Shown piece after piece: positions 1 through 64,000 of a stretch of 64,000 bases of DNA (within the stretch, counting starts at the first letter, position 1; each line of letters opens with the position of its first letter). The stretch covers positions 62,001 through 126,000 of the forward strand of contig NZ_QKVK01000007.1 in assembly GCF_003234965.1 (NCBI RefSeq), read 5' to 3'. The DNA comes from Aestuariivirga litoralis (GTDB taxonomy: Bacteria; Pseudomonadota; Alphaproteobacteria; Rhizobiales; Aestuariivirgaceae). The notes below the pieces were generated by a model. It saw only the letters and a program-made list of their open reading frames with translations. It had not been told where the DNA came from and ran no database searches. The position numbers were made by a program, and so were the translations under genes.

Positions 1-382
<382 letters not shown>

Positions 383-418
383 TTAGCGGGGGCAAGGCCC
401 CAAGGCAAGCGGCAAAAC

Positions 419-1411
419 CTAGGGCCTGCTCCCCCCAGAACGCACCCTCGGGGCGAGCCGCGGCCACAGCAGGACGAGCCCAGTGATGACTGCCGCACCC
501 CCCAGCAGGTCGACACCATAATGGGCGCCATGGACGGGGGTGGCGGCCAGGATGGCGAGCCCCACGGTGCTGCCCGCCAGGAAGCCCGACCAGTGGCCGC
601 GGCTGCACCAGGCGATGATCAGCGCAAGGCAGGTGTGGAAGGATGGGAAGGTGGCGATCCCCTCCATGGTGCCAAGATCGAGGCTGACCGGGCCATCGCC
701 GCGCAGCGCCTTCACCTGCTCCAGCCAGACCTCCGGAAGGTGCCCCAGCCCGGCCAGGACGTCCGGCGATGCCACGCTGCTCCAGGCCGAAACCGCCGGC
801 AGCAGACCGGCCACCGCGACGCAGATGAAGCCGGAGGCAAGCGCCAGGAAGGCCACTTCGTCCACCCGGTCATGGCGGCCACGCCACACAGCGATGATGA
901 GGATCATGGCCAGTGCCGGGCCGATTGCCAGGCTGTAGGCGATCAACAGGCCCCGCCGGCTCCACGGGTGGGCGGTGACCAGCCGCGCATAGCCGTTCCA
1001 GTCGAACCCGAGGGCGCTGTCCCAGGCGGCAAGATGCCGGTCCGCCCAGGGAAGCCCGAGGGTCATCATCAGGTGGCTGAAGAGATTGATCTGCTGGGTC
1101 AGGAAACCGGCGAAGAAAGCCAGCATCAGCAGGCGGAACAGGGTATCAAAACCCCTTCCGTGGCATGGTCCCCGCCACTGCCGATAGGCCAGCGCCACCG
1201 CTGTGCCCAAGAACACAAAGCTCATCTTTTGAATGCTTTGGGAGGTGAAGCTCAGACGCGAGTCGCGCGCGACCCAGGCCATATTGAGAATCCAGAGCCC
1301 GGCCAGCGCCAGCCAGAATCCGGGATGGGGATAGAGCCATGACAGGGCCCCTCTGAGAAACCGTGCCCCCTCGCTTGCCTCCGACCGAGGAGCCCTTGTG
1401 TCGCTGACCAT
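419..1411 (-). CDS. PAP2-superfamily membrane phosphatase/phosphotransferase
   Basis: A 330-residue polytopic membrane protein with about six hydrophobic segments. Near the C-terminus it carries two of the three PAP2 phosphatase motifs: PSFH at about residue 256 and HGAHYGVDLLGG at about residue 294, whose histidines are the expected catalytic nucleophile and general acid/base. The layout resembles the inositol-phosphorylceramide-synthase-like branch (PAP2_3) rather than short PgpB-type phosphatases. The first motif is not clear by eye. The substrate is probably a lipid phosphate or an isoprenoid diphosphate, but this is inference from the family. It is monocistronic between terC and ilvC, with about 135 nt upstream available for its own promoter. 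Confidence 0.75.
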   Translation of the reverse strand: MVSDTRAPRSEASEGARFLRGALSWLYPHPGFWLALAGLWILNMAWVARDSRLSFTSQSIQKMSFVFLGTAVALAYRQWRGPCHGRGFDTLFRLLMLAFFAGFLTQQINLFSHLMMTLGLPWADRHLAAWDSALGFDWNGYARLVTAHPWSRRGLLIAYSLAIGPALAMILIIAVWRGRHDRVDEVAFLALASGFICVAVAGLLPAVSAWSSVASPDVLAGLGHLPEVWLEQVKALRGDGPVSLDLGTMEGIATFPSFHTCLALIIAWCSRGHWSGFLAGSTVGLAILAATPVHGAHYGVDLLGGAAVITGLVLLWPRLAPRVRSGGSRP

Positions 1412-1548
1412 GCTTCGCCATTACACTGTGCCTAACAATCATAGACTGAATTCACTGCCGTTTGTAACGCGGATTGCGTTCGCAGCACGCGATGGCAAGG
1501 GCAATCCGCCGGGGGACTGCACTGCGGGTGTGAGGCTTTGGCCCGTCG

Positions 1549-2544
1549 TCAGCCCAGCCGTTCCGGGGCCTGGCCCTGGGTCTTCCACAGGCTGTAGAGC
1601 ACGCCGGCCGCCAGGATGCCGAAGGTGACCGAGAGGGAGACCGCCGGGGGCACCTTGTCCAGCCCCAGGAGCGGGGCGGCGAAGATCTTGGAGCCGATGA
1701 AGATCAGAACGACGGCCAGCGCCAGCTTCAGGTAGTGGAACCGCTTCACCATGGCGGCCAGCGCGAAGTAGAGGGCACGGAGACCGAGGATCGCGAAGAT
1801 GTTCGAGGTATAGACGATGAAGGGGTCGGTGGTGATGGCGAAGATCGCCGGCACGCTGTCGACCGCGAAGATCACGTCCGCCACCTCGATCAGGACCAGC
1901 GCCAGGAACAGCGGCGTCATGAACCAGGCAAGCCTGCCGGTCTTCGGGTCCTCCTTGCGGACGAAGAACCTCTCGCCATGGTGCTCGTCCGTCACGTTGA
2001 AGCGGCGGCGCATGAAGGCGAGGAGCGGGCTCGTCGCCACGTCGTAGTCCTTGTCGGCGAAGAGGATCATCTTGATGCCGGTGCCGATCAGGAACACCGC
2101 GAAGACATAGAGCACCCAGGAGAACTCGGAGACGATGGCCGCGCCGAAGCCGATCATGATGGCCCTGAGCACGATGACGCCGAGGATGCCCCAGAACAGC
2201 ACCCGGTGCTGGTACTTCAGCGGCACCGCGAAGAAACCGAAGATCATGGCGATGACGAAGACATTGTCCATCGCCAGCGCCTTCTCGACGGCGAAGCCCG
2301 TGAGGTATTCCATGCCGGAGTTGGCGCCCAGCGACCACCACACCCAGCCGCCGAAGGCAAGCCCGAGGCCGATATAGGCGGCGGAGAGGACGAGGCTCTC
2401 GCGCGCCGTGATCTCGCGGTGCTCCTTGTGCAGCACGCCCAGGTCCAGCACCAGCAGCACCGCCACGATGGCAATGAACATGAGCCACATCCAGACCGGC
2501 TTCGTCAGCCAGTCGGCGAACAGGACTGTCGTGAGAATATCCAT
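1549..2544 (-). CDS. TerC-family integral membrane protein
   Basis: A 331-residue membrane protein of the TerC/Alx family, probably a metal-ion (manganese) exporter of the inner membrane. It has about nine hydrophobic helices. The acidic motif AMDNVFVIAM near residue 70 and its counterpart EVADVIFAVDSVPAIFA near residue 200 are the paired family signatures that supply metal-binding aspartates. Length is typical. The chosen ATG has GAAGAAGGGGA about 5 nt upstream; another in-frame ATG at 2580 would add 12 residues (MSDDSDTEEGDP) but has no ribosome-binding site and follows a hairpin directly. The leader between this gene and the LysE gene is structured. Confidence 0.88.
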   Translation of the reverse strand: MDILTTVLFADWLTKPVWMWLMFIAIVAVLLVLDLGVLHKEHREITARESLVLSAAYIGLGLAFGGWVWWSLGANSGMEYLTGFAVEKALAMDNVFVIAMIFGFFAVPLKYQHRVLFWGILGVIVLRAIMIGFGAAIVSEFSWVLYVFAVFLIGTGIKMILFADKDYDVATSPLLAFMRRRFNVTDEHHGERFFVRKEDPKTGRLAWFMTPLFLALVLIEVADVIFAVDSVPAIFAITTDPFIVYTSNIFAILGLRALYFALAAMVKRFHYLKLALAVVLIFIGSKIFAAPLLGLDKVPPAVSLSVTFGILAAGVLYSLWKTQGQAPERLG

Positions 2545-2640
2545 CGGGTCCCCTTCTTCAGTGTCGCTGTCGTCCGACATCGCGCCGAGAACGGCGCCAG
2601 AGGGGCCCGGACACCGTTGGATCTGGTGAAACCCCTCCGC
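2545..2640 (-). promoter_or_regulatory. Structured 5' leader of terC (candidate cis-regulatory RNA)
   Basis: Read on the minus strand, GAGGGG (2637-2632) pairs with CCCCTC (2605-2600) and encloses an inner CACC/GGTG stem. A perfect GCGCCG-TTCT-CGGCGC hairpin (2597-2582) follows, immediately before an upstream in-frame ATG and the terC ribosome-binding site. terC genes elsewhere are often controlled by the Mn-sensing yybP-ykoY riboswitch, but its conserved GGGGAGTA element is not found here, so this would be another structure or chance folding in GC-rich DNA. Confidence 0.3.
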
Positions 2641-2681
2641 AATTTCAACGGGCGGCGGGATTACAGTTTGGAAAGGTGGGG

Positions 2682-3311
2682 CTAGAGCGCGTCGCGCGCC
2701 GACCAGAGGAGCCTCAGGCCGAGGGCACCGAGGAACAGGCCGGTGACCCGGTCGATCCAGACCTTGGCCCTGAGGTAGAAGGCCCGCACCGGGCCGGAGC
2801 CGAAGAACAGCGAGACGGCAGAATACCACCAGACCTCGTTGAAGCTGACGATGAAGATCAGCGCCACCGTCATCCACAGCGGCACCTCGGCCGGCAGCAT
2901 GGCGATGAAGATCGAGCCGAAGAACACGGCGACCTTGGGATTGGCGATCTGGGTGAGGAAGCCCTTGACGAAGGGGTTGCCCACGGCGCCGGCCTCGACG
3001 TCGATCTTCAGCGGCTCCGCCGCGTGGCGGAAGATCATGTAGGCGATGTAGAGCAGGAACAGCGCGCCCGCCACCTTCATGCCCATGAACAGGACGGGCA
3101 CGGCGTGGAACACCGCGTTGAGTCCGAGGAGCGCGGCGGACGACCAGATCACAGTCCCCGCCCCCAGCCCCAGCGCCACCTTGATGCCGTCGAGCCGCGA
3201 CTGGGCGACCGCCGTGCGCGCCGTGATGAGGAAGGACGGGCCCGGCGAGATCACCGCGAGAAGCTGGATCAGGCCGATCGAGAGCAGCGTGAGAAGACTA
3301 GAGGTCGCCAA
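2682..3311 (-). CDS. LysE/RhtB-family amino-acid exporter
   Basis: A 209-residue, six-helix membrane protein. The N-terminal motif [18 protein letters not shown] is the LysE-family signature, containing the SPGP turn, and [18 protein letters not shown] is the conserved central NPK segment. Family members export amino acids or related metabolites out of the cytoplasm; the substrate cannot be assigned. The start overlaps the last 14 nt of pdxJ, so the two are probably co-transcribed and translationally coupled. Length is normal for the family. Confidence 0.88.
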
Positions 3312-4038
3312 TGGCCGTCCTAAATTTCCTGACCGTTTCGCCGAGCCCGAACATCAGGGCGTCGGCGGTGATCGCGTGACCGATGGAGACTTCCTGCAGG
3401 TTCGGCAGCGCCTTGACAAGGGCCGGCAGGTTCTCCCGCGTCAGGTCATGCCCGGCATTGAGGCCGAGGCCCGCGGCCTCCGCGGCCTTGCCGGTGGCCA
3501 CCACCCTGTCGAACTCGCGCGCCCGCGCGGCGGGCTCGAAGGCGCCGCCATAGGGGCCGGTATAGATCTCGACGCGGTCCGCCCCCACGGCCTTGGCCAG
3601 TGCCGGGACCGCAGGGTCGGGGTCGATGAAGAGCGCAACGCGGGCGCCGCTCTTGTGCAGACGGGCGATGACGGCGGTGAGCCGGTCGCGGTTGGCGGCA
3701 ATGTCCCAGCCATGGTCGGACGTGGACTGGGTGGGATCGTCCGGGACGAGCGTCACCTGCTCCGGCCTTTCGGCCTCGCAGAGTGTGAGGAAGCGCTCGT
3801 CGGGATAGCCCTCGATGTTGAATTCAGCGCCCGGATATTCGGCCCTGAGGAGTTTGCTGATGTCGGTGACGTCGGTGCGGCGGATGTGGCGCTCGTCGGG
3901 GCGCGGATGGACGGTGATGCCGACCGCGCCATTGTCCAGCGCCACGTGGCAGAGATCGGTGAGCGACGGCCACGGCACGTGGCGCCGGTTCCGCAGATAG
4001 GCGATGGCATTGACGTTGACGGACAGCTTGCACGGCAC
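3298..4038 (-). CDS. pdxJ: Pyridoxine 5'-phosphate synthase
   Basis: 246 residues, normal for PdxJ. It condenses 3-amino-2-oxopropyl phosphate with deoxyxylulose 5-phosphate to give pyridoxine 5'-phosphate in vitamin B6 synthesis, in the cytoplasm. Family motifs seen are [15 protein letters not shown] at the N-terminus, [13 protein letters not shown] near residue 40 with substrate-binding His and Arg, [18 protein letters not shown] and [10 protein letters not shown]. It is the first gene of a likely pair with the LysE exporter, whose start lies inside its 3' end. Confidence 0.95.
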
Positions 4039-4338
4039 GGGCGGAAACTCCTTCGATCACCGCCTTCTAGCGCAGGATGGTCCGGAGAAAAAAGCCGGTT
4101 GGAGGGAAAATGGGCAGACCGGTTAGGCGGAGACGTTTCCGCCGCCCCGCGGCTTTCTCATGCGTATTTGCTTATATTAGGAACATAATGCTTGATTTTG
4201 CATCTGTCCCATGCTAGGTATGTTTTCTTTTCGTGACTCCTGCTGATTGACATCGTGAATCTGTTTTCGCAGGACCGCCCGCCGGCCCTGCACCTCCCCG
4301 TTCCCCGGCGTGGCCACGCCGGGGCGCGCGGGGCGGCG
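4039..4338. other. Intergenic stretch, no gene recognised
   Basis: 300 nt between pdxJ and the membrane-protein gene, both on the minus strand. It includes an AT-richer patch at about 4155-4250 that could hold the pdxJ promoter or the end of the upstream transcript. I find no coding frame with family features, no convincing terminator hairpin and no repeat copy in it. Confidence 0.5.
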
Positions 4339-5544
4339 CTATGGCATGGCCTTGCCGATCTCGTTCCAGTCCAACCAGTCGAGCCGCAATGCGCCGTGCC
4401 GGACGGGAAGGCTGACCTCGCTTCCCGTCCGCACGCTGTCGAACAGGTCCGGGCCTGGCGTGAAGGCATAGGTGCCCTCGCCCTGCCAGTTGCGGACGAG
4501 CAGCGTGAATTCGAACCAGGACTGCGCGGCGCAGACCGTGTCCTGCTGGCTCTTGAGCGCGATGGTCGCCTGGCGTGCCTCCGGCGCACAGGCCGTGTCG
4601 CCATGGAAGTCGAAAGTGCGATGCTGTGCGGAGCGCCGGCGTCCCTTCTTGCATTGCAGGGTGCAGATCTTGGTGACCACCGGCTGCCGGTAGACCGTCG
4701 GCGCGGCACTGGTGAGATGGACATTGACGTCACGCACCACGGAAATGCCGGTAAGCGCAAAGCCGAGCAGCCCGCACAGCACGAAATCCGCCAGCACCCA
4801 GGAAATCCACGACGAGCCGCGGAACACGCCGAGGATGAGGAAGAACCACAGGATCGCCGCCAGCAGGCCGGCGGCGAGGCCGGTCATCACCAGTGTCTGG
4901 CTGTCGAGCGTGTGGATGGTGTCGAGATAGGTTGGCAGAAATCCCAGCAGCCCGAGGGTGAGAAGACCGGCCTGTACGGCGATGAAGCTCAGCGCCGCGA
5001 CGCGGCGCTGCCGGCTCACGGGCGAGGCCGCGCCGCGCGACTGGGCCTCGGAGGTGGCGTCCGATATCCGGCGGAGCAGCTCCAAGGTGCGCGCCACATC
5101 GCCTTCGCCTTGCTGGAGGGAGGCTCCCTCCAGCACGCACCAGATCCGCCGCCGCGTGGCATGAAGCGACGCGACGCCGAGGCCGAACAAGTCATGCACC
5201 GCCTGCTGCAGATCGCGCGAGGCCAGCAGCTGCTCGAGATGGCCCGGGAAATCGGTGGTGATGAAATAGCGCTGGTCAAAGGCGCTGTCGCCGATGCTGA
5301 TCTCGCCACAGATGCCCAGCGCCTTGATCTCGCGGTGGTACCACTGCTCGGGCCGGATGACGAAGGGAATGCCGCCCCGCCGCAACAGCCCCACATGCCG
5401 CGCCACGCGCTTGCCGCGGACGTCGAGGGTGTAGCCCAGTTCGTCGCTTTCCCAGCCGACACGCGACAGGTGCCAGCCGAACAGGCTGCGCCCCCGCCAG
5501 ATGACGAAGCCCGCGAAAATGCACAGCTGCAGGAGAATGACCAT
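4339..5544 (-). CDS. Unrecognised membrane protein
   Basis: A 401-residue protein I do not recognise. It starts with a hydrophobic segment (VILLQLCIFAGFVIW). A soluble region of about 160 residues follows, containing YHREIKALGICGEISIG and FPGHLEQLLASRDLQQAV, then four likely membrane helices between about residues 185 and 285. The last 110 residues form a C-terminal domain with four cysteines (ICTLQCKK, TACAPE, TVCAAQ). The N-terminal part looks cytoplasmic and regulatory; the cysteine-bearing tail may be periplasmic, but this is guesswork. The reading frame is long, consistent and coding-like. It stands alone between pdxJ and the ilvBN terminator. Confidence 0.7.
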   Translation of the reverse strand: MVILLQLCIFAGFVIWRGRSLFGWHLSRVGWESDELGYTLDVRGKRVARHVGLLRRGGIPFVIRPEQWYHREIKALGICGEISIGDSAFDQRYFITTDFPGHLEQLLASRDLQQAVHDLFGLGVASLHATRRRIWCVLEGASLQQGEGDVARTLELLRRISDATSEAQSRGAASPVSRQRRVAALSFIAVQAGLLTLGLLGFLPTYLDTIHTLDSQTLVMTGLAAGLLAAILWFFLILGVFRGSSWISWVLADFVLCGLLGFALTGISVVRDVNVHLTSAAPTVYRQPVVTKICTLQCKKGRRRSAQHRTFDFHGDTACAPEARQATIALKSQQDTVCAAQSWFEFTLLVRNWQGEGTYAFTPGPDLFDSVRTGSEVSLPVRHGALRLDWLDWNEIGKAMP

Positions 5545-5681
5545 CCCGACCCTCCCTGCAACCCATTAGTGCAGTTCCCGCCAGACGCAATGCTCCTGAT
5601 GCGGGGCGGGAGGGATTTTTCGATGGAAATGCTTTGCAGGATGGGGCGCGATGATGGCCCATGGCATGAAGTACGCGCGCC

Positions 5682-5713
5682 AAAAAAAAGATGGCCGGGA
5701 CGAGCCCGGCCAT
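5682..5713 (-). terminator. Rho-independent terminator of ilvBN
   Basis: On the minus strand, just past the ilvN stop: a perfect 9-bp stem ATGGCCGGG/CCCGGCCAT with loop CTCGT, followed by C and eight T. The hairpin (5690-5717) is also a copy of the dispersed GGAT...ATGATG palindrome family found elsewhere in the window. Confidence 0.9.
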
Positions 5714-5740
5714 GATGACTGTTAGCGATCAGCGAAGGCT

Positions 5741-6301
5741 TCAGACCTTCATGCCCTCCGCGCCGCGGGTGATGCCGGCGACGCCGGTGCGGGCGACCTC
5801 GACGAGGCCGAGGGGGACCATGAGCGAGATGAACTGCTCGACCTTGTCGGTCTTGCCAGTGATCTCGAAGATGAAGCTCTGGGTGCCGGCGTCGATGACG
5901 CGGGCGCGGAAGGCGTCCGCCAGGCGCAGCGCCTCGACGCGCTTCTCGCCGGTGCCCGACACCTTGACCATGGCGAGCTCGCGGGTGAGTGCGTTCCCTT
6001 GCACGGTCAGATCCGCCACCGAATGCACCGGCACCATGCGGCCGAGCTGGTTCTTGATCTGCTCGATCACCACGGGCGTGCCGCTGGTGACGATGGTGAT
6101 GCGCGAGACGTGCTTCTCGTGCTGGGTCTCGGAGACGGTGAGCGACTCGATGTTGTAGCCGCGCCCCGAGAACAGGCCGATGACGCGGGCCAGCACACCC
6201 GGCTCGTTGTCGACGATGACGGCGAGCGTGTGGGTTTCGACCAGCGGCTTCACGCTGTCGAGGAAATAGGCCGAGCCCGAGGGCTGAAGATGTGCGTTCA
6301 T
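5741..6301 (-). CDS. ilvN: Acetolactate synthase small (regulatory) subunit
   Basis: 186 residues. It contains an N-terminal ACT domain (ETHTLAVIVDNEPGVLARVIGLFSGRGYNIESL, residues about 23-55), where valine binds for feedback inhibition, and a C-terminal ACT-like domain. It activates and regulates the catalytic subunit encoded just upstream (17-nt gap), so the two form an ilvBN operon. An N-terminal extension of about 20 residues is usual in alphaproteobacterial IlvH/IlvN proteins. A strong intrinsic terminator follows about 30 nt after the stop. Confidence 0.95.
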   Translation of the reverse strand: MNAHLQPSGSAYFLDSVKPLVETHTLAVIVDNEPGVLARVIGLFSGRGYNIESLTVSETQHEKHVSRITIVTSGTPVVIEQIKNQLGRMVPVHSVADLTVQGNALTRELAMVKVSGTGEKRVEALRLADAFRARVIDAGTQSFIFEITGKTDKVEQFISLMVPLGLVEVARTGVAGITRGAEGMKV

Positions 6302-6318
6302 GTGTGTCTCTCCGTCCC

Positions 6319-8088
6319 TTAGACCAGCATCTTGCCCTTGGCGTCGATCACCGAGCCGACGTCCTCGTCGGCCACGTCCTCGCCCAGGATCATCTCGTTA
6401 TGCGCCTTGCCCGAGGGGATCATCGGGAAGCAGTTGGCGAGGTTGGCGACACGGCAGTCGAAGATCACCGGACGCTTGACCTTGATCATCTCCCGGATCG
6501 CATCGTCGAGCTCGCCGGGCTTGGTCGCCCGCATGCCCACACAGCCATAGGCCTCCGCCAGCTTGACGAAGTCAGGCAGCGCCTCGGTGTAGGAATGCGA
6601 CAGGCGGTTGCCGTGCAGCAGCTGCTGCCACTGGCGCACCATGCCCATGTACTGGTTGTTGAGGATGAAGATCTTGATCGGCAGCTCATACTGGATCGCG
6701 GTCGACATTTCCTGCATGGTCATCAGCACCGAGGCATCGCCCGCGATGTCGATCACCAGCGCATCCGGGTGCGCCTGCTGCACGCCCACGGCGGCGGGGA
6801 GGCCATAGCCCATGGTGCCGAGGCCGCCCGACGTCATCCAGCGGTTCGGCTCCTCGAAGCGGTAGAACTGGGCGGCCCACATCTGGTGCTGGCCCACTTC
6901 GGTGGTGATGTAGGCGTTCTTGTCCTTGGTGAGCTCATAGAGCCGCTCGACCGCATATTGCGGCATGATGACGTCGGCGTTCTTGCGGTACTTGAGGCAG
7001 TCCTTGGCGCGCCAGCCGTCGATCTGCTTCCACCAGGTGTCGAGCGCCTTCTTGTCCAGCGTCACGGACTTCGCCTTCCACACGCGGATCATGTCCTCCA
7101 GCGCGTGGGCGACGTCGGCGACGATCGGCACGTCGACGCGCACCGTCTTGTTGATCGAGGACGGGTCGATGTCGATGTGGATCTTCTTCGAGTTGGGCGA
7201 GAAGGCGTTGAGACGCCCGGTGATGCGGTCATCGAAGCGGGCGCCGACGCAGATCATCACGTCGCAGTCATGCATGGCCATGTTGGCCTCGTACATGCCG
7301 TGCATGCCGAGCATGCCGAGCCAGTTCTTGCCGCTCGCCGGATAGGCGCCCAGCCCCATCAGCGTCGAGGTGATGGGGATGTTGGTCATCTCGACGAAGT
7401 CGCGCAGCAGCTTCGAGGCCGTGGGGCCTGAGTTGATGACGCCGCCGCCCGTATAGAGGATCGGGCGCTTCGCCGTGGCGATGAGTTCGACCGCGGCGCG
7501 GATGGCGTTCTGGTCGGCCTTCACCTGCGGGCGATAGGTCTTGTGCTCGATGTTCTTGGGGCCGACGTAGCGGCCCTTGGCGAACTGCACGTCCTTCGGG
7601 ATGTCGACGACGACCGGGCCGGGGCGGCCATGGGTGGCGACATAGAAGGCCTCGTGCAGGATGCGTGCGAGGTCGTTCACGTCCTTCACGAGATAATTGT
7701 GCTTGGTGCAGGGACGCGTGATGCCGACCGTGTCGCATTCCTGGAAGGCGTCAGAGCCGATCAGGTGCGTGGGCACCTGGCCGGTGATGCAGACCATGGG
7801 GATCGAGTCGAGCAGCGCATCGGTGAGGCCCGTCACCGCATTGGTGGCGCCGGGGCCGGAGGTGACGAGCACGACGCCGCACTTCCCCGTCGAGCGGGCA
7901 TAGCCTTCCGCGGCGTGGGTTGCCCCCTGCTCGTGGCGGACGAGGATGTGCTCCACCTTCTCCTGCTGGAAGATCTCGTCGTAGATCGGGAGCACGGCAC
8001 CGCCCGGATAGCCGAACACGGTGTCGACCCCCTGGTCCTGCAGCGCCTTCAGCACCATCTCGGCGCCGGTCATCTCGTTGGTGGCCAT
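6319..8088 (-). CDS. ilvB: Acetolactate synthase large (catalytic) subunit
   Basis: 589 residues, full length. A thiamine-diphosphate enzyme that joins two pyruvates, or pyruvate and 2-oxobutyrate, in the first committed step to valine, leucine and isoleucine. Seen: the N-terminal TPP domain with VRHEQGATHAAEGYAR (catalytic Glu), a central FAD/DHAP-like domain, and a C-terminal TPP domain with GDASVLMTMQEM and ILNNQYMGMVRQW binding Mg-TPP. The ATG at 8088 is chosen because AGAGG lies 8 nt upstream; a GTG at 8097 is too close to that site. Its 5' leader carries a branched-chain leader peptide and an attenuator. Confidence 0.96.
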   Translation of the reverse strand: MATNEMTGAEMVLKALQDQGVDTVFGYPGGAVLPIYDEIFQQEKVEHILVRHEQGATHAAEGYARSTGKCGVVLVTSGPGATNAVTGLTDALLDSIPMVCITGQVPTHLIGSDAFQECDTVGITRPCTKHNYLVKDVNDLARILHEAFYVATHGRPGPVVVDIPKDVQFAKGRYVGPKNIEHKTYRPQVKADQNAIRAAVELIATAKRPILYTGGGVINSGPTASKLLRDFVEMTNIPITSTLMGLGAYPASGKNWLGMLGMHGMYEANMAMHDCDVMICVGARFDDRITGRLNAFSPNSKKIHIDIDPSSINKTVRVDVPIVADVAHALEDMIRVWKAKSVTLDKKALDTWWKQIDGWRAKDCLKYRKNADVIMPQYAVERLYELTKDKNAYITTEVGQHQMWAAQFYRFEEPNRWMTSGGLGTMGYGLPAAVGVQQAHPDALVIDIAGDASVLMTMQEMSTAIQYELPIKIFILNNQYMGMVRQWQQLLHGNRLSHSYTEALPDFVKLAEAYGCVGMRATKPGELDDAIREMIKVKRPVIFDCRVANLANCFPMIPSGKAHNEMILGEDVADEDVGSVIDAKGKMLV

Positions 8089-8147
8089 CTCACTCACCTC
8101 TTCAGAAATTGCGTTTCGTCAAACACGTGATTTGTCATTCAGGCAAT

Positions 8148-8170
8148 AAAAAAGGCCCCCAAGGGAGCCT
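8148..8170 (-). terminator. Attenuator terminator in the ilvB leader
   Basis: Minus strand: AGGCTCC-CTTG-GGGGCCT, a 7-bp stem with one G-T wobble, followed by a run of six T. It lies about 35 nt after the leader-peptide stop codon and 60 nt before the ilvB start. An upstream segment GGTGCTG can pair imperfectly with the 5' arm of this hairpin, and the same segment also belongs to the 9-bp pause stem. Exclusive folds are therefore possible. Confidence 0.85.
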
Positions 8171-8203
8171 GATTTCCGCGCAGCACCACCAGTTCCTGGA
8201 AGC

Positions 8204-8251
8204 TTAAGCTTCCCCGGCGCTGCGCGGACCTACTACGAGAATGGTGTTCAT
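8204..8251 (-). CDS. ilv leader peptide (15 residues, branched-chain-rich)
   Basis: ATG AAC ACC ATT CTC GTA GTA GGT ... TAA encodes MNTILVVGPRSAGEA. Four consecutive codons are Ile, Leu, Val, Val, the end products of the pathway. This is the expected layout of a ribosome-stalling leader in front of an acetolactate synthase operon. Sequence within and after the frame pairs as CCGCGCAGC (8227-8219) with GCTGCGCGG (8184-8176), a 9-bp pause stem, followed by the terminator. No ribosome-binding site precedes the ATG, and a promoter lies so close that the transcript may begin at or near the A of the ATG. Confidence 0.82.
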   Translation of the reverse strand: MNTILVVGPRSAGEA

Positions 8252-8259
8252 GGCGGGCG

Positions 8260-8288
8260 GTTCTACGCGGGCGGGAGGGGCACGTCAA
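8260..8288 (-). promoter_or_regulatory. Predicted sigma-70 promoter of ilvBN
   Basis: On the minus strand TTGACG (8288-8283) and TAGAAC (8265-8260) are separated by exactly 17 nt. Only 8 nt lie between the -10 box and the leader-peptide ATG, which would place the start of transcription at or within a few bases of that ATG. Confidence 0.6.
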
Positions 8289-8312
8289 GGCCCCTTCCCG
8301 CCTGCAGGACCC

Positions 8313-8843
8313 TCAATAGTCGCGCTTGGCGATGAAGCGCACCGGGCCATAGGGCCCGGTGGCGGGGCGATAGACGCAGTTGAGGCGGCTGATCTCGGAG
8401 ACGCCGCCGCCGCCCGGCACCGGCATGCGGACCTGGGCCGGGATCAGCGCGGCCTCGCCCGGTGCCGCGCCATAGAGGTCGATGGTGCAGGAGATGCGGT
8501 CGCGGCTCCAGTCGGTGTTGCGGTTGCAGCGGCCGCGGTTCATGCGGATGTCGACCTGGTTGCCGTTGCGCTGCCAGTCGAGATCGCCGCCGCAGGACAG
8601 CTTGCCGCCATCGACCTGGTAGCCGCCGTCCGAGCCGCGGTTGAGGCAGAAGGACAGGCGATACTGGCCATAGAGCGGCTGCTTGGCGCGCCAGCAGCCC
8701 TTGACGCCGCCGCCGGGGCCGGGAACCGGCATGCGCATGTCAGGGTCCATTTCCGGCGCCGGCTGCGGCATGCGGACCTGCGCCGCTGCCGGAATGCTCA
8801 AGGCCACTGAAGCGGCGACCAGCGCCATCACGAGGTGTTTCAT
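8313..8843 (-). CDS. Secreted six-cysteine protein of unknown function
   Basis: 176 residues with a clear signal peptide (MKHLVMALVAASVALSIPAAA, cleavage near residue 21). The mature part has six cysteines at about 50, 66, 84, 106, 119 and 146, enough for three disulfides. A short sequence RMPVPG followed by a glycine run occurs twice, near residues 37 and 139, framing the cysteine-rich middle. I recognise no family. It is likely periplasmic or outer-surface. It lies next to the ilvB promoter on the same strand and reads towards it; no operon partner is evident. Confidence 0.7.
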   Translation of the reverse strand: MKHLVMALVAASVALSIPAAAQVRMPQPAPEMDPDMRMPVPGPGGGVKGCWRAKQPLYGQYRLSFCLNRGSDGGYQVDGGKLSCGGDLDWQRNGNQVDIRMNRGRCNRNTDWSRDRISCTIDLYGAAPGEAALIPAQVRMPVPGGGGVSEISRLNCVYRPATGPYGPVRFIAKRDY

Positions 8844-8947
8844 CTGCCGTTCATCCCTTGTCTTGCCGCAGGACTGACATCCATCCTGCGCGCAGGGGTT
8901 TAAGGGCGCCTCCGGCCAATGGCAATATTGGTAGTTTCCACAGGTCG

Positions 8948-9895
8948 TCAGGCGGCGGGCAGGCTGGCCCTGGCGGCGGCGAGGGTGAGCCGCGCACCCT
9001 CATCGTAAGGCGTCTTCCGGAGGCCTGGAAGCAAGGTGCGGAGCTTCGCATCATCGAGCAGCACCGGGGTTTGGCTCAGGTAGCGCACATCCTTCAGTTC
9101 ACGCAGCATCGGCATGAACAGGCCCATGACATTCTGCACCCAGGGCGGCAGCACGCGCAGCTTCGGCGGCAGCCCCGCCGCCTCGTAGAGCAGCGCCGCC
9201 AGCCCGCGCTGGGTGATGACGCCGGCGCCGGCGAAGTTATAGGCCCCGGCGACCGGGCCTTCATGCTGGAGCAGCGCCTTGACCACCGGGCCCACATCCG
9301 GCGTGAAGACGAATTCGTGCGGCGTGTCCGCGGGCCCCAGCAGCATGCCGGTGCCGCACGCGGCGGCGGCCTTGGCAGCCAGCGTGAGCAGGCTGTTCTC
9401 GACGCCGGGGCCGTAGAAGTCCGGCAAGCGCAGCGAGATCGTCTCCATCCCGGCTGACGTTGCGGCGAGAAGAATGTCCTCCTGCTCCTTGCGGTATTCA
9501 CCCTTCTGCATGACGGGCTCGCGCGGGTGGTCCTCCGCCACTCTGGCGCTGCGCGGCAGGCCATAGGGATAGACATTGGAGATGAGCAGGAGGCGCTTCA
9601 CCCCCTGCTCGCGCGCTGCACGGACGAAGGCCTGCATCATGGGCGGATAGGCGGCGAAGGCTTCGGTCGTGTAGGGCAGGCCCAGCGCATAGACGGCGGC
9701 GTCACAGCCCATGAGCGCGCTGCGGCAGCCCGCGGGCGTGGTGACGTCGGCCATGACGAGTTCATCGCCCGGCGCAGCGATGGCAGCGAGCGGCGCCTTG
9801 CGGCGGCCGACGAGGCGCACGGCGTCGCCACCTGCATGGAAGGCCGCGGCGACCGAGCGGCCGATGGCACCGGCCCCGATGACGGCAAGCTTCAT
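8948..9895 (-). CDS. NAD-dependent epimerase/dehydratase-family protein
   Basis: 315 residues from the ATG at 9895, which has GGGGGAGG 7 nt upstream; a TTG six bases earlier is less likely. The N-terminus KLAVIGAGAIGRSVAAAF is a Rossmann dinucleotide-binding loop. The rest follows the extended short-chain dehydrogenase pattern: a strand ending in LLLISNVYPYG, then YRKEQEDILL supplying a Tyr/Lys-like pair, then LRLPDFYGPGVEN, the family's substrate-side motif. It probably acts on a nucleotide sugar or a small carbonyl substrate, but the substrate is unknown. It lies 42 nt downstream of miaA on the same strand. Confidence 0.8.
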   Translation of the reverse strand: MKLAVIGAGAIGRSVAAAFHAGGDAVRLVGRRKAPLAAIAAPGDELVMADVTTPAGCRSALMGCDAAVYALGLPYTTEAFAAYPPMMQAFVRAAREQGVKRLLLISNVYPYGLPRSARVAEDHPREPVMQKGEYRKEQEDILLAATSAGMETISLRLPDFYGPGVENSLLTLAAKAAAACGTGMLLGPADTPHEFVFTPDVGPVVKALLQHEGPVAGAYNFAGAGVITQRGLAALLYEAAGLPPKLRVLPPWVQNVMGLFMPMLRELKDVRYLSQTPVLLDDAKLRTLLPGLRKTPYDEGARLTLAAARASLPAA

Positions 9896-9937
9896 CGTCA
9901 AACCTCCCCCTCTGGTTGAAACGAAGGTCTTATCGCC

Positions 9938-10795
9938 TCAGCGCCAGTGCGGCAACTGGCTGCGCCACCAGGTGAACTGGCGCTTGATGAAGTTGCGTGT
10001 CGCCGTCTTGGCCTGTGTGGCGGCCTGCTCGCGTGTGATCTCGCCGCGCAGATGCGCGATGAGCTCCGGCAGGCCGATGGCCTTCATGGCGGGGAGCATG
10101 GGATCGAGATCGATCATCGCGCGGGCCTCTTCCAGCGCGCCCGCGGCGAGCATGGCATCGAAGCGGGCCTCGGCGCGGGCATAGAGTTCCTCACGGGGAA
10201 CATCCATGAAGACCCGCTCGACCGTCACGCCGGCCAGCGGGGCCTGGTCCTGGCCATCCTTCTGCCAGTCGAGGAGCGAGCGGCCGGAGGCGTCGATCAC
10301 CTCCAGTGCGCGGGAAAGCCTTTGGCGGTCGGAGGGCAGAAGCTTCGCCGCCATGGCGGGGTCGCGGCGCAGGAGTTCGGCGTGGAGGTCGCCCGCGAAG
10401 CTGCGCCAGCGGCTGCGGACTTCATCGGGAATTTCGGGCACGGGGGCGAGGCCCAGTTCGAGGGCGCGGAAATAGAGGCCGGTGCCGCCGGTGATGACGG
10501 GAAGGAGGCCCTGCGCCCAGGCCGCTTCCATCTCGCGCCGCACCTCGGCCGCCCAGGCGGCGACGGAATAAGGCTGCTCCGCGCCGACATGGCCATAGAG
10601 GCGGTGCGGCACCAGGGCCTCCTCCTCCGCCGAGGGCCGGGCGGAAAGGATGCGCAAGGGGGCATAGACCTGCAGCGCATCGGCATTGATGACCACGCCG
10701 CCCAGCGCCACGGCCTTCTCCAGCGCCAGGGCGGACTTGCCGCTGGCGGTGGGGCCTGCAATAAGCAGCGCGCGTTTCTCGTGTCTGGCGGTCAT
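9938..10795 (-). CDS. miaA: tRNA dimethylallyltransferase
   Basis: 285 residues. Transfers the dimethylallyl group to A37 of tRNAs that read UNN codons. The P-loop GPTASGKS is at residues 14-21; INADALQVY and TGGTGLYFRALELGL are family motifs for substrate and tRNA contacts. The C-terminus ends TRNFIKRQFTWWRS, matching the usual MiaA end. The start codon abuts the divergent serB start with no base between (CATATG), so its promoter must lie inside serB unless the start is further in; no later plausible ATG exists before the P-loop. Confidence 0.95.
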   Translation of the reverse strand: MTARHEKRALLIAGPTASGKSALALEKAVALGGVVINADALQVYAPLRILSARPSAEEEALVPHRLYGHVGAEQPYSVAAWAAEVRREMEAAWAQGLLPVITGGTGLYFRALELGLAPVPEIPDEVRSRWRSFAGDLHAELLRRDPAMAAKLLPSDRQRLSRALEVIDASGRSLLDWQKDGQDQAPLAGVTVERVFMDVPREELYARAEARFDAMLAAGALEEARAMIDLDPMLPAMKAIGLPELIAHLRGEITREQAATQAKTATRNFIKRQFTWWRSQLPHWR

Positions 10796-11662
10796 ATGGA
10801 ATCCGTTCTCGTCCTCATAGCAGCACCGGGCTCGGGTGCAATCAACGCCAACATCACCGAGATGCTGCGCGACTTCGGCGCCGGCATGCCGCGCTGGCTG
10901 GAGACCAGCGAGGCGCTGGAGGTGGCGGATTTCGCGGCGCGCCCGCAATTCACCGAAGCGATCGCCGCCCTGCCCGTCGACGCCAACGTCGTGCCGGCGG
11001 AGAACCGCCGCAAGCGCCTGCTGATCGCCGACATGGACTCGACCATGATCGAGCAGGAATGCATCGACGAGCTGGGCGTGATGGCGGGGATCGGCGAGCA
11101 CATCAAGGCGATCACGGCGCGCGCCATGCGCGGCGAGCTGGACTTCGAGGGGGCCCTCACCGAACGGGTGAAGCTGCTGAAGGGGCTTCCCGCCTCGATC
11201 ATCGACCAGATCCTCCGTGAACGGATCAGCTTCATGGCCGGGGGGCGCGCACTCATCGCCACCATGAAGGCCCATGGCGCCTATACCGCCCTGGTTTCAG
11301 GCGGCTTCACGCCCTTCACGGCGAAGGTGGCCGCGGCGCTGGGCTTCGACGAGAACCAGGCCAATGAACTGATCACCGCCGATGGCGTGCTCACCGGCGA
11401 GGTGGGCCGGCCCATTCTCGGCCAGCAGGCCAAGCTCGAGGCGCTGCAGCGGATATCAGCGCGGCTGGGGATCGCGACCGGGGATGCGCTGGCGGTGGGC
11501 GACGGGGCGAATGACCTCGCGATGCTCGGAGCGGCGGGCATGGGCGTCGCCCTGCATGCCAAGCCGCAGGTGCAGGCACAGGCGCGGTACCGGGTGAACC
11601 ACGGGGACCTGACGGCGCTGCTGTATTTGCAGGGGTATCGGAAGGCGGAGTTCGTTCGCTAA
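10796..11662 (+). CDS. serB: Phosphoserine phosphatase
   Basis: 288 residues. Last step of serine synthesis: hydrolysis of O-phosphoserine. A HAD-superfamily fold with DMDSTMIEQECIDELG (nucleophile Asp79, acid/base Asp81), SGGFTPF and GDGANDLAML motifs in order. The N-terminal about 70 residues are the degenerate ACT-like segment found in alphaproteobacterial SerB, supporting the start at 10796. Divergent from miaA with zero intergenic bases. The 3' side holds two kinds of palindromic repeat and hairpins before the convergent degP gene. Confidence 0.95.
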   Translation: MESVLVLIAAPGSGAINANITEMLRDFGAGMPRWLETSEALEVADFAARPQFTEAIAALPVDANVVPAENRRKRLLIADMDSTMIEQECIDELGVMAGIGEHIKAITARAMRGELDFEGALTERVKLLKGLPASIIDQILRERISFMAGGRALIATMKAHGAYTALVSGGFTPFTAKVAAALGFDENQANELITADGVLTGEVGRPILGQQAKLEALQRISARLGIATGDALAVGDGANDLAMLGAAGMGVALHAKPQVQAQARYRVNHGDLTALLYLQGYRKAEFVR

Positions 11663-11665
11663 ACG

Positions 11666-11749
11666 CGTCATCCCGGCGAAAGCCGGGACCCCGCTTTCTG
11701 TCCATGCATGCTGAACCAAAGCTGGGCCCCGGCTTTCGCCGGGGTGACG
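11666..11749. repeat. Inverted pair of dispersed palindrome family A
   Basis: CGTCATCCCGGCGAAAGCCG (11666 on) is mirrored by a reverse copy ending at 11749. Each copy contains its own hairpin (CCCGGC-GAAA-GCCGGG and its variant) closed by a GNRA-type loop. Other copies are at 28525, 37102 and 46820. Confidence 0.8.
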
Positions 11750-11768
11750 GCATATGGTGCGGGAAACA

Positions 11769-11815
11769 GATCCGCGGGTCAGGCCCGCGGATGATGGGCC
11801 GCAAGGCGGCCCATC
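11769..11815. repeat. Palindrome family B copy plus adjoining hairpin at the degP 3' end
   Basis: 11769-11796 is GAT-CCGCGGG-TCAGG-CCCGCGG-ATGATG, a family B copy. 11793-11815 is a second perfect 10-bp hairpin (GATGGGCCGC-AAG-GCGGCCCATC) that overlaps the degP stop. No T run follows on either strand, so these are not clear intrinsic terminators, though they may shield the 3' ends of the convergent serB and degP transcripts. Confidence 0.7.
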
Positions 11816-13388
11816 ACTTCAGCTTCAGGGCGATGAAGCGCATCTCGCCCGACTTGCCGCCCTTGGCGATCAACAGCAGGATCGAATTCTTGCCGGCCTT
11901 CTTCGCCTCTTCCACGCGGGCGGAAATGTCGGCGGCACCCTGCACTTCCTGTTCGCCGGCCTCGGTGATGACGTCACCCGGCTCGAGGCGCTTGTCGGCC
12001 GCCGGGCCCTCCTGCGCCACCTCGGTGATGACGGCGCCCTTCAGGTCCTTGTCGATCTTGTACTTGGCGCGCAGCTCGTCGGTGACCGTGGTCAGCGTCA
12101 TGCCGAGCACGGTGATGACGGCGGGGGCGGCGGGCTCCGCCTTCTTGGGGGAAGAGGCATCGGCCATCTTCTCGCCGTCCTCGAGGCGGCCCACCTCGGC
12201 GGTGATCGCCACTTCCTTGCCCTTGCGCAGCACCTTGACCGGGACCTTGGTGCCGATGGGCGTTTCCGCCACGATCTTCGGCAGGTCGCGCATGGTGTTC
12301 ACCGGGCGGCCGTTGAACTCGATGATGATGTCGCCCGACTCGAGGCCGGCCTTCTGGGCCGGGCCGTCCGGCGTCACGTCGGCCACCAGTGCGCCCCGGG
12401 TGTTGGCGAGGTTGAGGGATTCGGCGATCTCGTCGGTCACCGCCTGGATCTTGACGCCGAGCCAGCCACGCCTCGTCTCGCCATACTGGATCAGCTGGCT
12501 GATGACGTTCTTCGCGGTGTTGGAGGGCACCGAGAATCCGATGCCGACGGAGCCGCCCGACGGCGAGAAGATCGCCGTGTTGATGCCCATGACCTGGCCC
12601 TTGAGGTTGAACAGCGGGCCGCCGGAATTGCCCTTGTTGATGGCGGCATCGGTCTGGATGAAGTCGTCATAGGGGCCGGCATTGATGTCGCGGTTGCGCG
12701 CCGAGACGATGCCGAGCGACACCGAACCGCCAAGGCCGAAAGGATTGCCGATGGCCATCACCCATTCGCCGACGCGCAGCTTGTCGCTGTCGCCGAAGGC
12801 GACGACGGGCAAGGGCTTTTCCGGCTTGACGCGGATGACCGCGAGGTCGGTCTTGGGATCGCGCCCGACCAGCTCGGCCTTGAGCACGGTATCGTCGTGG
12901 AAGTGGACCTCGATCGATTCGGCACCTTCCACCACGTGGTTGTTGGTGACGATGATGCCGGACGGATCGACCACGAAGCCGGAGCCCATGGAGGTCATCT
13001 TCTGCTGCGGCCGCTCGCCGCCCTGCCCGCGCTTCAGGAACTCGTCGAAGAAATCCTTGAAGGGGTTGGCCGGGTCATCCGGATTGCCGGGGTCGGAGGG
13101 AAGTTCGGGGGTGGCCTCCGGCGCGTCCTGCTGGGTCTCGGAACTGGCGGGGCCGCCGCCCGATTCGATGGTGATCTCGACCACCGCGGGAAGCAGCCGG
13201 TCGGCGAGGTCGGCGACCGAGGGCAGCTCCTGCAGCTGCGGCTGGGTGGGGGTGAGATTCTCGCCGGGCGCCGGGGTCTGGTTGATGGCGGGCGACTGGG
13301 CGGTGGTCTGCGCCACGGCCGCCGCCGCCAGCATGCTGATGCCCGCCGCCAGCGCGAGGCCGCGCACCGTGGTGATCTTGCCGCTCAT
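11814..13388 (-). CDS. degP: Periplasmic Do-family serine protease/chaperone
   Basis: 524 residues from the ATG at 13388, which follows GAGGAGG by 6 nt. The signal peptide ends near AAAAVAQ (residue 27). The trypsin-like domain shows the triad His151 (TNNHVVEG), Asp181 (KTDLAVI) and Ser255 (NKGNSGGPLF). Two PDZ domains follow: one with RRGWLGVKIQ and QKAGLESGDII, and a second, more diverged one at the C-terminus. It degrades or refolds misfolded envelope proteins. It ends the hflK-hflC-DUF2065 operon (22-nt gap), which joins membrane and periplasmic quality control. Confidence 0.95.
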   Translation of the reverse strand: MSGKITTVRGLALAAGISMLAAAAVAQTTAQSPAINQTPAPGENLTPTQPQLQELPSVADLADRLLPAVVEITIESGGGPASSETQQDAPEATPELPSDPGNPDDPANPFKDFFDEFLKRGQGGERPQQKMTSMGSGFVVDPSGIIVTNNHVVEGAESIEVHFHDDTVLKAELVGRDPKTDLAVIRVKPEKPLPVVAFGDSDKLRVGEWVMAIGNPFGLGGSVSLGIVSARNRDINAGPYDDFIQTDAAINKGNSGGPLFNLKGQVMGINTAIFSPSGGSVGIGFSVPSNTAKNVISQLIQYGETRRGWLGVKIQAVTDEIAESLNLANTRGALVADVTPDGPAQKAGLESGDIIIEFNGRPVNTMRDLPKIVAETPIGTKVPVKVLRKGKEVAITAEVGRLEDGEKMADASSPKKAEPAAPAVITVLGMTLTTVTDELRAKYKIDKDLKGAVITEVAQEGPAADKRLEPGDVITEAGEQEVQGAADISARVEEAKKAGKNSILLLIAKGGKSGEMRFIALKLK

Positions 13389-13410
13389 GTGAACCCTCCT
13401 CGAAAATCCA

Positions 13411-13608
13411 TCAGAAAAACGCCGCATGCACGATCCACACGGCAACGACGCCGGTGGCCATGGCGGCGACACCCCCGATACGCAGCTGGTCGTCCGAAAG
13501 TTTCTGCACCTGCTGCATCATGGCCTTCAGCTGGGCCGGAACCAAGGCATAAAGAAGGCCCTCGATCACCAGAACGAGACCGAGGGCCATCAGCACGTTT
13601 TCCAGCAT
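13411..13608 (-). CDS. DUF2065 (YjeT-like) small membrane protein
   Basis: 65 residues, two hydrophobic helices separated by the polar segment LKAMMQQVQKLSDDQLRIGG. This matches the DUF2065/YjeT family, which in many proteobacteria sits beside hflC; the function is not known. Its ATG overlaps the hflC stop as TGATG, so it is translationally coupled to hflC. A GTG one codon earlier is also possible. Confidence 0.85.
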   Translation of the reverse strand: MLENVLMALGLVLVIEGLLYALVPAQLKAMMQQVQKLSDDQLRIGGVAAMATGVVAVWIVHAAFF

Positions 13609-14519
13609 CACTGCGCGGGCTGGACGGCGACCGGCGCGGCAGGCGCAGCAACCGGCTTCTGGTCGCCGAAGTAGCGGAAGAACTCCGAGTTCGGGCTCAG
13701 CACCATGGTGGTGCCGTCGCCGCCCAGCGCCTTCTGGTAGGCCTGCATCGAGCGGTAGAAGCCGAAGAATTCCGGATCCTGCTGGAAGGCCTCGGCGAAG
13801 ACCTTGTTGCGCTCGGCATCGCCCTGGCCCCTCAGGATTTCCGCTTCCTTCTTGGCCTGGGCGAGCTTCTCGGTCACCGTGCGGTCGGTCTCGGCGTTCA
13901 TGCGGGTCTTGGTCGATTCGCCCTGCGAGCGGATGTCCTGGGCCAGCGCGTTGCGCTCCGACTTCATGCGCTCGTAGGTCTGCTCGAGCACGTTGTCGGA
14001 GAGGTCGGTGCGGCGCACGCGGACATCGACGATCTCGATCCCGAGCCCGTCGGCCTCCTCGCGCAGCTGGTCGCGGATCTCGCGCATCATGGTGGCGCGG
14101 TCGGACGACAGGGCCGCATCGAAGGAGCGGCGGCCATAGGTCTGGCGGAGTGCGGCATCGAGACGGGCGCCGACGCGCTGTTCGGCCTGCATCATGTCGG
14201 CGCCGAGCGTTTCACGGAACAGCCGCGCATTCTTGATGCGGGCGAGCGTGAAGGCATCGACGATATAGACCTGCGAGGCCACGTCCTGCACCGGGCGGCC
14301 GTTGTTCTCCCAGATCTGGATGCGGTTGTCGATCAGCGTCACGGTGTCGGCGAAGGGCACCTTGAAGTAAAGGCCCGGATCCTCCACCACGCGGTCGATG
14401 TCGCCGAAGCGCAGGACGAGCGCCTTGTGCTTCTGGTCGACCACGAAATAGGAGAGATAGAAGAGCACCGCGGCGGCGATCGCGAGCCCGGCGAGGATGG
14501 TCTTGGTCATGCTGTTCAT
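13608..14519 (-). CDS. hflC: HflC, SPFH-domain modulator of FtsH protease
   Basis: 303 residues: one N-terminal membrane anchor (AGLAIAAAVLFYLSYFVV), then an SPFH/band-7 domain starting QKHKALVLRFGDIDRVVEDPGL, and a helical region with RGQGDAERNKVFAEAFQQDPEFFGFYRS, a characteristic HflC motif. With HflK it forms the large periplasmic-side complex around FtsH. The Ala/Pro-rich tail is unremarkable. It follows hflK by 14 nt. Confidence 0.95.
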   Translation of the reverse strand: MNSMTKTILAGLAIAAAVLFYLSYFVVDQKHKALVLRFGDIDRVVEDPGLYFKVPFADTVTLIDNRIQIWENNGRPVQDVASQVYIVDAFTLARIKNARLFRETLGADMMQAEQRVGARLDAALRQTYGRRSFDAALSSDRATMMREIRDQLREEADGLGIEIVDVRVRRTDLSDNVLEQTYERMKSERNALAQDIRSQGESTKTRMNAETDRTVTEKLAQAKKEAEILRGQGDAERNKVFAEAFQQDPEFFGFYRSMQAYQKALGGDGTTMVLSPNSEFFRYFGDQKPVAAPAAPVAVQPAQ

Positions 14520-14533
14520 GGCTCTGCTCCCGC

Positions 14534-15622
14534 TCAGTTCTGCGCCGCGCCCGAACGGGCCTTGACTTCAGGAAGCGGAAGGTAAGGCACCACGCCCTGG
14601 CCGTTGGCGCCCTGTTCGACGATCACCTTGTTGGTGCTGCCGAGCACGTTCTCCATCGTTTCGAGGAAGATGCGCTCGCGCGTCACGTCCTTGGCGTTCT
14701 TGTACTGCTCGTAGACCGAGAGGAAGCGCGCCGCCTCACCCTGGGCTTCGGCCACCGTCGCGGCCTTGTAGGCGTTGGCATCCTCGATGAGCTTGGCGGC
14801 ATCACCGTCGGTCTGGCGGTACTTCTGGTTCCGGTACTGTTCGGCCTGGTTGATCAGCTGCTGCTGGTTCTGGCCGGCGCGCACGACTTCGGCGAAGGCA
14901 TCGGCCACCTCGCGCGGCGGCTGCACGTCGCCGAGGTTCACCGACGAGACGGTGACGCCCGCGCCGTATTCGTCGAGCAGCTTCTGGGTGATCTCCATCA
15001 CCTGGGCTTCCACCGTGTTCTTGCCGGTGGTCAGGATGGCCTGGGCGCGCGTCTGGCCCACCACTTCGCGCATGGCGCTTTGCGTCACGGCGGAAATCAC
15101 CTGCTCCTGGTCGGCGACATTGAACAGGAAGTTCTTGGCGTCGTTGATGCGCCAGAACACCGAGAAGGGCACGTTGATGATGTTCTTGTCGGAGGTCAGC
15201 ATCTGGCCGTCGCTGCCCTCGTTGCCGATGTTGATCTGGCGCACGGCGCCGACCTTGGGCTTCTCCATGGTCTCGACCGGCCAGAGCGCGAAGTGGAGGC
15301 CCGGCTCGGCGATGCGGTTGAAGGTGCCGAAGCGCAGCACGACGCCGCGCTCGTCCGGCTGCACCTGGTAGACGCTGTTGTAGGCCACCACGAGGGCGAT
15401 GAAACCGAGGCCGAGGAGCCAGCCGACATAGCCGCCGCCACCCTGCGGCATGACCTGCTTCAGCTTGTCCTGGCCCTTGCGGATCAGGTCATCCAGATCG
15501 GGCGGGTTGGGGCCGCGGTTGCCGGGGTTCGGCCGGCGCGGACCGCCGCCCTGCCCCCAAGGGCCCTGGCCCCAGGGCCCCTGACCGCCACCACCACCAC
15601 CGCCTTCTGAATTCCACGGCAT
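14534..15622 (-). CDS. hflK: HflK, SPFH-domain modulator of FtsH protease
   Basis: 362 residues. The cytoplasmic N-terminus is rich in Gly/Pro/Trp repeats (QGPWGQGPWGQGGG), then comes a membrane helix (YVGWLLGLGFIALVVAYNSVY), the SPFH domain (VQPDERGVVLRFGTFNRI) and coiled-coil helices with AEAQGEAARFLSVYEQYKNAKDVTRERI, typical of HflK. First gene of the hflK-hflC-DUF2065-degP operon. The start has AGGGTGA a few nt upstream. It is separated from folA by 91 nt. Confidence 0.95.
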   Translation of the reverse strand: MPWNSEGGGGGGGQGPWGQGPWGQGGGPRRPNPGNRGPNPPDLDDLIRKGQDKLKQVMPQGGGGYVGWLLGLGFIALVVAYNSVYQVQPDERGVVLRFGTFNRIAEPGLHFALWPVETMEKPKVGAVRQINIGNEGSDGQMLTSDKNIINVPFSVFWRINDAKNFLFNVADQEQVISAVTQSAMREVVGQTRAQAILTTGKNTVEAQVMEITQKLLDEYGAGVTVSSVNLGDVQPPREVADAFAEVVRAGQNQQQLINQAEQYRNQKYRQTDGDAAKLIEDANAYKAATVAEAQGEAARFLSVYEQYKNAKDVTRERIFLETMENVLGSTNKVIVEQGANGQGVVPYLPLPEVKARSGAAQN

Positions 15623-15713
15623 TCAATTCACCCTTGTTGTTCTGATGTCGTGATACGCAAGTTCGGCACGATATAGGAAGGCTGCGGCGGAATGTCCACG
15701 CCGGGCCGGAACC

Positions 15714-16208
15714 TTAACTTTTTGTCATGCGGTCGAGAATGCGCAGCGTGAAGGCGGCGGTGTCCCGCTCGCCCCGCGGGTGAAGCTCGCGCCCCACCTC
15801 GCGCCATTCATCCGGCGAAACGGGCGGGAAATGCGTGTCGCCCTCGACATCGAGGTCGACCTCGGTGAGGTAGAGCCGGTCGACCAGCGGCCAGAACAGG
15901 CGGTAGATCTCGCCACCGCCGATCACCGCGACTTCCGGTGCATCACCGGCCAGGCGCAGCGCCTCCTCCGGGGTGGCGGCCACCTCCACGCCCTCCGGCA
16001 CGAAGCCCCTCTGGCGGGTGATGACGATGTTGCGGCGGCCCGGCAGCGGCTTCCGGGGCAGGCTTTCCCAGGTCTTGCGGCCCATGACCACGGGCTTGCC
16101 CATGGTGATCTCCTTGAACCGCTTGAGGTCGGAGGAGATGTGCCAGGGCAGCCCGCCCTCGCGGCCGATCACCCCGTTCCGCGACACCGCGACGACATAG
16201 GAGATCAT
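15714..16208 (-). CDS. folA: Dihydrofolate reductase
   Basis: 164 residues. Reduces dihydrofolate to tetrahydrofolate with NADPH, regenerating the folate oxidised by thymidylate synthase, whose gene starts this operon. Motifs: IGREGGLPWHISSDLKRFK (active-site acidic residue and substrate pocket), MGRKTWESLP (NADPH) and VIGGGEIYRLFWPLVDRLYLTEV. Its ATG overlaps the preceding acetyltransferase stop by 4 nt (ATGA). Length is normal. Confidence 0.95.
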   Translation of the reverse strand: MISYVVAVSRNGVIGREGGLPWHISSDLKRFKEITMGKPVVMGRKTWESLPRKPLPGRRNIVITRQRGFVPEGVEVAATPEEALRLAGDAPEVAVIGGGEIYRLFWPLVDRLYLTEVDLDVEGDTHFPPVSPDEWREVGRELHPRGERDTAAFTLRILDRMTKS

Positions 16209-16681
16209 GAGGCGAGCCTTTCCAGCGCTTCGCCCTCGAGGATGCAGTGGCAGTTGCCGTCCTCGATCACGGCACCCGCCTCGGCGTAGAGGCGGCGGGC
16301 CTCACCGTTCCATGCCATCAGCAGCCAGTGAAGACGTGGCGCGCCGCGGTCCAGCACAAAGCGCGCCATGGCCCTGAGGAGTGCCGAGCCGATGCCCTTG
16401 CGGCGATAGTCCGGCAGAACCGAGATGTCTTCCATGTAGATGGTTTCGCGCCCGATGAAGGTGGAATAGCTGCGCTGCCACGTTGCACAGCCCGCCGGTT
16501 CGCCGTTCCAGCAGGCAATGAGTGCGCCGTTGATGGCGGCGGGGTCGGCGAGGAACTTCTCGTAATCCTCCGGCTGCGCGGAGAAATGCGCTTCATAACC
16601 GTGATGCTCGGCCAGGGCGCGGATCATGCGGGTGAGCGTTGCGCCGTCGCCGGCCACGGCAGGGCGGATGGTGATGCTCAT
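16205..16681 (-). CDS. GNAT acetyltransferase, SSAT-like (second of a tandem pair)
   Basis: 158 residues. Acetyl-CoA site RRKGIGSALLRAMARF (motif A Q/RxxGxG/A) near residue 90; before it, IYMEDISVLPDYRRKG; after it, WNGEARRLYAEAGA with the tyrosine that is the general acid in spermidine/spermine acetyltransferases. It has the same length as its upstream neighbour and a matching C-terminal end (LERLAS against LEALAS), so the pair probably arose by tandem duplication and then diverged. The substrate is unknown, perhaps a diamine or thialysine-like amine. ATGA overlaps link it to both neighbours. Confidence 0.85.
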   Translation of the reverse strand: MSITIRPAVAGDGATLTRMIRALAEHHGYEAHFSAQPEDYEKFLADPAAINGALIACWNGEPAGCATWQRSYSTFIGRETIYMEDISVLPDYRRKGIGSALLRAMARFVLDRGAPRLHWLLMAWNGEARRLYAEAGAVIEDGNCHCILEGEALERLAS

Positions 16682-17154
16682 GAGGCCAGTGCCTCCAGTT
16701 CGGGGCCCGAGACGCGGAACACCGTCCATTCGTCCATCGGCCTTGCTCCGAGCGCACGGTAAACGGCGATCGAGGGCTCGTTCCAGTCCAGCACCCACCA
16801 TTGCAGGCGGGGCAGGCCCTCGTCGACGCAGCGCCGGGCGAGCGTCTTCAGCAGCGCCTTGCCGATGCCCCGCCCGCGCATGTGGGGCTCGACGAAGAGG
16901 TCCTCGAGATAGATCCCGGCCTTCCCCGCGAAGGTGGAGAAGTTGTAGAACCACAGGGCGAAGCCCACGGCCTCGCCGTTCCAGAAGGCGAGATCGCAGT
17001 GGCAGCGCGGCGCGGGGCCGAAGAGGCCCTCGCGCAGGTCGGCCTCCCGCGCCGTCACCTCATGTGCCAGCTTCTCGTAGTCGGCGAGCTTCCGGATGAA
17101 GGCGAGGACCAGCCCCTCCTCGCCCGGGCGCGCCGGCCTGATCTCCAGCGTCAT
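16678..17154 (-). CDS. GNAT acetyltransferase, SSAT-like (first of a tandem pair)
   Basis: 158 residues, clearly related to eukaryotic-type diamine/thialysine acetyltransferases. The blocks GIYLEDLFVEPHMRGRGIGK (acetyl-CoA loop) and VLDWNEPSIAVYRALGA (catalytic Tyr) fit SSAT closely. It is probably a cytoplasmic small-amine N-acetyltransferase. It lies in the thyA-folA operon between the CPBP protease gene and its paralogue, with 4-nt ATGA overlaps on both sides. How amine acetylation relates to folate or thymidylate supply is unclear. Confidence 0.87.
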   Translation of the reverse strand: MTLEIRPARPGEEGLVLAFIRKLADYEKLAHEVTAREADLREGLFGPAPRCHCDLAFWNGEAVGFALWFYNFSTFAGKAGIYLEDLFVEPHMRGRGIGKALLKTLARRCVDEGLPRLQWWVLDWNEPSIAVYRALGARPMDEWTVFRVSGPELEALAS

Positions 17155-17969
17155 GGCACGCCTGCCGCGTTGAAGAAGATGAGCAGCGCATAGAAGCCGT
17201 TCCACACGCCATGGCAGAGGACGGTGAGCCACAGGCTGCCGAAGCGATACATCATCCAGCCGAAAAACAGGCCCATGACGAAGATCAGCCCGATCGACAG
17301 CCACGGCTCGGTGACATGCAGCAGCGACCACAGGGCGGCGGTCACCACCGTGGTGCCGGCGACGCCGAGCCTCGTCTGCGAAAGCGCGGAGAACAGCTGG
17401 CCGCGGAAGATCAGCTCCTCCGCCAGTGGTGCGCCGATGGCGATCGAGGGGAAGACCAGCGCGAAGAGCCAGGGCGTGTTGGCGATGTCGAACATCGCCT
17501 CCTTCACCGCACCGGCAGAGCCGGTCTTGGGCGATTCGCCGTGCGGGCCCGGCGTGTACTGCGAGATATCGACCTGGAACACCAGCACGATGAGCATGAT
17601 GGCGGCATACATTGCCAGCATGAAGCCGATGATCAGCACCGCCACGCCGAGCGGCGTGAGGCGCGGCCAGTGCAGGGCCAGCACCTCGCGGCGCACCCCG
17701 CCGCGCAGGCCCGCCAGCCAGTAGCCGAGCGCAAAGACGATGAGCGAGGCCGGAAAGATCGACACCAGCGCCACCTTGGTGAGGGCGGGCGTGACGCCCG
17801 GTGCGAGCTTGAAGAACATCAGGCCCGCCACCACGAAAACCGCCTGCAGCGCCTGGTGCAGCACCATCAGCACCACGGCGACGGCCAGCGAGTACCACAG
17901 GCCCGTGGCATTGTCAGGCCAGTAGCCGCGGCGGAACAGCCCGCCGGAAAAATCCTCGCCCAGCTTCAT
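17151..17969 (-). CDS. CPBP-family intramembrane metalloprotease
   Basis: 272 residues, about seven to eight membrane helices. CPBP (CAAX protease/bacteriocin-processing, Abi) motifs are seen in order: [10 protein letters not shown] with the EExxxR glutamates near residue 190, LWSLLHVTE with the first histidine, and LCHGVWNG with the second. These form the intramembrane metal site. The substrate is unknown; bacterial members are linked to peptide processing or self-immunity, but nothing here points to a bacteriocin. The start overlaps the thyA stop by 4 nt, so it is coupled to thyA. Confidence 0.88.
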
Positions 17970-18760
17970 ACGGCCACGGGTGCGGCGATATGGGGATGGG
18001 ACTGGTAATTGACGATCTCGAAATCCTCGAAGCGGAAATCGAGGATGTCCTTCACGTCGCGCCTGATGACGAGGCGCGGCAGCGGCATGGGCTCGCGCGC
18101 CAGCTGCTCTTCCGCCTGTTCGAGGTGATTGAGGTAGAGGTGCGCATCGCCCAGCGTGTGGACGAAGTCGCCGACCCTCAGCCCCGTCACATGCGCCACC
18201 ATGTGGGTGAGCAGCGCATAGGAGGCGATGTTGAAGGGCACGCCCAGGAAGATGTCGGCCGAGCGCTGGTAGAGCTGGCAGGAGAGCTTGCCGTCGGCCA
18301 CGTAGAACTGGAACAGGCAGTGGCAGGGCGGCAGCGCCATGCGGTCCACATCCGCCGGGTTCCAGGCGGTGACGATGAGGCGGCGGGAATCCGGGCTCGT
18401 CCTGATCCGGGCGATCACGTCCGAGAGCTGGTCGATGGCGGACCCGTCCCGCGCCGGCCAGGAACGCCACTGGGCGCCATAGACGGGGCCGAGATCGCCG
18501 TTCTCGTCGGCCCACTCGTCCCAGATGGTGACCTTGTTGTCGCGCAGGTACCGGACGTTGGTGTCGCCGCGGATGAACCACAGGAGTTCGTGGATGATGG
18601 AGCGCAGGTGCAGCTTCTTGGTCGTCACCAGCGGGAAGCCCTGCGTGAGGTCGTAACGGCTCTGCCAGCCGAAGACCGAGAGGGTGCCGGTTCCGGTGCG
18701 GTCGTCCTTGCGGTGGCCGTGGGCGAGCACGTGCCGCATCAGGTCGTGATACTGCTTCAT
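17966..18760 (-). CDS. thyA: Thymidylate synthase
   Basis: 264 residues, the same length as E. coli ThyA. Methylates dUMP to dTMP using methylene-tetrahydrofolate. Nucleophile Cys146 lies in [13 protein letters not shown]; phosphate-binding [11 protein letters not shown] is at the N-terminus; [20 protein letters not shown] and HLYLNHLEQ are the substrate motifs. It heads a five-gene run (thyA-CPBP-GNAT-GNAT-folA). The tmRNA gene is divergent, starting about 85 nt away. Confidence 0.96.
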
Positions 18761-18812
18761 GGCCGGAGCCTAGACGATTCCGCCGGGCGACACAAAGAGG
18801 GGCAAGTTTCCC

Positions 18813-18841
18813 TTCCCTTCGCCCGGGGCGGCCCCTATATT
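18813..18841 (+). promoter_or_regulatory. Possible promoter of the tmRNA gene
   Basis: A TATATT -10 box (18836-18841) with a poor -35 (TTCCCT) 17 nt upstream. The transcript would start near 18848, just before the acceptor piece. The -10 is good; the -35 is weak. Confidence 0.35.
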
Positions 18842-18847
18842 TGAGCT

Positions 18848-19172
18848 GTCACGCCGCAAGGCATGACTATGGCGATAAACGGTGATCGTAATAAACCTTT
18901 CGGACCCGGGGGCAGTACCCGGCGCCTCCACCACAGACCGCTGCGGGACAGCGGCCTCTGCTGGGGGCGAACCAGGATCGACGAGGGTGTAAAGGGTTGC
19001 TTTTTGCCCGTGATGGTACCGACGTTATCGGGCTAAACATATAGTTGCCAACGACAACTATGCTCCGGTCGCGGTGGCTGCGTAAGCAGCCTGAGCAACC
19101 GAAATCAAAGTCCTTGGGCTTAGCCGCTTAAGGCGGGGTTCGCCGGCACCTGGCAACAGAAGCCGGCACTTT
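18848..19172 (+). ncRNA. ssrA: Circularly permuted two-piece tmRNA
   Basis: Gene order is reversed relative to one-piece tmRNA. First comes the acceptor piece, ending in T-arm CCGGG-GGCAGTA-CCCGG, then CGCCTCC-A-CCA (18923-18933). After a spacer of about 29 nt that should be cut out, the coding piece begins GGGGGCGAACCAGGATCGAC at 18963. GGGGGCG pairs perfectly with CGCCTCC and keeps the G3-U70 wobble that marks alanine charging. The tag frame GCC AAC GAC AAC TAT ... TAA (19047-19085) encodes ANDNYAPVAVAA. Outer ends are approximate. This permuted form is characteristic of alphaproteobacteria. It rescues stalled ribosomes and tags proteins for ClpXP. Confidence 0.92.
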
Positions 19173-19256
19173 CCCCTCCTCATCCATGTTCGTCCTGAAG
19201 CGCGCCGCCGGACCCTCCTTCAGTGGCCTCCTGGCGCAAGAACGATTGCAGATGCG

Positions 19257-19523
19257 CTACGGCCCGTAGGGCGCGGGTGTCGGTCCCGGTGCCGGGCCAG
19301 GCTCCGGCCCTGCCCCCGACCCGGTCTCGGTGCCTGCCGGTGTCAGGCCGAACTGATAATAGGCGCAGCCCTGAAGCGAATAGGTGGTGGGGCGCGCCTC
19401 GTCCCGTCGGCATGGCCAATCGATTTCATCTGCGGCAGCCGCACCATTGAGGGAAGCCAGGGTTGTGCCCGTGAGGGCGCCCAGCAGGCAAAGAGTCCAG
19501 GATGTCTTGTGTTTTGCTGTCAT
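19257..19523 (-). CDS. Small secreted Pro/Gly-rich protein, unknown
   Basis: 88 residues. It has a plausible signal peptide (basic MTAKHKTSW, hydrophobic TLCLLGALTGTTLASL, then NGAAAADE), two cysteines in the mature part (WPCRRDE and QGCAYY) and a repetitive C-terminus of alternating Pro, Gly and Ala. I recognise no family. No strong ribosome-binding site precedes the ATG. It could be a small periplasmic or surface protein; it might also be a chance frame, though the signal peptide argues for a gene. Confidence 0.5.
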   Translation of the reverse strand: MTAKHKTSWTLCLLGALTGTTLASLNGAAAADEIDWPCRRDEARPTTYSLQGCAYYQFGLTPAGTETGSGAGPEPGPAPGPTPAPYGP

Positions 19524-19785
19524 GGTGGGCGCACAGCTACACCACGCGCAGAACAATCCACAACCAGTGGATGGTTAATTGCCGGGGGTTTGGCGGGCGA
19601 AATGTGAAAGAAAGGTTAATCATCGGGGCGCCACGCGCCCGCACGCTGGCAGGATTACCAGCATGGCCGTCCACGGGTCCCGCCGGCCAGCCAGAGGTGG
19701 ACGGGTTGCCGGATGGCTTTGCCTCCCCTGCGCGGCTATGCTACCCCGCCAGACACCATTCGACAGAGACGCCGGAATCGCCCGC

Positions 19786-20313
19786 ATGCCCGATGACTTG
19801 ATGCGCTATGACCTGCTCGCCCAGAATGCCCTGAAGGGCGTCGTGCGCGAGGCGCTGCGCATTGCCGAGACGCAGGGGCTGCCCGGCGAGCACCACTTCT
19901 ACATCGCCTTCAACACCCGCGCGCCGGGCGTCGAACTCTCCGAGAAGATCGCCGCGCGCTACCCGCGCGAGATGACCATCGTGCTGCAGCACCAGTACTG
20001 GAACCTGAAGGTGCATGACGACCGTTTCGAGGTCGAACTCTCCTTCGACAACGTGCCGGAGCACCTGGTCATTCCCTTCGACGCGGTGAAGGGCTTCCTC
20101 GACCCTGCGGTGCAGTTCGGCCTGCAGTTCGAGACCCAGGCGGCGGCGCGCCCGCGCGAGGTGGAGGCACCGAAGCCGGCTGCGGCCCGGGCGGAAGCCC
20201 ACCCCGCCCCCGCCCCTGCCGCCGCATCCGGCACCGACGACGAGACCGAGGACGGCCCCCTGGCGGACGAGCCTGCCAAGGTCGTGTCACTCGACCAGTT
20301 CCGCAAGAAGTGA
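19786..20313 (+). CDS. sspB: SspB-family ClpXP adaptor
   Basis: 175 residues, alpha-type SspB. The folded part (YDLLAQNALKGVVREALRIA, then HHFYIAFNTRAPGVELS, TIVLQHQYWNLKVHDDRFEVELSF) matches the SsrA-tag-binding domain. It is followed by a Pro/Ala-rich, acidic linker and a C-terminal DEPAKVVSLDQFRKK that resembles the ClpX-docking tail. It delivers tmRNA-tagged proteins to ClpXP. It sits one small gene away from the tmRNA that encodes the tag. The start at 19786 is chosen from the family N-terminus; the ribosome-binding site is weak. Confidence 0.9.
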   Translation: MPDDLMRYDLLAQNALKGVVREALRIAETQGLPGEHHFYIAFNTRAPGVELSEKIAARYPREMTIVLQHQYWNLKVHDDRFEVELSFDNVPEHLVIPFDAVKGFLDPAVQFGLQFETQAAARPREVEAPKPAAARAEAHPAPAPAAASGTDDETEDGPLADEPAKVVSLDQFRKK

Positions 20314-20321
20314 GGGCGCTG

Positions 20322-21275
20322 ATGAAGAGACATCTCCTCATTGCCGCGGCGGTCATCGCCGCAGGGCTTGGCATTGGCGCAGCCGCATGGTCGCAATCGC
20401 CCTATGACGTGCGGGCGCTGGCGGCACTCTCCGACAAGGAGCTGATGAAGCTGCCTGCCAAGAAGCTGTTCTCGAGCTTCACCACGCCAGCCAGCACCAT
20501 GAAGTCGCGCCCCATCGGCTTTTATTCCAAGGGCTGCCAGGCTGGCGCCGTGGCGCTGCCGGTGGACGGGCCGGCATGGCAGGTGATCCGCCTGTCGCGC
20601 AACCGCAACTGGGGCCAGCCGCAGCTGGTGGACCTGATCGAACGCCTCGCCGTCGAGGCCAAGGCCAATGACGGCTGGAACGGCCTCCTCGTGGGCGACA
20701 TGTCCATGCCGCGCGGCGGCCCGATGCCGTCGGGCCATGCCAGCCACCAGGTGGGACTCGATGCCGACATCTGGTTCAAGCAGATGCCCGACCACAGGAT
20801 GACGGCCAAGGAGCGCGAGAACATCAAGCCGGAGGTGCTGGCACCAACGCGCCACAGCGTCGACAAGGCCTTGTGGTCGGAAGCCCATGCCCGGCTGCTG
20901 AAGCGTGCCGCGTCCTACCCCGAGGTGGAGCGCATCTTCGTCAATCCGCCGATCAAGGCGGCGCTGTGCAAGTGGGCGACGGGCGACCGCTCATGGCTTG
21001 CCAAGGTGCGGCCCTACTACAATCACAACTACCACTTCCACATCCGCATCGCCTGCCCGGCCGGCTCGACCAAGTGCAAGCCGCAGCCTCCAGTAGCCAT
21101 GGAAGACGGCACCGGCTGCGGCAAGGACCTTGCCTACTGGATGGGCAATGCGCCGTGGAAGCGCATCGAGCACCCGCCGCCGGAGAAGAAGCCGACGAAG
21201 CCGGTGAAGCCGCCCGCGCCATTGACTCTGGCATCGTTTCCTGCTGAATGCCGCGCCGTCGTGACGGCGGAATAG
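20322..21275 (+). CDS. mepA: Penicillin-insensitive murein endopeptidase
   Basis: 317 residues with a signal peptide (MKRHLLIAAAVIAAGLGIGAAAWS). Cleaves D-Ala-meso-DAP crosslinks of peptidoglycan in the periplasm. LAS-type zinc-peptidase motifs are present: SGHASHQVGLDADIWF (first His and Asp ligands) and HNYHFHIRIACP (HxH). Several cysteines are as in MepA. The C-terminal 50 residues are Pro/Lys-rich. The ATG 8 nt after the sspB stop is preceded by GAGG; a GTG overlapping the sspB stop (20310) is an alternative start. Likely co-transcribed with sspB. Confidence 0.92.
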   Translation: MKRHLLIAAAVIAAGLGIGAAAWSQSPYDVRALAALSDKELMKLPAKKLFSSFTTPASTMKSRPIGFYSKGCQAGAVALPVDGPAWQVIRLSRNRNWGQPQLVDLIERLAVEAKANDGWNGLLVGDMSMPRGGPMPSGHASHQVGLDADIWFKQMPDHRMTAKERENIKPEVLAPTRHSVDKALWSEAHARLLKRAASYPEVERIFVNPPIKAALCKWATGDRSWLAKVRPYYNHNYHFHIRIACPAGSTKCKPQPPVAMEDGTGCGKDLAYWMGNAPWKRIEHPPPEKKPTKPVKPPAPLTLASFPAECRAVVTAE

Positions 21276-21317
21276 CCGGACGGTAGAAACAGGGGCCAGC
21301 GCCGGTGGCGCGCATCC

Positions 21318-23204
21318 ATGAATAACACCGAAGCGCAACCGCACGGCGCCAGCAAGGCCTCCCTCAAGCTTGCCTATGCCTCGATCGGCGTGGTCTTCGG
21401 CGACATCGGCACGAGCCCGCTCTATGCCATGCGCGAGGCGCTGCACCCCGTCGTGGCCTCCGGCGCCGACCTGCGCGAGGCGGTGCTGGGCGTCGCCTCG
21501 CTGCTGCTCTGGGCGCTGATCCTCATCGTCACGCTCAAATACGTGTTCTTCCTGATGCGCGCCGACAACAAGGGCGAAGGCGGCATCCTCTCGCTCGTGG
21601 TGCTGGTGGAAACCCTGCTCCGCCGCAAGGGTGGCTTCGTGCTGGCGCTCGGCATCATCGGCGCGGCGTTCTTCTTCGGCGATGCGATGATCACCCCGGC
21701 CATGTCGGTGCTCTCCGCCGTCGAGGGCCTGAAGGTGGTGAATCACCATTTCGAACCCTATGTGGTCCCCCTCACGCTGGCCATCCTGATCTCGCTGTTC
21801 CTGTTCCAGTACAAGGGCACGGCGGGTGTCGCGCAGCTCTTCGCGCCGATCACCATGGTGTGGTTCGCGACGCTCGGCGTGATGGGCCTGTTCCACATCT
21901 CGGACGACCTCGAGATCTTCCACGCCTTCGACCCGATGCACGGCCTCGGCATGCTGATCGACCGGCCCGGCCTGGCGCTGCTCGTCTTCGGCGGCGTGTT
22001 CCTCGCCGTCACCGGCGGCGAGGCGCTTTATGCCGACATGGGCCATTTCGGGGCGAAGCCCATCCGCATGGCCTGGCTTGCCGTGGTGTTCCCCGGCCTC
22101 ATCCTCAACTACCTCGGCCAGGGCGCCTTCATCATCTCGCACCCCGAGGCGGTGACCAACCCGTTCTTCCTCATGGTGCAGGGCTGGATGGTGATCCCGC
22201 TGGTGCTGCTTGCCACCGCAGTCACGGTGATCGCGTCGCAGGCCGTGATCACCGGCGCCTTCTCGATCGCCCAGCAGGCCATGTCGCTGGGCCTCTTCCC
22301 GCGCATGGGCATCACCCACACCAGCGAGACCGAGCAGGGCCAGATCTATGTCGGCCAGATCAACTGGATGATCCTCGTGGGCGTGGTCATCCTCGTCCTC
22401 GTGTTCCAGTCATCGTCCAACCTCGCCTCGGCCTATGGCATCGCGGTCAACACCTCGATGCTGGTCGACACGGTGCTGGCCTCGATCTTCTTCTGGAAAT
22501 CGCGCAACCTTCCGGTCTTCATCGTGCTGCCCGCCCTCGCCGTGATCTTCGTGATCGAGGCCACCTTCCTCGCCGCCAATGGCCTGAAGCTCGCCAATGG
22601 CGGCTATGTGCCCGTGCTGATGGGCGCCACCATCATCCTGCTCATGGTGACCTGGATGAGGGGCCGCCAGGCGCTGACCGACAAGCTGAAGAAGGAGTCG
22701 GTGGAGCTGATCCCGCTGCTCGAAAGCCTCGAGCGCCGCCAGCCGACGCGCGTCGCCGGTGCGGCCGTCTTCCTGCAGACGGACCCCGTCTATGCCCCCT
22801 CCGCACTCATGCACAACCTGAAGCACAATCGCGTGCTGCATGACCGCCTCGTCTTCATCACCGCCGAGACCACGAGCCAGCCGCGGCTCGAGGGCGAGGA
22901 CCGCGTGGTGGTGAAGCAGCTGCCGCTGGGCGCCTGGCTGGTGGAGGCGCGCTTCGGCTACATGGAGCAGCCGGACGTGCCCAAGGCACTGCGCGCCTGC
23001 GCCGAATTCGGCCTCGAGATCGACCCGCGCCATGCGTCATACTTCCTTGGCCGAAGGGTCATACGCATGTCGGCCAGGTCGTCGCTGCCTTTCTGGCAGC
23101 AGCGGCTGTTCATCATGATGGCGAACCAGTCGTCGCGCGCCATCGAGTTCTTCCGCATTCCGCCCGACCGCGTGGTCGAGCTCGGCATGCAGATGAGCGT
23201 CTGA
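21318..23204 (+). CDS. kup: Low-affinity potassium uptake protein Kup
   Basis: 628 residues: about twelve membrane helices then a cytoplasmic C-terminal domain of about 180 residues. The N-terminal ASIGVVFGDIGTSPLYAM is the KUP/HAK signature, and GGEALYADMGHFGAKPI and FQSSSNLASAYGIAVN are further conserved blocks. It imports K+ with protons. The reading frame is intact. It stands between mepA and the PHP gene; no operon is evident beyond the 22-nt gap to the next gene. Confidence 0.96.
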   Translation: MNNTEAQPHGASKASLKLAYASIGVVFGDIGTSPLYAMREALHPVVASGADLREAVLGVASLLLWALILIVTLKYVFFLMRADNKGEGGILSLVVLVETLLRRKGGFVLALGIIGAAFFFGDAMITPAMSVLSAVEGLKVVNHHFEPYVVPLTLAILISLFLFQYKGTAGVAQLFAPITMVWFATLGVMGLFHISDDLEIFHAFDPMHGLGMLIDRPGLALLVFGGVFLAVTGGEALYADMGHFGAKPIRMAWLAVVFPGLILNYLGQGAFIISHPEAVTNPFFLMVQGWMVIPLVLLATAVTVIASQAVITGAFSIAQQAMSLGLFPRMGITHTSETEQGQIYVGQINWMILVGVVILVLVFQSSSNLASAYGIAVNTSMLVDTVLASIFFWKSRNLPVFIVLPALAVIFVIEATFLAANGLKLANGGYVPVLMGATIILLMVTWMRGRQALTDKLKKESVELIPLLESLERRQPTRVAGAAVFLQTDPVYAPSALMHNLKHNRVLHDRLVFITAETTSQPRLEGEDRVVVKQLPLGAWLVEARFGYMEQPDVPKALRACAEFGLEIDPRHASYFLGRRVIRMSARSSLPFWQQRLFIMMANQSSRAIEFFRIPPDRVVELGMQMSV

Positions 23205-23226
23205 CCCCCAAGCCCAGGATTTTCAC

Positions 23227-24159
23227 ATGGCCCTTCTCGCCCCCTTCTCCGCTCCAGGCCGCTTCTGGCGCGGCAACCTGCACACGCATTCGAACCTGTC
23301 GGACGGCGCGCTCGAGCCGAAGCAGGTGGTCGATGCCTACAAGAATGCAGGCTATGACTTCATGCAGCTCTCCGAGCACTTCATCGAGCACTTCGACTTC
23401 CCCATCGCCGACACCCGGCCCTTCCGCTCCAACAGCTTCACCACGCTGCTGGGCGTCGAGCTCCATGCGCCGGAAACCCAGGTGGGCGAGCTCTGGCACA
23501 TCGTGGCCGCCGGCCTGCCGCTGGATTTCCCGAGGAACCTGCCCGGCGAGACGGGCGCCCAGCTCGCCCGCCGCGCGCGCGAGGCCGGTGCCTTCATCGG
23601 CATCGCGCATCCCGCCTGGTCGCAGCTGACGATCGAGGACGGCCGCGCCATCGACGCGGCGCATGCAGTCGAGATCTACAACCATGGTTGTGCCATCGAG
23701 AATGACCGCGGCGACGGCTGGTACCTCGCCGACCAGCTGTTCACCGAAGGAAAGCGTCTCACAGCTTTCGCGACGGATGACGCGCATTTCAAGGGACCTG
23801 ACTATTTCGGCGGCTGGGTGCATGTGAAGGCCGAGAGCCTCGACCCCGATGCCCTGCTCGAAAGCCTGAAGAAGGGCCTCTATTATTCGAGCATGGGGCC
23901 GCAGCTCCATGCGATCGAGATGAACGGCAAGGAAATCTCGATCTCCTGCTCGCCGGTCGACACCATCACCGTGGTCTGCGGCACATCGCGCAGCGCGGTG
24001 CGCATCGGCAAGGCCATCACCGAGGCGAGCTTCGACCTCGCCAAGCTCGAGAAGGGCTGGCTCCTCAGGAAGACCAGCCCGTGGTTCCGCGTCACCGTGA
24101 TCGACGGCGCGGGCAAGCGTGCATGGAGCAATCCGATCTGGTGGGACGAGATCGGCTGA
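23227..24159 (+). CDS. PHP-domain metal-dependent phosphoesterase family protein
   Basis: 310 residues. The N-terminal NLHTHSNLSDGALEPKQVVD provides the HxH metal motif of the PHP fold. Further likely ligands are LSEHFIEH, AHPAWSQ, EIYNHG and ATDDAHF. The last 80 residues form a separate small beta-rich domain. PHP proteins hydrolyse phosphoesters (polymerase-associated, histidinol phosphatase or nucleotide phosphoesterase types); which reaction this one carries out cannot be said. It is 22 nt after kup and may be co-transcribed. Confidence 0.8.
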   Translation: MALLAPFSAPGRFWRGNLHTHSNLSDGALEPKQVVDAYKNAGYDFMQLSEHFIEHFDFPIADTRPFRSNSFTTLLGVELHAPETQVGELWHIVAAGLPLDFPRNLPGETGAQLARRAREAGAFIGIAHPAWSQLTIEDGRAIDAAHAVEIYNHGCAIENDRGDGWYLADQLFTEGKRLTAFATDDAHFKGPDYFGGWVHVKAESLDPDALLESLKKGLYYSSMGPQLHAIEMNGKEISISCSPVDTITVVCGTSRSAVRIGKAITEASFDLAKLEKGWLLRKTSPWFRVTVIDGAGKRAWSNPIWWDEIG

Positions 24160-24194
24160 GGGCTGATGACAGGCCGCGACGCACCTCCAACAGT

Positions 24195-24271
24195 CATCGT
24201 CGCCGGGCTTGACCCGGCGATCCTTTTCGCGGGCCCCGCAAAGGATGCCCGGGACGAGCCCGGGCATGATG
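24195..24271. repeat. Inverted pair of dispersed palindrome family B
   Basis: 24195-24223 is a reverse copy (loop TTGAC-side, stem CGCCGGG/CCCGGCG) and 24243-24271 a forward copy (stem GCCCGGG/CCCGGGC, loop ACGAG). The spacer lets ATCCTTT and AAGGAT pair, so the whole unit is a nested palindrome. It fills most of the gap between the PHP gene and the first MFS gene. Confidence 0.8.
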
Positions 24272-24299
24272 GCCGGAGGGTGTTGGCACGGACGAAGCC

Positions 24300-25490
24300 A
24301 TGAGCCGCATGCCCCTCTGGCTCGTCATCTGCGGCCTGGGCCTTACCCAGATCATCGGCTGGGGCACCACCTACTACATGCTGGGGGCCCTCTCGCAGGA
24401 CATTGCGCAATCGACGGGCTGGTCCGGCACGCTGATCTTCGGCGCCTTCTCGGCCGCACTGCTGCTGAGCGGGCTCATCTCGCGCCAGGGCGGGCGGCTG
24501 ATCGACCGGATCGGCGGCCGGCGCGTGATGATCGCGGGCTCGCTCTGTGCGGCGGCGGGGCTCGGGGTGATGGGGCTGTTTCCGCATCCCGCAGCCTACG
24601 TCATCGGCTGGCTGGTGCTCGGACTTGCCATGCGCTTTGCGACCTATGATGCGGCCTTCGCCAGCCTCACCCAGATCGTCGGGCAAGGCGCGCGCCGCGC
24701 CATCTCCTACCTCACGCTGTTCGGCGGACTCGCCTCCACCGTGTTCTGGCCGGTGAGCCATTACCTGGCACTCAACATCGGCTGGTCGCACACGCTGCTC
24801 GCCTACGCTGCACTGAACCTCTTCGTCTGCCTGCCGATCCACTGGGCCGTGCTGCATGCGGCAAAGGGCGACCGCGCAGCTGAGCGCGTGGCCGATCCCG
24901 TCGGCAAGCCGCATCTCGAGGGTCGCGGACGGCGTGTCGCGATCACGCTGTTTGCCACGGCGCTCGCCTTGAACGGCCTCGTCTTCTCCGCCATCTCGGC
25001 CCATGCCGTGCCGCTGTTCCAGGGGCTGGGCTTTGCCGGCGACGAGGCGGTGTTCATGGCCGCCCTCATCGGGCCCTCGCAGGTGGCGAGCCGCATGGGC
25101 GAGATCCTGATGGGGCGGCGGCTCACGCCGATGCAGCTCGGCCTCATCGCCTTCGGGCTGCTGCCCGTCGCGGTGGGCCTGTTCGCGCTGATGGGCTTCT
25201 CGTGGCCTGCCGCCATCCTCTTTGCCGTGCTCTACGGTGCGTCGAACGGGCTCGTCACCATCGCCAAGGGCGCGGTGCCGCTGATGCTCTTCGGCACGCG
25301 TGGCTATGGCGAGGTGCTGGGCGTCATCTCGGCGCCGAACCTGATCCTCAATGCAGCGGCCCCCCTGCTCTTCGCGCTGCTGCTGGGTATGGTGTCGGCG
25401 CAGACGTCGCTCCTCATCGCGGGTGCTGCGGCCCTCGCCTCAACCCTGTTCATGCTGTGGCTGGCGCGGCTTCACCCACGAGAGGCCTAG
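24300..25490 (+). CDS. MFS transporter, substrate unknown
   Basis: 396 residues, about twelve membrane helices. GGRLIDRIGGRRVMIAG between helices 2 and 3 is the MFS loop motif. The early segment GLTQIIGWGTTYYMLGALS is typical of a group of bacterial MFS proteins annotated only as general transporters. No substrate can be given. Its 3' end overlaps the 3' end of the next, convergent MFS gene by 51 nt. Confidence 0.85.
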   Translation: MSRMPLWLVICGLGLTQIIGWGTTYYMLGALSQDIAQSTGWSGTLIFGAFSAALLLSGLISRQGGRLIDRIGGRRVMIAGSLCAAAGLGVMGLFPHPAAYVIGWLVLGLAMRFATYDAAFASLTQIVGQGARRAISYLTLFGGLASTVFWPVSHYLALNIGWSHTLLAYAALNLFVCLPIHWAVLHAAKGDRAAERVADPVGKPHLEGRGRRVAITLFATALALNGLVFSAISAHAVPLFQGLGFAGDEAVFMAALIGPSQVASRMGEILMGRRLTPMQLGLIAFGLLPVAVGLFALMGFSWPAAILFAVLYGASNGLVTIAKGAVPLMLFGTRGYGEVLGVISAPNLILNAAAPLLFALLLGMVSAQTSLLIAGAAALASTLFMLWLARLHPREA

Positions 25491-26627
25491 CAGCGTGAGG
25501 ATGGCGAAGCCGGCACCGGCGAGGAAGGTGGCGGCAGGGCCCGATACATCCCACAACACGCCCGCGAGCACGCTGCCGACCAGCAAGGCCAGACCACTGG
25601 CGAGATTGAACAGGCCGAAGGCCGTGCCGCGCAGCGCCTTTGGTGCCGTGTCCGCCACCATGGTCGAGAGCCCGCCCTGGGTGAGGCCCATGTGCAGGCC
25701 CCACAGCGCGACGCCGATTATCATCGAGATGATGGAATGGCCGAAGGCCAGCACGAGATCGGCGACGATGAGCACCAGCAGGCCGGCAACGAGAAGCCCG
25801 CGCCGCCCGACACGGTCCGACAGCGCGCCTGCCGGATAGGAGGCGAGCGAATAGACGAGGCTCATCACCACCATCACCATCGGCACCCAGGCATTGGAGA
25901 GGCCCGTGGCAGAGGCCTTGAGCACGAGGAAGGCTTCCGAGAAGCGGGCGAGCATCATCATGGCACCCACTGCCGTCACCTCCCAGAAGGCGCGGCCGAG
26001 GGACGAGGCCGTGCGGAGGTCGAAGCCGGGCTTCTTCTCGCCCTGCTCGCGATGCGGCGCCTCCTCGACGCCGAAGGCAAGCAAGGCGACGGCGATGAGG
26101 GCGGGCACGCAAGCCACCCACATCACGCTCCTCAGGTCGAACATCAGCACCGACATGAGCAGGATGGCGATCAAGGGGCCTGCGAAGGCGCCCACCGTGT
26201 CGAGCGACTGGCGCAGCCCGAAGGCCGCTCCCCGCAGTTGCGGCGGCGCGATGTCTGCCACCAGCGCATCGCGCGGCGCGCCGCGGATTCCTTTGCCCAC
26301 CCGGTCGATGAAGCGCGCGGCGAAGACCGATTCTACCGAGGTGGCGAGCGGGAAGAGCGGCTTCACCACCGCCGCGAGGCCGTAGCCCAGGAGCGCCAGC
26401 CCCTTGCGGCTGCCCCAGCGGTCGCTGAGCACGCCCGAGAACAGCTTCGAGATCTGGGCGGTGGCCTCGGCAAGCCCCTCGAGAAGGCCCAGAAGTGCGG
26501 CGGAGGCGCCCAGCGTTCCGACCACGAAGAGCGGCAGGATGGCGTGGATCATCTCGGACGACACGTCCATGAAAAGGCTGACGAATCCCAGCATCCAGAT
26601 GCCGCGGGGCAGGTTCTTGGGCAACAT
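25440..26627 (-). CDS. MFS transporter, substrate unknown
   Basis: 395 residues, about twelve helices. [19 protein letters not shown] after helix 2 and [17 protein letters not shown] in the second half are the MFS loop motifs. The start [34 protein letters not shown] resembles a family often annotated as putative drug/proton or nickel-cobalt-resistance-like MFS proteins. GGAAG lies about 9 nt before the ATG. Divergent from fumC with a 93-nt gap; convergent and overlapping with the other MFS gene. Confidence 0.87.
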
Positions 26628-26720
26628 CTGGTCAACTTCCGTCTGACTGGCGTGTGCGGGTGCGAAGTGATAATCAGCCCCCCGAAACCTTTCCGCAATA
26701 TGCTGAATTCGAGGACTGCC

Positions 26721-28109
26721 ATGAGCAAGACCCGCACCGAGACGGACACCTTCGGCCCCATCGAGGTCGACGCCACGAAATACTGGGGTGCGCAGGCGCA
26801 GCGCTCGATCGGCAATTTCAAGATCGGCTGGGAGAAGCAGCCGCTGCCCGTCGTCCGCGCACTGGGCATCGTGAAGCGTGCGGCCGCCGAGACCAACATG
26901 GCGCTCGGGCGCCTCGACCCCAAGGTCGGCGAGGTGATCGTCAAGGCCGCGCAGGAGGTGATCGACGGCAAGCTCGACGAGCACTTCCCCCTCGTCGTGT
27001 GGCAGACGGGTTCGGGCACCCAGTCCAACATGAACGCCAACGAGGTGATCTCGAACCGCGCGATCGAGATGATGGGCGGCGAGATGGGCTCCAAGAAGCC
27101 CGTGCACCCCAATGACCACGTCAACATGAGCCAGTCGTCCAACGACACCTATCCCACCGCCATGCACATCGCGGCGGCGGAAGAGGTGCAGCACCGGCTG
27201 ATCCCGGCGCTGAAGCACCTGCACAAGGCGCTCGACGCCAAGGCGCGCGAATGGAGCCACATCATCAAGATCGGCCGCACCCATACGCAGGATGCGACAC
27301 CGCTGACGCTGGGCCAGGAATTCGGCGGCTATGCCCAGCAGGTGCTGAATGGCATCAAGCGCATCGAGATGACCATGCCGATGCTGATGGAACTGGCCCA
27401 GGGCGGCACCGCGGTGGGCACCGGCCTCAATGCACCCGTCGGCTTTGCCGAGATGGTGGCCGACAGGATTGCGAAGATCACCGGCATGCCCTTCACCTCC
27501 GCCCCCAACAAGTTCGAGGCACTCGCCGCCCATGACGCGATGGTGATGACGCATGGCGCCATCAACACGGTGGCCGTGTCGCTGTTCAAGATCGCCAATG
27601 ACGTGCGCCTGCTGGGCTCCGGCCCGCGTTCGGGCCTCGGCGAACTGTCGCTTCCCGAGAACGAGCCGGGCTCGTCGATCATGCCGGGCAAGGTGAACCC
27701 CACGCAGTGCGAGGCCCTCACCATGGTCTGCGTGCAGGTCTTCGGCAACCAGGCGGCCCTGAGCTTCGCCGGCAGCCAGGGGCATTTCGAGCTCAACGTC
27801 TACAACCCCGTCATGGCCTACAACTTCCTGCAGTCGGTGCGCCTGCTCTCCGATGCGGCGACGAGCTTCACCGACAATTGCGTCGTGGGCATCGTGGCGC
27901 GCGAGGACAACATCAAGCGCGCACTCGACAACTCCCTCATGCTGGTGACGGCACTGGCGCCGAAATACGGCTACGACCGCGCCGCCAAGATCGCCAAGAC
28001 CGCGCACAAGAACGGCACCACGCTGCGCGAGGAGGCGGTGAAGGACGGCATCCCGGGCGACGACTTCGACGCTATCGTGCGCCCCGAGGACATGATCGGG
28101 CCGAAGTGA
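26721..28109 (+). CDS. fumC: Class II fumarate hydratase
   Basis: 462 residues, normal length. Interconverts fumarate and malate in the TCA cycle; iron-independent homotetramer. The family signature [16 protein letters not shown] is intact, with [17 protein letters not shown] and [19 protein letters not shown] for the other active-site loops. GAGG precedes the ATG. The stop codon overlaps the start of the DUF4169 gene (TGATG). Confidence 0.97.
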
Positions 28110-28285
28110 TGGGCGAGATCGTCAGCCTCAAGCTCCACCGCAAGCGGAAGGAACGCGCCGCGAAGGAGGAGACCGCCGCGGAGAACCGCGCGCAGTTCGG
28201 CCGCAGCAAGACCGAGAAGACGCTGACGGAGGCGAAGAACGACAAGGCCGCCAAGGACCTCGACCAGCACAAGCGCGAGGAGTGA
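28109..28285 (+). CDS. DUF4169 small basic protein
   Basis: 58 residues, very rich in Lys, Arg, Glu and Ala and predicted helical: [20 protein letters not shown], then NRAQFGRSKTEK and a D/K-rich end. This matches DUF4169, a small alphaproteobacterial family often found after fumC. Function unknown. Start and stop both overlap neighbours as TGATG, so the gene is translationally locked between fumC and the ribbon-helix-helix gene. Confidence 0.85.
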   Translation: MGEIVSLKLHRKRKERAAKEETAAENRAQFGRSKTEKTLTEAKNDKAAKDLDQHKREE

Positions 28286-28497
28286 TGGCACAGGACCTCA
28301 AGCGGTCACTCACCATCGCGGGGCACCGAACGTCGTTGTCGCTTGAGCCGGAATTCTGGGAGGCCCTGCAGAAAGCGGCGCTCAGGCGCAAGCTGACGGC
28401 GGCCGCCCTTGTGGCCGAGATCGATCAGGCCCGGGGCGACAGGAATTTATCCAGCGCGGTGCGGGTCTGGTTATTGAAGGAGGCGGAGCGCAGGTAG
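28285..28497 (+). CDS. Ribbon-helix-helix domain protein
   Basis: 70 residues. LKRSLTIAGHRTSLSLEPEFWEALQKAALRRKLTAAALVAEID fits the small ribbon-helix-helix (RHH_4-like) family: a basic first strand, then two helices. It may bind DNA as a dimer, but many such proteins next to fumC have no known target. Its start overlaps the DUF4169 stop, making it the third gene of a tightly coupled trio. Confidence 0.83.
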   Translation: MAQDLKRSLTIAGHRTSLSLEPEFWEALQKAALRRKLTAAALVAEIDQARGDRNLSSAVRVWLLKEAERR

Positions 28498-28524
28498 TTC
28501 GCCGCCACGTTACCCAATGATGCC

Positions 28525-28553
28525 CGTCACCCCAGCGAAAGCTGGGGCCCAGC
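28525..28553 (+). repeat. Dispersed palindrome family A copy
   Basis: CGTCACCCCAGCGAAAGCTG followed by GGGCCCAGC. The stem is CCCCAGC/GCTGGGG instead of the CCCGGC/GCCGGG of other copies, yet the pairing and the GAAA loop are kept. Confidence 0.75.
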
Positions 28554-28588
28554 TTTGTTTCCGCGCATCCCCCCTCTCGCCATCGCCG

Positions 28589-28650
28589 GGATGACGGCTT
28601 GGTGGATGACGGCCTGGGGGATGACGGCTCTCGGGAATGACGGCTTGCAG
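28589..28650 (+). repeat. Four-copy imperfect tandem repeat, 15-nt period
   Basis: Successive units start with GGATGACGGC at 28589, 28604 and 28619, and a fourth (GGAATGACGGC) starts at 28634. Spacing is exactly 15 nt for the first three steps. The unit resembles the end of a reverse family A copy, suggesting slippage amplification of the repeat edge. Confidence 0.75.
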
Positions 28651-28668
28651 GGACGATAGTGGCAACGG

Positions 28669-31600
28669 TTACTGCGAAAACGACCGGTCCGGCGGCGGTG
28701 AGACGATCACCGGGGCGCCGGGCGGCTTGGCGAGGATCACCGGGCCAATCTTCTGTGGCTTGCGCGCGGGCGCGGGCCTTGCGGGTGCGGGTTGCGGAGT
28801 GGCCTCCCCGCTCTGTCCGAAGGTGGGTTTCGCGGCGGCGGCCTCCGCCAGCCTGCGCCAGGTCCTCACCTCGCGCAGGCGCTGGCGGATTTCCTGCTTG
28901 TTGATCTCGGCATTGGCGGCATGCTCCGCCTCGATCTGGCGGCGCAGGCGGTCGGCCTCCATCACCTGCATCTCGGCCTGCACCTTGAGCTCGCGGCGGC
29001 GCAGCAGCAGCTCGTCGCGCTGGGCGTAATAGGCCTGGAGACGGGCCTCGTCCTCGGCCCGCTGCTGTTCCTCCAGCTTGGCGAGGCGGGCCTGTTCCTG
29101 CTGCAGGCGCTCGAGCTCGTTGATGCCCTCCTGCATGATGGTGACGCCGAGCGAGGTGGCGATCTCGGAATTGTTTTCGCTGCGCACCAGCGCCATGGGC
29201 GGGCCGGCATAGGCGATGCTCATCGGCGGAAGGCCCGGCCTGGCCTTGAGCGCAAGGCCGACATCCACGTCGATCTCGCCCTGCGCGAGGTCGGCGACGG
29301 TCGTCACCGTCACGTCGGCGTCACCGTCGGTGTGGGTGAGCGGCGCGAAGCTCATCTCGCCGCCTGCAAGGGTGATCGGACCGCTGACAGCGCCGAACTC
29401 CAGCCCCGGCCCCTCGCGCATGGCCGCGAAGGCCGCACCGATGCCGCTGGCATCCTTGGCGGCCGCAAGCGCTGCCGTGAAGGCAGCGGGCGCGACGCCC
29501 GTGAGCCGCACGCCATCGAGGGTGAAGCTGCCCTGCCCCTGCGCAGCGGCCAGCGCCGCGACGGGGCTGCGCCCCTCGCTCGTGAAGCTGAGCGCCACCT
29601 CGCCCTTGCCGCTGGCGACGGGAGCGCCGGAGGCAAGTGCCAGCTGCTGCGCGAGGTTCACCGGCAGGCGAAGCTTGCCCGACAGCTGGCGGCTTTCACC
29701 GGTGCCGGAGGAGGTGAGGTCGAGCTGGGCGTCGCGGCCTTCCGCATCCTTGCCCAGCATCGCGAAGTGGATTTCGCCGGGCTTTGCCGCGATGCCGACG
29801 GAGGCACTCTGCGCCGTGAAGGCCCGGTGCACCTCGAGGGTGGCGGGGGTCAGCCACAGTTGCCCGGTGAGCCCGAAGGGCAGCGCCGTGGCAAAGCCGG
29901 TTTCCAGCCCCGTCAGCGGCCCCGACCAGTCGAGAAAGCTGCTGGCCAGCAGGTCTGCAAGGCGCAGCGTGCCGGTCTGCAGGCGGGCATCGAGCACCAT
30001 GGCGGAGGTGAGGCTCGCGTCACCGCTGAAGGCCGCGGTGCCGAGGCGGCCTGCAAGGCCGGAGAGGCTCCACTTGCCGTCGCCCCAGGCCAGCTGCGCA
30101 TCGCCCACCAGCACGCCGCCCGCCGCGCCGCTCAACGGCATGCCGGTGGCGGCCAGCAGCGGTGCGGCGTCGGTGGCGCGCAGCGACAGCTTGCCCCCCA
30201 GGCCATAACCGTCCTGCAGCGGATTGACGGTGCCCTGGTAATCCAGCCGCCCGCCGTATGCCTGCAGCGTGGCGGTGGTGGCGAAGCCCGCGGCAAGGCT
30301 TCCCTCGAGGTCGATGGCGAGGCTGCCCGGCATCGCGTCCTGCCCGGCAGGCGAAAGTCCGAACAGGCCCAGAATGCGCGACGAGGTGGGCGCCCCGATC
30401 CGCGCCGTGCCAGTGAGGCGGTTGTCGGCGGCGACGCTGGCCGTGGCCGAGACGGTGAGCTGGCCCGCCGTGCCGCCGGCCTTGAGCGTGGTGAGCGAGC
30501 CGCCCTCGCCCGGCTTCACCGCAAGATCGGCGCGCAAGGCCGTGGCACCGAGGTTGCGGGCCCAGGGCGGCAGGCCGTCGCCACCGGCAAGACCCATCAG
30601 CCGGATGAGCTGGCCCGGATCATCGGCCTTGACGTCGAGGCTGACCGAACCATCAGCCCCCCGGCCATTGTCGAGGATGAGGCCCGAGGCCGTGACGCTG
30701 GCGCCACCCACCGCGCCGATGTTGAGGGCGCGCAGGTCCATGCCGTTGGCGCCGGATTGCAGGTCGAGGGCCACGTCCTGCGCCGACACGCCGTTCATCA
30801 GCAGTTCGCCGGTCCTGACCTTGAGGCGCAGGTCCGGCGCATCGGGGCGCGGCAGCACGACGCCGAGCACGCCCCCGGCCCCCTGCTCCGCCGCGGCCTG
30901 GACGGCGGGAATGCCCTGCGGGGCATAGGCGTCGAGATCGAAGCGGCGGCTCTCGAGGTCGAGATCCACCGCCCCGCGGCCGGCGGCGGTGACCGCCAGC
31001 GCCCCGGTGCCCGCTTCACCGTCGAGCTCGAAGGCGCTGCCGGTGAGGCGCAGGCCCTGCGGCGTGAGGCTCAGCCCCGTCTGCAGTTTCAGCCGGCCGC
31101 GGCTGCCGGTCCACAGGGGCCCCAGGCTGTCGCGCGCGCCGGGCCAGAGCCACAGCACGAATTCGCGCAGGTCATTGGCCTCGAGCCCGAGGTCACCCGC
31201 GAGCTCGCCGCCGCCGGGTGCGGAGAAATAGCTGCCCTTGAACAGCATTTCGCTGCGCCCTGGAAGGCCGGAGGCGAAGCGTTCGATGCGCAGGCGCTGG
31301 CGGTCGGCCGTCACTGCCAGTGCCACATTGTCGAAGGTCTGGCCGCCGCTCCTCAGCGAGGTGACGCTGGCCCGCCCGTCGAGGCTCATGTCCTTCGGCA
31401 GCAGGGCGAGGAGGCTGTCGATTACGGCGAGGCTTCCGGCCTCGCGCAGCACGTCACGCGACTTGGCACCGGCGAGTTCGTCGAGATCGAGGATCGAGGC
31501 CGAGAGATCGGCCCTGGCATCGATATGGCGGCCAAGGCGCAGCGAGGCCGAGCCCGTGGCGATCGCCGTGGCATCGCCCGGGTCGTCATGGGCCACCTGG

Positions 31601-32481
31601 ATGTCGGTGAAGTCCACCTGGTCGAAATTACCCCGGGCCTTGGCCGTGAAGATGAGCGGCCTCAGCTGGCCCTCGGCATCGCCCTTGCCGTCGTCGCGCT
31701 GCGCGGGGGCCACCTGCACGTCGCCCTGGGCGAAACCATCCCTGTAGGCGCCGTCGAAGCTGTAGACCTTGCCGGAATTGTCCGCTGCCTGGAACTTCAC
31801 CCCGAACAGGAAGGGCTGGCCCTTCACGAAGGCCGCCGTGTTGAAGGCGATGGTGACCGGCCTGTCGTCATAGACCGCGCGCGCGCGCAGGCGCCATGGG
31901 CCGGCGACGCCGGGCGAGGCCACGTCGGCGCTGATGTCGTCGAGCGACACGGTTTCGCCGCGGCGGCGGTCGCGGAAGGTCAGCGTGCCGCCGGCCAGCG
32001 TGATCTTGTCGAGCCTCACCCGCGAGAGGATGTCGCTGTTGACGAGATCGGCCGAAGGCTGGAGCACCCAGTTGCCCTCGCCCGTTTCAAGCCGTTCGAA
32101 ATTGACCTGCGGGTCCTGGATGTCGATGCTCTCGACGTCGATGCCGCCCTGCAGCAGGCCCTGCAGCGTCATGTGAACGGTGAGGCGCGAGGCGGTGGCG
32201 AAGTCCCGCACATCCATGCCCTCGGGGCTCGCCACCCGCACATCCTCGACGGTGAGGCGCGGCCAGGGGAACAACCGTGCCGACACCGCGCCGTCGATGC
32301 TCACCGCCCGGCCGGTCAGCTTCCGGCCATAGGCTTCGAGATCGGCGCGGTAGGCGTTCCAGTCGACGATGAAAGGTGCCGCCAGCAGACCCACCACGGC
32401 AATCACCAGCAGGATGCCGAGATAGAGCACGGGGGATTTCCAAACCGTGCGGCCGGAACGCTGTCGCCTGGCGGGTGGCAT
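28669..32481 (-). CDS. Large AsmA-family protein with C-terminal coiled coil
   Basis: 1270 residues. One N-terminal membrane helix (LYLGILLVIAVVGLLAAPFIV, about residues 18-38), then the AsmA N-terminal region (DWNAYRADLEAYGRKLTGRAVSIDGAVSARLFPWPRLTVEDVRV). A long beta-rich repetitive body and AsmA_2-type C-terminal part follow (up to about residue 1080). The end is unusual: a charged Glu/Arg/Gln coiled coil of about 100 residues (about 1100-1205) and a Pro/Ala tail. Relatives are periplasmic lipid-bridge-like proteins needed for outer-membrane lipid balance; this role is inferred. The start overlaps the FAD-oxidase stop (TGATG). Confidence 0.88.
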   Translation of the reverse strand: MPPARRQRSGRTVWKSPVLYLGILLVIAVVGLLAAPFIVDWNAYRADLEAYGRKLTGRAVSIDGAVSARLFPWPRLTVEDVRVASPEGMDVRDFATASRLTVHMTLQGLLQGGIDVESIDIQDPQVNFERLETGEGNWVLQPSADLVNSDILSRVRLDKITLAGGTLTFRDRRRGETVSLDDISADVASPGVAGPWRLRARAVYDDRPVTIAFNTAAFVKGQPFLFGVKFQAADNSGKVYSFDGAYRDGFAQGDVQVAPAQRDDGKGDAEGQLRPLIFTAKARGNFDQVDFTDIQVAHDDPGDATAIATGSASLRLGRHIDARADLSASILDLDELAGAKSRDVLREAGSLAVIDSLLALLPKDMSLDGRASVTSLRSGGQTFDNVALAVTADRQRLRIERFASGLPGRSEMLFKGSYFSAPGGGELAGDLGLEANDLREFVLWLWPGARDSLGPLWTGSRGRLKLQTGLSLTPQGLRLTGSAFELDGEAGTGALAVTAAGRGAVDLDLESRRFDLDAYAPQGIPAVQAAAEQGAGGVLGVVLPRPDAPDLRLKVRTGELLMNGVSAQDVALDLQSGANGMDLRALNIGAVGGASVTASGLILDNGRGADGSVSLDVKADDPGQLIRLMGLAGGDGLPPWARNLGATALRADLAVKPGEGGSLTTLKAGGTAGQLTVSATASVAADNRLTGTARIGAPTSSRILGLFGLSPAGQDAMPGSLAIDLEGSLAAGFATTATLQAYGGRLDYQGTVNPLQDGYGLGGKLSLRATDAAPLLAATGMPLSGAAGGVLVGDAQLAWGDGKWSLSGLAGRLGTAAFSGDASLTSAMVLDARLQTGTLRLADLLASSFLDWSGPLTGLETGFATALPFGLTGQLWLTPATLEVHRAFTAQSASVGIAAKPGEIHFAMLGKDAEGRDAQLDLTSSGTGESRQLSGKLRLPVNLAQQLALASGAPVASGKGEVALSFTSEGRSPVAALAAAQGQGSFTLDGVRLTGVAPAAFTAALAAAKDASGIGAAFAAMREGPGLEFGAVSGPITLAGGEMSFAPLTHTDGDADVTVTTVADLAQGEIDVDVGLALKARPGLPPMSIAYAGPPMALVRSENNSEIATSLGVTIMQEGINELERLQQEQARLAKLEEQQRAEDEARLQAYYAQRDELLLRRRELKVQAEMQVMEADRLRRQIEAEHAANAEINKQEIRQRLREVRTWRRLAEAAAAKPTFGQSGEATPQPAPARPAPARKPQKIGPVILAKPPGAPVIVSPPPDRSFSQ

Positions 32482-33872
32482 CAGAGGGCGGCGTTCTTGC
32501 CGGGGTTCATGATGTTCTTCGGGTCCAGCGCGCGCTTGATCTCCTGCATGAAGGCGAGTGCGGGGCCATGCTCCTTCTGCAGATAGGAGCGCTTGCCCGC
32601 ACCGATCCCGTGCTCGCCGGTGCAGGTGCCGCCCATGGCGATCGCCCGGTCGATCATGCGGCCATAGACCTCCTTCACGCGCTTGTACTCCTCCGCATCC
32701 GAACGGTCGCAATAGAGCACCACGTGGAAATTGCCGTCGCCGACATGGCCGACGATGGGGCCATAGAGATTGTTGGCGGCAAGGTCCGCCTGCGTCTGCG
32801 TCACGCAATCCGCCAGCCGCGAGATCGGCACGCAGACGTCGGTGGCGAAGGACTCCTTGCCGGGCATCAGCGCCTTGGTGGCCCAGAAGGCATCGTGCCG
32901 CGCCTGCCACAGCTTCTGCCGGTCCTCTTCCCTGGTGGCGATGCTGTAGGGGCCGCCGCCCAGGTCTTCTGCAATCGCCGCGAAGGTTTCCGCCTGCTCA
33001 TGCGCCGAGGCCTCGGTGCCGTGGAACTCGAGGAAGAGCGTGGGCGTCACCTTGAGGTCGAGGTTGGAATAGGCGTTGAAGGCCTTCACGTGCTCGGCAT
33101 CGACGAGTTCGATGCGGGCCACGGGAATGCCCATCTGGATCGCCGTGATGGTGGCCTTGCAGCAGGCCTCGACACTGGGGAACGGGCAGACGGCGGAGAC
33201 GATGGCTTCGGGGATGCCATAGAGCTTCAGCGCCACCTCGGTGATGACGCCGAGCGTTCCCTCGGAGCCGACAAGGAGACGGGTGAGGTCATAGCCGGCC
33301 GAGGACTTCTTGGCGCGCGTACCCGTGCGGATGATCTCGCCATTGGCCATCACCGCGGTGACGTTGAGGACGTTCTCCCGCATCGTGCCGTAGCGCACGG
33401 CATTGGTGCCCGACGCGCGCGTCGCCGTCATGCCGCCGAGCGAGGCATCCGCGCCGGGATCGACGGGGAAGAACAGGCCCTGGTCGCGCAGGTGCGCGTT
33501 GAGCTGCTTGCGGGTCACCCCCGCCTCGACCCGGCAGTCGAGATCGGCCGTGTTGACCTCGAGGATGTGGTTCATCTGGCTGAGGTCGATGGAGATGCCG
33601 CCGAAGGGGGCGGAGAAATGCCCCTCGAGCGATGTGCCGGTGCCATAGGGGATGACCGGGGTGCCGTGCTGGGCGCAGGTCGAAACGATGCGCTGCACCT
33701 CCTCCGTACTGTGCACGAAGGCCACGGCATCCGGGGGGGCGCCGGGGTTCCAGGTCTGGTCCTTGCCGTGCTGCTCGCGCACGGCGGGGGCGGTTGACAG
33801 GCGGTCGCCCAGCCATGCGCGCAGCTCGGCGATGGTCTGAGTTGTACTGTTCTTGGGAAGCGGGCTATCCAT
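32481..33872 (-). CDS. FAD-linked oxidase, D-lactate dehydrogenase (cytochrome)/GlcD type
   Basis: 463 residues, complete for this family. The N-terminal FAD-binding PCMH domain shows PVIPYGTGTSLEGHFSAP and FPVDPGADASLGGMTATRASG. The C-terminal domain has GHVGDGNFHVVLYC with metal- or substrate-binding histidines and GEHGIGAGKRSYL. Closest in plan to membrane-associated D-lactate or 2-hydroxyacid dehydrogenases that pass electrons to cytochrome c or quinone; the exact 2-hydroxyacid is not known. First gene of a pair with the AsmA gene; divergent from the thioesterase gene (35-nt gap). Confidence 0.87.
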   Translation of the reverse strand: MDSPLPKNSTTQTIAELRAWLGDRLSTAPAVREQHGKDQTWNPGAPPDAVAFVHSTEEVQRIVSTCAQHGTPVIPYGTGTSLEGHFSAPFGGISIDLSQMNHILEVNTADLDCRVEAGVTRKQLNAHLRDQGLFFPVDPGADASLGGMTATRASGTNAVRYGTMRENVLNVTAVMANGEIIRTGTRAKKSSAGYDLTRLLVGSEGTLGVITEVALKLYGIPEAIVSAVCPFPSVEACCKATITAIQMGIPVARIELVDAEHVKAFNAYSNLDLKVTPTLFLEFHGTEASAHEQAETFAAIAEDLGGGPYSIATREEDRQKLWQARHDAFWATKALMPGKESFATDVCVPISRLADCVTQTQADLAANNLYGPIVGHVGDGNFHVVLYCDRSDAEEYKRVKEVYGRMIDRAIAMGGTCTGEHGIGAGKRSYLQKEHGPALAFMQEIKRALDPKNIMNPGKNAAL

Positions 33873-33907
33873 GGGGACGAAATTAACCGGAAACCGGAGT
33901 TTTTGCG

Positions 33908-34393
33908 ATGGCTTATCCTGCGCCCTTCACGGGGTCGCTCCTGAAGGTGGAGGACCAGTGGGTCGACTACAATGGCCATTTCAACATGGCCTATTACAAC
34001 GTGCTGTTCGACCGGGCGGGTGACGAGGCCTTCGCGGCGGTGGGGCTGGGGCCGGACTACGTGAAGGAGCGCAACAATTCCTTCTTCACGCTGGAATGCC
34101 ACAACACCTATGTGCGCGAACTCCATGCCGGTGATTCGGTCCGGATCGAGACCCAGTTCCTCGACTGCGACGCCAAGCGCGTCCATTACGTCCAGCAGAT
34201 GTTCCACGCCACCGAGGGCTGGCTCTCCTGCGTCACCGAGATCATCGTGATGCACATCGACATGGGGCTGAAGAAATCCGCCCCCTTCCCGGCCGATGTG
34301 ATGGAAAAGATTCAAGCAATGTACGAGGCACACAAGGGCCTGCCGGTGCCGCCGCAGGTCGGGCACAAGATTGGAATCCCAAAAAAGGCGTAA
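33908..34393 (+). CDS. Hotdog-fold acyl-CoA thioesterase family protein
   Basis: 161 residues, 4HBT_2-type hotdog protein. WVDYNGHFNMAYYNVLFDRAGDEA contains the catalytic aspartate-region motif (D-x-N-G-H-x-N) at about residues 19-25, and RELHAGDSVRIETQFLDCDAKRVHYVQQMFH the central strand. It should hydrolyse an acyl-CoA in the cytoplasm. Similar domains are fused to carnitine dehydrogenases in some bacteria; here it is free-standing. Divergently transcribed from the FAD-oxidase gene. Confidence 0.85.
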   Translation: MAYPAPFTGSLLKVEDQWVDYNGHFNMAYYNVLFDRAGDEAFAAVGLGPDYVKERNNSFFTLECHNTYVRELHAGDSVRIETQFLDCDAKRVHYVQQMFHATEGWLSCVTEIIVMHIDMGLKKSAPFPADVMEKIQAMYEAHKGLPVPPQVGHKIGIPKKA

Positions 34394-34421
34394 GTTCAAA
34401 AGACGTCACATTCGCGCAACA

Positions 34422-34436
34422 TTAACGGCGCATTAA
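34422..34436 (+). promoter_or_regulatory. Candidate CtrA-binding box (TTAA-N7-TTAA)
   Basis: TTAA CGGCGCA TTAA is an exact match to the consensus of the alphaproteobacterial cell-cycle regulator CtrA. It lies 42 nt upstream of the small gene at 34479 in a short intergenic region with an AT-rich CATAAAG just after it. Functional binding is inferred from the match and its position. Confidence 0.5.
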
Positions 34437-34478
34437 GCCTCCATAAAGTGCAGACCAGCAACGAAGGAGGCGAGTATC

Positions 34479-34673
34479 ATGAACACCGGTCTCAACCTGT
34501 TCGCGGAAGCGCTTGTTTTCGTTCACGGCAAGGGTGCCGAATCGGAAGCCGCCAAGCATGCCCAGATCTGCGAGCGCCTGGGCGACATGGAGACGGCGGA
34601 GACGTGGCGTCAGCTTCAGGGCGCGGTCAGGAGCCTGAAGCGCCCCGACTGCATGAGCCTCAGGGCCGCCTGA
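34479..34673 (+). CDS. Small helical protein of unknown function
   Basis: 64 residues, no recognised family: MNTGLNLFAEALVFVHGKG, then SEAAKHAQICERLGDMETAE and WRQLQGAVRSLK. It is predicted all-helical and soluble, with two cysteines. An excellent ribosome-binding site (AAGGAGGCGAGTATC before ATG) shows it is a real gene. It is preceded by a perfect CtrA-type box, so it may be cell-cycle controlled. It is followed after 57 nt by uvrD. Confidence 0.78.
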   Translation: MNTGLNLFAEALVFVHGKGAESEAAKHAQICERLGDMETAETWRQLQGAVRSLKRPDCMSLRAA

Positions 34674-34702
34674 AGTTTCGCATTTCGTTCCCGACGCTCT
34701 AT

Positions 34703-34727
34703 ATAGGTCCCTAGGATTCGGACCTAT
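34703..34727 (+). promoter_or_regulatory. Inverted repeat immediately before the uvrD start
   Basis: ATAGGTCC (34703-34710) and GGACCTAT (34720-34727) form a perfect 8-bp inverted repeat ending 3 nt before the uvrD ATG, with a TATATA sequence overlapping its left arm. It could be an operator, or an RNA hairpin occluding the start region; no Shine-Dalgarno sequence is seen. Confidence 0.4.
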
Positions 34728-34730
34728 CGG

Positions 34731-37088
34731 ATGAGCAGCAAGAACTTCGACCTGAACGACTTCGGTGACGAGCAGCCGGCCCCCGCCATCAAGCCCGGGG
34801 GACTGGCCGCTCGCGCCATGGGTCAGCAGGCCGAACCGCCCTACCTCAAGGGCCTCAACCCCGAACAGCGCGCCGCGGTCGAGAACACCGATGGCCCCCT
34901 GCTCGTGCTGGCCGGTGCCGGCACCGGCAAGACCCGGGTGCTGACCACGAGGCTCGCCCACATCCTGGCCACCGGCAAGGCCTGGCCGGGGCAGCTCCTC
35001 GCCGTCACCTTCACCAACAAGGCGGCGCGCGAGATGCGCGACCGCATCGGGGCGCTGATCGGCGGCGCGGTGGAGGGCATGACCTGGCTCGGCACCTTCC
35101 ATTCGATCGGGGTGAAGATCCTGCGCAACCATGCGGAGCTCGCGGGGCTCCGCTCCGGCTTCGCCATCCTCGACACCGATGACCAGATCCGGCTGCTGAA
35201 GCAGCTGCTCGAGGCCCATGACGTGGACGAGAAGCGCTGGCCCGCCCGGCAGCTCGCCTCGCTGATCGACGGCTGGAAGAACCGCGGCCTGACGCCTGAA
35301 CGCGTGCCCGCCGGCGAGGCCGCGAGCTTCGGCCATGGGGGGCTGGGCGGCAAGCTCTATGCCGAGTACCAGCAGCGGCTGAAGGTGGTGAATGCCGCCG
35401 ACTTCGGCGACCTGCTGCTCGAAGTCCTGCGCATCTTCCAGGAACACCCCGACGTGCTGAAGGAGTATCAGCGCCGCTTCAAGTACATGCTGGTGGACGA
35501 GTACCAGGACACCAACGTGGCGCAGTATCTCTGGCTGCGCCTGCTGGCGCAGGGCCACAGGAACATCTGTTGCGTGGGTGATGACGACCAGTCGATCTAT
35601 GGCTGGCGTGGCGCCGAGGTCGACAACATCCTGCGCTTCGAGAAGGACTTCCCCGGCGCCAAGGTGATCCGCCTCGAACGCAACTACCGCTCGACGCCGC
35701 AGATCCTGGGCGCCGCCTCCGGCCTCATCGCCAAGAACGAGAGCCGGCTCGGCAAGACGCTGCACACCAACCGCGAGGATGGCGAGACCGTCACCGTGCG
35801 CGCCCATTGGGATGGCGACGAGGAAGCCCGCGTCATCGGCGAGGACATCGAGAATTTCCAGCGCAAGGGCGAGAAGCTCAATGACATGGCGATTCTGGTG
35901 CGCGCCTCCTTCCAGATGCGCGCCTTCGAAGACCGCTTCATCACGCTGGGCGTGCCCTATCGCGTCATCGGCGGCCCGCGCTTCTATGAGCGCGCCGAAG
36001 TGCGCGATGCGCTGGCCTATCTGAAGATCGTCGCATCGCCCGACAATGATTTGGCCTTCGAGCGCATCATCAACACGCCCAAACGCGGCATCGGCGACAC
36101 CTCGGTGAAGCGCATGCATGCGATCGCGCGGGCGCAGGGGATCTCGCTCTACCGCGCGGCGGAGGCCATGTCGCTCACCGACGAGTTGCCCGCCAAGGCG
36201 CGCACGGCACTCCGGAAGCTCATCGAGAGCTTCAACCGCTGGCGCCAGATGGCGATGGGCATTCCCCACACCGAACTGGCGGAAATCGTTCTGGACGAGT
36301 CCGGCTACACCGAGATGTGGCAGAACGACAAGAGTCCGGAGGCGCAGGGCCGCCTCGACAACCTCAAGGAACTCGTGCGCTCCATGGGCGATTTCGAGAA
36401 CCTGGCGGGTTTCCTCGAGCACATCGCGCTCGTCATGGACGTCGAGCAGTCGGCGGAGGAAGACAAGGTCTCGATCATGACCATGCATGGCGCCAAGGGC
36501 CTCGAATTCGGAACCGTGTTCCTGCCGGGCTGGGAGGAAGGCCTGTTCCCCTCGCAGCGCTCGCTCGACGAGAAGGGCCGCGCGGGGCTCGAGGAGGAGC
36601 GCCGCCTGGCTTACGTCGGCATCACCCGCGCCAAGCGCCGCGCCACCATCTCCTTCGCGCAGAACCGGCGCGTGCATAATCTCTGGCAGAATGCGCTGCC
36701 CTCGCGCTTCATCGACGAATTGCCGGAGATGCATGTCGAGGTGGCACCGATGGCAACGAGTTATGGCGGCTTCGGGCTGGGTACCTACGGCAAGAGCCGC
36801 TTCGACGACCAGACCAAGCCCTTCGGCAACACCTATTCGACGCCGGGCTGGCAGCGGGCGCAGCAGCGCTGGTCGGACGGCAAGGCCACCCGCTCCACGC
36901 CGCGCTTCATCGAGGGCGAAATGGTGGCGCGTGACACCGATGCCGTGAAATACGCAAAGGGCGAACGCGTCTTCCACGAGAAGTTCGGCTATGGCGTGAT
37001 CAGCGCGGTGGAGGGCAACAAGCTCACCATCGACTTCGACAAGGCCGGCGAGAAGCGGGTGATCGACAGTTTCGTGACGCGCGCCTAG
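34731..37088 (+). CDS. uvrD: UvrD/PcrA-type superfamily 1 DNA helicase
   Basis: 785 residues. 3'-5' helicase of nucleotide-excision and mismatch repair. All core motifs are seen: QRAAVENTDG (Q motif), LAGAGTGKTRVL (Walker A near residue 61), AVTFTNKAAREM, VDEYQDTN (motif II), GDDDQSIYGWRGA (motif III), LERNYRST (IV), MTMHGAKGLEF (V) and YVGITRAKRR (VI). The C-terminal GERVFHEKFGYGVI domain is the usual PcrA/UvrD RNA-polymerase-interacting end. The N-terminal 30 residues are poorly conserved. Confidence 0.95.
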   Translation: MSSKNFDLNDFGDEQPAPAIKPGGLAARAMGQQAEPPYLKGLNPEQRAAVENTDGPLLVLAGAGTGKTRVLTTRLAHILATGKAWPGQLLAVTFTNKAAREMRDRIGALIGGAVEGMTWLGTFHSIGVKILRNHAELAGLRSGFAILDTDDQIRLLKQLLEAHDVDEKRWPARQLASLIDGWKNRGLTPERVPAGEAASFGHGGLGGKLYAEYQQRLKVVNAADFGDLLLEVLRIFQEHPDVLKEYQRRFKYMLVDEYQDTNVAQYLWLRLLAQGHRNICCVGDDDQSIYGWRGAEVDNILRFEKDFPGAKVIRLERNYRSTPQILGAASGLIAKNESRLGKTLHTNREDGETVTVRAHWDGDEEARVIGEDIENFQRKGEKLNDMAILVRASFQMRAFEDRFITLGVPYRVIGGPRFYERAEVRDALAYLKIVASPDNDLAFERIINTPKRGIGDTSVKRMHAIARAQGISLYRAAEAMSLTDELPAKARTALRKLIESFNRWRQMAMGIPHTELAEIVLDESGYTEMWQNDKSPEAQGRLDNLKELVRSMGDFENLAGFLEHIALVMDVEQSAEEDKVSIMTMHGAKGLEFGTVFLPGWEEGLFPSQRSLDEKGRAGLEEERRLAYVGITRAKRRATISFAQNRRVHNLWQNALPSRFIDELPEMHVEVAPMATSYGGFGLGTYGKSRFDDQTKPFGNTYSTPGWQRAQQRWSDGKATRSTPRFIEGEMVARDTDAVKYAKGERVFHEKFGYGVISAVEGNKLTIDFDKAGEKRVIDSFVTRA

Positions 37089-37101
37089 CAACTGCTTTTC
37101 G

Positions 37102-37125
37102 CGTCATCCCGGCGAAGACCGAGGC
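37102..37125 (+). repeat. Degenerate family A palindrome after uvrD
   Basis: CGTCATCCCGGCGAAGACCG then AGGC. The left flank and loop are kept but the right arm has mutated, so the hairpin is imperfect. It lies between the convergent uvrD and the DHA2 transporter gene. Confidence 0.6.
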
Positions 37126-37144
37126 GACGACAACATGGAAATGA

Positions 37145-38536
37145 TCAGGCCCCCGCCCGCTTCCCGCTCACTGCCTCGCCGGCAGCGGGCGACAGGGTGA
37201 GGAACTGCAGGCAGGCTGTCAGCGAACAGGCGGACACGACAGCGAAGGCGATGGTGAAGTCCATCGGCGTCAGCGCCGCCTCCGCACGCGACCATTGTGC
37301 GGCCTCCAGCACGAAGGCGGCGAGCACCACACCCATCGAGAGGGAGAGCTGCTGCACCACCGTGTAGAGGCTCGTCGCATAGCTTGCCTGCTGGTGGTCG
37401 ACGTCGGAATAGGACATGGCGTTCAGCGCCGTGAACTGCAGAGAGCGCAGGAAACCGCCGGCAAAGAGCAGCGCGATCGCCAGCACATAGGGCGTCGATG
37501 ACGAGAGCAGCCCCATGATCGAGATCGAGACGCTGGCGAGCAGCCCGTTGACGATCAGCAGCCTGCGGAAGCCGAAGCGGCGGATCATCTTCGCCGCACC
37601 CAGCTTCATCGAGATGGCACCCGCCGCGGCGACAAAGGTGATCATGCCCGACTGGAAGGCGCTCATGCCATAGGCCAGCTGGAACATCAGCGGCAGCAGG
37701 AAGGGCACCGCCCCCACGCCCACCCGGAACAGGCTGCCGCCGACCACGCCCGCGCGGAAGGTTTCGATGCGCAGCAGCGAGAGATCGAGGATCGGGTGCG
37801 GGGTGCGCCGCGCGTGAACCACGTAGAGGCCCACCAGCATCGCGCCCAACACGATGAGCAGCGTGGGCGTCCAGCCCGGCAGCAGGTCGCGGCCCAGGAT
37901 GGTGAGGCCGAAGATGAAGGACGAGAGGCCGAGTCCGGAGAGCAGGAATCCCACCCAGTCGAGCTTCGGCACCGTGTCGACATGGGTATCGGGCATCAGC
38001 ACCGTGGCCAGCACGAAGGCCAGGATGCCGAAGGGCAGGTTCATCCAGAACACCCAGCGCCAGCCCACGGTGTCGGTGATGAAGCCGCCGACGGGAGGCC
38101 CCACCAGGGGCCCGATGAGCGCCGGGATGGTGAGCCAGGCCAGCGCATCGACGAGTTCCGCCTTGGGCACGGTGCGCAGCAAAATGATGCGGCCGACCGG
38201 CACCATCATGGCCCCGCCGATCCCCTGCAGCGCGCGGGCCGCCACCAGGCCGCCCAGCGAATTGGCCATGCCGCAGGCCAGCGAGCCGAGCGTGAACACC
38301 GCAATCGCCACCCGGAACACCTGCCGCGAGCCGAAACGGTCCGCCAGCCAGCCGCTGATGGGAATGAAGACGGTGAGGCTCAAGAGATAGGTGGTGAAGG
38401 CCAGCTTCAGCACGATGGGGTCGGTTCCCAGCGACCTGGCGATGGCGGGGAGCGAGGTGGCGATCACCGTCGAATCCATGTTCTCCATGAACAGCGCGGA
38501 GGCGATGATGAGCGGGATCAGCCGGGACGACGACAT
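37145..38536 (-). CDS. DHA2-family (EmrB/QacA-type) drug efflux MFS transporter
   Basis: 463 residues, about fourteen helices. FMENMDSTVIATSLPAIARSL is the D1-type N-terminal signature of 14-helix drug:H+ antiporters; GWLADRFGSRQVFR is motif A; ARALQGIGGAMMVPVGR is motif B; LVGPPVGGFITD is motif C. It probably exports hydrophobic or cationic compounds; the substrate is unknown. No adjoining MarR/TetR regulator or EmrA partner is seen, so it may act alone. Divergent from the ABC exporter gene across 183 nt. Confidence 0.9.
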   Translation of the reverse strand: MSSSRLIPLIIASALFMENMDSTVIATSLPAIARSLGTDPIVLKLAFTTYLLSLTVFIPISGWLADRFGSRQVFRVAIAVFTLGSLACGMANSLGGLVAARALQGIGGAMMVPVGRIILLRTVPKAELVDALAWLTIPALIGPLVGPPVGGFITDTVGWRWVFWMNLPFGILAFVLATVLMPDTHVDTVPKLDWVGFLLSGLGLSSFIFGLTILGRDLLPGWTPTLLIVLGAMLVGLYVVHARRTPHPILDLSLLRIETFRAGVVGGSLFRVGVGAVPFLLPLMFQLAYGMSAFQSGMITFVAAAGAISMKLGAAKMIRRFGFRRLLIVNGLLASVSISIMGLLSSSTPYVLAIALLFAGGFLRSLQFTALNAMSYSDVDHQQASYATSLYTVVQQLSLSMGVVLAAFVLEAAQWSRAEAALTPMDFTIAFAVVSACSLTACLQFLTLSPAAGEAVSGKRAGA

Positions 38537-38719
38537 GGCGACCAGATAACACGGGAAACGCCCCGCCCTTCATGCCGATAACGCAAAGGAGACTTGGCCG
38601 CGGGCGCCGGCCCCCGCCCCTTTCCGGCCCGAATTCCCGGGTTTATAAGGGCCTTCACACTGAATCAGGCCATTTGCAGCGCCCCTGCCCGTCCGCCCGC
38701 GCTGCCCCGGAGCATTTTC

Positions 38720-40597
38720 GTGACTGACCGTTTCTTCACCTGGCTCGAGTCGCTGGTCGACCCCTTCCCGCCCGAGCAACCCGGCATGCCGCCACAGGGC
38801 TTCCTCGCCTTCTGCTGGCATTACACCAGGCCGTTCTGGCCGCTGCTCCTTGTCTCGACGCTCCTTTCGGCGGTCATCGCCTTCCTGGAGGTCTACCTCT
38901 TCGCCTTCCTCGGCCAGCTGGTGGACCTGCTGACGGCGGCGAACCGCGACACGTTCTGGGCGGAGCACGGCACGCACCTCGTGATCATGGGCGCCATTGC
39001 GCTGATCCTGCTGCCGCTGCTCAACTTCTTTTCCGAGGCCGTCTCGCACCAGGGCCTGCGCGGCAATTATGCCATGCGCATCCGCTGGGTGGCGCACCGC
39101 TATGTGCTGCGCCAGTCGATGGACTTCTTCACCAACGACTTTGCCGGCCGCGTTGCCACCAAGGTGATGCAGACAGCCTTGGGCGTGCGCGACGCGGTGA
39201 TGAAGTTCACCGAGGTGCTGGTCTATGTCGTGGTCTATTTCCTCGGCGCCCTCATTCTGGTGGCAACGGCCGACCGCTGGCTGATGATCCCGTTGCTGAT
39301 CTGGCTCGCGGGCTATGCCGCGGCCTGCTGGTACTTCGTGCCGAAGCTCGGCAAGCTCTCCCAGCAACAGGCCGAGATGCGCTCGCTGGTGACGGGCCGC
39401 GTGGTCGACAGCTACACCAACATCCCGACCGTCAAACTCTTCGCCCATGCCGACCGCGAGGACACCTACGCGCGCGAGGGCATGGACTGGATGCTGAAGT
39501 CGGTGAACGACTCGATGCGCATGTCGACGCTGATGACCACCGCGCTGCAGGTGCTCTCGGGCGTGCTCATCTTCACCATGTCGGCCATGGCGATCTGGCT
39601 GTGGCACGCGGGCTCGATCTCGACCGGCGCCATCGCCTTCGCGGTGGGTCTCACGCTGCGGCTCAAGGCCATGTCGCAATGGATCATCTGGGAAGTGGCG
39701 GGCCTGTTCGAGAATGTCGGCGTCATCCAGGACGGCATCGAGACGATTGCCTGCGACCGCTCCATCAAGGATGCGCCGGATGCAAGGCCGCTGAGCGTCA
39801 AGAAAGGCGCCATCCTGTTCGATCACGTGACCTTCAACTACGGCAAGCCGCTTATCGGGCGCGACCGGCCGGTGCTGCAGAACCTCACGCTCTCCATCGC
39901 GCCGGGCGAGAAGGTCGGGCTCGTCGGCCGCTCGGGCGCCGGCAAGTCGACGCTCTCCAACCTGCTCCTGCGCTTCTATGACCTCGAGAAGGGCCGCATC
40001 CTCATCGACGGGCAGGACATCGCGCATGTGACGCAGGATTCGCTGCGCGCCGCGATCGGCGTCGTGACGCAGGACACCTCGCTGCTTCACCGGTCAGTGA
40101 TCGACAATATCCGCTACGGCAAGCCCGATGCGACGATGGCGGAGATCGAGGCGGCGGCGCGCAAGGCCCATGCGGACGAATTCATCGCCACGCTGATGGA
40201 CCCCAAGGGCCGCCGCGGCTACGAGGCGCATGTGGGCGAACGCGGCGTCAAGCTGTCGGGCGGCCAGCGCCAGCGCATCGCCATTGCCCGCGTGCTGCTC
40301 AAGAACGCGCCGATCCTGGTGCTCGACGAGGCCACCAGCGCGCTCGATTCAGAGGTCGAGCAGGCGATCCAGGAGAATCTTTATGCCCTGATGGAGGGCA
40401 AGACGGTGATCGCGGTGGCGCACCGCCTCTCCACCATCGCGGCCATGGACCGGCTGGTCATCATGGACAAGGGCGAAATCGTGGAAGACGGCACGCATCG
40501 CGAGCTTCTCGACAAGGGCGGGCTCTATGCCTCGCTGTGGCAGCGCCAGTCGGGGGGCTTCCTGCTCGAGGACGAGGACCTCGCGGCGGCCGAATAA
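38720..40597 (+). CDS. ABC exporter (fused permease and ATPase half-transporter)
   Basis: 625 residues from a GTG start with CGGAG 7 nt upstream. Six-helix membrane domain (residues about 40-340) followed by the nucleotide-binding domain: Walker A GRSGAGKS near 404, Q-loop VVTQDTSLLHRS, signature LSGGQRQR near 511, Walker B ILVLDEATS near 531, H-loop AHRLST. It belongs to the group of multidrug/lipid-type half exporters that act as homodimers. Substrate unknown. A gene of similar length encoding a paired half-transporter is not present, supporting a homodimer. Confidence 0.92.
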   Translation: MTDRFFTWLESLVDPFPPEQPGMPPQGFLAFCWHYTRPFWPLLLVSTLLSAVIAFLEVYLFAFLGQLVDLLTAANRDTFWAEHGTHLVIMGAIALILLPLLNFFSEAVSHQGLRGNYAMRIRWVAHRYVLRQSMDFFTNDFAGRVATKVMQTALGVRDAVMKFTEVLVYVVVYFLGALILVATADRWLMIPLLIWLAGYAAACWYFVPKLGKLSQQQAEMRSLVTGRVVDSYTNIPTVKLFAHADREDTYAREGMDWMLKSVNDSMRMSTLMTTALQVLSGVLIFTMSAMAIWLWHAGSISTGAIAFAVGLTLRLKAMSQWIIWEVAGLFENVGVIQDGIETIACDRSIKDAPDARPLSVKKGAILFDHVTFNYGKPLIGRDRPVLQNLTLSIAPGEKVGLVGRSGAGKSTLSNLLLRFYDLEKGRILIDGQDIAHVTQDSLRAAIGVVTQDTSLLHRSVIDNIRYGKPDATMAEIEAAARKAHADEFIATLMDPKGRRGYEAHVGERGVKLSGGQRQRIAIARVLLKNAPILVLDEATSALDSEVEQAIQENLYALMEGKTVIAVAHRLSTIAAMDRLVIMDKGEIVEDGTHRELLDKGGLYASLWQRQSGGFLLEDEDLAAAE

Positions 40598-40663
40598 ACC
40601 TTCCTTTTACCTCATTGCCGCCATATCGCCGGGGGAATGGCGCAGTGTTGCAGTGGGGAAGAC

Positions 40664-41323
40664 ATGCTTCGCAAATTCGCGCTCGCGGCTTTGGCCGCCA
40701 CTTTTCTCGCCGGCTGTTCGACCGATCCTTACACCGGTGAACAGAAGATCTCGAACACCGCCGTGGGCGCCACCGCAGGCGCCCTGCTCGGCACGGCCAC
40801 GGGCCTCGTCATCGGCAAGACAACATCCGCCTCGACGCGGAAGTCGATGCTGATCGGCGCCGGGCTGGGCGCGCTCGCCGGCGGCGGCGTGGGCCTCTAC
40901 ATGGACAACCAGGAATCGAAACTGCGCGCCAGGCTGCAGGGCACCGGCGTGTCGGTCACCCGCATGGGCGACGACATCATCCTGAACATGCCGTCGAACG
41001 TCACCTTCGACACCGACCAGTCGGCCATCAAGCCGCAATTCTACGACACGCTGAATTCGGTGGCCCTCGTGCTGAACGAGTTCAACAAGACGCTCATCGA
41101 CGTGACCGGCCACACCGATTCGACGGGATCGCCGCAGCACAACCAGCGCCTGTCGGAAGCCCGCGCCGCCTCGGTTGCCGACTACCTGGTGGCCCAGGGC
41201 AACAACCCCAAGCGCTTCCAGGTGCTCGGCATGGGCCAGAATGACCCGATCGCTTCCAACGCCACGTCCGAGGGCCGGGCGCAAAACAGGCGCGTCGAGA
41301 TCAAGATCGTTCCGCTCACTTAG
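40664..41323 (+). CDS. OmpA-family lipoprotein
   Basis: 219 residues. Lipoprotein signal peptide MLRKFALAALAATFLAGC with lipobox LAGC (acylated Cys18). Then a glycine-zipper region (GATAGALLGTATGLVIG and GAGLGALAGGGVGLYMD) that probably inserts in the membrane. The C-terminal OmpA domain has NVTFDTDQSAIKP, DVTGHTDSTGSPQHNQRLSEARA and SEGRAQNRRVEI, which binds peptidoglycan. It anchors the outer membrane to the wall. GTGGGGAAG precedes the ATG. Confidence 0.92.
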   Translation: MLRKFALAALAATFLAGCSTDPYTGEQKISNTAVGATAGALLGTATGLVIGKTTSASTRKSMLIGAGLGALAGGGVGLYMDNQESKLRARLQGTGVSVTRMGDDIILNMPSNVTFDTDQSAIKPQFYDTLNSVALVLNEFNKTLIDVTGHTDSTGSPQHNQRLSEARAASVADYLVAQGNNPKRFQVLGMGQNDPIASNATSEGRAQNRRVEIKIVPLT

Positions 41324-41325
41324 GA

Positions 41326-41393
41326 GGATGGCCGGGACACGCCCGGCCATGATGAATGTTTCGCCATCATGCGCGGGCTTGACCCGCGCATCC
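41326..41393. repeat. Inverted pair of dispersed palindrome family B
   Basis: 41326-41354 is a forward copy (GGAT, stem GGCCGGG/CCCGGCC, loop ACACG, ATGATG). 41365-41393 is a reverse copy with stem GCGCGGG/CCCGCGC. CATGATG and CATCATG between the hairpins can also pair. The unit separates the OmpA lipoprotein gene and prmA. Confidence 0.8.
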
Positions 41394-41414
41394 TTTTGGG
41401 CCCTAACCGCCTCC

Positions 41415-42365
41415 ATGACCGAAGCCCGCTTTACCCTCACCATCCCGGCCCTGTCGCATGATGGCGCCAACGCCCTCGCCTCCGCTCTGGAGGAGAGCTT
41501 CCGTATCGACCCCATGGCCATCACCATCAACGAGACGGATGAGGCCAAGGCCTTGTGGGAGGTGGTGCTCTATTTCGAAAGCGAAGAGGAGGCGGAAAAC
41601 GCGCGGAACCTCGGCGAGCTCAAGCACGGCCTCATCGCCCCCATGCCGCAGCAGGACTGGGTGCGCCAGTCGCTCGAGGGGCTGGCCCCCGTCACGGCAG
41701 GCCGTTTCTTCCTCCACGGCTCGCATGACCGGGAGCGCCGCCGCCCGGGCGGCATCTCGCTGGAGATCGACGCCGGTACCGCCTTCGGCACCGGCCACCA
41801 CGGCACCACCGAAGGCTGCCTGATCGCACTGGACCGCATCCTGAAGCGCCGCCTGCCGGAGAACATCCTGGATGTGGGCTGCGGCACGGGCGTTCTCGCC
41901 ATCGCCGCCGCCAAGGCCACCGGGCGCCCGGCACTGGCCAGCGACATCGACCCGGAAGCCGTGCGGGTGACCATCGCCAATGCGGCGCTGAACGGCGTCA
42001 AGCCGCTCATCGGCAGCTTCGTCGCGGCGGGCCTCAGCCACCCGCGCATCGCCGGCAACGGCCCCTATGACCTGATCTTCGCCAATATCCTGGCGCGGCC
42101 CCTGGTGGCGCTCTCCACCGGCCTTGCACGCGCCCTGATGCCCGGTGGCGACCTGATCCTCTCCGGCCTGACGCTGGAGCAGATGCGCTGGATCGAAGCC
42201 ACCTATGAGTCGCGCGGGCTGGCGCTGGCAGGGCGGATCACGCGGGGCAACTGGGCCACCCTCGTGTTCACCCGCCCCAAAAAGCGAAAGCGCCCGGGCG
42301 GGAGGACACCCGGGCGCTCGGCTGTAGCCGGCTCCAGGGGAGCCGGCTGGGAGCTCGATTGCTGA
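41415..42365 (+). CDS. prmA: Ribosomal protein L11 methyltransferase
   Basis: 316 residues. Methylates ribosomal protein L11 with S-adenosylmethionine. An N-terminal L11-binding domain, then GTAFGTGHHGTTEGCL and ILDVGCGTGVLAIAAAK (SAM-binding motif I), and DLIFANILARPL (catalytic-site motif). The last about 27 residues (KRKRPGGRTPGRS...) lie beyond the conserved end and are encoded by two strong palindromes, one of which is the terminator of the convergent DUF1127 gene. The extension is probably neutral readthrough of an ancestral stop. Confidence 0.93.
   Translation: MTEARFTLTIPALSHDGANALASALEESFRIDPMAITINETDEAKALWEVVLYFESEEEAENARNLGELKHGLIAPMPQQDWVRQSLEGLAPVTAGRFFLHGSHDRERRRPGGISLEIDAGTAFGTGHHGTTEGCLIALDRILKRRLPENILDVGCGTGVLAIAAAKATGRPALASDIDPEAVRVTIANAALNGVKPLIGSFVAAGLSHPRIAGNGPYDLIFANILARPLVALSTGLARALMPGGDLILSGLTLEQMRWIEATYESRGLALAGRITRGNWATLVFTRPKKRKRPGGRTPGRSAVAGSRGAGWELDC
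42279..42317 (-). terminator. Rho-independent terminator of the DUF1127 gene
   Basis: Minus strand: GCGCCCGGG, 10-nt loop, CCCGGGCGC, then TTTCGCTTTTT. It lies inside the 3' end of the convergent prmA coding region. A second perfect 10-bp hairpin (42326-42348, loop of 3) sits just before it. Confidence 0.8.
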
Positions 42366-42368
42366 GGC

Positions 42369-42563
42369 TCAGGCGCCCCAGACCATCTTGGAGATTTCCG
42401 AACGCTTCATGCCGATGTCGGCCAGAAGCCGGTCATCGAGCTGGGCCAGCTGGCGCTCGGCGCGGCTGCGGGCGAGATAGGTCTTGACCCGGCCGAGGAG
42501 GCCCGAGCCCATGTTGAAGCCTTCGTTGCGGACCGTCTCGCGGCCGTAGGTGATCGTCGACAT
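42369..42563 (-). CDS. DUF1127 small protein
   Basis: 64 residues. The C-terminal LARSRAERQLAQLDDRLLADIGMKRSEIS is the DUF1127 motif (Arg-rich helix, LDDRxLxDIGxxR). Small DUF1127 proteins in alphaproteobacteria bind RNA or influence phosphate and carbon metabolism and RNA turnover; the role of this one is unknown. The ATG at 42563 is chosen because AGGAG lies 7 nt upstream; ATGs at 42569 and further out are too close to it. A terminator follows directly. Confidence 0.88.
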   Translation of the reverse strand: MSTITYGRETVRNEGFNMGSGLLGRVKTYLARSRAERQLAQLDDRLLADIGMKRSEISKMVWGA

Positions 42564-42946
42564 CGTCATTCTCCTGCTCATCTCTCAAAATCCGGGCCGT
42601 TGGGGCCATCGGCGATTTTTCGAGGGTTCATTGTGCGTTGCACTGTTGACTGTCCATATAGAGAGCAGTTGCAGCACAAACCAGATGCAGCTTTGCGTCT
42701 CAGCCATGCACTGAATACATGGATCAAGTGTCGCGCAAGCTTCCCCGAATGCATCCCCTTACGAACGCCTTATAGAGTCGGATTACGTCGGTTTTATTGC
42801 AATTGGAGACTTAATTCGGTCCAAGAACTTAATGGCCGTTAACCAGTCTTTTTTGCACCCTCGAGTGTCGCTTTTGATCCATTTGCATGCTTCTGACGCA
42901 TGGATAAATGGATGAATTATTGTGCACCGCAGCATAACCCGTCCGC
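42564..42946. other. AT-richer intergenic region without a recognised gene
   Basis: About 380 nt between the DUF1127 gene and the cold-shock terminator, both on the minus strand. Base composition is visibly more AT-rich than elsewhere in the window. Short open frames here lack ribosome-binding sites or family features. Candidate sites are TATATG on the minus strand near 42657 and TTAA-N6-TTAA at 42829-42842, one base short of the CtrA spacing. It may hold the DUF1127 promoter or a small RNA, but nothing is firm. Confidence 0.4.
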
Positions 42947-42980
42947 AAAAATGAAAATGCCCGGCCTTGCGGCCGGGCAT
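42947..42980 (-). terminator. Rho-independent terminator of the cold-shock gene
   Basis: Minus strand: ATGCCCGGCC-GCAA-GGCCGGGCAT, a perfect 10-bp stem with a GCAA tetraloop, followed by TTTCATTTTT. It is 24 nt past the cold-shock stop codon. Confidence 0.9.
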
Positions 42981-43004
42981 CTGGCGTGAAATCGGCTGGT
43001 CCGA

Positions 43005-43214
43005 TCAGGCGGCGACGAGGTTGCCGGCCGAGGCGCGGCCCGTGCGCTTGTCCGTCACGACCTCATAGGAGACCTTCTGGCCTTCCTTCAGCGTGCGCAG
43101 GCCGGCGCGCTCAACCGCCGAGATGTGGACGAAGATGTCCTTCTGGCCATTGTCCGGCTGGATGAAGCCATAGCCCTTCTGCTCGTTGAACCACTTCACA
43201 GTACCCGTATCCAT
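43005..43214 (-). CDS. Cold-shock-domain protein (CspA family)
   Basis: 69 residues. Complete cold-shock domain: GTVKWFNEQKGYGFIQPD with RNP1 (KGYGFIQ, about residues 13-19), KDIFVHISAVERAG with RNP2, then EGQKVSYEVVTDKRTGRASAGNL. Binds single-stranded RNA and DNA as an RNA chaperone. AAGGAAG precedes the ATG. A predicted promoter about 145 nt upstream would give the long 5' leader usual for cold-shock mRNAs, and a strong terminator follows. Confidence 0.95.
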   Translation of the reverse strand: MDTGTVKWFNEQKGYGFIQPDNGQKDIFVHISAVERAGLRTLKEGQKVSYEVVTDKRTGRASAGNLVAA

Positions 43215-43365
43215 GGGTGTCTTCCTTACGTTGGGTTGTCGTCAGCCCTGACGTGGTCTCGAGAGGCACGGCAAGACAGTGGTCGAGAATTGGAGGAGTC
43301 TTGCGTGCGCGGCCCAACGGGGAAGCGAAGCGGCCAATCGTCCGGCCCAGTTATCGAGTGAGGAA

Positions 43366-43394
43366 TATATGTCGCAGTTCATTCCCGGTTTCAA
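43366..43394 (-). promoter_or_regulatory. Candidate promoter of the cold-shock gene
   Basis: Minus strand TTGAAA (43394-43389), 17-nt spacer, CATATA (43371-43366), with an overlapping TATATT. Transcription would start near 43358, giving an untranslated leader of about 145 nt. Confidence 0.4.
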
Positions 43395-43487
43395 GATCAA
43401 TTGCAGGTGTTTCTTTCGTCAAGCTGCTAAGGTGAGATGCTGGGCTGAACGCCGGTGATTTCTGAAAACGGATTTATGGAGCACACC

Positions 43488-44993
43488 ATGATCATGCGCC
43501 GCACCCTCCTGACCGCTGCCCTCCTCGGCATTGCAGCTTTCACCACGCCGGCGTGGGCCGAGACGGTGAAGCTCACCTTCCTGCTCACCAACGACATCTA
43601 CAACGTGGAAGATGCCGAGCGCGGCGGCTTCGCGCGGCTCAATGCGGTGGTGAAGGCAGAGCGCGCCAAGGGCGGCAACGTGATCTACGCCCATGCCGGC
43701 GACCTCATCTCGCCCTCGCTCCTGTCCGGCCTCGACCAGGGCGCACACACGATCGCGCTCACCAACCTCGTACCACCCGACATCTTCACGCCCGGCAACC
43801 ACGAGTTCGACTTCGGCGAAAAGGTGTTCCGTGAACGGATGAATGAGGCAAAGTTCCCCCTCTTCGCCGCCAACCTGCGGACAAAGGACGGCGAGCCGCT
43901 CCCCGGCTTCAGGGACACCGAGATGCGCGACTTCGGCGGCCTCAAGGTCGGCTTCGTCGGCCTCACCGCGGATGACAGCCCGGTGAAATCCAGCCCCGGA
44001 GACAATCTCGTCTTTGCACCCACCTTCGAAACCGCACTGGCGCAGGCCAAGCTGCTGAAGTCCCAGGGCGCCGACCTGATCGTCGCCGTGGCCCATGCCA
44101 AGCGCGAGGTCGATCTCAAGCTCTATCAGAGCGGCGCCTTCGACCTCATCCTGTCAGGCGACGACCATGACCTCGCGCTGTTTTTCGACGGCAACACCGT
44201 CCTGGCCGAGTCGATGACGGAGGCGAATTACGTGACCGCCATCGACGTGACGGTCGATGTGAGCGACAAGGACGGCAAGCGCCGCGTCACCTGGTGGCCG
44301 GACTTCCGTGTGATCGACACCGCGACGGTGACGCCCGATCCCGGGACGCAAGCCCAGGTTGATGCCTATCGCAAGGAGCTCGATGCCGACCTCAACGTTG
44401 CCATCGGCATGACCACGGAGCCGCTCGACAGCCGCAAGGCCACCCTGCGCACCCAGGAAGCCGCCATCGGCAACCTCGTCGCCGACGCGCTGCGCGCCCA
44501 GACAGGCGCGGACGTCGCCATCATCAATGGCGGCGGGCTGCGCGGCAACAAGCAGTATCCGGCTGGCGCCCAGCTGTCGCGCCGCGACATCCTCACCGAG
44601 ATGCCCTTCGGCAACCGCACGGTGAAGCTTTCCGTCACCGGCGACATGATCCGCGCCGCACTCGAAAATGGCGTGAGCGACGTCTCCAATGCCGCCGGCC
44701 GCTTCCCGCAGGTGTCGGGCCTCTCCTTCACCGCCGACCTCATGCGGCCCGTCGGCCAGCGCGTCGACAACATCATGATCGGCGGCAAGCCCCTCGACCC
44801 TGCCGCCGGCTACACCCTTGCCACCAATGACTACATGGCGGCCGGGGGCGACGGCTACGTTGCGCTGGAAGCCGGCAAACCTTTGCTCGGCGTCCGCGAC
44901 GGCAAGCTGATGGCCAATGACGTGATGGCCTATATCGCCGCGCAGAAGACGGTGGCGCCGAAGGTGGAGGGCCGCATCGGCCTCAGGATGTAG
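43488..44993 (+). CDS. 5'-nucleotidase/metallophosphatase-family periplasmic protein
   Basis: 501 residues. Signal peptide MIMRRTLLTAALLGIAAFTTPAWA. N-terminal calcineurin-like domain (AHAGDLISPS, TPGNHEFDFG, AVAHAKREVD) and C-terminal 5'-nucleotidase domain (QEAAIGNLVADALRAQTGADVAIINGGGLRG, TLATNDYMAAGGDGY). Two metal-site motifs differ from the textbook enzyme: TNDIY in place of TND-x-H and GDDH in place of GH-x-H. It may still hydrolyse nucleotides or 2',3'-cyclic nucleotides, with altered metal use. The ATG at 43488 is chosen because GGAG is 7 nt upstream; an earlier ATG at 43476 overlaps that site. Confidence 0.85.
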   Translation: MIMRRTLLTAALLGIAAFTTPAWAETVKLTFLLTNDIYNVEDAERGGFARLNAVVKAERAKGGNVIYAHAGDLISPSLLSGLDQGAHTIALTNLVPPDIFTPGNHEFDFGEKVFRERMNEAKFPLFAANLRTKDGEPLPGFRDTEMRDFGGLKVGFVGLTADDSPVKSSPGDNLVFAPTFETALAQAKLLKSQGADLIVAVAHAKREVDLKLYQSGAFDLILSGDDHDLALFFDGNTVLAESMTEANYVTAIDVTVDVSDKDGKRRVTWWPDFRVIDTATVTPDPGTQAQVDAYRKELDADLNVAIGMTTEPLDSRKATLRTQEAAIGNLVADALRAQTGADVAIINGGGLRGNKQYPAGAQLSRRDILTEMPFGNRTVKLSVTGDMIRAALENGVSDVSNAAGRFPQVSGLSFTADLMRPVGQRVDNIMIGGKPLDPAAGYTLATNDYMAAGGDGYVALEAGKPLLGVRDGKLMANDVMAYIAAQKTVAPKVEGRIGLRM

Positions 44994-45025
44994 ACGCTGC
45001 GCGAGGCTCTTGTTAAGTCTTGGTG

Positions 45026-46807
45026 ATGACTGACACACACAAGACTCGCGTCGCCCTGCTCCGGGCCGAACTGAAGAAGCGCAAGCTCACCGGATTCTTC
45101 GTGCCCCGCGCCGATGAGTTCCAGGGCGAATATGTGCCCGCCTATGCCGAGCGGCTGCGCTGGCTCACCAATTTCCGCGGCAGCGCCGGGATCGCCATCG
45201 TGACCTTGAAGAAGGCGGCGATCTTCGTCGACGGGCGCTATGTGATCCAGGTGCGCCAGCAGGTGGACGAGAAGATCTTCGCGCCCTTCCACCTGATCGA
45301 GGAACCGCCGGCGCAATGGATCGCCAGGAACCTCGGGAAAGGCGACCGGCTGGGCTTCGACCCGTGGCTGGTCACCGCCGAGCAGGCAAAGCGCCTCGCG
45401 GAGGCCTGCGCAGCGGTGGGGGCCTCCTTCGTGCCGGTCGAGACCAACCCCATCGATGCGGTGTGGAAAGACCAGCCGCCGCGCCCCATGGCGGAACTCG
45501 CCACCCAGCCCACGCAGTTTGCCGGGCGCACCGCAGCCGAGAAGATCAAGGACCTGCGCAAGGCCCTCACCAGTGCCGATGCCGTGGTGCTGACGCAGCC
45601 GGACTCGGTTTCATGGCTGTTCAACCTGCGCGGCTTCGACGTGCCGCACACGCCGGTCGTCGCGGCCTATGCGATCCTGCCCGCCAGGGGCAAGGCGCAG
45701 CTCTTCATCGCCAAGGGCAAGCTCACCGAGGACGTGAAGCAGCACTTGAAGGCCATCGCCACCACGCATGAGCCGAAGGAGATCGGCGCGGCGCTGAAGG
45801 CGCTGGGCAAGGCCAGTGCCCGCGTGCTGATCGACCCCGCCTGGACGCCGGAACGCATCCGCGAGCTCCTGGTGAAGGCCAAGGCGACGGTGGTGACGGG
45901 TGCCGACCCCGTGTCGCTGCCCAAGGCACGCAAGAACCAGACCGAACAGGAAGGTGCCCGCGCCGCGCAGAAGCGCGACGGTGTCGCGGTGAGCCGCTTC
46001 CTCTGCTGGCTCGAGGCGGAGGCACCCAAGGGTGGCCTCACCGAGCTCGACGTGGCCGCGAAGCTCGAGGCCTTCCGCGCCGAGACGGGCGAGTTGAAGG
46101 ACCTGTCCTTCGAAACCATCCCGGCCTCCGGACCCCATGCGGCGATCCCGCACTACCACGCGACGGAGGAGTCGAACCGCAGGCTGGGAAAGAACGAAAT
46201 CTTCCTCATCGACTCCGGCGCACAATACATCGACGGCACGACGGACATCACCCGCACGGTGATCGTCGGCACGCCCACGCCGGAGATGAAGGACCGCTTC
46301 ACCCGCGTGCTGAAGGGCATGGTCGACCTCTCCATGGTCCGCTTCCCGAAGGGCACGACGGGCTCGCAGCTCGACGTGCTGGCACGCCGGCCCCTGTGGA
46401 GTGCCGGCCTCGACTTCGACCACGGCACGGGCCACGGCGTGGGTGCCTATCTCTCGGTGCATGAGGGCCCGGCGCGCATCAACAAGTCGGACCGCACACC
46501 GCTGGAACCCGGCATGATCCTCTCCAACGAGCCCGGCTTCTACAAGCAGGGCGACTATGGCATCCGCATCGAGAACCTCGTGATGGTGCATGAGGCAAGG
46601 CCCGTCACCGGCGGCGAACGCCCGATGCTGGGCTTCGAGACGCTGACGCTCGCCCCGATCGACCGGCGGCTGGTCGACGTGGAGCTGCTCTCCGATGCAG
46701 AACGCCAGTGGCTCAATGCCTATCACGCACGGGTGCTGAAGGAGGTGGGCGACCACCTCGAAGGCGCGGAACTTGCCTGGCTGAAGAAGGCCTGCGCGCC
46801 ACTCTAG
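45026..46807 (+). CDS. Xaa-Pro aminopeptidase (aminopeptidase P family)
   Basis: 593 residues: two creatinase-like N-terminal domains and a C-terminal pita-bread metallopeptidase domain. Metal ligands are visible in FLIDSGAQYIDGTTDITRT (two Asp), GTGHGVGAYLSVHEGP (His), LSNEPGFYKQGDYGIRIENL (two Glu). It removes N-terminal residues that precede proline. The three-domain length (about 600) is of the cytosolic eukaryote-like APP type common in alphaproteobacteria. GTG and TTG codons at 45023 and 45020 are possible starts; no good ribosome-binding site decides between them. Confidence 0.93.
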   Translation: MTDTHKTRVALLRAELKKRKLTGFFVPRADEFQGEYVPAYAERLRWLTNFRGSAGIAIVTLKKAAIFVDGRYVIQVRQQVDEKIFAPFHLIEEPPAQWIARNLGKGDRLGFDPWLVTAEQAKRLAEACAAVGASFVPVETNPIDAVWKDQPPRPMAELATQPTQFAGRTAAEKIKDLRKALTSADAVVLTQPDSVSWLFNLRGFDVPHTPVVAAYAILPARGKAQLFIAKGKLTEDVKQHLKAIATTHEPKEIGAALKALGKASARVLIDPAWTPERIRELLVKAKATVVTGADPVSLPKARKNQTEQEGARAAQKRDGVAVSRFLCWLEAEAPKGGLTELDVAAKLEAFRAETGELKDLSFETIPASGPHAAIPHYHATEESNRRLGKNEIFLIDSGAQYIDGTTDITRTVIVGTPTPEMKDRFTRVLKGMVDLSMVRFPKGTTGSQLDVLARRPLWSAGLDFDHGTGHGVGAYLSVHEGPARINKSDRTPLEPGMILSNEPGFYKQGDYGIRIENLVMVHEARPVTGGERPMLGFETLTLAPIDRRLVDVELLSDAERQWLNAYHARVLKEVGDHLEGAELAWLKKACAPL

Positions 46808-46819
46808 TTCCCTCGAAGC

Positions 46820-46847
46820 CGTCATCCCGGCGAAGGCCGGGTCCAGC
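46820..46847 (+). repeat. Dispersed palindrome family A copy
   Basis: CGTCATCCCGGCGAAGGCCG then GGTCCAGC: stem CCCGGC/GCCGGG with a GAAG loop. It fills the gap between the convergent aminopeptidase and azlD genes. Confidence 0.75.
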
Positions 46848-46863
46848 TTCCTGCCATTGACGA

Positions 46864-47162
46864 TCAGGCGGTGAGAACCATCCGCAGCAGCACCACACTC
46901 ACGATGCCAATGATGATGGTCACCGTCAGCGGCAGGCGGAAGAAGGCGGCCACCGCCGTGATGGCCGCGGCGATCGACTCCGCCCAGCCCGTCGTCAGGA
47001 TCACCGGTGCGATCACCGCCATCAGCACGGCGGGCGGCAGGGCATCGAGTGCCGCCTTCATGGGGCCGGAGACGTTGAAGCCGCGCAAGAGGTAGAAGCC
47101 GGAGAGCCGGGTGAGGTAGGTCGCGACTCCCATGCCGAGGATGGCGAGAACAGCACTCGTGC

Positions 47163-47166
<4 letters not shown>
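46864..47166 (-). CDS. azlD: AzlD-family branched-chain amino-acid exporter subunit
   Basis: 100 residues, three to four hydrophobic helices (LAILGMGVATYLTRLSGFYLL, then ALPPAVLMAVIAPVILTTG). This is the small partner of AzlC; together they export branched-chain amino acids across the inner membrane. The ATG overlaps the azlC stop by 4 nt (ATGA). It ends the ligA-azlC-azlD run. Confidence 0.87.
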
Positions 47167-49963
<2,797 letters not shown>

Positions 49964-51634
49964 TTATCCCTTGGCCCCCAGCAGCTCGTCGGCCTGGGCG
50001 CGCGCGGCCTCCGTCACCTTGGCGCCGGAGAGCATGCGCGCCACCTCCTCGCGGCGGCTCTTGTCGGAGAGCGGCTGCACGCGCGTCACCATGCGCTTCG
50101 AGGCGACCTCTTCCATCTTGGATATCAGCATGTGCTGCGAGGCGCGCGCAGCCACCTGCGGGCTGTGCGTGACGGCCAGCACCTGCAGGTTTTCCGCCAG
50201 CCGTGCCAGCCGCGCGCCGATGGCATCGGCCACGGCGCCGCCGACGCCTGTGTCGATCTCGTCGAAGATCAGCGTGGGTGCGGAGCCCTTGGAGGCAAGG
50301 ATGACCTTCAGCGCCAGCATGAAGCGTGCAAGCTCGCCGCCGGAGGCGACCTTCATCAGCGGCGCCAGCGGTGTTCCCGGGTTGGCCGCGACCATGAACT
50401 CGATGCGGTCGATGCCCTGAGGACCGGGCTTGCCTGCATCGGTCTCGATCGCGGTCTCGAAGCGGGCACGTTCGAGTTTCAGCGGCGGCAGTTCTGCCAT
50501 CACCGCCTTGTCGAGGGACTTGGCCGTCTTGCGGCGCTTGTTCGACAGCTTCTCCGCCGCCGCATCATAGGCCTCGCGCGCCGCGCGGAATTCCTGCTCG
50601 AGTTTCCTCAGCCGCCCGCCGCCATCGGTCAGTGCCTTCAATTCATCATCGAAGCGCTCGCGCACATCCGCCAGTGTATCGACCGTGCATTTGAACTTGC
50701 GCGCCGCGGCCCTCAGCGCGAAGAGCCGCTCCTCGGATTTCTCCAGCTCCTTGGGATCGAAAACGAAGGAGCGTTGCGCCTCGGCGATGGCGCGCTCGGC
50801 CTCCGACACCTCGGCCAGCACGCGATCCAGCGCCTGGCAGACATGGTCGAGCCGGCCGCCCGCCGTCTCGCGGCGACGCTCCAGCTTGCGCAAGGCCGCG
50901 TTGAGGCGGGCCACCGAGGTGCCGTCGCCTGCAAGCGCCTCCTCGGCATCGGTCAGCGCCTCGGCATATTGTTCGGCCGACATCATCATCTGGCGGGCCT
51001 CGGCCAGCAGCGCTTCCTCGCCGGGGATCGGGTTCAGCGCCCTGAGCTCCTCGGCTGCATGTTCGAGATAGTCGCGCTCGGCCTCCGCACGGTCCATCAG
51101 CGCGCGATGCTCGTTCAGCGCCTCCTCGGCGGCGGATGAACGCGCCCAGAGGGCGGCGACCTCGCTCACTTCGGCCTCATGCCCGCCGAAGGCATCGAGC
51201 AGGCGGCGGTGCGCGGTAACGTCGACCAGTGCCCGGTCGGCATGCTGGCCGTGAATCTCGGCGAGCGCGCCGGCAATCTGGCGCAGCAGGTTGAGGCTCA
51301 CCGGCTGGTCGTTGATGGCAGCACGGCTCGGCCCATCGGCATTCTGGATGCGGCGGATGACCAATTCGCCATCGGCATCCACCCCCTGCTCCTTCAGGAT
51401 CGCGAAGGCGGGATGATTGCGCGGCAGTGCGAAGGCAGCGGTGACCACACCGCGCTCCGCACCGGCGCGCACCAGGGACGAGTCACCGCGGGCCCCGAGT
51501 GCAAGGCCCAGCGCATCGAGCAGGATCGATTTGCCGGCGCCGGTTTCGCCGGTGAGCACGGTCAGCCCCTTGTCGAGCGCGACGTCGAGCTTCTCGATCA
51601 GGACGATGTCACGAATGGAGAGAGCGGTCAGCAT
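49964..51634 (-). CDS. recN: DNA repair protein RecN
   Basis: 556 residues from the ATG at 51634 (an ATG three codons earlier, at 51643, is also possible; neither has a clear ribosome-binding site). SMC-like repair ATPase for double-strand breaks. Walker A GETGAGKSILLDALGLALG, EIHGQHADRAL, a long charged coiled coil (about residues 160-350), then the ABC signature VASGGELARFMLALK and Walker B LIFDEIDTGVGG. No alpha-type LexA box is seen upstream. Located between bamD and ligA as is usual in Hyphomicrobiales. Confidence 0.94.
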   Translation of the reverse strand: MLTALSIRDIVLIEKLDVALDKGLTVLTGETGAGKSILLDALGLALGARGDSSLVRAGAERGVVTAAFALPRNHPAFAILKEQGVDADGELVIRRIQNADGPSRAAINDQPVSLNLLRQIAGALAEIHGQHADRALVDVTAHRRLLDAFGGHEAEVSEVAALWARSSAAEEALNEHRALMDRAEAERDYLEHAAEELRALNPIPGEEALLAEARQMMMSAEQYAEALTDAEEALAGDGTSVARLNAALRKLERRRETAGGRLDHVCQALDRVLAEVSEAERAIAEAQRSFVFDPKELEKSEERLFALRAAARKFKCTVDTLADVRERFDDELKALTDGGGRLRKLEQEFRAAREAYDAAAEKLSNKRRKTAKSLDKAVMAELPPLKLERARFETAIETDAGKPGPQGIDRIEFMVAANPGTPLAPLMKVASGGELARFMLALKVILASKGSAPTLIFDEIDTGVGGAVADAIGARLARLAENLQVLAVTHSPQVAARASQHMLISKMEEVASKRMVTRVQPLSDKSRREEVARMLSGAKVTEAARAQADELLGAKG

Positions 51635-51678
51635 GGCCCGCATTTATAGCGGAGTCGCGGGCCTCCGCGACAGGTGAA

Positions 51679-52581
51679 TTAGAGCGGATTCACCGCGTCG
51701 AAGGCCTTGGAGATCCAGGATTCCTTGTTGGCTTCCGGCGACAGGCCGTCATTCGACACCAGTTGATAGGCATCCCTGTACCACTCGGACTGCGGGTAGT
51801 TGGTGCCGAGCACCGCGGCTGCCGTCTGCGCCTCGGAGACGACGCCGAGCGCCATGTAGCCTTCCGTCAACCGGTACAGCGCCTCGGGCGTCTGGCTGGT
51901 GTTGCGGAAGTCGGTGACGACCTTCTTGAACCGGTTGATGCCGGCAAGATAAGCGCCCTGGCGATAGTAGTAGCGGCCGACTTCCATCTCCTTGCCCGCC
52001 AGGTGATCGCGCGCCACCAGCACCTTGGCGGCGGCATCCTGCGCATAGGCCGTGCCGGGGAAGCGCTGCGACACCTCCTCGAGCGCGGCGAGCGCCTTGA
52101 GGGTGGAGGACTGGTCATGCCGGGTATTGCCGATCTGGTCATAGTTGCAGACGGCGACGAGGTAATAGGCATAGCCCACATCCTTGCCGCCGGGATGCAG
52201 CGTGATGTAGCGGTTGGCGGCGTTGACGGCGTCATCCCACTTGCCGAGCCTGTAGCCGATATAGGCCTGCATCAGGATGGCCTGGGTGGCATAGCTGGAG
52301 TAGGGATATTGCCGCTCCACCTCGCCGAACTGCTTCATGGCAGACTTCAGGGAATTGCTGTTCAGTTCCGCAAGCGCCTCGTTGTAGAGCTTGGCCACCG
52401 CCGCGGTTTCCTGTGCCGACGCCATGTCCGGGGCCACCGCGGTTCCCGCAGTGCCTGCAGCCGATGCAGCGGGTGTATCGTCACCCCAGATTCCATCCAT
52501 GATGTTCGTGGCACAGCCGGACAGCAGAACGGCAACCAGTGCCGCCGCAATGCCTTGCGAAACCCGTCTCGTCACCTGCAC
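51679..52581 (-). CDS. bamD: Outer-membrane assembly lipoprotein BamD
   Basis: About 300 residues. Lipoprotein signal ending LLSGC, then tetratricopeptide-like repeats: ALAELNSNSLKSAMKQFGEVERQYPYSSYATQAILMQAYIGY is the diagnostic first block. An essential part of the BAM complex that inserts beta-barrels. The frame is open to a TTG at 52605; the GTG at 52581 is preferred because GTGGGG precedes it at suitable distance and it places a normal signal peptide. Lies directly after ftsZ, where lpxC is usually interposed. Confidence 0.9.
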   Translation of the reverse strand: MQVTRRVSQGIAAALVAVLLSGCATNIMDGIWGDDTPAASAAGTAGTAVAPDMASAQETAAVAKLYNEALAELNSNSLKSAMKQFGEVERQYPYSSYATQAILMQAYIGYRLGKWDDAVNAANRYITLHPGGKDVGYAYYLVAVCNYDQIGNTRHDQSSTLKALAALEEVSQRFPGTAYAQDAAAKVLVARDHLAGKEMEVGRYYYRQGAYLAGINRFKKVVTDFRNTSQTPEALYRLTEGYMALGVVSEAQTAAAVLGTNYPQSEWYRDAYQLVSNDGLSPEANKESWISKAFDAVNPL

Positions 52582-52665
52582 CGAAAACCCCACCTGCACC
52601 CGCAAACCGTGTCATAAACCGGTGGCGCGCCGAACGCCAAGCCGAGTTGCGTTAGATGCGCCAAA

Positions 52666-52690
52666 CCCGGCGGAAGTGTGACCCGCCGGG
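52666..52690 (-). terminator. Hairpin in the ftsZ-bamD gap
   Basis: CCCGGCGG and CCGCCGGG form an 8-bp stem with a 9-nt loop, followed on the minus strand only by TTTGG. It may terminate or attenuate readthrough from ftsZ into bamD, but the short T run makes an intrinsic terminator uncertain. Confidence 0.45.
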
Positions 52691-52716
52691 CTTGGGCTAA
52701 TTCCCTGCTACTTCAA

Positions 52717-54303
52717 TCAGTTGGCCTGGCGGCGCAGGAAGGCCGGAATTTCCAGCTGATCATCGTCGAGGTGCTGCTCGTGATGGTGCGCCTGGGGGGC
52801 CGGCGCATGGGCGCGGGGCTGCATCGCCGGGCGCTGCGGCGCCGCCTGCATGGCAATCGACGGCTCGCGCTGGGCAGGTGCCGCCGGCGGGTCGTCCTTG
52901 CGGCCGAGCCCCACCGAGGCGAGGCGCTGGAACAGGCCGGGCTTCTTCTTCTCGGCCTGGTTGGCAATGGTTTCGATGCGCGTCTGCTGCGCCTCGATCT
53001 GCTTCTTCACCTGCGGCGGGAAATCATCGATGGCGGGCATGCGGACCCGCGTCGCCGCCGGCGCGGGCGAACGCTCAGGAATGACGGCGGCCGGCAGCGG
53101 CGGAGCAGCCTCGGCAACCTCTTCCTCGTGGCGCGCGTGAACCGGTGCGGGCGCGGGCTGCGGGGCGGGCGCAGGAACGCGGGCAGGCACCACCGGCGCA
53201 GGGGCGGCGGCAACAGGTGCGGGCGCAACCGGTGCAATCGGCTTTTTCGGCGCAGCGGCCTGCTTGCCGGTCCAGCCGAAAACCGAGGGCTTTTCGGCCT
53301 CTTCCTCGACAGGCGCCGGCTTGCCGCCCTTCAGCGCTTCGGCGGCAAGGCCTGTGGCGACCACCGAGACGCGCATGATGCCCTCGAGCGATTCATCGAA
53401 GGTGGCGCCGAGGATGATGTTGGCTTCGGGGTCCACTTCCTCGCGGATGCGGGTGGCGGCTTCGTCGACCTCGTAAAGGGTCAGGTCCGGGCCGCCGGTG
53501 ATCGAGATCAGCAGGCCGCGGGCGCCGCGCATCGACACGTCGTCGAGCAGCGGGTTGGAGATGGCGGCCTCGGCCGCCTCGATGGCGCGCTTGTCGCCCG
53601 AGGCTTCGCCGGTGCCCATCATGGCGCGGCCCATCTCGCTCATGATCGCCCGGACGTCGGCGAAGTCGAGGTTGATCAGGCCTTCCTTGGTCATCAGCTC
53701 GGTGATCGAGGCCACACCGGAATAGAGCACCTGGTCGGCCATTGCGAAGGCCGCCGCGAAGGTGGTCTTCTCGTTGGCGACGCGGAACAGGTTCTGGTTG
53801 GGGATCACGATCAGCGTGTCGACGTGCTTGGCCAGCTGCTCGATGCCGCGCTCGGCCGTCTGCTGGCGGCGCACACCCTCGAACTGGAACGGCTTGGTCA
53901 CGACGCCGACCGTCAGGATGCCCTGCTCCTTCGCCGCCCGGGCGATGACGGGGGCCGCACCGGTGCCGGTGCCGCCGCCCATGCCGGCGGTGATGAAGGC
54001 CATGTGGGCGCCCGCGAGATGGTCGAGGATTTCGGGCAACGCCTCCTCGGCGGCGGCGGCACCGATCTGCGGCTGGGAGCCGGCGCCCAAACCCTGCGTC
54101 AGGGCCGTACCCATTTGAATGCGGCGCTGCGCGGCGTTCTGCATCAGCGCCTGCGCATCGGTGTTGGCCACCACGAACTCGACCCCCTCGAGCCGGCTCT
54201 CGATCATGTTGTTGACGGCATTGCCGCCCGCGCCGCCGACGCCGAAAACGGCAATGCGTGGCTTGAGATCGGAGAGGTTGGGAACGGTTAGGTTGATGGT
54301 CAT
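52717..54303 (-). CDS. ftsZ: Cell-division GTPase FtsZ
   Basis: 528 residues. Tubulin-like GTPase forming the division ring. [15 protein letters not shown] and [18 protein letters not shown] (tubulin signature) bind [23 protein letters not shown] is the T7-loop region. The core ends near residue 320. A long Ala/Pro-rich linker follows, then the conserved C-terminal peptide [16 protein letters not shown] that binds FtsA and other partners. The frame is intact. No clear ribosome-binding site. Its upstream region carries TTAA-type repeats consistent with CtrA control. Confidence 0.96.
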
Positions 54304-54356
54304 TTTGCGTGGCGCCCGGAATTGATTTGCCCGCTTACCTATTTCTTACCAAATTC

Positions 54357-54371
54357 ATAACAAATGGTTAA
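54357..54371 (-). promoter_or_regulatory. Candidate CtrA box and inverted repeat upstream of ftsZ
   Basis: Minus strand TTAA-CCATTTG-TTAT is a 7/8 match to the TTAA-N7-TTAA CtrA consensus and includes the extended TTAACCAT form. It overlaps an 8-bp inverted repeat AATGGTTA/TAACCATT (54363-54386), and a TAAG-N7-TAAG direct repeat lies nearer the gene. ftsZ is a CtrA target in Caulobacter. Confidence 0.4.
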
Positions 54372-54440
54372 CGCGCGCTAACCATTGGCCTTTCCGACCC
54401 CAAAATATGCCCGGAATTGGGCCTTTGCGGTAACGCGCGG

Positions 54441-55757
54441 TTAGGCTGTGCCGGCCCTGCGCGCCGGCCGATGTGTATCGCTGGCGCGGCTTGCCAGAAC
54501 CTTGTCGACCCGGCGGCCGTCGAGGTCGACAACCTCGAATCGCCAGTTGCCGAGCTTCACCACCTGCCCGAGCGACGGCAGGTGCTTGAAAGCGTCGATG
54601 ACGAGGCCCGCCACAGTCTCGTAGCGGCGCTTGGGCGGCAGCGGGAAGCCGAGCAATTCCGCCATCTCGTCCACCGCCATGTCGCCGGGCAGGAGCCACG
54701 AGCCATCGTCGCGCTGCACCGCGCGGTCGTCCCCCTCGCCCACCGGCTCCAGGCTGCCGGCGATGGCGCTCAGCAGGTCGGCGGCGGTGACGAGGCCCAG
54801 GGTGCGGCCATATTCGTCCTGCACGAAGGCGACATGGATGGAGGAACCGCGGAACAGTTCCATGGCCTCAAGTGCCGGCATTGATTCAGGAATTACCGGC
54901 ACCTTCTGGACGAGCCGGTCGATTTCCAGCTTGCGCCGCTCGAGCAGCGCGTCCGCCACGTCCTTGATGACCACGATGCCGATCACCTCCTCCGGATCCT
55001 CGCCATGCACCGGGATGCGTGAGTGCGGGGTGGCGATGATCTTCTTGCGCAGGTCGGGCAGGTCGTCATCGATGCCGATCATGTCGATGTCGGTCATCGG
55101 CGTCATCAGCGCCCGCACCGGCCGGTCGCCCAGCCGCATCACGCCGGCGATCATGTCGCGCTCGCCGCTTTCGATGACGCCAGCCGATTCCGCCTCGGCG
55201 ATCAGCGACTTGATTTCCTCGTCGGTGACGCCCGCCTCACTCGATTCCTTGAGCCCCAGAAGGCGGATCAGCAACCGCCCGGAGCCGTCGAGCAGCCAGA
55301 CGAAGGGGCCAGCGATGCGCGACAGCAGGTCCATCGGATAGGCGACCCGGCAGGCAATTGCCTCCGGGTTCTTGAGCGCCAGCTGCTTTGGAACAAGTTC
55401 TCCAATAATAACAGATATATAGGTTATAATCGTAACAACCAGGGTGAAGCCGACTGGCCCGGCATAATTGTGCGGAACGCCGAGGCTTTCCAGTAGGCTC
55501 GACAGCCGGTCGCCCAGGGCTGCCCCGGAAAATGCGCCAGCCAGGATGCCGACGAGGCTGATGCCGACCTGCACCGTCGACAGGAAGCGGCCCGGGTTCT
55601 CGGACAGCTCGAGCGCCGCGCGCGCGCCTTTGACGCCCCGGTCACGCATCGCCTTCAGGCGGCCCGCACGGGACGAGACGATGGCCAGCTCCGACATGGC
55701 GAGTAGGCCATTCAGCGCCACGAGGGCAAGGACCAGGAGTATTTCAAGCGCAAGCAT
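54441..55757 (-). CDS. CNNM/CorC-family (HlyC-like) membrane protein
   Basis: 438 residues. DUF21/CNNM membrane domain (LLVLALVALNGLLAMSELAIVSSRAGRLK; about four helices to residue 180), two CBS domains (VRALMTPMTDIDMI... and VIPESMPALEAMELFRGSSIHVAFV) and the C-terminal CorC/HlyC domain (WRFEVVDLDGRRVDKV). Probably a magnesium/cobalt-related transport or efflux protein; 'hemolysin' names are historical. It sits between ftsA and ftsZ, an unusual position for a gene of this type. Confidence 0.9.
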   Translation of the reverse strand: MLALEILLVLALVALNGLLAMSELAIVSSRAGRLKAMRDRGVKGARAALELSENPGRFLSTVQVGISLVGILAGAFSGAALGDRLSSLLESLGVPHNYAGPVGFTLVVTIITYISVIIGELVPKQLALKNPEAIACRVAYPMDLLSRIAGPFVWLLDGSGRLLIRLLGLKESSEAGVTDEEIKSLIAEAESAGVIESGERDMIAGVMRLGDRPVRALMTPMTDIDMIGIDDDLPDLRKKIIATPHSRIPVHGEDPEEVIGIVVIKDVADALLERRKLEIDRLVQKVPVIPESMPALEAMELFRGSSIHVAFVQDEYGRTLGLVTAADLLSAIAGSLEPVGEGDDRAVQRDDGSWLLPGDMAVDEMAELLGFPLPPKRRYETVAGLVIDAFKHLPSLGQVVKLGNWRFEVVDLDGRRVDKVLASRASDTHRPARRAGTA

Positions 55758-55970
55758 TGGGGCCTTGCATATAGGGCCAAGCGCCAGCCCATGCAAATTG
55801 GTGCGCCAGCCTGACGTTTGCCGCCCGCCATCCGGCATCGGGCAGCCCTGGTGGGCCCAGGAAGGCTCCGCCGGACGTCCACTGTGAAACTTCCGGCGCA
55901 GGCGTGGATTGTGGCTGTGCGGCCCGCCACCCCAGGGCGGCGCAGTTCCATGCCGTGAAGGAGCGATGCA

Positions 55971-56372
55971 ATGGAAAGACATTTCACGCGCTTTGCCAGC
56001 GCCATGGCCCACTGGGCGGGGAGCCCGGCGGCCTTCATCGCGGCCGTGATCCTCATCCTGCTTTGGGCCGTCTCCGGCCCCTTCTTCGGTTATTCGGAGA
56101 CCTGGCAGCTGGTGATCAATACCGGCACCACCATCGTGACATTCCTGATGGTGTTCCTCATCCAGAATACCCAGAACCGCGACGGCGCCGCGCTGCAGAC
56201 CAAGCTCGACGAGCTGATCCGCTCCTCCAACGCCGAGGACATGTTCATGGGTATCGAGAAGCTGACCGACAAGGAACTCGAGGAACTGCACAGGCGCTGC
56301 GAGCAATCAGCCCGGCACAACGAGGCATTGCTCGAGCGCACGCGGTCCGAGCGCCGCAAGCGCGGTGCCTGA
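55971..56372 (+). CDS. Low-affinity iron permease-family small membrane protein
   Basis: 133 residues on the strand opposite to the surrounding division genes. Two or three membrane helices (FIAAVILILLWAVSGPFF, TWQLVINTGTTIVTFLMVFLIQNTQNRD), then a charged helix. The NTGTTIVTFLMVFLIQNTQNRD block is the signature of the bacterial family related to yeast Fet4. Real iron transport by this small version is not established. AAGGAG precedes the ATG. It ends 4 nt from the convergent ftsA stop. Confidence 0.88.
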   Translation: MERHFTRFASAMAHWAGSPAAFIAAVILILLWAVSGPFFGYSETWQLVINTGTTIVTFLMVFLIQNTQNRDGAALQTKLDELIRSSNAEDMFMGIEKLTDKELEELHRRCEQSARHNEALLERTRSERRKRGA

Positions 56373-56376
56373 GCAA

Positions 56377-57702
56377 TCAGAAGCTCTCGACGATCCAGCG
56401 GCCGACGCGGGTGACGTAATTCTGCTGGGCGCGCTCCACCTGCTTGGCCTTGTGCTTCGGCAACTCGTAGTGGACGTCGGGTTTCAGCGCATAGTTGAGC
56501 AGGCCGGCGCAGACCGAGAAGGCCGGAGCGTGCGCGCTTTCAGGCATGCCCTGCACATGGGCGGGCACGCCGAGCCGCACCTGTCGGCCGGTCCAGTGGC
56601 TGGCCACCTCCTGCACGCCGTTGAGCTGGCTGGCGCCACCGGTGATCACCATGCGGCAGCCACCGTAATGCGCGTGGCCCGAGCCATCCAGCCGGTTGCG
56701 CAGCATCTCGAAGGTTTCCTCCAGCCGCGGCCGGATGATGCCGGTGAGCATCGACTTCGGCACCTGCTGCACCGTGTCCACCCCGCGCTCGCCGAGGAGC
56801 GGCACGGAGATCATCTCGCGCTCGTCGACACTGCTGGAAATTGCCGAGCCCCACAGCGTCTTCATGCGCTCGGCATGGGCGATGGTGGTGGAAAGGCCCC
56901 GGGCGATGTCGTTGGTGATGTGCTGGCCACCGATCGGCAGCACGTCGGCCATCACCAGGTGGTTTTCGTGGAACACCGCGAAGGACGTGGTGGACCCGCC
57001 CATGTCGACGACGGTGACACCCAGCGATCGCTCGTCATCCGCCAGCACGGCGCGCGCCGCCGCATAGGGTGCGATCACGAAGCCAGCCACCGAAAGATGG
57101 GCGCGCTCCACCGCCATGACGAGGTTCTTGAGGTGGGGCGCCTCGACGGTGACGACGCTCAGGTCCAGCGCCAGGTTGTCGCCGAAGAGGCCCGTCGGAT
57201 CCTTGATGCCGCTGGCATCGTCGAGGTGATACTGCAGCGGCGTGATGTGCATGATGGAGCGGCGGCCGGGATCGACCTGGTCGAGGGCGGCGTCGAGGGC
57301 GCGATCCATGTCGCGCTGCACCACCTGCCCTGCCTGTGTCGGCACCGAGCCGATGTGGCGCTGCGACTGCGGGCGGCCGCCCGAGACGTTGACATAGACT
57401 TCGCTGATGGTGCGCTGGGCCATGCGCTCGGCCGCGTCCACGGTAAGGCGAATGGCGCGCTCGGCATCATCCATGTTGACGATCGAACCGCCGCGGATAC
57501 CGCGTGACAGCTGGTAGCCGGTGCCGAGCACCTTGAGCGTGTGCCGGTCGTCCGACTCCGACGTTCGATGCTTGGCGGGAATGGCCTCGGCGATGAGGCA
57601 GCTGATCTTGGTCGAGCCGATGTCGAGCGCGGCAACGAGCCCACCCTTGGGGGCCACCGTGCCCCTCGTCGTGCCCTTGCCCTGGAACTGAACCACCGTC
57701 AT
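56377..57702 (-). CDS. ftsA: Cell-division protein FtsA
   Basis: 441 residues. Actin-like ATPase that tethers FtsZ to the membrane. GGLVAALDIGSTKISCLIAE is phosphate loop 1; VTVVDMGGSTTSFAVF is phosphate loop 2; GGCRMVITGGASQLNGVQEVA is the adenosine-binding segment. The C-terminus ends with an amphipathic helix (RVGRWIVESF) for membrane binding. Between it and ftsZ lie the iron-permease-like and CNNM genes, so it is unlikely to be co-transcribed with ftsZ. Confidence 0.95.
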   Translation of the reverse strand: MTVVQFQGKGTTRGTVAPKGGLVAALDIGSTKISCLIAEAIPAKHRTSESDDRHTLKVLGTGYQLSRGIRGGSIVNMDDAERAIRLTVDAAERMAQRTISEVYVNVSGGRPQSQRHIGSVPTQAGQVVQRDMDRALDAALDQVDPGRRSIMHITPLQYHLDDASGIKDPTGLFGDNLALDLSVVTVEAPHLKNLVMAVERAHLSVAGFVIAPYAAARAVLADDERSLGVTVVDMGGSTTSFAVFHENHLVMADVLPIGGQHITNDIARGLSTTIAHAERMKTLWGSAISSSVDEREMISVPLLGERGVDTVQQVPKSMLTGIIRPRLEETFEMLRNRLDGSGHAHYGGCRMVITGGASQLNGVQEVASHWTGRQVRLGVPAHVQGMPESAHAPAFSVCAGLLNYALKPDVHYELPKHKAKQVERAQQNYVTRVGRWIVESF

Positions 57703-57742
57703 CTACGCCAACCCCTCGGAACTCACGTCTGCCCGGCCGGCA

Positions 57743-58594
57743 CTAGTTGGTTCCGGCTACCGTCTTCTTGTCTGCGGCCTTCATGTCGGCTGCGGCGATT
57801 TCCGCCACTTCCACCGTCACCCGGCCAGGAAGCCTAAGGTCCAGCGAGCGGATGCCGCGCGCCAGGATCTTCTGCGTCTTGTTCAGCTGGTCCGCCATGG
57901 CGATTGCCTGCTGCCAGTCCCTTTCCGGCAACTGCACCGTGATGCCGTTGTCGAGATAGAGGGTCCAGCGCCGGCTGCCGACACGGGCCGCTGCCTTCAC
58001 CTGCAACATTATGTCGGGATAGGCTGAAAGTTGGTTAATGAGTTCCGCAGCGGCGACGTTCGCCCCTTCGCCGGTCACCAGCGGCAGGCGCACCATCTGC
58101 GAGGCCTCGAGTCCGCTCATCGCGGCCCCCGCCTTGTCGATCACGTAATAGGCCGTGCCCCGCTGCCAGATGGCGAAGGGCTCGCGCTCCTTCACCTCGA
58201 CCACGAGCTGGTTGGGAAACAGCCGCTGTACCTTGGCCGACTGTACCCAGTCGAGGTTCTGCAGGATGTTGCGGGCCTGCACCGCATCGAAGCCCATCAG
58301 CGAGCCGCCGGGTTCGACGCCGATCGCCGACAAGAGCTGCTCCGGCTCGTGGTGTTCGAGGCCGGTGATGGTGATCTCCTGCGCCGCCATGCCCACGATG
58401 CCCGCCGCCTTGCCAGGGAGCTGCATCCACGGGCTGCCCTCGTAGTCGAGGTAACCACCCTGGGCGAGCCCGGACATGATGGCGCCGCCCAGCAGCAGCA
58501 GCGCCGAGGCGCGCGCCAGGAAGCGCACCTTCAGGCTGTTGCCCTGGTCGAGCCAGGACGGGCTGCGGCGTTCATAGACCGCGAAGTCGTTCAT
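57743..58594 (-). CDS. ftsQ: Cell-division protein FtsQ
   Basis: 283 residues: short cytoplasmic N-terminus, one membrane helix (ASALLLLGGAIMSGLAQ), then the POTRA domain (QEITITGLEHHEPEQLLSAIGVEPGGSLMGFD) and a beta domain (LPLVTGEGA, RRWTLYLDNGITVQLPE). It links the FtsBL complex to the divisome in the periplasm. The ATG overlaps the ddl stop by 4 nt. A gap of 40 nt precedes ftsA. Confidence 0.93.
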   Translation of the reverse strand: MNDFAVYERRSPSWLDQGNSLKVRFLARASALLLLGGAIMSGLAQGGYLDYEGSPWMQLPGKAAGIVGMAAQEITITGLEHHEPEQLLSAIGVEPGGSLMGFDAVQARNILQNLDWVQSAKVQRLFPNQLVVEVKEREPFAIWQRGTAYYVIDKAGAAMSGLEASQMVRLPLVTGEGANVAAAELINQLSAYPDIMLQVKAAARVGSRRWTLYLDNGITVQLPERDWQQAIAMADQLNKTQKILARGIRSLDLRLPGRVTVEVAEIAAADMKAADKKTVAGTN

Positions 58595-59523
58595 CTGTCC
58601 ACCGACGCGTCGTTCACCATCCAGGTGACGAGCTCCTCGTAACTCTGGCCGGCATGGGCGGCGAGTTCGGGCACCAGCGAGGTGCCCGTCATGCCGGGCT
58701 GGGTATTCACTTCGAGGACGATCAGGTCGCCCGTCTTGTCGTCATAGCGGAAGTCGGTGCGCGAGACGCCGCGGCAGCCCAATGCATTGTGCGCCGCCAG
58801 CGCGTAGTCCTGGCACTTCCTGTAAACGTCTGCCGGGATCTGGGCGGGCAAAATATGCTGCGAGCCGCCGGGCGCATATTTGGCCTCATAGTCATACCAG
58901 CCCGAGCCCTTCGACACGATGTCGATGACACCCAGCGCCTTGTCGCCGATCACCGCGCAGGTGAGCTCGCGGCCGGGCACGAAGCGCTCGACCATGGCAT
59001 GGCTGCCGAAGATGGCGCGTTCGGCCAGCACCGCCGTCACCGGCGTGTTGGCCCCTGCGTGCACAATGTGGACGCCGACGCTGGAGCCTTCCGCCACGGG
59101 CTTCACCACGTAAGGCGGCTTCATCGGATGGGATGTTGCCACGTCTTCGAGTGGCACCAGCATGCTCTCCGCCACCGGCACGCCGGCGGCACGGAACACG
59201 ATCTTGGACTTCTCCTTGTGCATGGCGAGTGACGAGGCCAGCACGCCGGAATGCGTATAGGGAATCTGCAGCGTCTCGAGGATCGCGGCACAGCAGCCGT
59301 CCTCGCCCCACTTGCCATGCAGCGCGTTGAAGGCCACGTCGGGCTTCACCCGCTGGAGATCCGCCACGATGGTCTCGCGCTTGACGTCGATGGGCACGAC
59401 CTTGAATCCCGCGCGCTCCAGCGCGGCGGTGCAGGCCTTGCCGGAGCTGAGGCTCACCTCACGCTCGGCCGACCAGCCCCCCAGAAGCACGGCGACCGTC
59501 GTGCTGGACGGCACGCGGCTCAT
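58591..59523 (-). CDS. ddl: D-alanine--D-alanine ligase
   Basis: 310 residues. ATP-grasp ligase that makes the D-Ala-D-Ala end of the peptidoglycan stem. [16 protein letters not shown] at the N-terminus, [11 protein letters not shown] (signature 1), [17 protein letters not shown] (ATP-grasp) and [26 protein letters not shown] (metal-binding signature 2). Stop and start overlaps of 4 nt tie it to ftsQ and murB. Confidence 0.95.
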
Positions 59524-60449
59524 GCCGCACCTTCAGTCTTGAGGCCGATGCGCTTGATCTCCCAGTCGAGTTCGATGCCCGACGTGGCCTTGACCCTGGC
59601 GCGCACCGTCTCTCCCAGCTCCTCGATCTGCGCGGCGGTCGCCCCGCCCTCATTGATCAGGAAGTTGCAGTGAAGTTCGGACACCTTGGCGGGGCCCACG
59701 GCGAAGCCGCGCATGCCGGCCTTGTCGATCAGCTGCCAGGACTTGTTGCCGGGCGGGTTCTTGAAGGTGGAGCCGCCGGTGCGGCTCTTGATCGGCTGGG
59801 TGGCCTCGCGGCTCTCGGTGATCTTGTCCATTGCGGCGGAGATTTCTGCGGGATCGCCCGCCCGGCCCTGGAACAGCGCCTGCGTGAAGACGAGGTCTTC
59901 GGCCGCGCCGCAGTGGCGATAGGTGTATTTCATGTCCGCATTCGAAAGCACGTGAATGGCCCCTGACCGGTCGACTGCGCGCGCCTCGATCAGAATGTCC
60001 TTGGTCTCGCCCCCATAGGCCCCGGCATTCATGCGCAACGCACCGCCGATCGTGCCCGGTATACCTCTCAGAAAGGTTAACGAGTCGATACTTTTCTCCA
60101 GCGCGAACCGCGCCACGCGCACGTCCAGCGACGCCGTCCCCGCCCTGACGCGATGGCCCGGCTCTTCCGTGATCTCGGCAAAGCCCTTGCCAAGCCTGAT
60201 GACCACACCCGGCACCCCGCCATCGCGCACAAGGAGGTTGGAGCCGACGCCGATCACATAGACCGGCACGTCCTTCGGCGTGCCCTTCAGGAACGCCGCG
60301 AGGTCTGCTTCATCCGCCGGGGTGAACAGCACTTCGGCCGGTCCTCCGGCGCGAAACCAGGTGAGGTCGGCAAGCGGCGCATTGGCTTCGAGGCGGCCCC
60401 TCACCTGCGGCAGGCGCTTCAGCAGCGCGTCCCCGTCGAGCTTCGTCAT
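59520..60449 (-). CDS. murB: UDP-N-acetylenolpyruvoylglucosamine reductase
   Basis: 309 residues. FAD enzyme that reduces UDP-GlcNAc-enolpyruvate to UDP-MurNAc with [19 protein letters not shown] and [24 protein letters not shown] bind [23 protein letters not shown] and [13 protein letters not shown] (catalytic Ser region) are the other family motifs. Start chosen at ATG 60449, which overlaps the murC stop by 4 nt (ATGA). Confidence 0.95.
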
Positions 60450-61861
60450 GACTGCGCCTTGTCGAAAGCCTCGAGCTGGCCCGGCAGCGCATAGGCCCAT
60501 TGGGTGATGGTGCCCGCACCGAGACACATGACGATGTCGCCGGGCTTCGCCATCCCGCGCACCAGCGGCGCCAGCTGCTCCGGCTTGTCGATCGTGTGCA
60601 CCGAGCGGTGCCCGCGCGACTTGAGGCCTTCGGCAAGGGAGGTGTGCGAGGCACCCTCGATCGGCTGCTCGCCCGCCGCATAGACGGGAGCCACCACCAC
60701 GCTGTCAGCGTCGTTGAAGCAGGTGCAGAACTCGCTGAACAACGAAGAGAGGCGCGTGTAGCGGTGCGGCTGCATCACCGCGATCACCTTGCCCTTGGCC
60801 ACCCCGCGTGCCGCCTTCAGCACGGCCGCGATCTCCACCGGGTGGTGGCCGTAATCGTCGAACACGGTGATGCCATTGTGCTCGCCCGTGCGGGTGAAGC
60901 GGCGCTTGACACCGGAGAAGCTCTTGAAGCCCTTGCGGATGTTGTCATCCGAAATGCCCAGTTCCTTGGCCACGGCCAGCGCCGCGGTGGAGTTCAGCGC
61001 ATTGTGGTCGCCGGGAATGGCGAGGCTCAGGTCGTCGATGTCATGGGTTGCACCCGTGCGGCGATTGGTGAGGCGCACAGAGAAGCGCGTCTCGCCATCC
61101 TCGTAGCGCACGTCCTTCAGCCGCACGTCGGCCTGGGGGCTCCGGCCATAGGTGATGACGCGGCGGTCCCTCACCTTGCCGATCATCTCCTGCACCACCG
61201 GGTGGTCGATGCACATCACCGCGAAGCCATAGAAGGGAATGTTCTCGACGAAGGCGAGGAAGGCTTCCTTGGCCTTGTCGAAGGTGCCGTAATGGTCGAG
61301 ATGCTCCGGATCGATGTTGGTGACGATCACGATGTCGGCGGGGAGCTTGACGAAGGTGCCGTCGGACTCATCCGACTCCACCACCATCCAGTCGCCCTTG
61401 CCGAGCCGAGCGTTCGTGCCATAGGCATTGATGATGCCGCCATTGATGACGGTGGGATCGAGATTGCCGGCATCGAGCAGTGCGGCGACGAGCGAGGTGG
61501 TCGTCGTCTTGCCATGGGTGCCGCCGACGGCCACGCAGGACTTGAAGCGCATCAGCTCGGCCAGCATCTCGGCCCGGCGCACGATGGGCAGATAGCGGTT
61601 GCGCGCCTCGACGAGCTCCGGATTGTCCTCCTTCACCGCGGAGGACACGACGACAACCTGGGCCTCGCCGATGTTTTCCGCCTTGTGGCCGACATGGACG
61701 TCGATGCCGTTCTTCCTGAGCCGCGCGACATTGTAATTGTCGGTGAGGTCCGAGCCCTGCACCTTGTAGCCCAGCGTCGCCATGACCTCGGCGATGCCGC
61801 TCATGCCGATGCCGCCGATGCCGATGAAGTGGATGGGGCCGACATTGCCCGGGAGTTTCAT
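60446..61861 (-). CDS. murC: UDP-N-acetylmuramate--L-alanine ligase
   Basis: 471 residues. Adds the first amino acid (L-Ala) of the peptidoglycan stem. [17 protein letters not shown] at the N-terminus binds UDP-MurNAc; GTHGKTTTT (residues about 114-122) is the ATP loop; [26 protein letters not shown] and [15 protein letters not shown] are the remaining Mur-ligase motifs. 4-nt overlaps with murB and murG. Confidence 0.96.
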
Positions 61862-62955
61862 GGATAGTGTCCCTTGCCGAGTTTCTCGGCGAGATCGGCA
61901 AGGCGCTGGGCTGCATCGGGTTTCCCGTGCTTCAGCGCCGCCGCCGCCGCCTGTTGAAGTTGGCCCTGTTGAGAGCGGAGTGATGTCAGAAATTGGGCAA
62001 AGCCCGTGGGCTCCAGCGTTGCCTGTGGATGAACCCAGCCGGCCCCCGCCTGCGCGAAGCTTTCGGCATTGCGCAGCTGGTCATTGTCCAGTGCATGCGG
62101 CAGCGGCACCATCACCGCCGGCCGGCCGATGACGCCCAGCTCGGCAATTGTCGAGGCGCCGGACCGGCAGACCACGAGATGCGCGTCCGCAATGCGCCGG
62201 GGCATGTCCATGAAGAAGGGATTGAGCTCGCAGTCGAGCCCCAGCGCCTCGTAGGCGGCGGAAACCGCCGCCATGTTCTCCGCCCGCACCTGCTGGGTGA
62301 GCCTGATGCCCTTGCGCTGATCGGGCGTCATCGCGTTGAACACCTTCGGCATGAACTCGCCGAAGAACTGCGCGCCCTGGCTGCCGCCGAAGACGAGCAG
62401 GTTGAAGGTGTCGAAACCCGGATAGGGAGCACCCATCTCCTTCAGCGCAATGTCGCGCACCGGATTGCCGGTAAAGGTGAGCTTCGATTTCGCCTCCGGC
62501 GGAAGTCCCATCAGCGTCGGGAAGGAGGACGCCACTGCATCGGCCCATTTTGCCAGCACGCGGTTGGCGCGGCCCATCACCGCATTCTGGTCATGGACGC
62601 AGGAGGGAATCCTGAGCCGTGCTGCCGCCATGATCGGCGGGAAGGACGGATAGCCGCCGAAGCCGATCACGGCCAGCGGCTTCACGCGCGTGAGGACCGA
62701 ACGCGCCGCGCGATAGCCGGAGTAGAGCCTGAGCACACGGCTCGGTACCAGCCACGGCTTCGAGAGCGAGAGCGTGGCCGATGGCACGATGTGCGTCTCG
62801 GTGCCAGGGAAGGACTTGCCATAGTCGCGCACCCGCTCGTCCGTCATCAGGTGAATCGTGTAGCCGCGGCGGATCAGCTCCTCCGCCAGCGCCTGGGCGG
62901 GGAAGAGATGCCCGCCGGTGCCGCCAGCCGCGAGGACGAAGGTTCCCTTGCTCAT
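61858..62955 (-). CDS. murG: UDP-GlcNAc:undecaprenyl-PP-MurNAc-pentapeptide GlcNAc transferase
   Basis: 365 residues. Converts lipid I to lipid II on the inner face of the membrane. [20 protein letters not shown] (glycine loop) at the N-terminus, [18 protein letters not shown] (second glycine loop) and [35 protein letters not shown] (UDP-GlcNAc-binding) are intact. The ATG overlaps the ftsW stop by one base (TGATG). Confidence 0.96.
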
Positions 62956-64000
62956 CAGGCGTAGGACACGTTGAGCTCAGGAACGCTCGAGCGACCGCCG
63001 AAGCGCTTGCGCCCCAGCGCCAGCACGAGGCCCATGCCGAAGGCCATGCCGAGGAGCGAGGAGCCGCCATAGGAGATGAAGGGCAGCGTCATGCCCTTGG
63101 CGGGCAGCAGCGCCACGTTCACGCCCATGTTGATCACCGCCTGGAAGCCGAAGATCAGCCCGAGGCCCGAGAGGGCAAGGGCCGCGAAGGGATCCGGCTC
63201 CTGCTTGGCACGCACCAGGATCTTCAGCACCACGAAGGCGAAGAGCGACATGAGCAGGATGCAGGCGATGAGGCCGAATTCCTCGCCCACCACCGCGAAG
63301 GTGAAGTCGGTGTGGGCGTCGGGCAGAACGAGCTTCGCCTCGCCGCCGCCGGGTCCCGTGCCCATCAGGCCTCCATTCTTGAAGGCCTGCATGGCGGTGT
63401 CGACCTGGAAGGTGTCGCCCTTGTCCGGGCTCATGAAGCGGTCGATGCGCGAGCGCACGTGGTCGACCAGCTCATAGGCGGCGAAGACGCCGACGACGCC
63501 GAGTGCGCCGAGGCCCAGCACGGTGAACCACGAGATGCCATAGATCAGCAGCATCGAACCGAAGGTGAGGATGACGAGGGCCGTCTGCCCGAAGTCCGGC
63601 TGGATGATGAGCAGGCCGATGAAGGCCACCGCGAAGAGCAGCGCGATCACCTGCCCTGGCATTTCCGGCCGCCGCGTATGCTCGGCGAGGAACCAGGCCG
63701 CGACGATGACGAAGGCGGGCTTGGCGAATTCCGAGGGCTGCAGGTTGATGGGACCGATGTTGATCCAGCGATGCGCACCCTTGATCTCCGGCCCGAAGAA
63801 CAGTGCGGCCACCATCAGGCCGAGGGCACCGAAGAACACCAGCAGGCCCGCCCGGCGCGCATAGCGCGGCGGGAAGAAGGAAAGCGTCACCAGCACCGGC
63901 ACCGCGAGGGTGAGATAGAAGAGCTGGCTCTTGATGAAGTGGAAGGTATCCGCCCCGATGCGCTCGGCAACCGGCGGGCTCGCCGCCATGGAGACGAGCA
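62955..64000 (-). CDS. ftsW: FtsW, SEDS-family division glycosyltransferase (N-terminus beyond edge)
   Basis: About 348 residues present; the start lies past the right edge. SEDS membrane protein that polymerises lipid II in the septum together with FtsI. Motifs: GAHRWINIGPINLQPSEFAKPAFV, IQPDFGQTALV (catalytic Asp region), GGLMGTGPGGGEAKL, LPDAHTDFTFAVVGEE and PFISYGGSSLLGMAFGMG. It begins the visible part of the dcw cluster. Confidence 0.95.
   Translation of the reverse strand, partial: LVSMAASPPVAERIGADTFHFIKSQLFYLTLAVPVLVTLSFFPPRYARRAGLLVFFGALGLMVAALFFGPEIKGAHRWINIGPINLQPSEFAKPAFVIVAAWFLAEHTRRPEMPGQVIALLFAVAFIGLLIIQPDFGQTALVILTFGSMLLIYGISWFTVLGLGALGVVGVFAAYELVDHVRSRIDRFMSPDKGDTFQVDTAMQAFKNGGLMGTGPGGGEAKLVLPDAHTDFTFAVVGEEFGLIACILLMSLFAFVVLKILVRAKQEPDPFAALALSGLGLIFGFQAVINMGVNVALLPAKGMTLPFISYGGSSLLGMAFGMGLVLALGRKRFGGRSSVPELNVSYA

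Follow-up and report, generated by a model that had tools for sequence, protein, structure and literature searches.

A predicted ribosome-mediated attenuator of ilvBN with a probably leaderless leader peptide, and its relatives in RF02502 loci of the Rhizobiales

We propose, with considerable confidence, that the ilvBN genes of Aestuariivirga litoralis are governed by a ribosome-mediated transcription attenuator whose leader peptide would be translated from a leaderless transcript. The candidate lies within a stretch of 64,000 nucleotides (hereafter the window), and its elements, their spacing, their conservation, the linkage to ilvB and the bias towards rare codons are all read from DNA sequence. 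From these we infer the start site, the stalling and the read-through, which would work as follows. RNA polymerase would start at or beside the A of the ATG at 8251, and a ribosome would load on the 5'-terminal AUG and translate MNTILVVGPRSAGEA. As long as the Ile, Leu and Val tRNAs are charged, the ribosome would move on or the pause helix would form, and the terminator (8170-8148) would end transcription, giving a terminated RNA of ca. 104 nt. Under a shortage of branched-chain tRNAs the ribosome would wait at the late control codons, above all at the two rare GTA Val codons, which end 2-3 nt before the first arm of the pause helix, so that a stalled ribosome would open this helix; the freed strand would then hinder the terminator and ilvBN would be transcribed.

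The features are collected in Table 1. Upstream of ilvB on the minus strand (8288-8148), TTGACG-N17-TAGAAC is followed after 8 nt by the ATG of a uORF and then by the pause helix, the stop-codon hairpin and the terminator; the promoter, the 8 nt, the 15-codon frame and the six T of the original prediction all read as claimed, letters and coordinates alike. The perfect palindrome GGAAGCTTAAGCTTCC (8213-8198) is likewise present, as a 6-bp hairpin whose loop contains the stop codon. The pause stem, put forward as 9 bp (CCGCGCAGC/GCTGCGCGG), is there as well, but only as part of a longer helix of 13-14 bp. A generic sigma-70 scan of the window called no promoter here, as TAGAAC is without the required T at position 6, and the assignment is made because the TTGAC spacing is conserved in relatives. 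The terminator scan detected one terminator, at 8170-8153 (0.4 expected). The end of the terminator is 59 nt from the ilvB ATG (8088), which has an SD-like GAAGAGG 8 nt upstream; a GTG at 8097 is an alternative start.

Table 1. Features of the predicted attenuator in the window, and RF02502 copies found before MFS transporter genes at other loci (positions of the latter are those of their own loci)
Feature	Position	Strand	Remarks
-35 element TTGACG	8288-8283	(-)	37 nt before leader ATG; sequence and genus spacing
-10 element TAGAAC	8265-8260	(-)	ends 8 nt before leader ATG; missed by generic scan
leader ORF MNTILVVGPRSAGEA*, 15 codons	8251-8204	(-)	TAA at 8206-8204; probably leaderless
control codons ATT CTC GTA GTA (ILVV)	8242-8231	(-)	inside leader ORF
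pause helix arm 1	8227-8215	(-)	leader codons 9-13; 8228 also paired in MFE
stop-codon hairpin GGAAGC-TTAA-GCTTCC	8213-8198	(-)	6 bp; different matching arms across genus
pause helix arm 2	8188-8176	(-)	genus consensus and MFE
intrinsic terminator hairpin AGGCTCCCTTGGGGGCCT	8170-8153	(-)	terminator scan; pairs kept, nearly invariant, in genus alignment
terminator six-T tract	8153-8148	(-)	sequence; terminator scan
RF02502 Atu_C8 full match	8258-8138	(-)	64.6 bits, E 2.1e-12
ilvB, acetolactate synthase large subunit	6319-8088	(-)	NCBIfam; regulated gene (predicted), ATG 8088
ilvN, acetolactate synthase small subunit	5741-6301	(-)	NCBIfam
copy at L003	RF02502 1501-1620; MFS ORF 1655-2869		near type; TIGR00710 over cut-off
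copy at L041	RF02502 1501-1621; MFS ORF 1567-2844		near type; TIGR00710 over cut-off
copy at L042	RF02502 1501-1621		near type; before MFS gene, protein not among four scanned
copy at L140	RF02502 2403-2522; MFS ORF 2364-3833		near type; TIGR00710 below cut-off
copy at L141	RF02502 2508-2628; MFS ORF 1183-2451		near type; TIGR00710 below cut-off

The window element matches the RNA family RF02502 (Atu_C8) at 64.6 bits, against a gathering cut-off of 50, over model positions 1-122 of 122, and with this full-length match it shares the pause helix and the terminator of the family structure. Wilms (2012) is said to be the source of Atu_C8. Within the genus of the window, matches are present in 34/37 genomes and exceed the cut-off in 33, and this recurrence together with the E-value (2.1e-12) is why we do not take the attenuator for a chance find. 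Matches at E <= 0.01 occur in 178 of the 297 genomes of a sample of the order (49 over the cut-off) but in only 22 of 385 in a sample of the class (2 over the cut-off, one being the window's own), and in family f196 there are matches at E <= 1e-4 in 145/151 genomes. A second match in the same genome as the window (C25, 18.3 bits, E 1.2) was taken as chance.

The loci analysed were 142 matches with downstream DNA, namely 141 among the order-sample matches listed plus one from the class sample (G107); listed matches outside this set are at least G488, G423, G388, G643, G653, G465, G672 and G584, besides weaker unlisted ones. The family of the window contributes 10 loci to the set, with one genome that has a weak match (G406) outside it and another (G515) without a match. 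The N-terminus of IlvB lies 14-211 nt downstream of the match in 137 of the 142 loci and an MFS transporter gene takes its place in the other 5. Near the match start, 141/142 loci have a uORF of 7-40 codons in which three Ile/Leu/Val codons follow one another, compared with 16, 13, 10, 15 and 9 of 142 in five rounds of dinucleotide shuffling; the sole locus without one by this criterion is L189. The codon conservation among relatives on which the original prediction was staked is present.

How the leader is started divides these loci into two groups. Disregarding any TTGAC closer than 30 nt, we found the nearest one upstream 35-39 nt before the start codon in 41 loci (near) and 53-71 nt before it in 74 (far), the choice of start codons in this count having favoured an ATG that has TTGAC 34-40 nt before it, and 26/141 loci have no TTGAC in either range (none or more distant). 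SD-like words of at least 4 nt precede 4/41 near but 53/74 far leaders (p 7e-11; others 12/26), and GTG starts are found in 0/41 near and 16/74 far leaders (p 5e-4; others 4/26). At two loci (L236, L142) the start codon was reset by hand to the family pattern; beforehand there were 42 near and 72 far loci and 7 changes on the tree described below. Three start rules blind to the promoter, each with and without TTG, gave 34-40 near and 68-74 far loci, SD-like words in 4 of the 34-40 near and 50-53 of the 68-74 far, and no near GTG start, although under one rule with TTG allowed two near loci take TTG starts. These rules place 0-5 loci at 41-49 nt, so the gap between the classes is not absolute.

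The family of the window is near in 10/10 examined loci (9/10 under one promoter-blind rule); in its genus TTGAC stands 35-37 nt upstream in 29/30 loci and in 4/4 further ones (L280-L283), and none of four 5-nt SD words tested is present in the 30 genus leaders. A second sample, of 80 named contigs retrieved by IlvB, agreed: the promoter-blind choice with a terminator required gave 35 near, 21 far and 3 other loci and 21 without a qualifying uORF, and a preference for near promoters gave 37, 25, 4 and 14, respectively. Near examples among these contigs are Rhizobium, Agrobacterium, Sinorhizobium (locus L086), Mesorhizobium, Ochrobactrum and Aurantimonas, and far ones Bradyrhizobium, Azorhizobium, Ancylobacter, Bosea, Microvirga and Phenylobacterium, a relative of Caulobacter (locus L127). 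On a FastTree phylogeny of 135 IlvB rows, 108 of them labelled, near and far require 6 changes, at least 4 of them forced by well supported branches, with gain and loss indistinguishable.

We therefore believe that near-class transcripts begin at the AUG, because the promoter spacing, the missing ribosome-binding site and the lack of GTG starts all fit, and that the leader peptide of the window is probably leaderless. The absence of a ribosome-binding site before the frame and a spacing that places transcription at the ATG, both part of the original prediction, draw support from the contrast between near and far loci in SD-like words and GTG starts. The same attenuator could nevertheless have a short 5' UTR, if transcription started several nt further upstream and the ribosome were recruited by a weak or non-canonical site: the -10 element of the window is weak, the exact start of transcription can vary by a few nt, and the far class appears to use such a UTR. 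The two-class spacing, the few SD-like words and the absence of near GTG starts argue against it, as do the 8 nt preceding the ATG of the window (CGCCCGCC), which contain no purine run, and we consider a short UTR here unlikely. A search at trpE- and leuA-like loci of the same genome (L284, L285, L288, L289; flanks of 1.5 kb, trpE matches partial) for leaderless uORFs with W-run, L-run or ILV-run frames returned five chance-like frames, none with TTGAC within 60 nt upstream.

Turning to the RNA itself, the segment 8251-8144 folds with an MFE of -46.3 kcal/mol, compared with -35.6 +/- 3.9 in shuffles (z -2.72). RNAalifold recovered the pause helix and the terminator from an alignment of 30 sequences of the genus, in whose consensus the pause helix has 13 pairs (8227-8215 with 8188-8176, G-U included; 14 in the MFE of the window). 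Covariation among the leaders of relatives, which had been suggested as a check, was found: two-sided changes that preserve pairing affect 4/20 pairs of this alignment, all within the pause helix. Of the 141 loci, 134 can form at least 9 pairs of this helix and all 141 at least 5; shuffling of the sequence downstream of the branched-chain run lowers these numbers to 64 and 89. The stop-codon hairpin has a mean stem of 6.6 pairs (4.2 in shuffles; 141 loci) and reaches at least 6 in 28/30 loci of the genus, where its arms take several sequences, among them GGAAGC/GCTTCC, GGAGGG/CCCTCC, GCAGGG/CCCTGC and GGTGGG/CCCACC. On the evidence of these alignments, structure is maintained by selection, and what is visibly kept in RF02502 loci is the pause helix and the terminator. 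Hairpins of at least 5 pairs have the leader stop codon in their loop in 125/141 members, compared with 50/141 when shuffled.

GUA makes up 171 of the 264 Val codons of the branched-chain runs (141 loci), the run ends in Val in 105/141 loci, and the distance from the end of the last branched-chain codon to the base where the pause helix starts to pair is 4 or 5 nt in 86/141. Measured against a background of the 11 ORFs of the window, not of whole genomes, the 30 genus leaders use GTA for 34/67 Val codons versus 2/318 (Fisher p about 1e-27) and ATT for 29/40 Ile codons versus 12/192 (p about 1e-18). When the ribosome was modelled as a mask reaching 12 nt beyond the A site, the pause helix of the window was whole with the ribosome at the first branched-chain codon and opened with it at the last; because of this difference in the model, the rare GTA Val codons are likely the sensors. 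Part of the role of the A-T-rich codons could instead be to keep the 5' end open, and not to sense tRNA. With branched-chain codons, pause helix and terminator recurring across the order, the proposal that a leaderless stalling peptide would control ilvBN has gained support.

Rfam describes RF02502 as a Rhizobiales sRNA gene, and here we read it as an ilvB attenuator with a leaderless uORF. It might be mainly a trans-acting small regulatory RNA, its position before ilvB being incidental. A precedent for action in trans exists in S. meliloti, where the first codon of the trpL RNA is the AUG of an attenuator leader peptide of 14 residues (PMC7298713; PMC10117765). This leader is leaderless, as that of the window probably is, but it belongs to a tryptophan operon, and trans action of both the RNA (rnTrpL; PMC7298713) and the peptide (peTrpL) has been shown there. 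However, the gene downstream is ilvB for 137/142 copies of RF02502 and one type of transporter gene for the remaining 5, and the conserved content consists of codons, pause helix and terminator; a mainly trans-acting role is thus very unlikely in our view, although both roles can coexist.

The five copies before MFS genes (Table 1) deserve separate consideration. The best NCBIfam match of the four MFS proteins scanned was in every case TIGR00710 (Bcr/CflA efflux), 2 of them over the cut-off, and Pfam MFS_1 was matched in 4/4. At L041 and L140 the listed ORF begins inside or before the RNA match and its true start is probably further in; L003 and L042, near in the original choice of starts, have TTGAC at 41-49 nt under one promoter-blind rule. 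Two genomes with an MFS copy (G507, G639) also have a far-type leader before ilvB (in the case of L142, after the hand reset), so that the MFS copies of these two genomes were not simply copied from the present ilvB leader. If these copies do act as attenuators, the expression of an efflux pump would depend on the charging of branched-chain tRNAs or on how fast ribosomes move. Resistance genes with leader-peptide switches are known, and the copies before Bcr/CflA-type efflux genes would also suit a leader whose translation reports a general slowing of ribosomes (antibiotics, cold) more than the supply of branched-chain amino acids. We give this little credit, considering the linkage to ilvB in 137/142 loci and the run of rare branched-chain codons next to the pause helix.

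No dedicated antiterminator helix emerged from our searches. The best duplex between the leader (the 40 nt that follow the stop codon, as far as the terminator) and the 5' arm of the terminator scored -6.39 for own and -6.75 for swapped arms (mean z +0.69, 141 loci) in a swap test that is weak, the arm being nearly invariant; six leader segments against three targets gave no signal above shuffles (mean z -0.28 to +0.53), and the folding of cut transcripts with ribosomes as masks yielded nothing beyond what shuffled spacers gave. The predicted hiding of the terminator arm by a ribosome at the last branched-chain codon was 0.56 versus 0.57 with shuffled spacers (141 loci) and 0.62 versus 0.64 (30 genus loci), and it exceeded that of the stop-codon state by 0.2 in only 23/141 loci. 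In the window it was 0.65 in both states alike, unlike a clean switch, and the plain MFE contained the terminator under all 14 ribosome masks tried. It may be that any freed G+C-rich strand is enough to disturb termination, or that different genera have different antiterminators. If the uORF were there by chance and the terminator constitutive, this would agree with a terminator that forms at full length in every modelled ribosome state and with the missing antiterminator signal, but conserved uORF, spacing, codon bias and covariation leave this idea with next to no credibility.

A broader and distinctly more tentative reading, which we offer as a possibility rather than as our expectation, is that RF02502 is a regulatory cassette. 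It would have switched ca. 4-6 times between leaderless and Shine-Dalgarno starts while codons, pause helix and terminator were kept, its leaderless form would also have been placed before Bcr/CflA-type exporter genes, and the pause helix by itself may decide the outcome, with no dedicated antiterminator.

The window element belongs to a known kind, because an ilv leader without a ribosome-binding site in C. glutamicum, the leaderless trpL and ilv attenuation in Alphaproteobacteria are all on record. According to PMC11857589, the C. glutamicum ilvBNC leader ilvL (MTIIRLVVVTARRLP) is a branched-chain peptide of 15 residues, with the transcription start one nt from the start codon, no ribosome-binding site, and CUU and GUA as control codons; a leader peptide without a ribosome-binding site is also the subject of Morbach (2000). 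The leader of the window resembles it in the 15 codons, the branched-chain run, the missing ribosome-binding site and the GUA control codons; however, C. glutamicum is an Actinobacterium, and the antiterminator hairpin supported there by mutations has no evident counterpart here. Attenuation in the Caulobacter ilvBN leader (PMC4117421, citing Tarleton 1994) and a cis element of S. meliloti ilvIH with predicted attenuation (PMC2573895, citing Vitreschak 2004) are alphaproteobacterial cases like that of the window, and the accessible passages of both contain no mention of a leaderless ilv leader. The Mycobacterium ilvB1NC operon, from another phylum, follows the same plan of a branched-chain uORF and a terminator, with LVVI control codons including one GUA and a Rho-independent terminator, as PMC13236596 describes.

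In the titles and abstract openings of the open-licence literature searched, Atu_C8 was not named as an ilv attenuator and no ilv attenuator was described before an MFS gene. Two points seemed new within this literature, the repeated change between start modes on a single attenuator and its occurrence before transporter genes. The results suggest a function for an Rfam family listed as sRNA, and they offer a natural experiment, one attenuator that recruits its ribosome in two ways within a single bacterial order, making it testable whether a leaderless or a Shine-Dalgarno start couples translation better to the polymerase. The copies before efflux genes would tie amino acid sensing to an exporter.

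Some minor observations can be added. Several genomes carry RF02502 twice, and each of the two has a separate ilvB copy or paralogue downstream (L139, L144, L145, L273-L276), the two ilvB copies being close neighbours in the case of L144 and L145. Rhizobiaceae-like leader peptides (L061, L067, L085 and others) have a near-constant tail, e.g., VGRRMGKAV or VGKRMGRMV, which may be fixed by the pairing of the pause helix and the stop hairpin; a function of the peptide is also possible. Lastly, the gene upstream of the attenuator in the window (8313-8843, minus strand) encodes a protein of 176 residues with, by eye, a signal-peptide-like start and no Pfam match.
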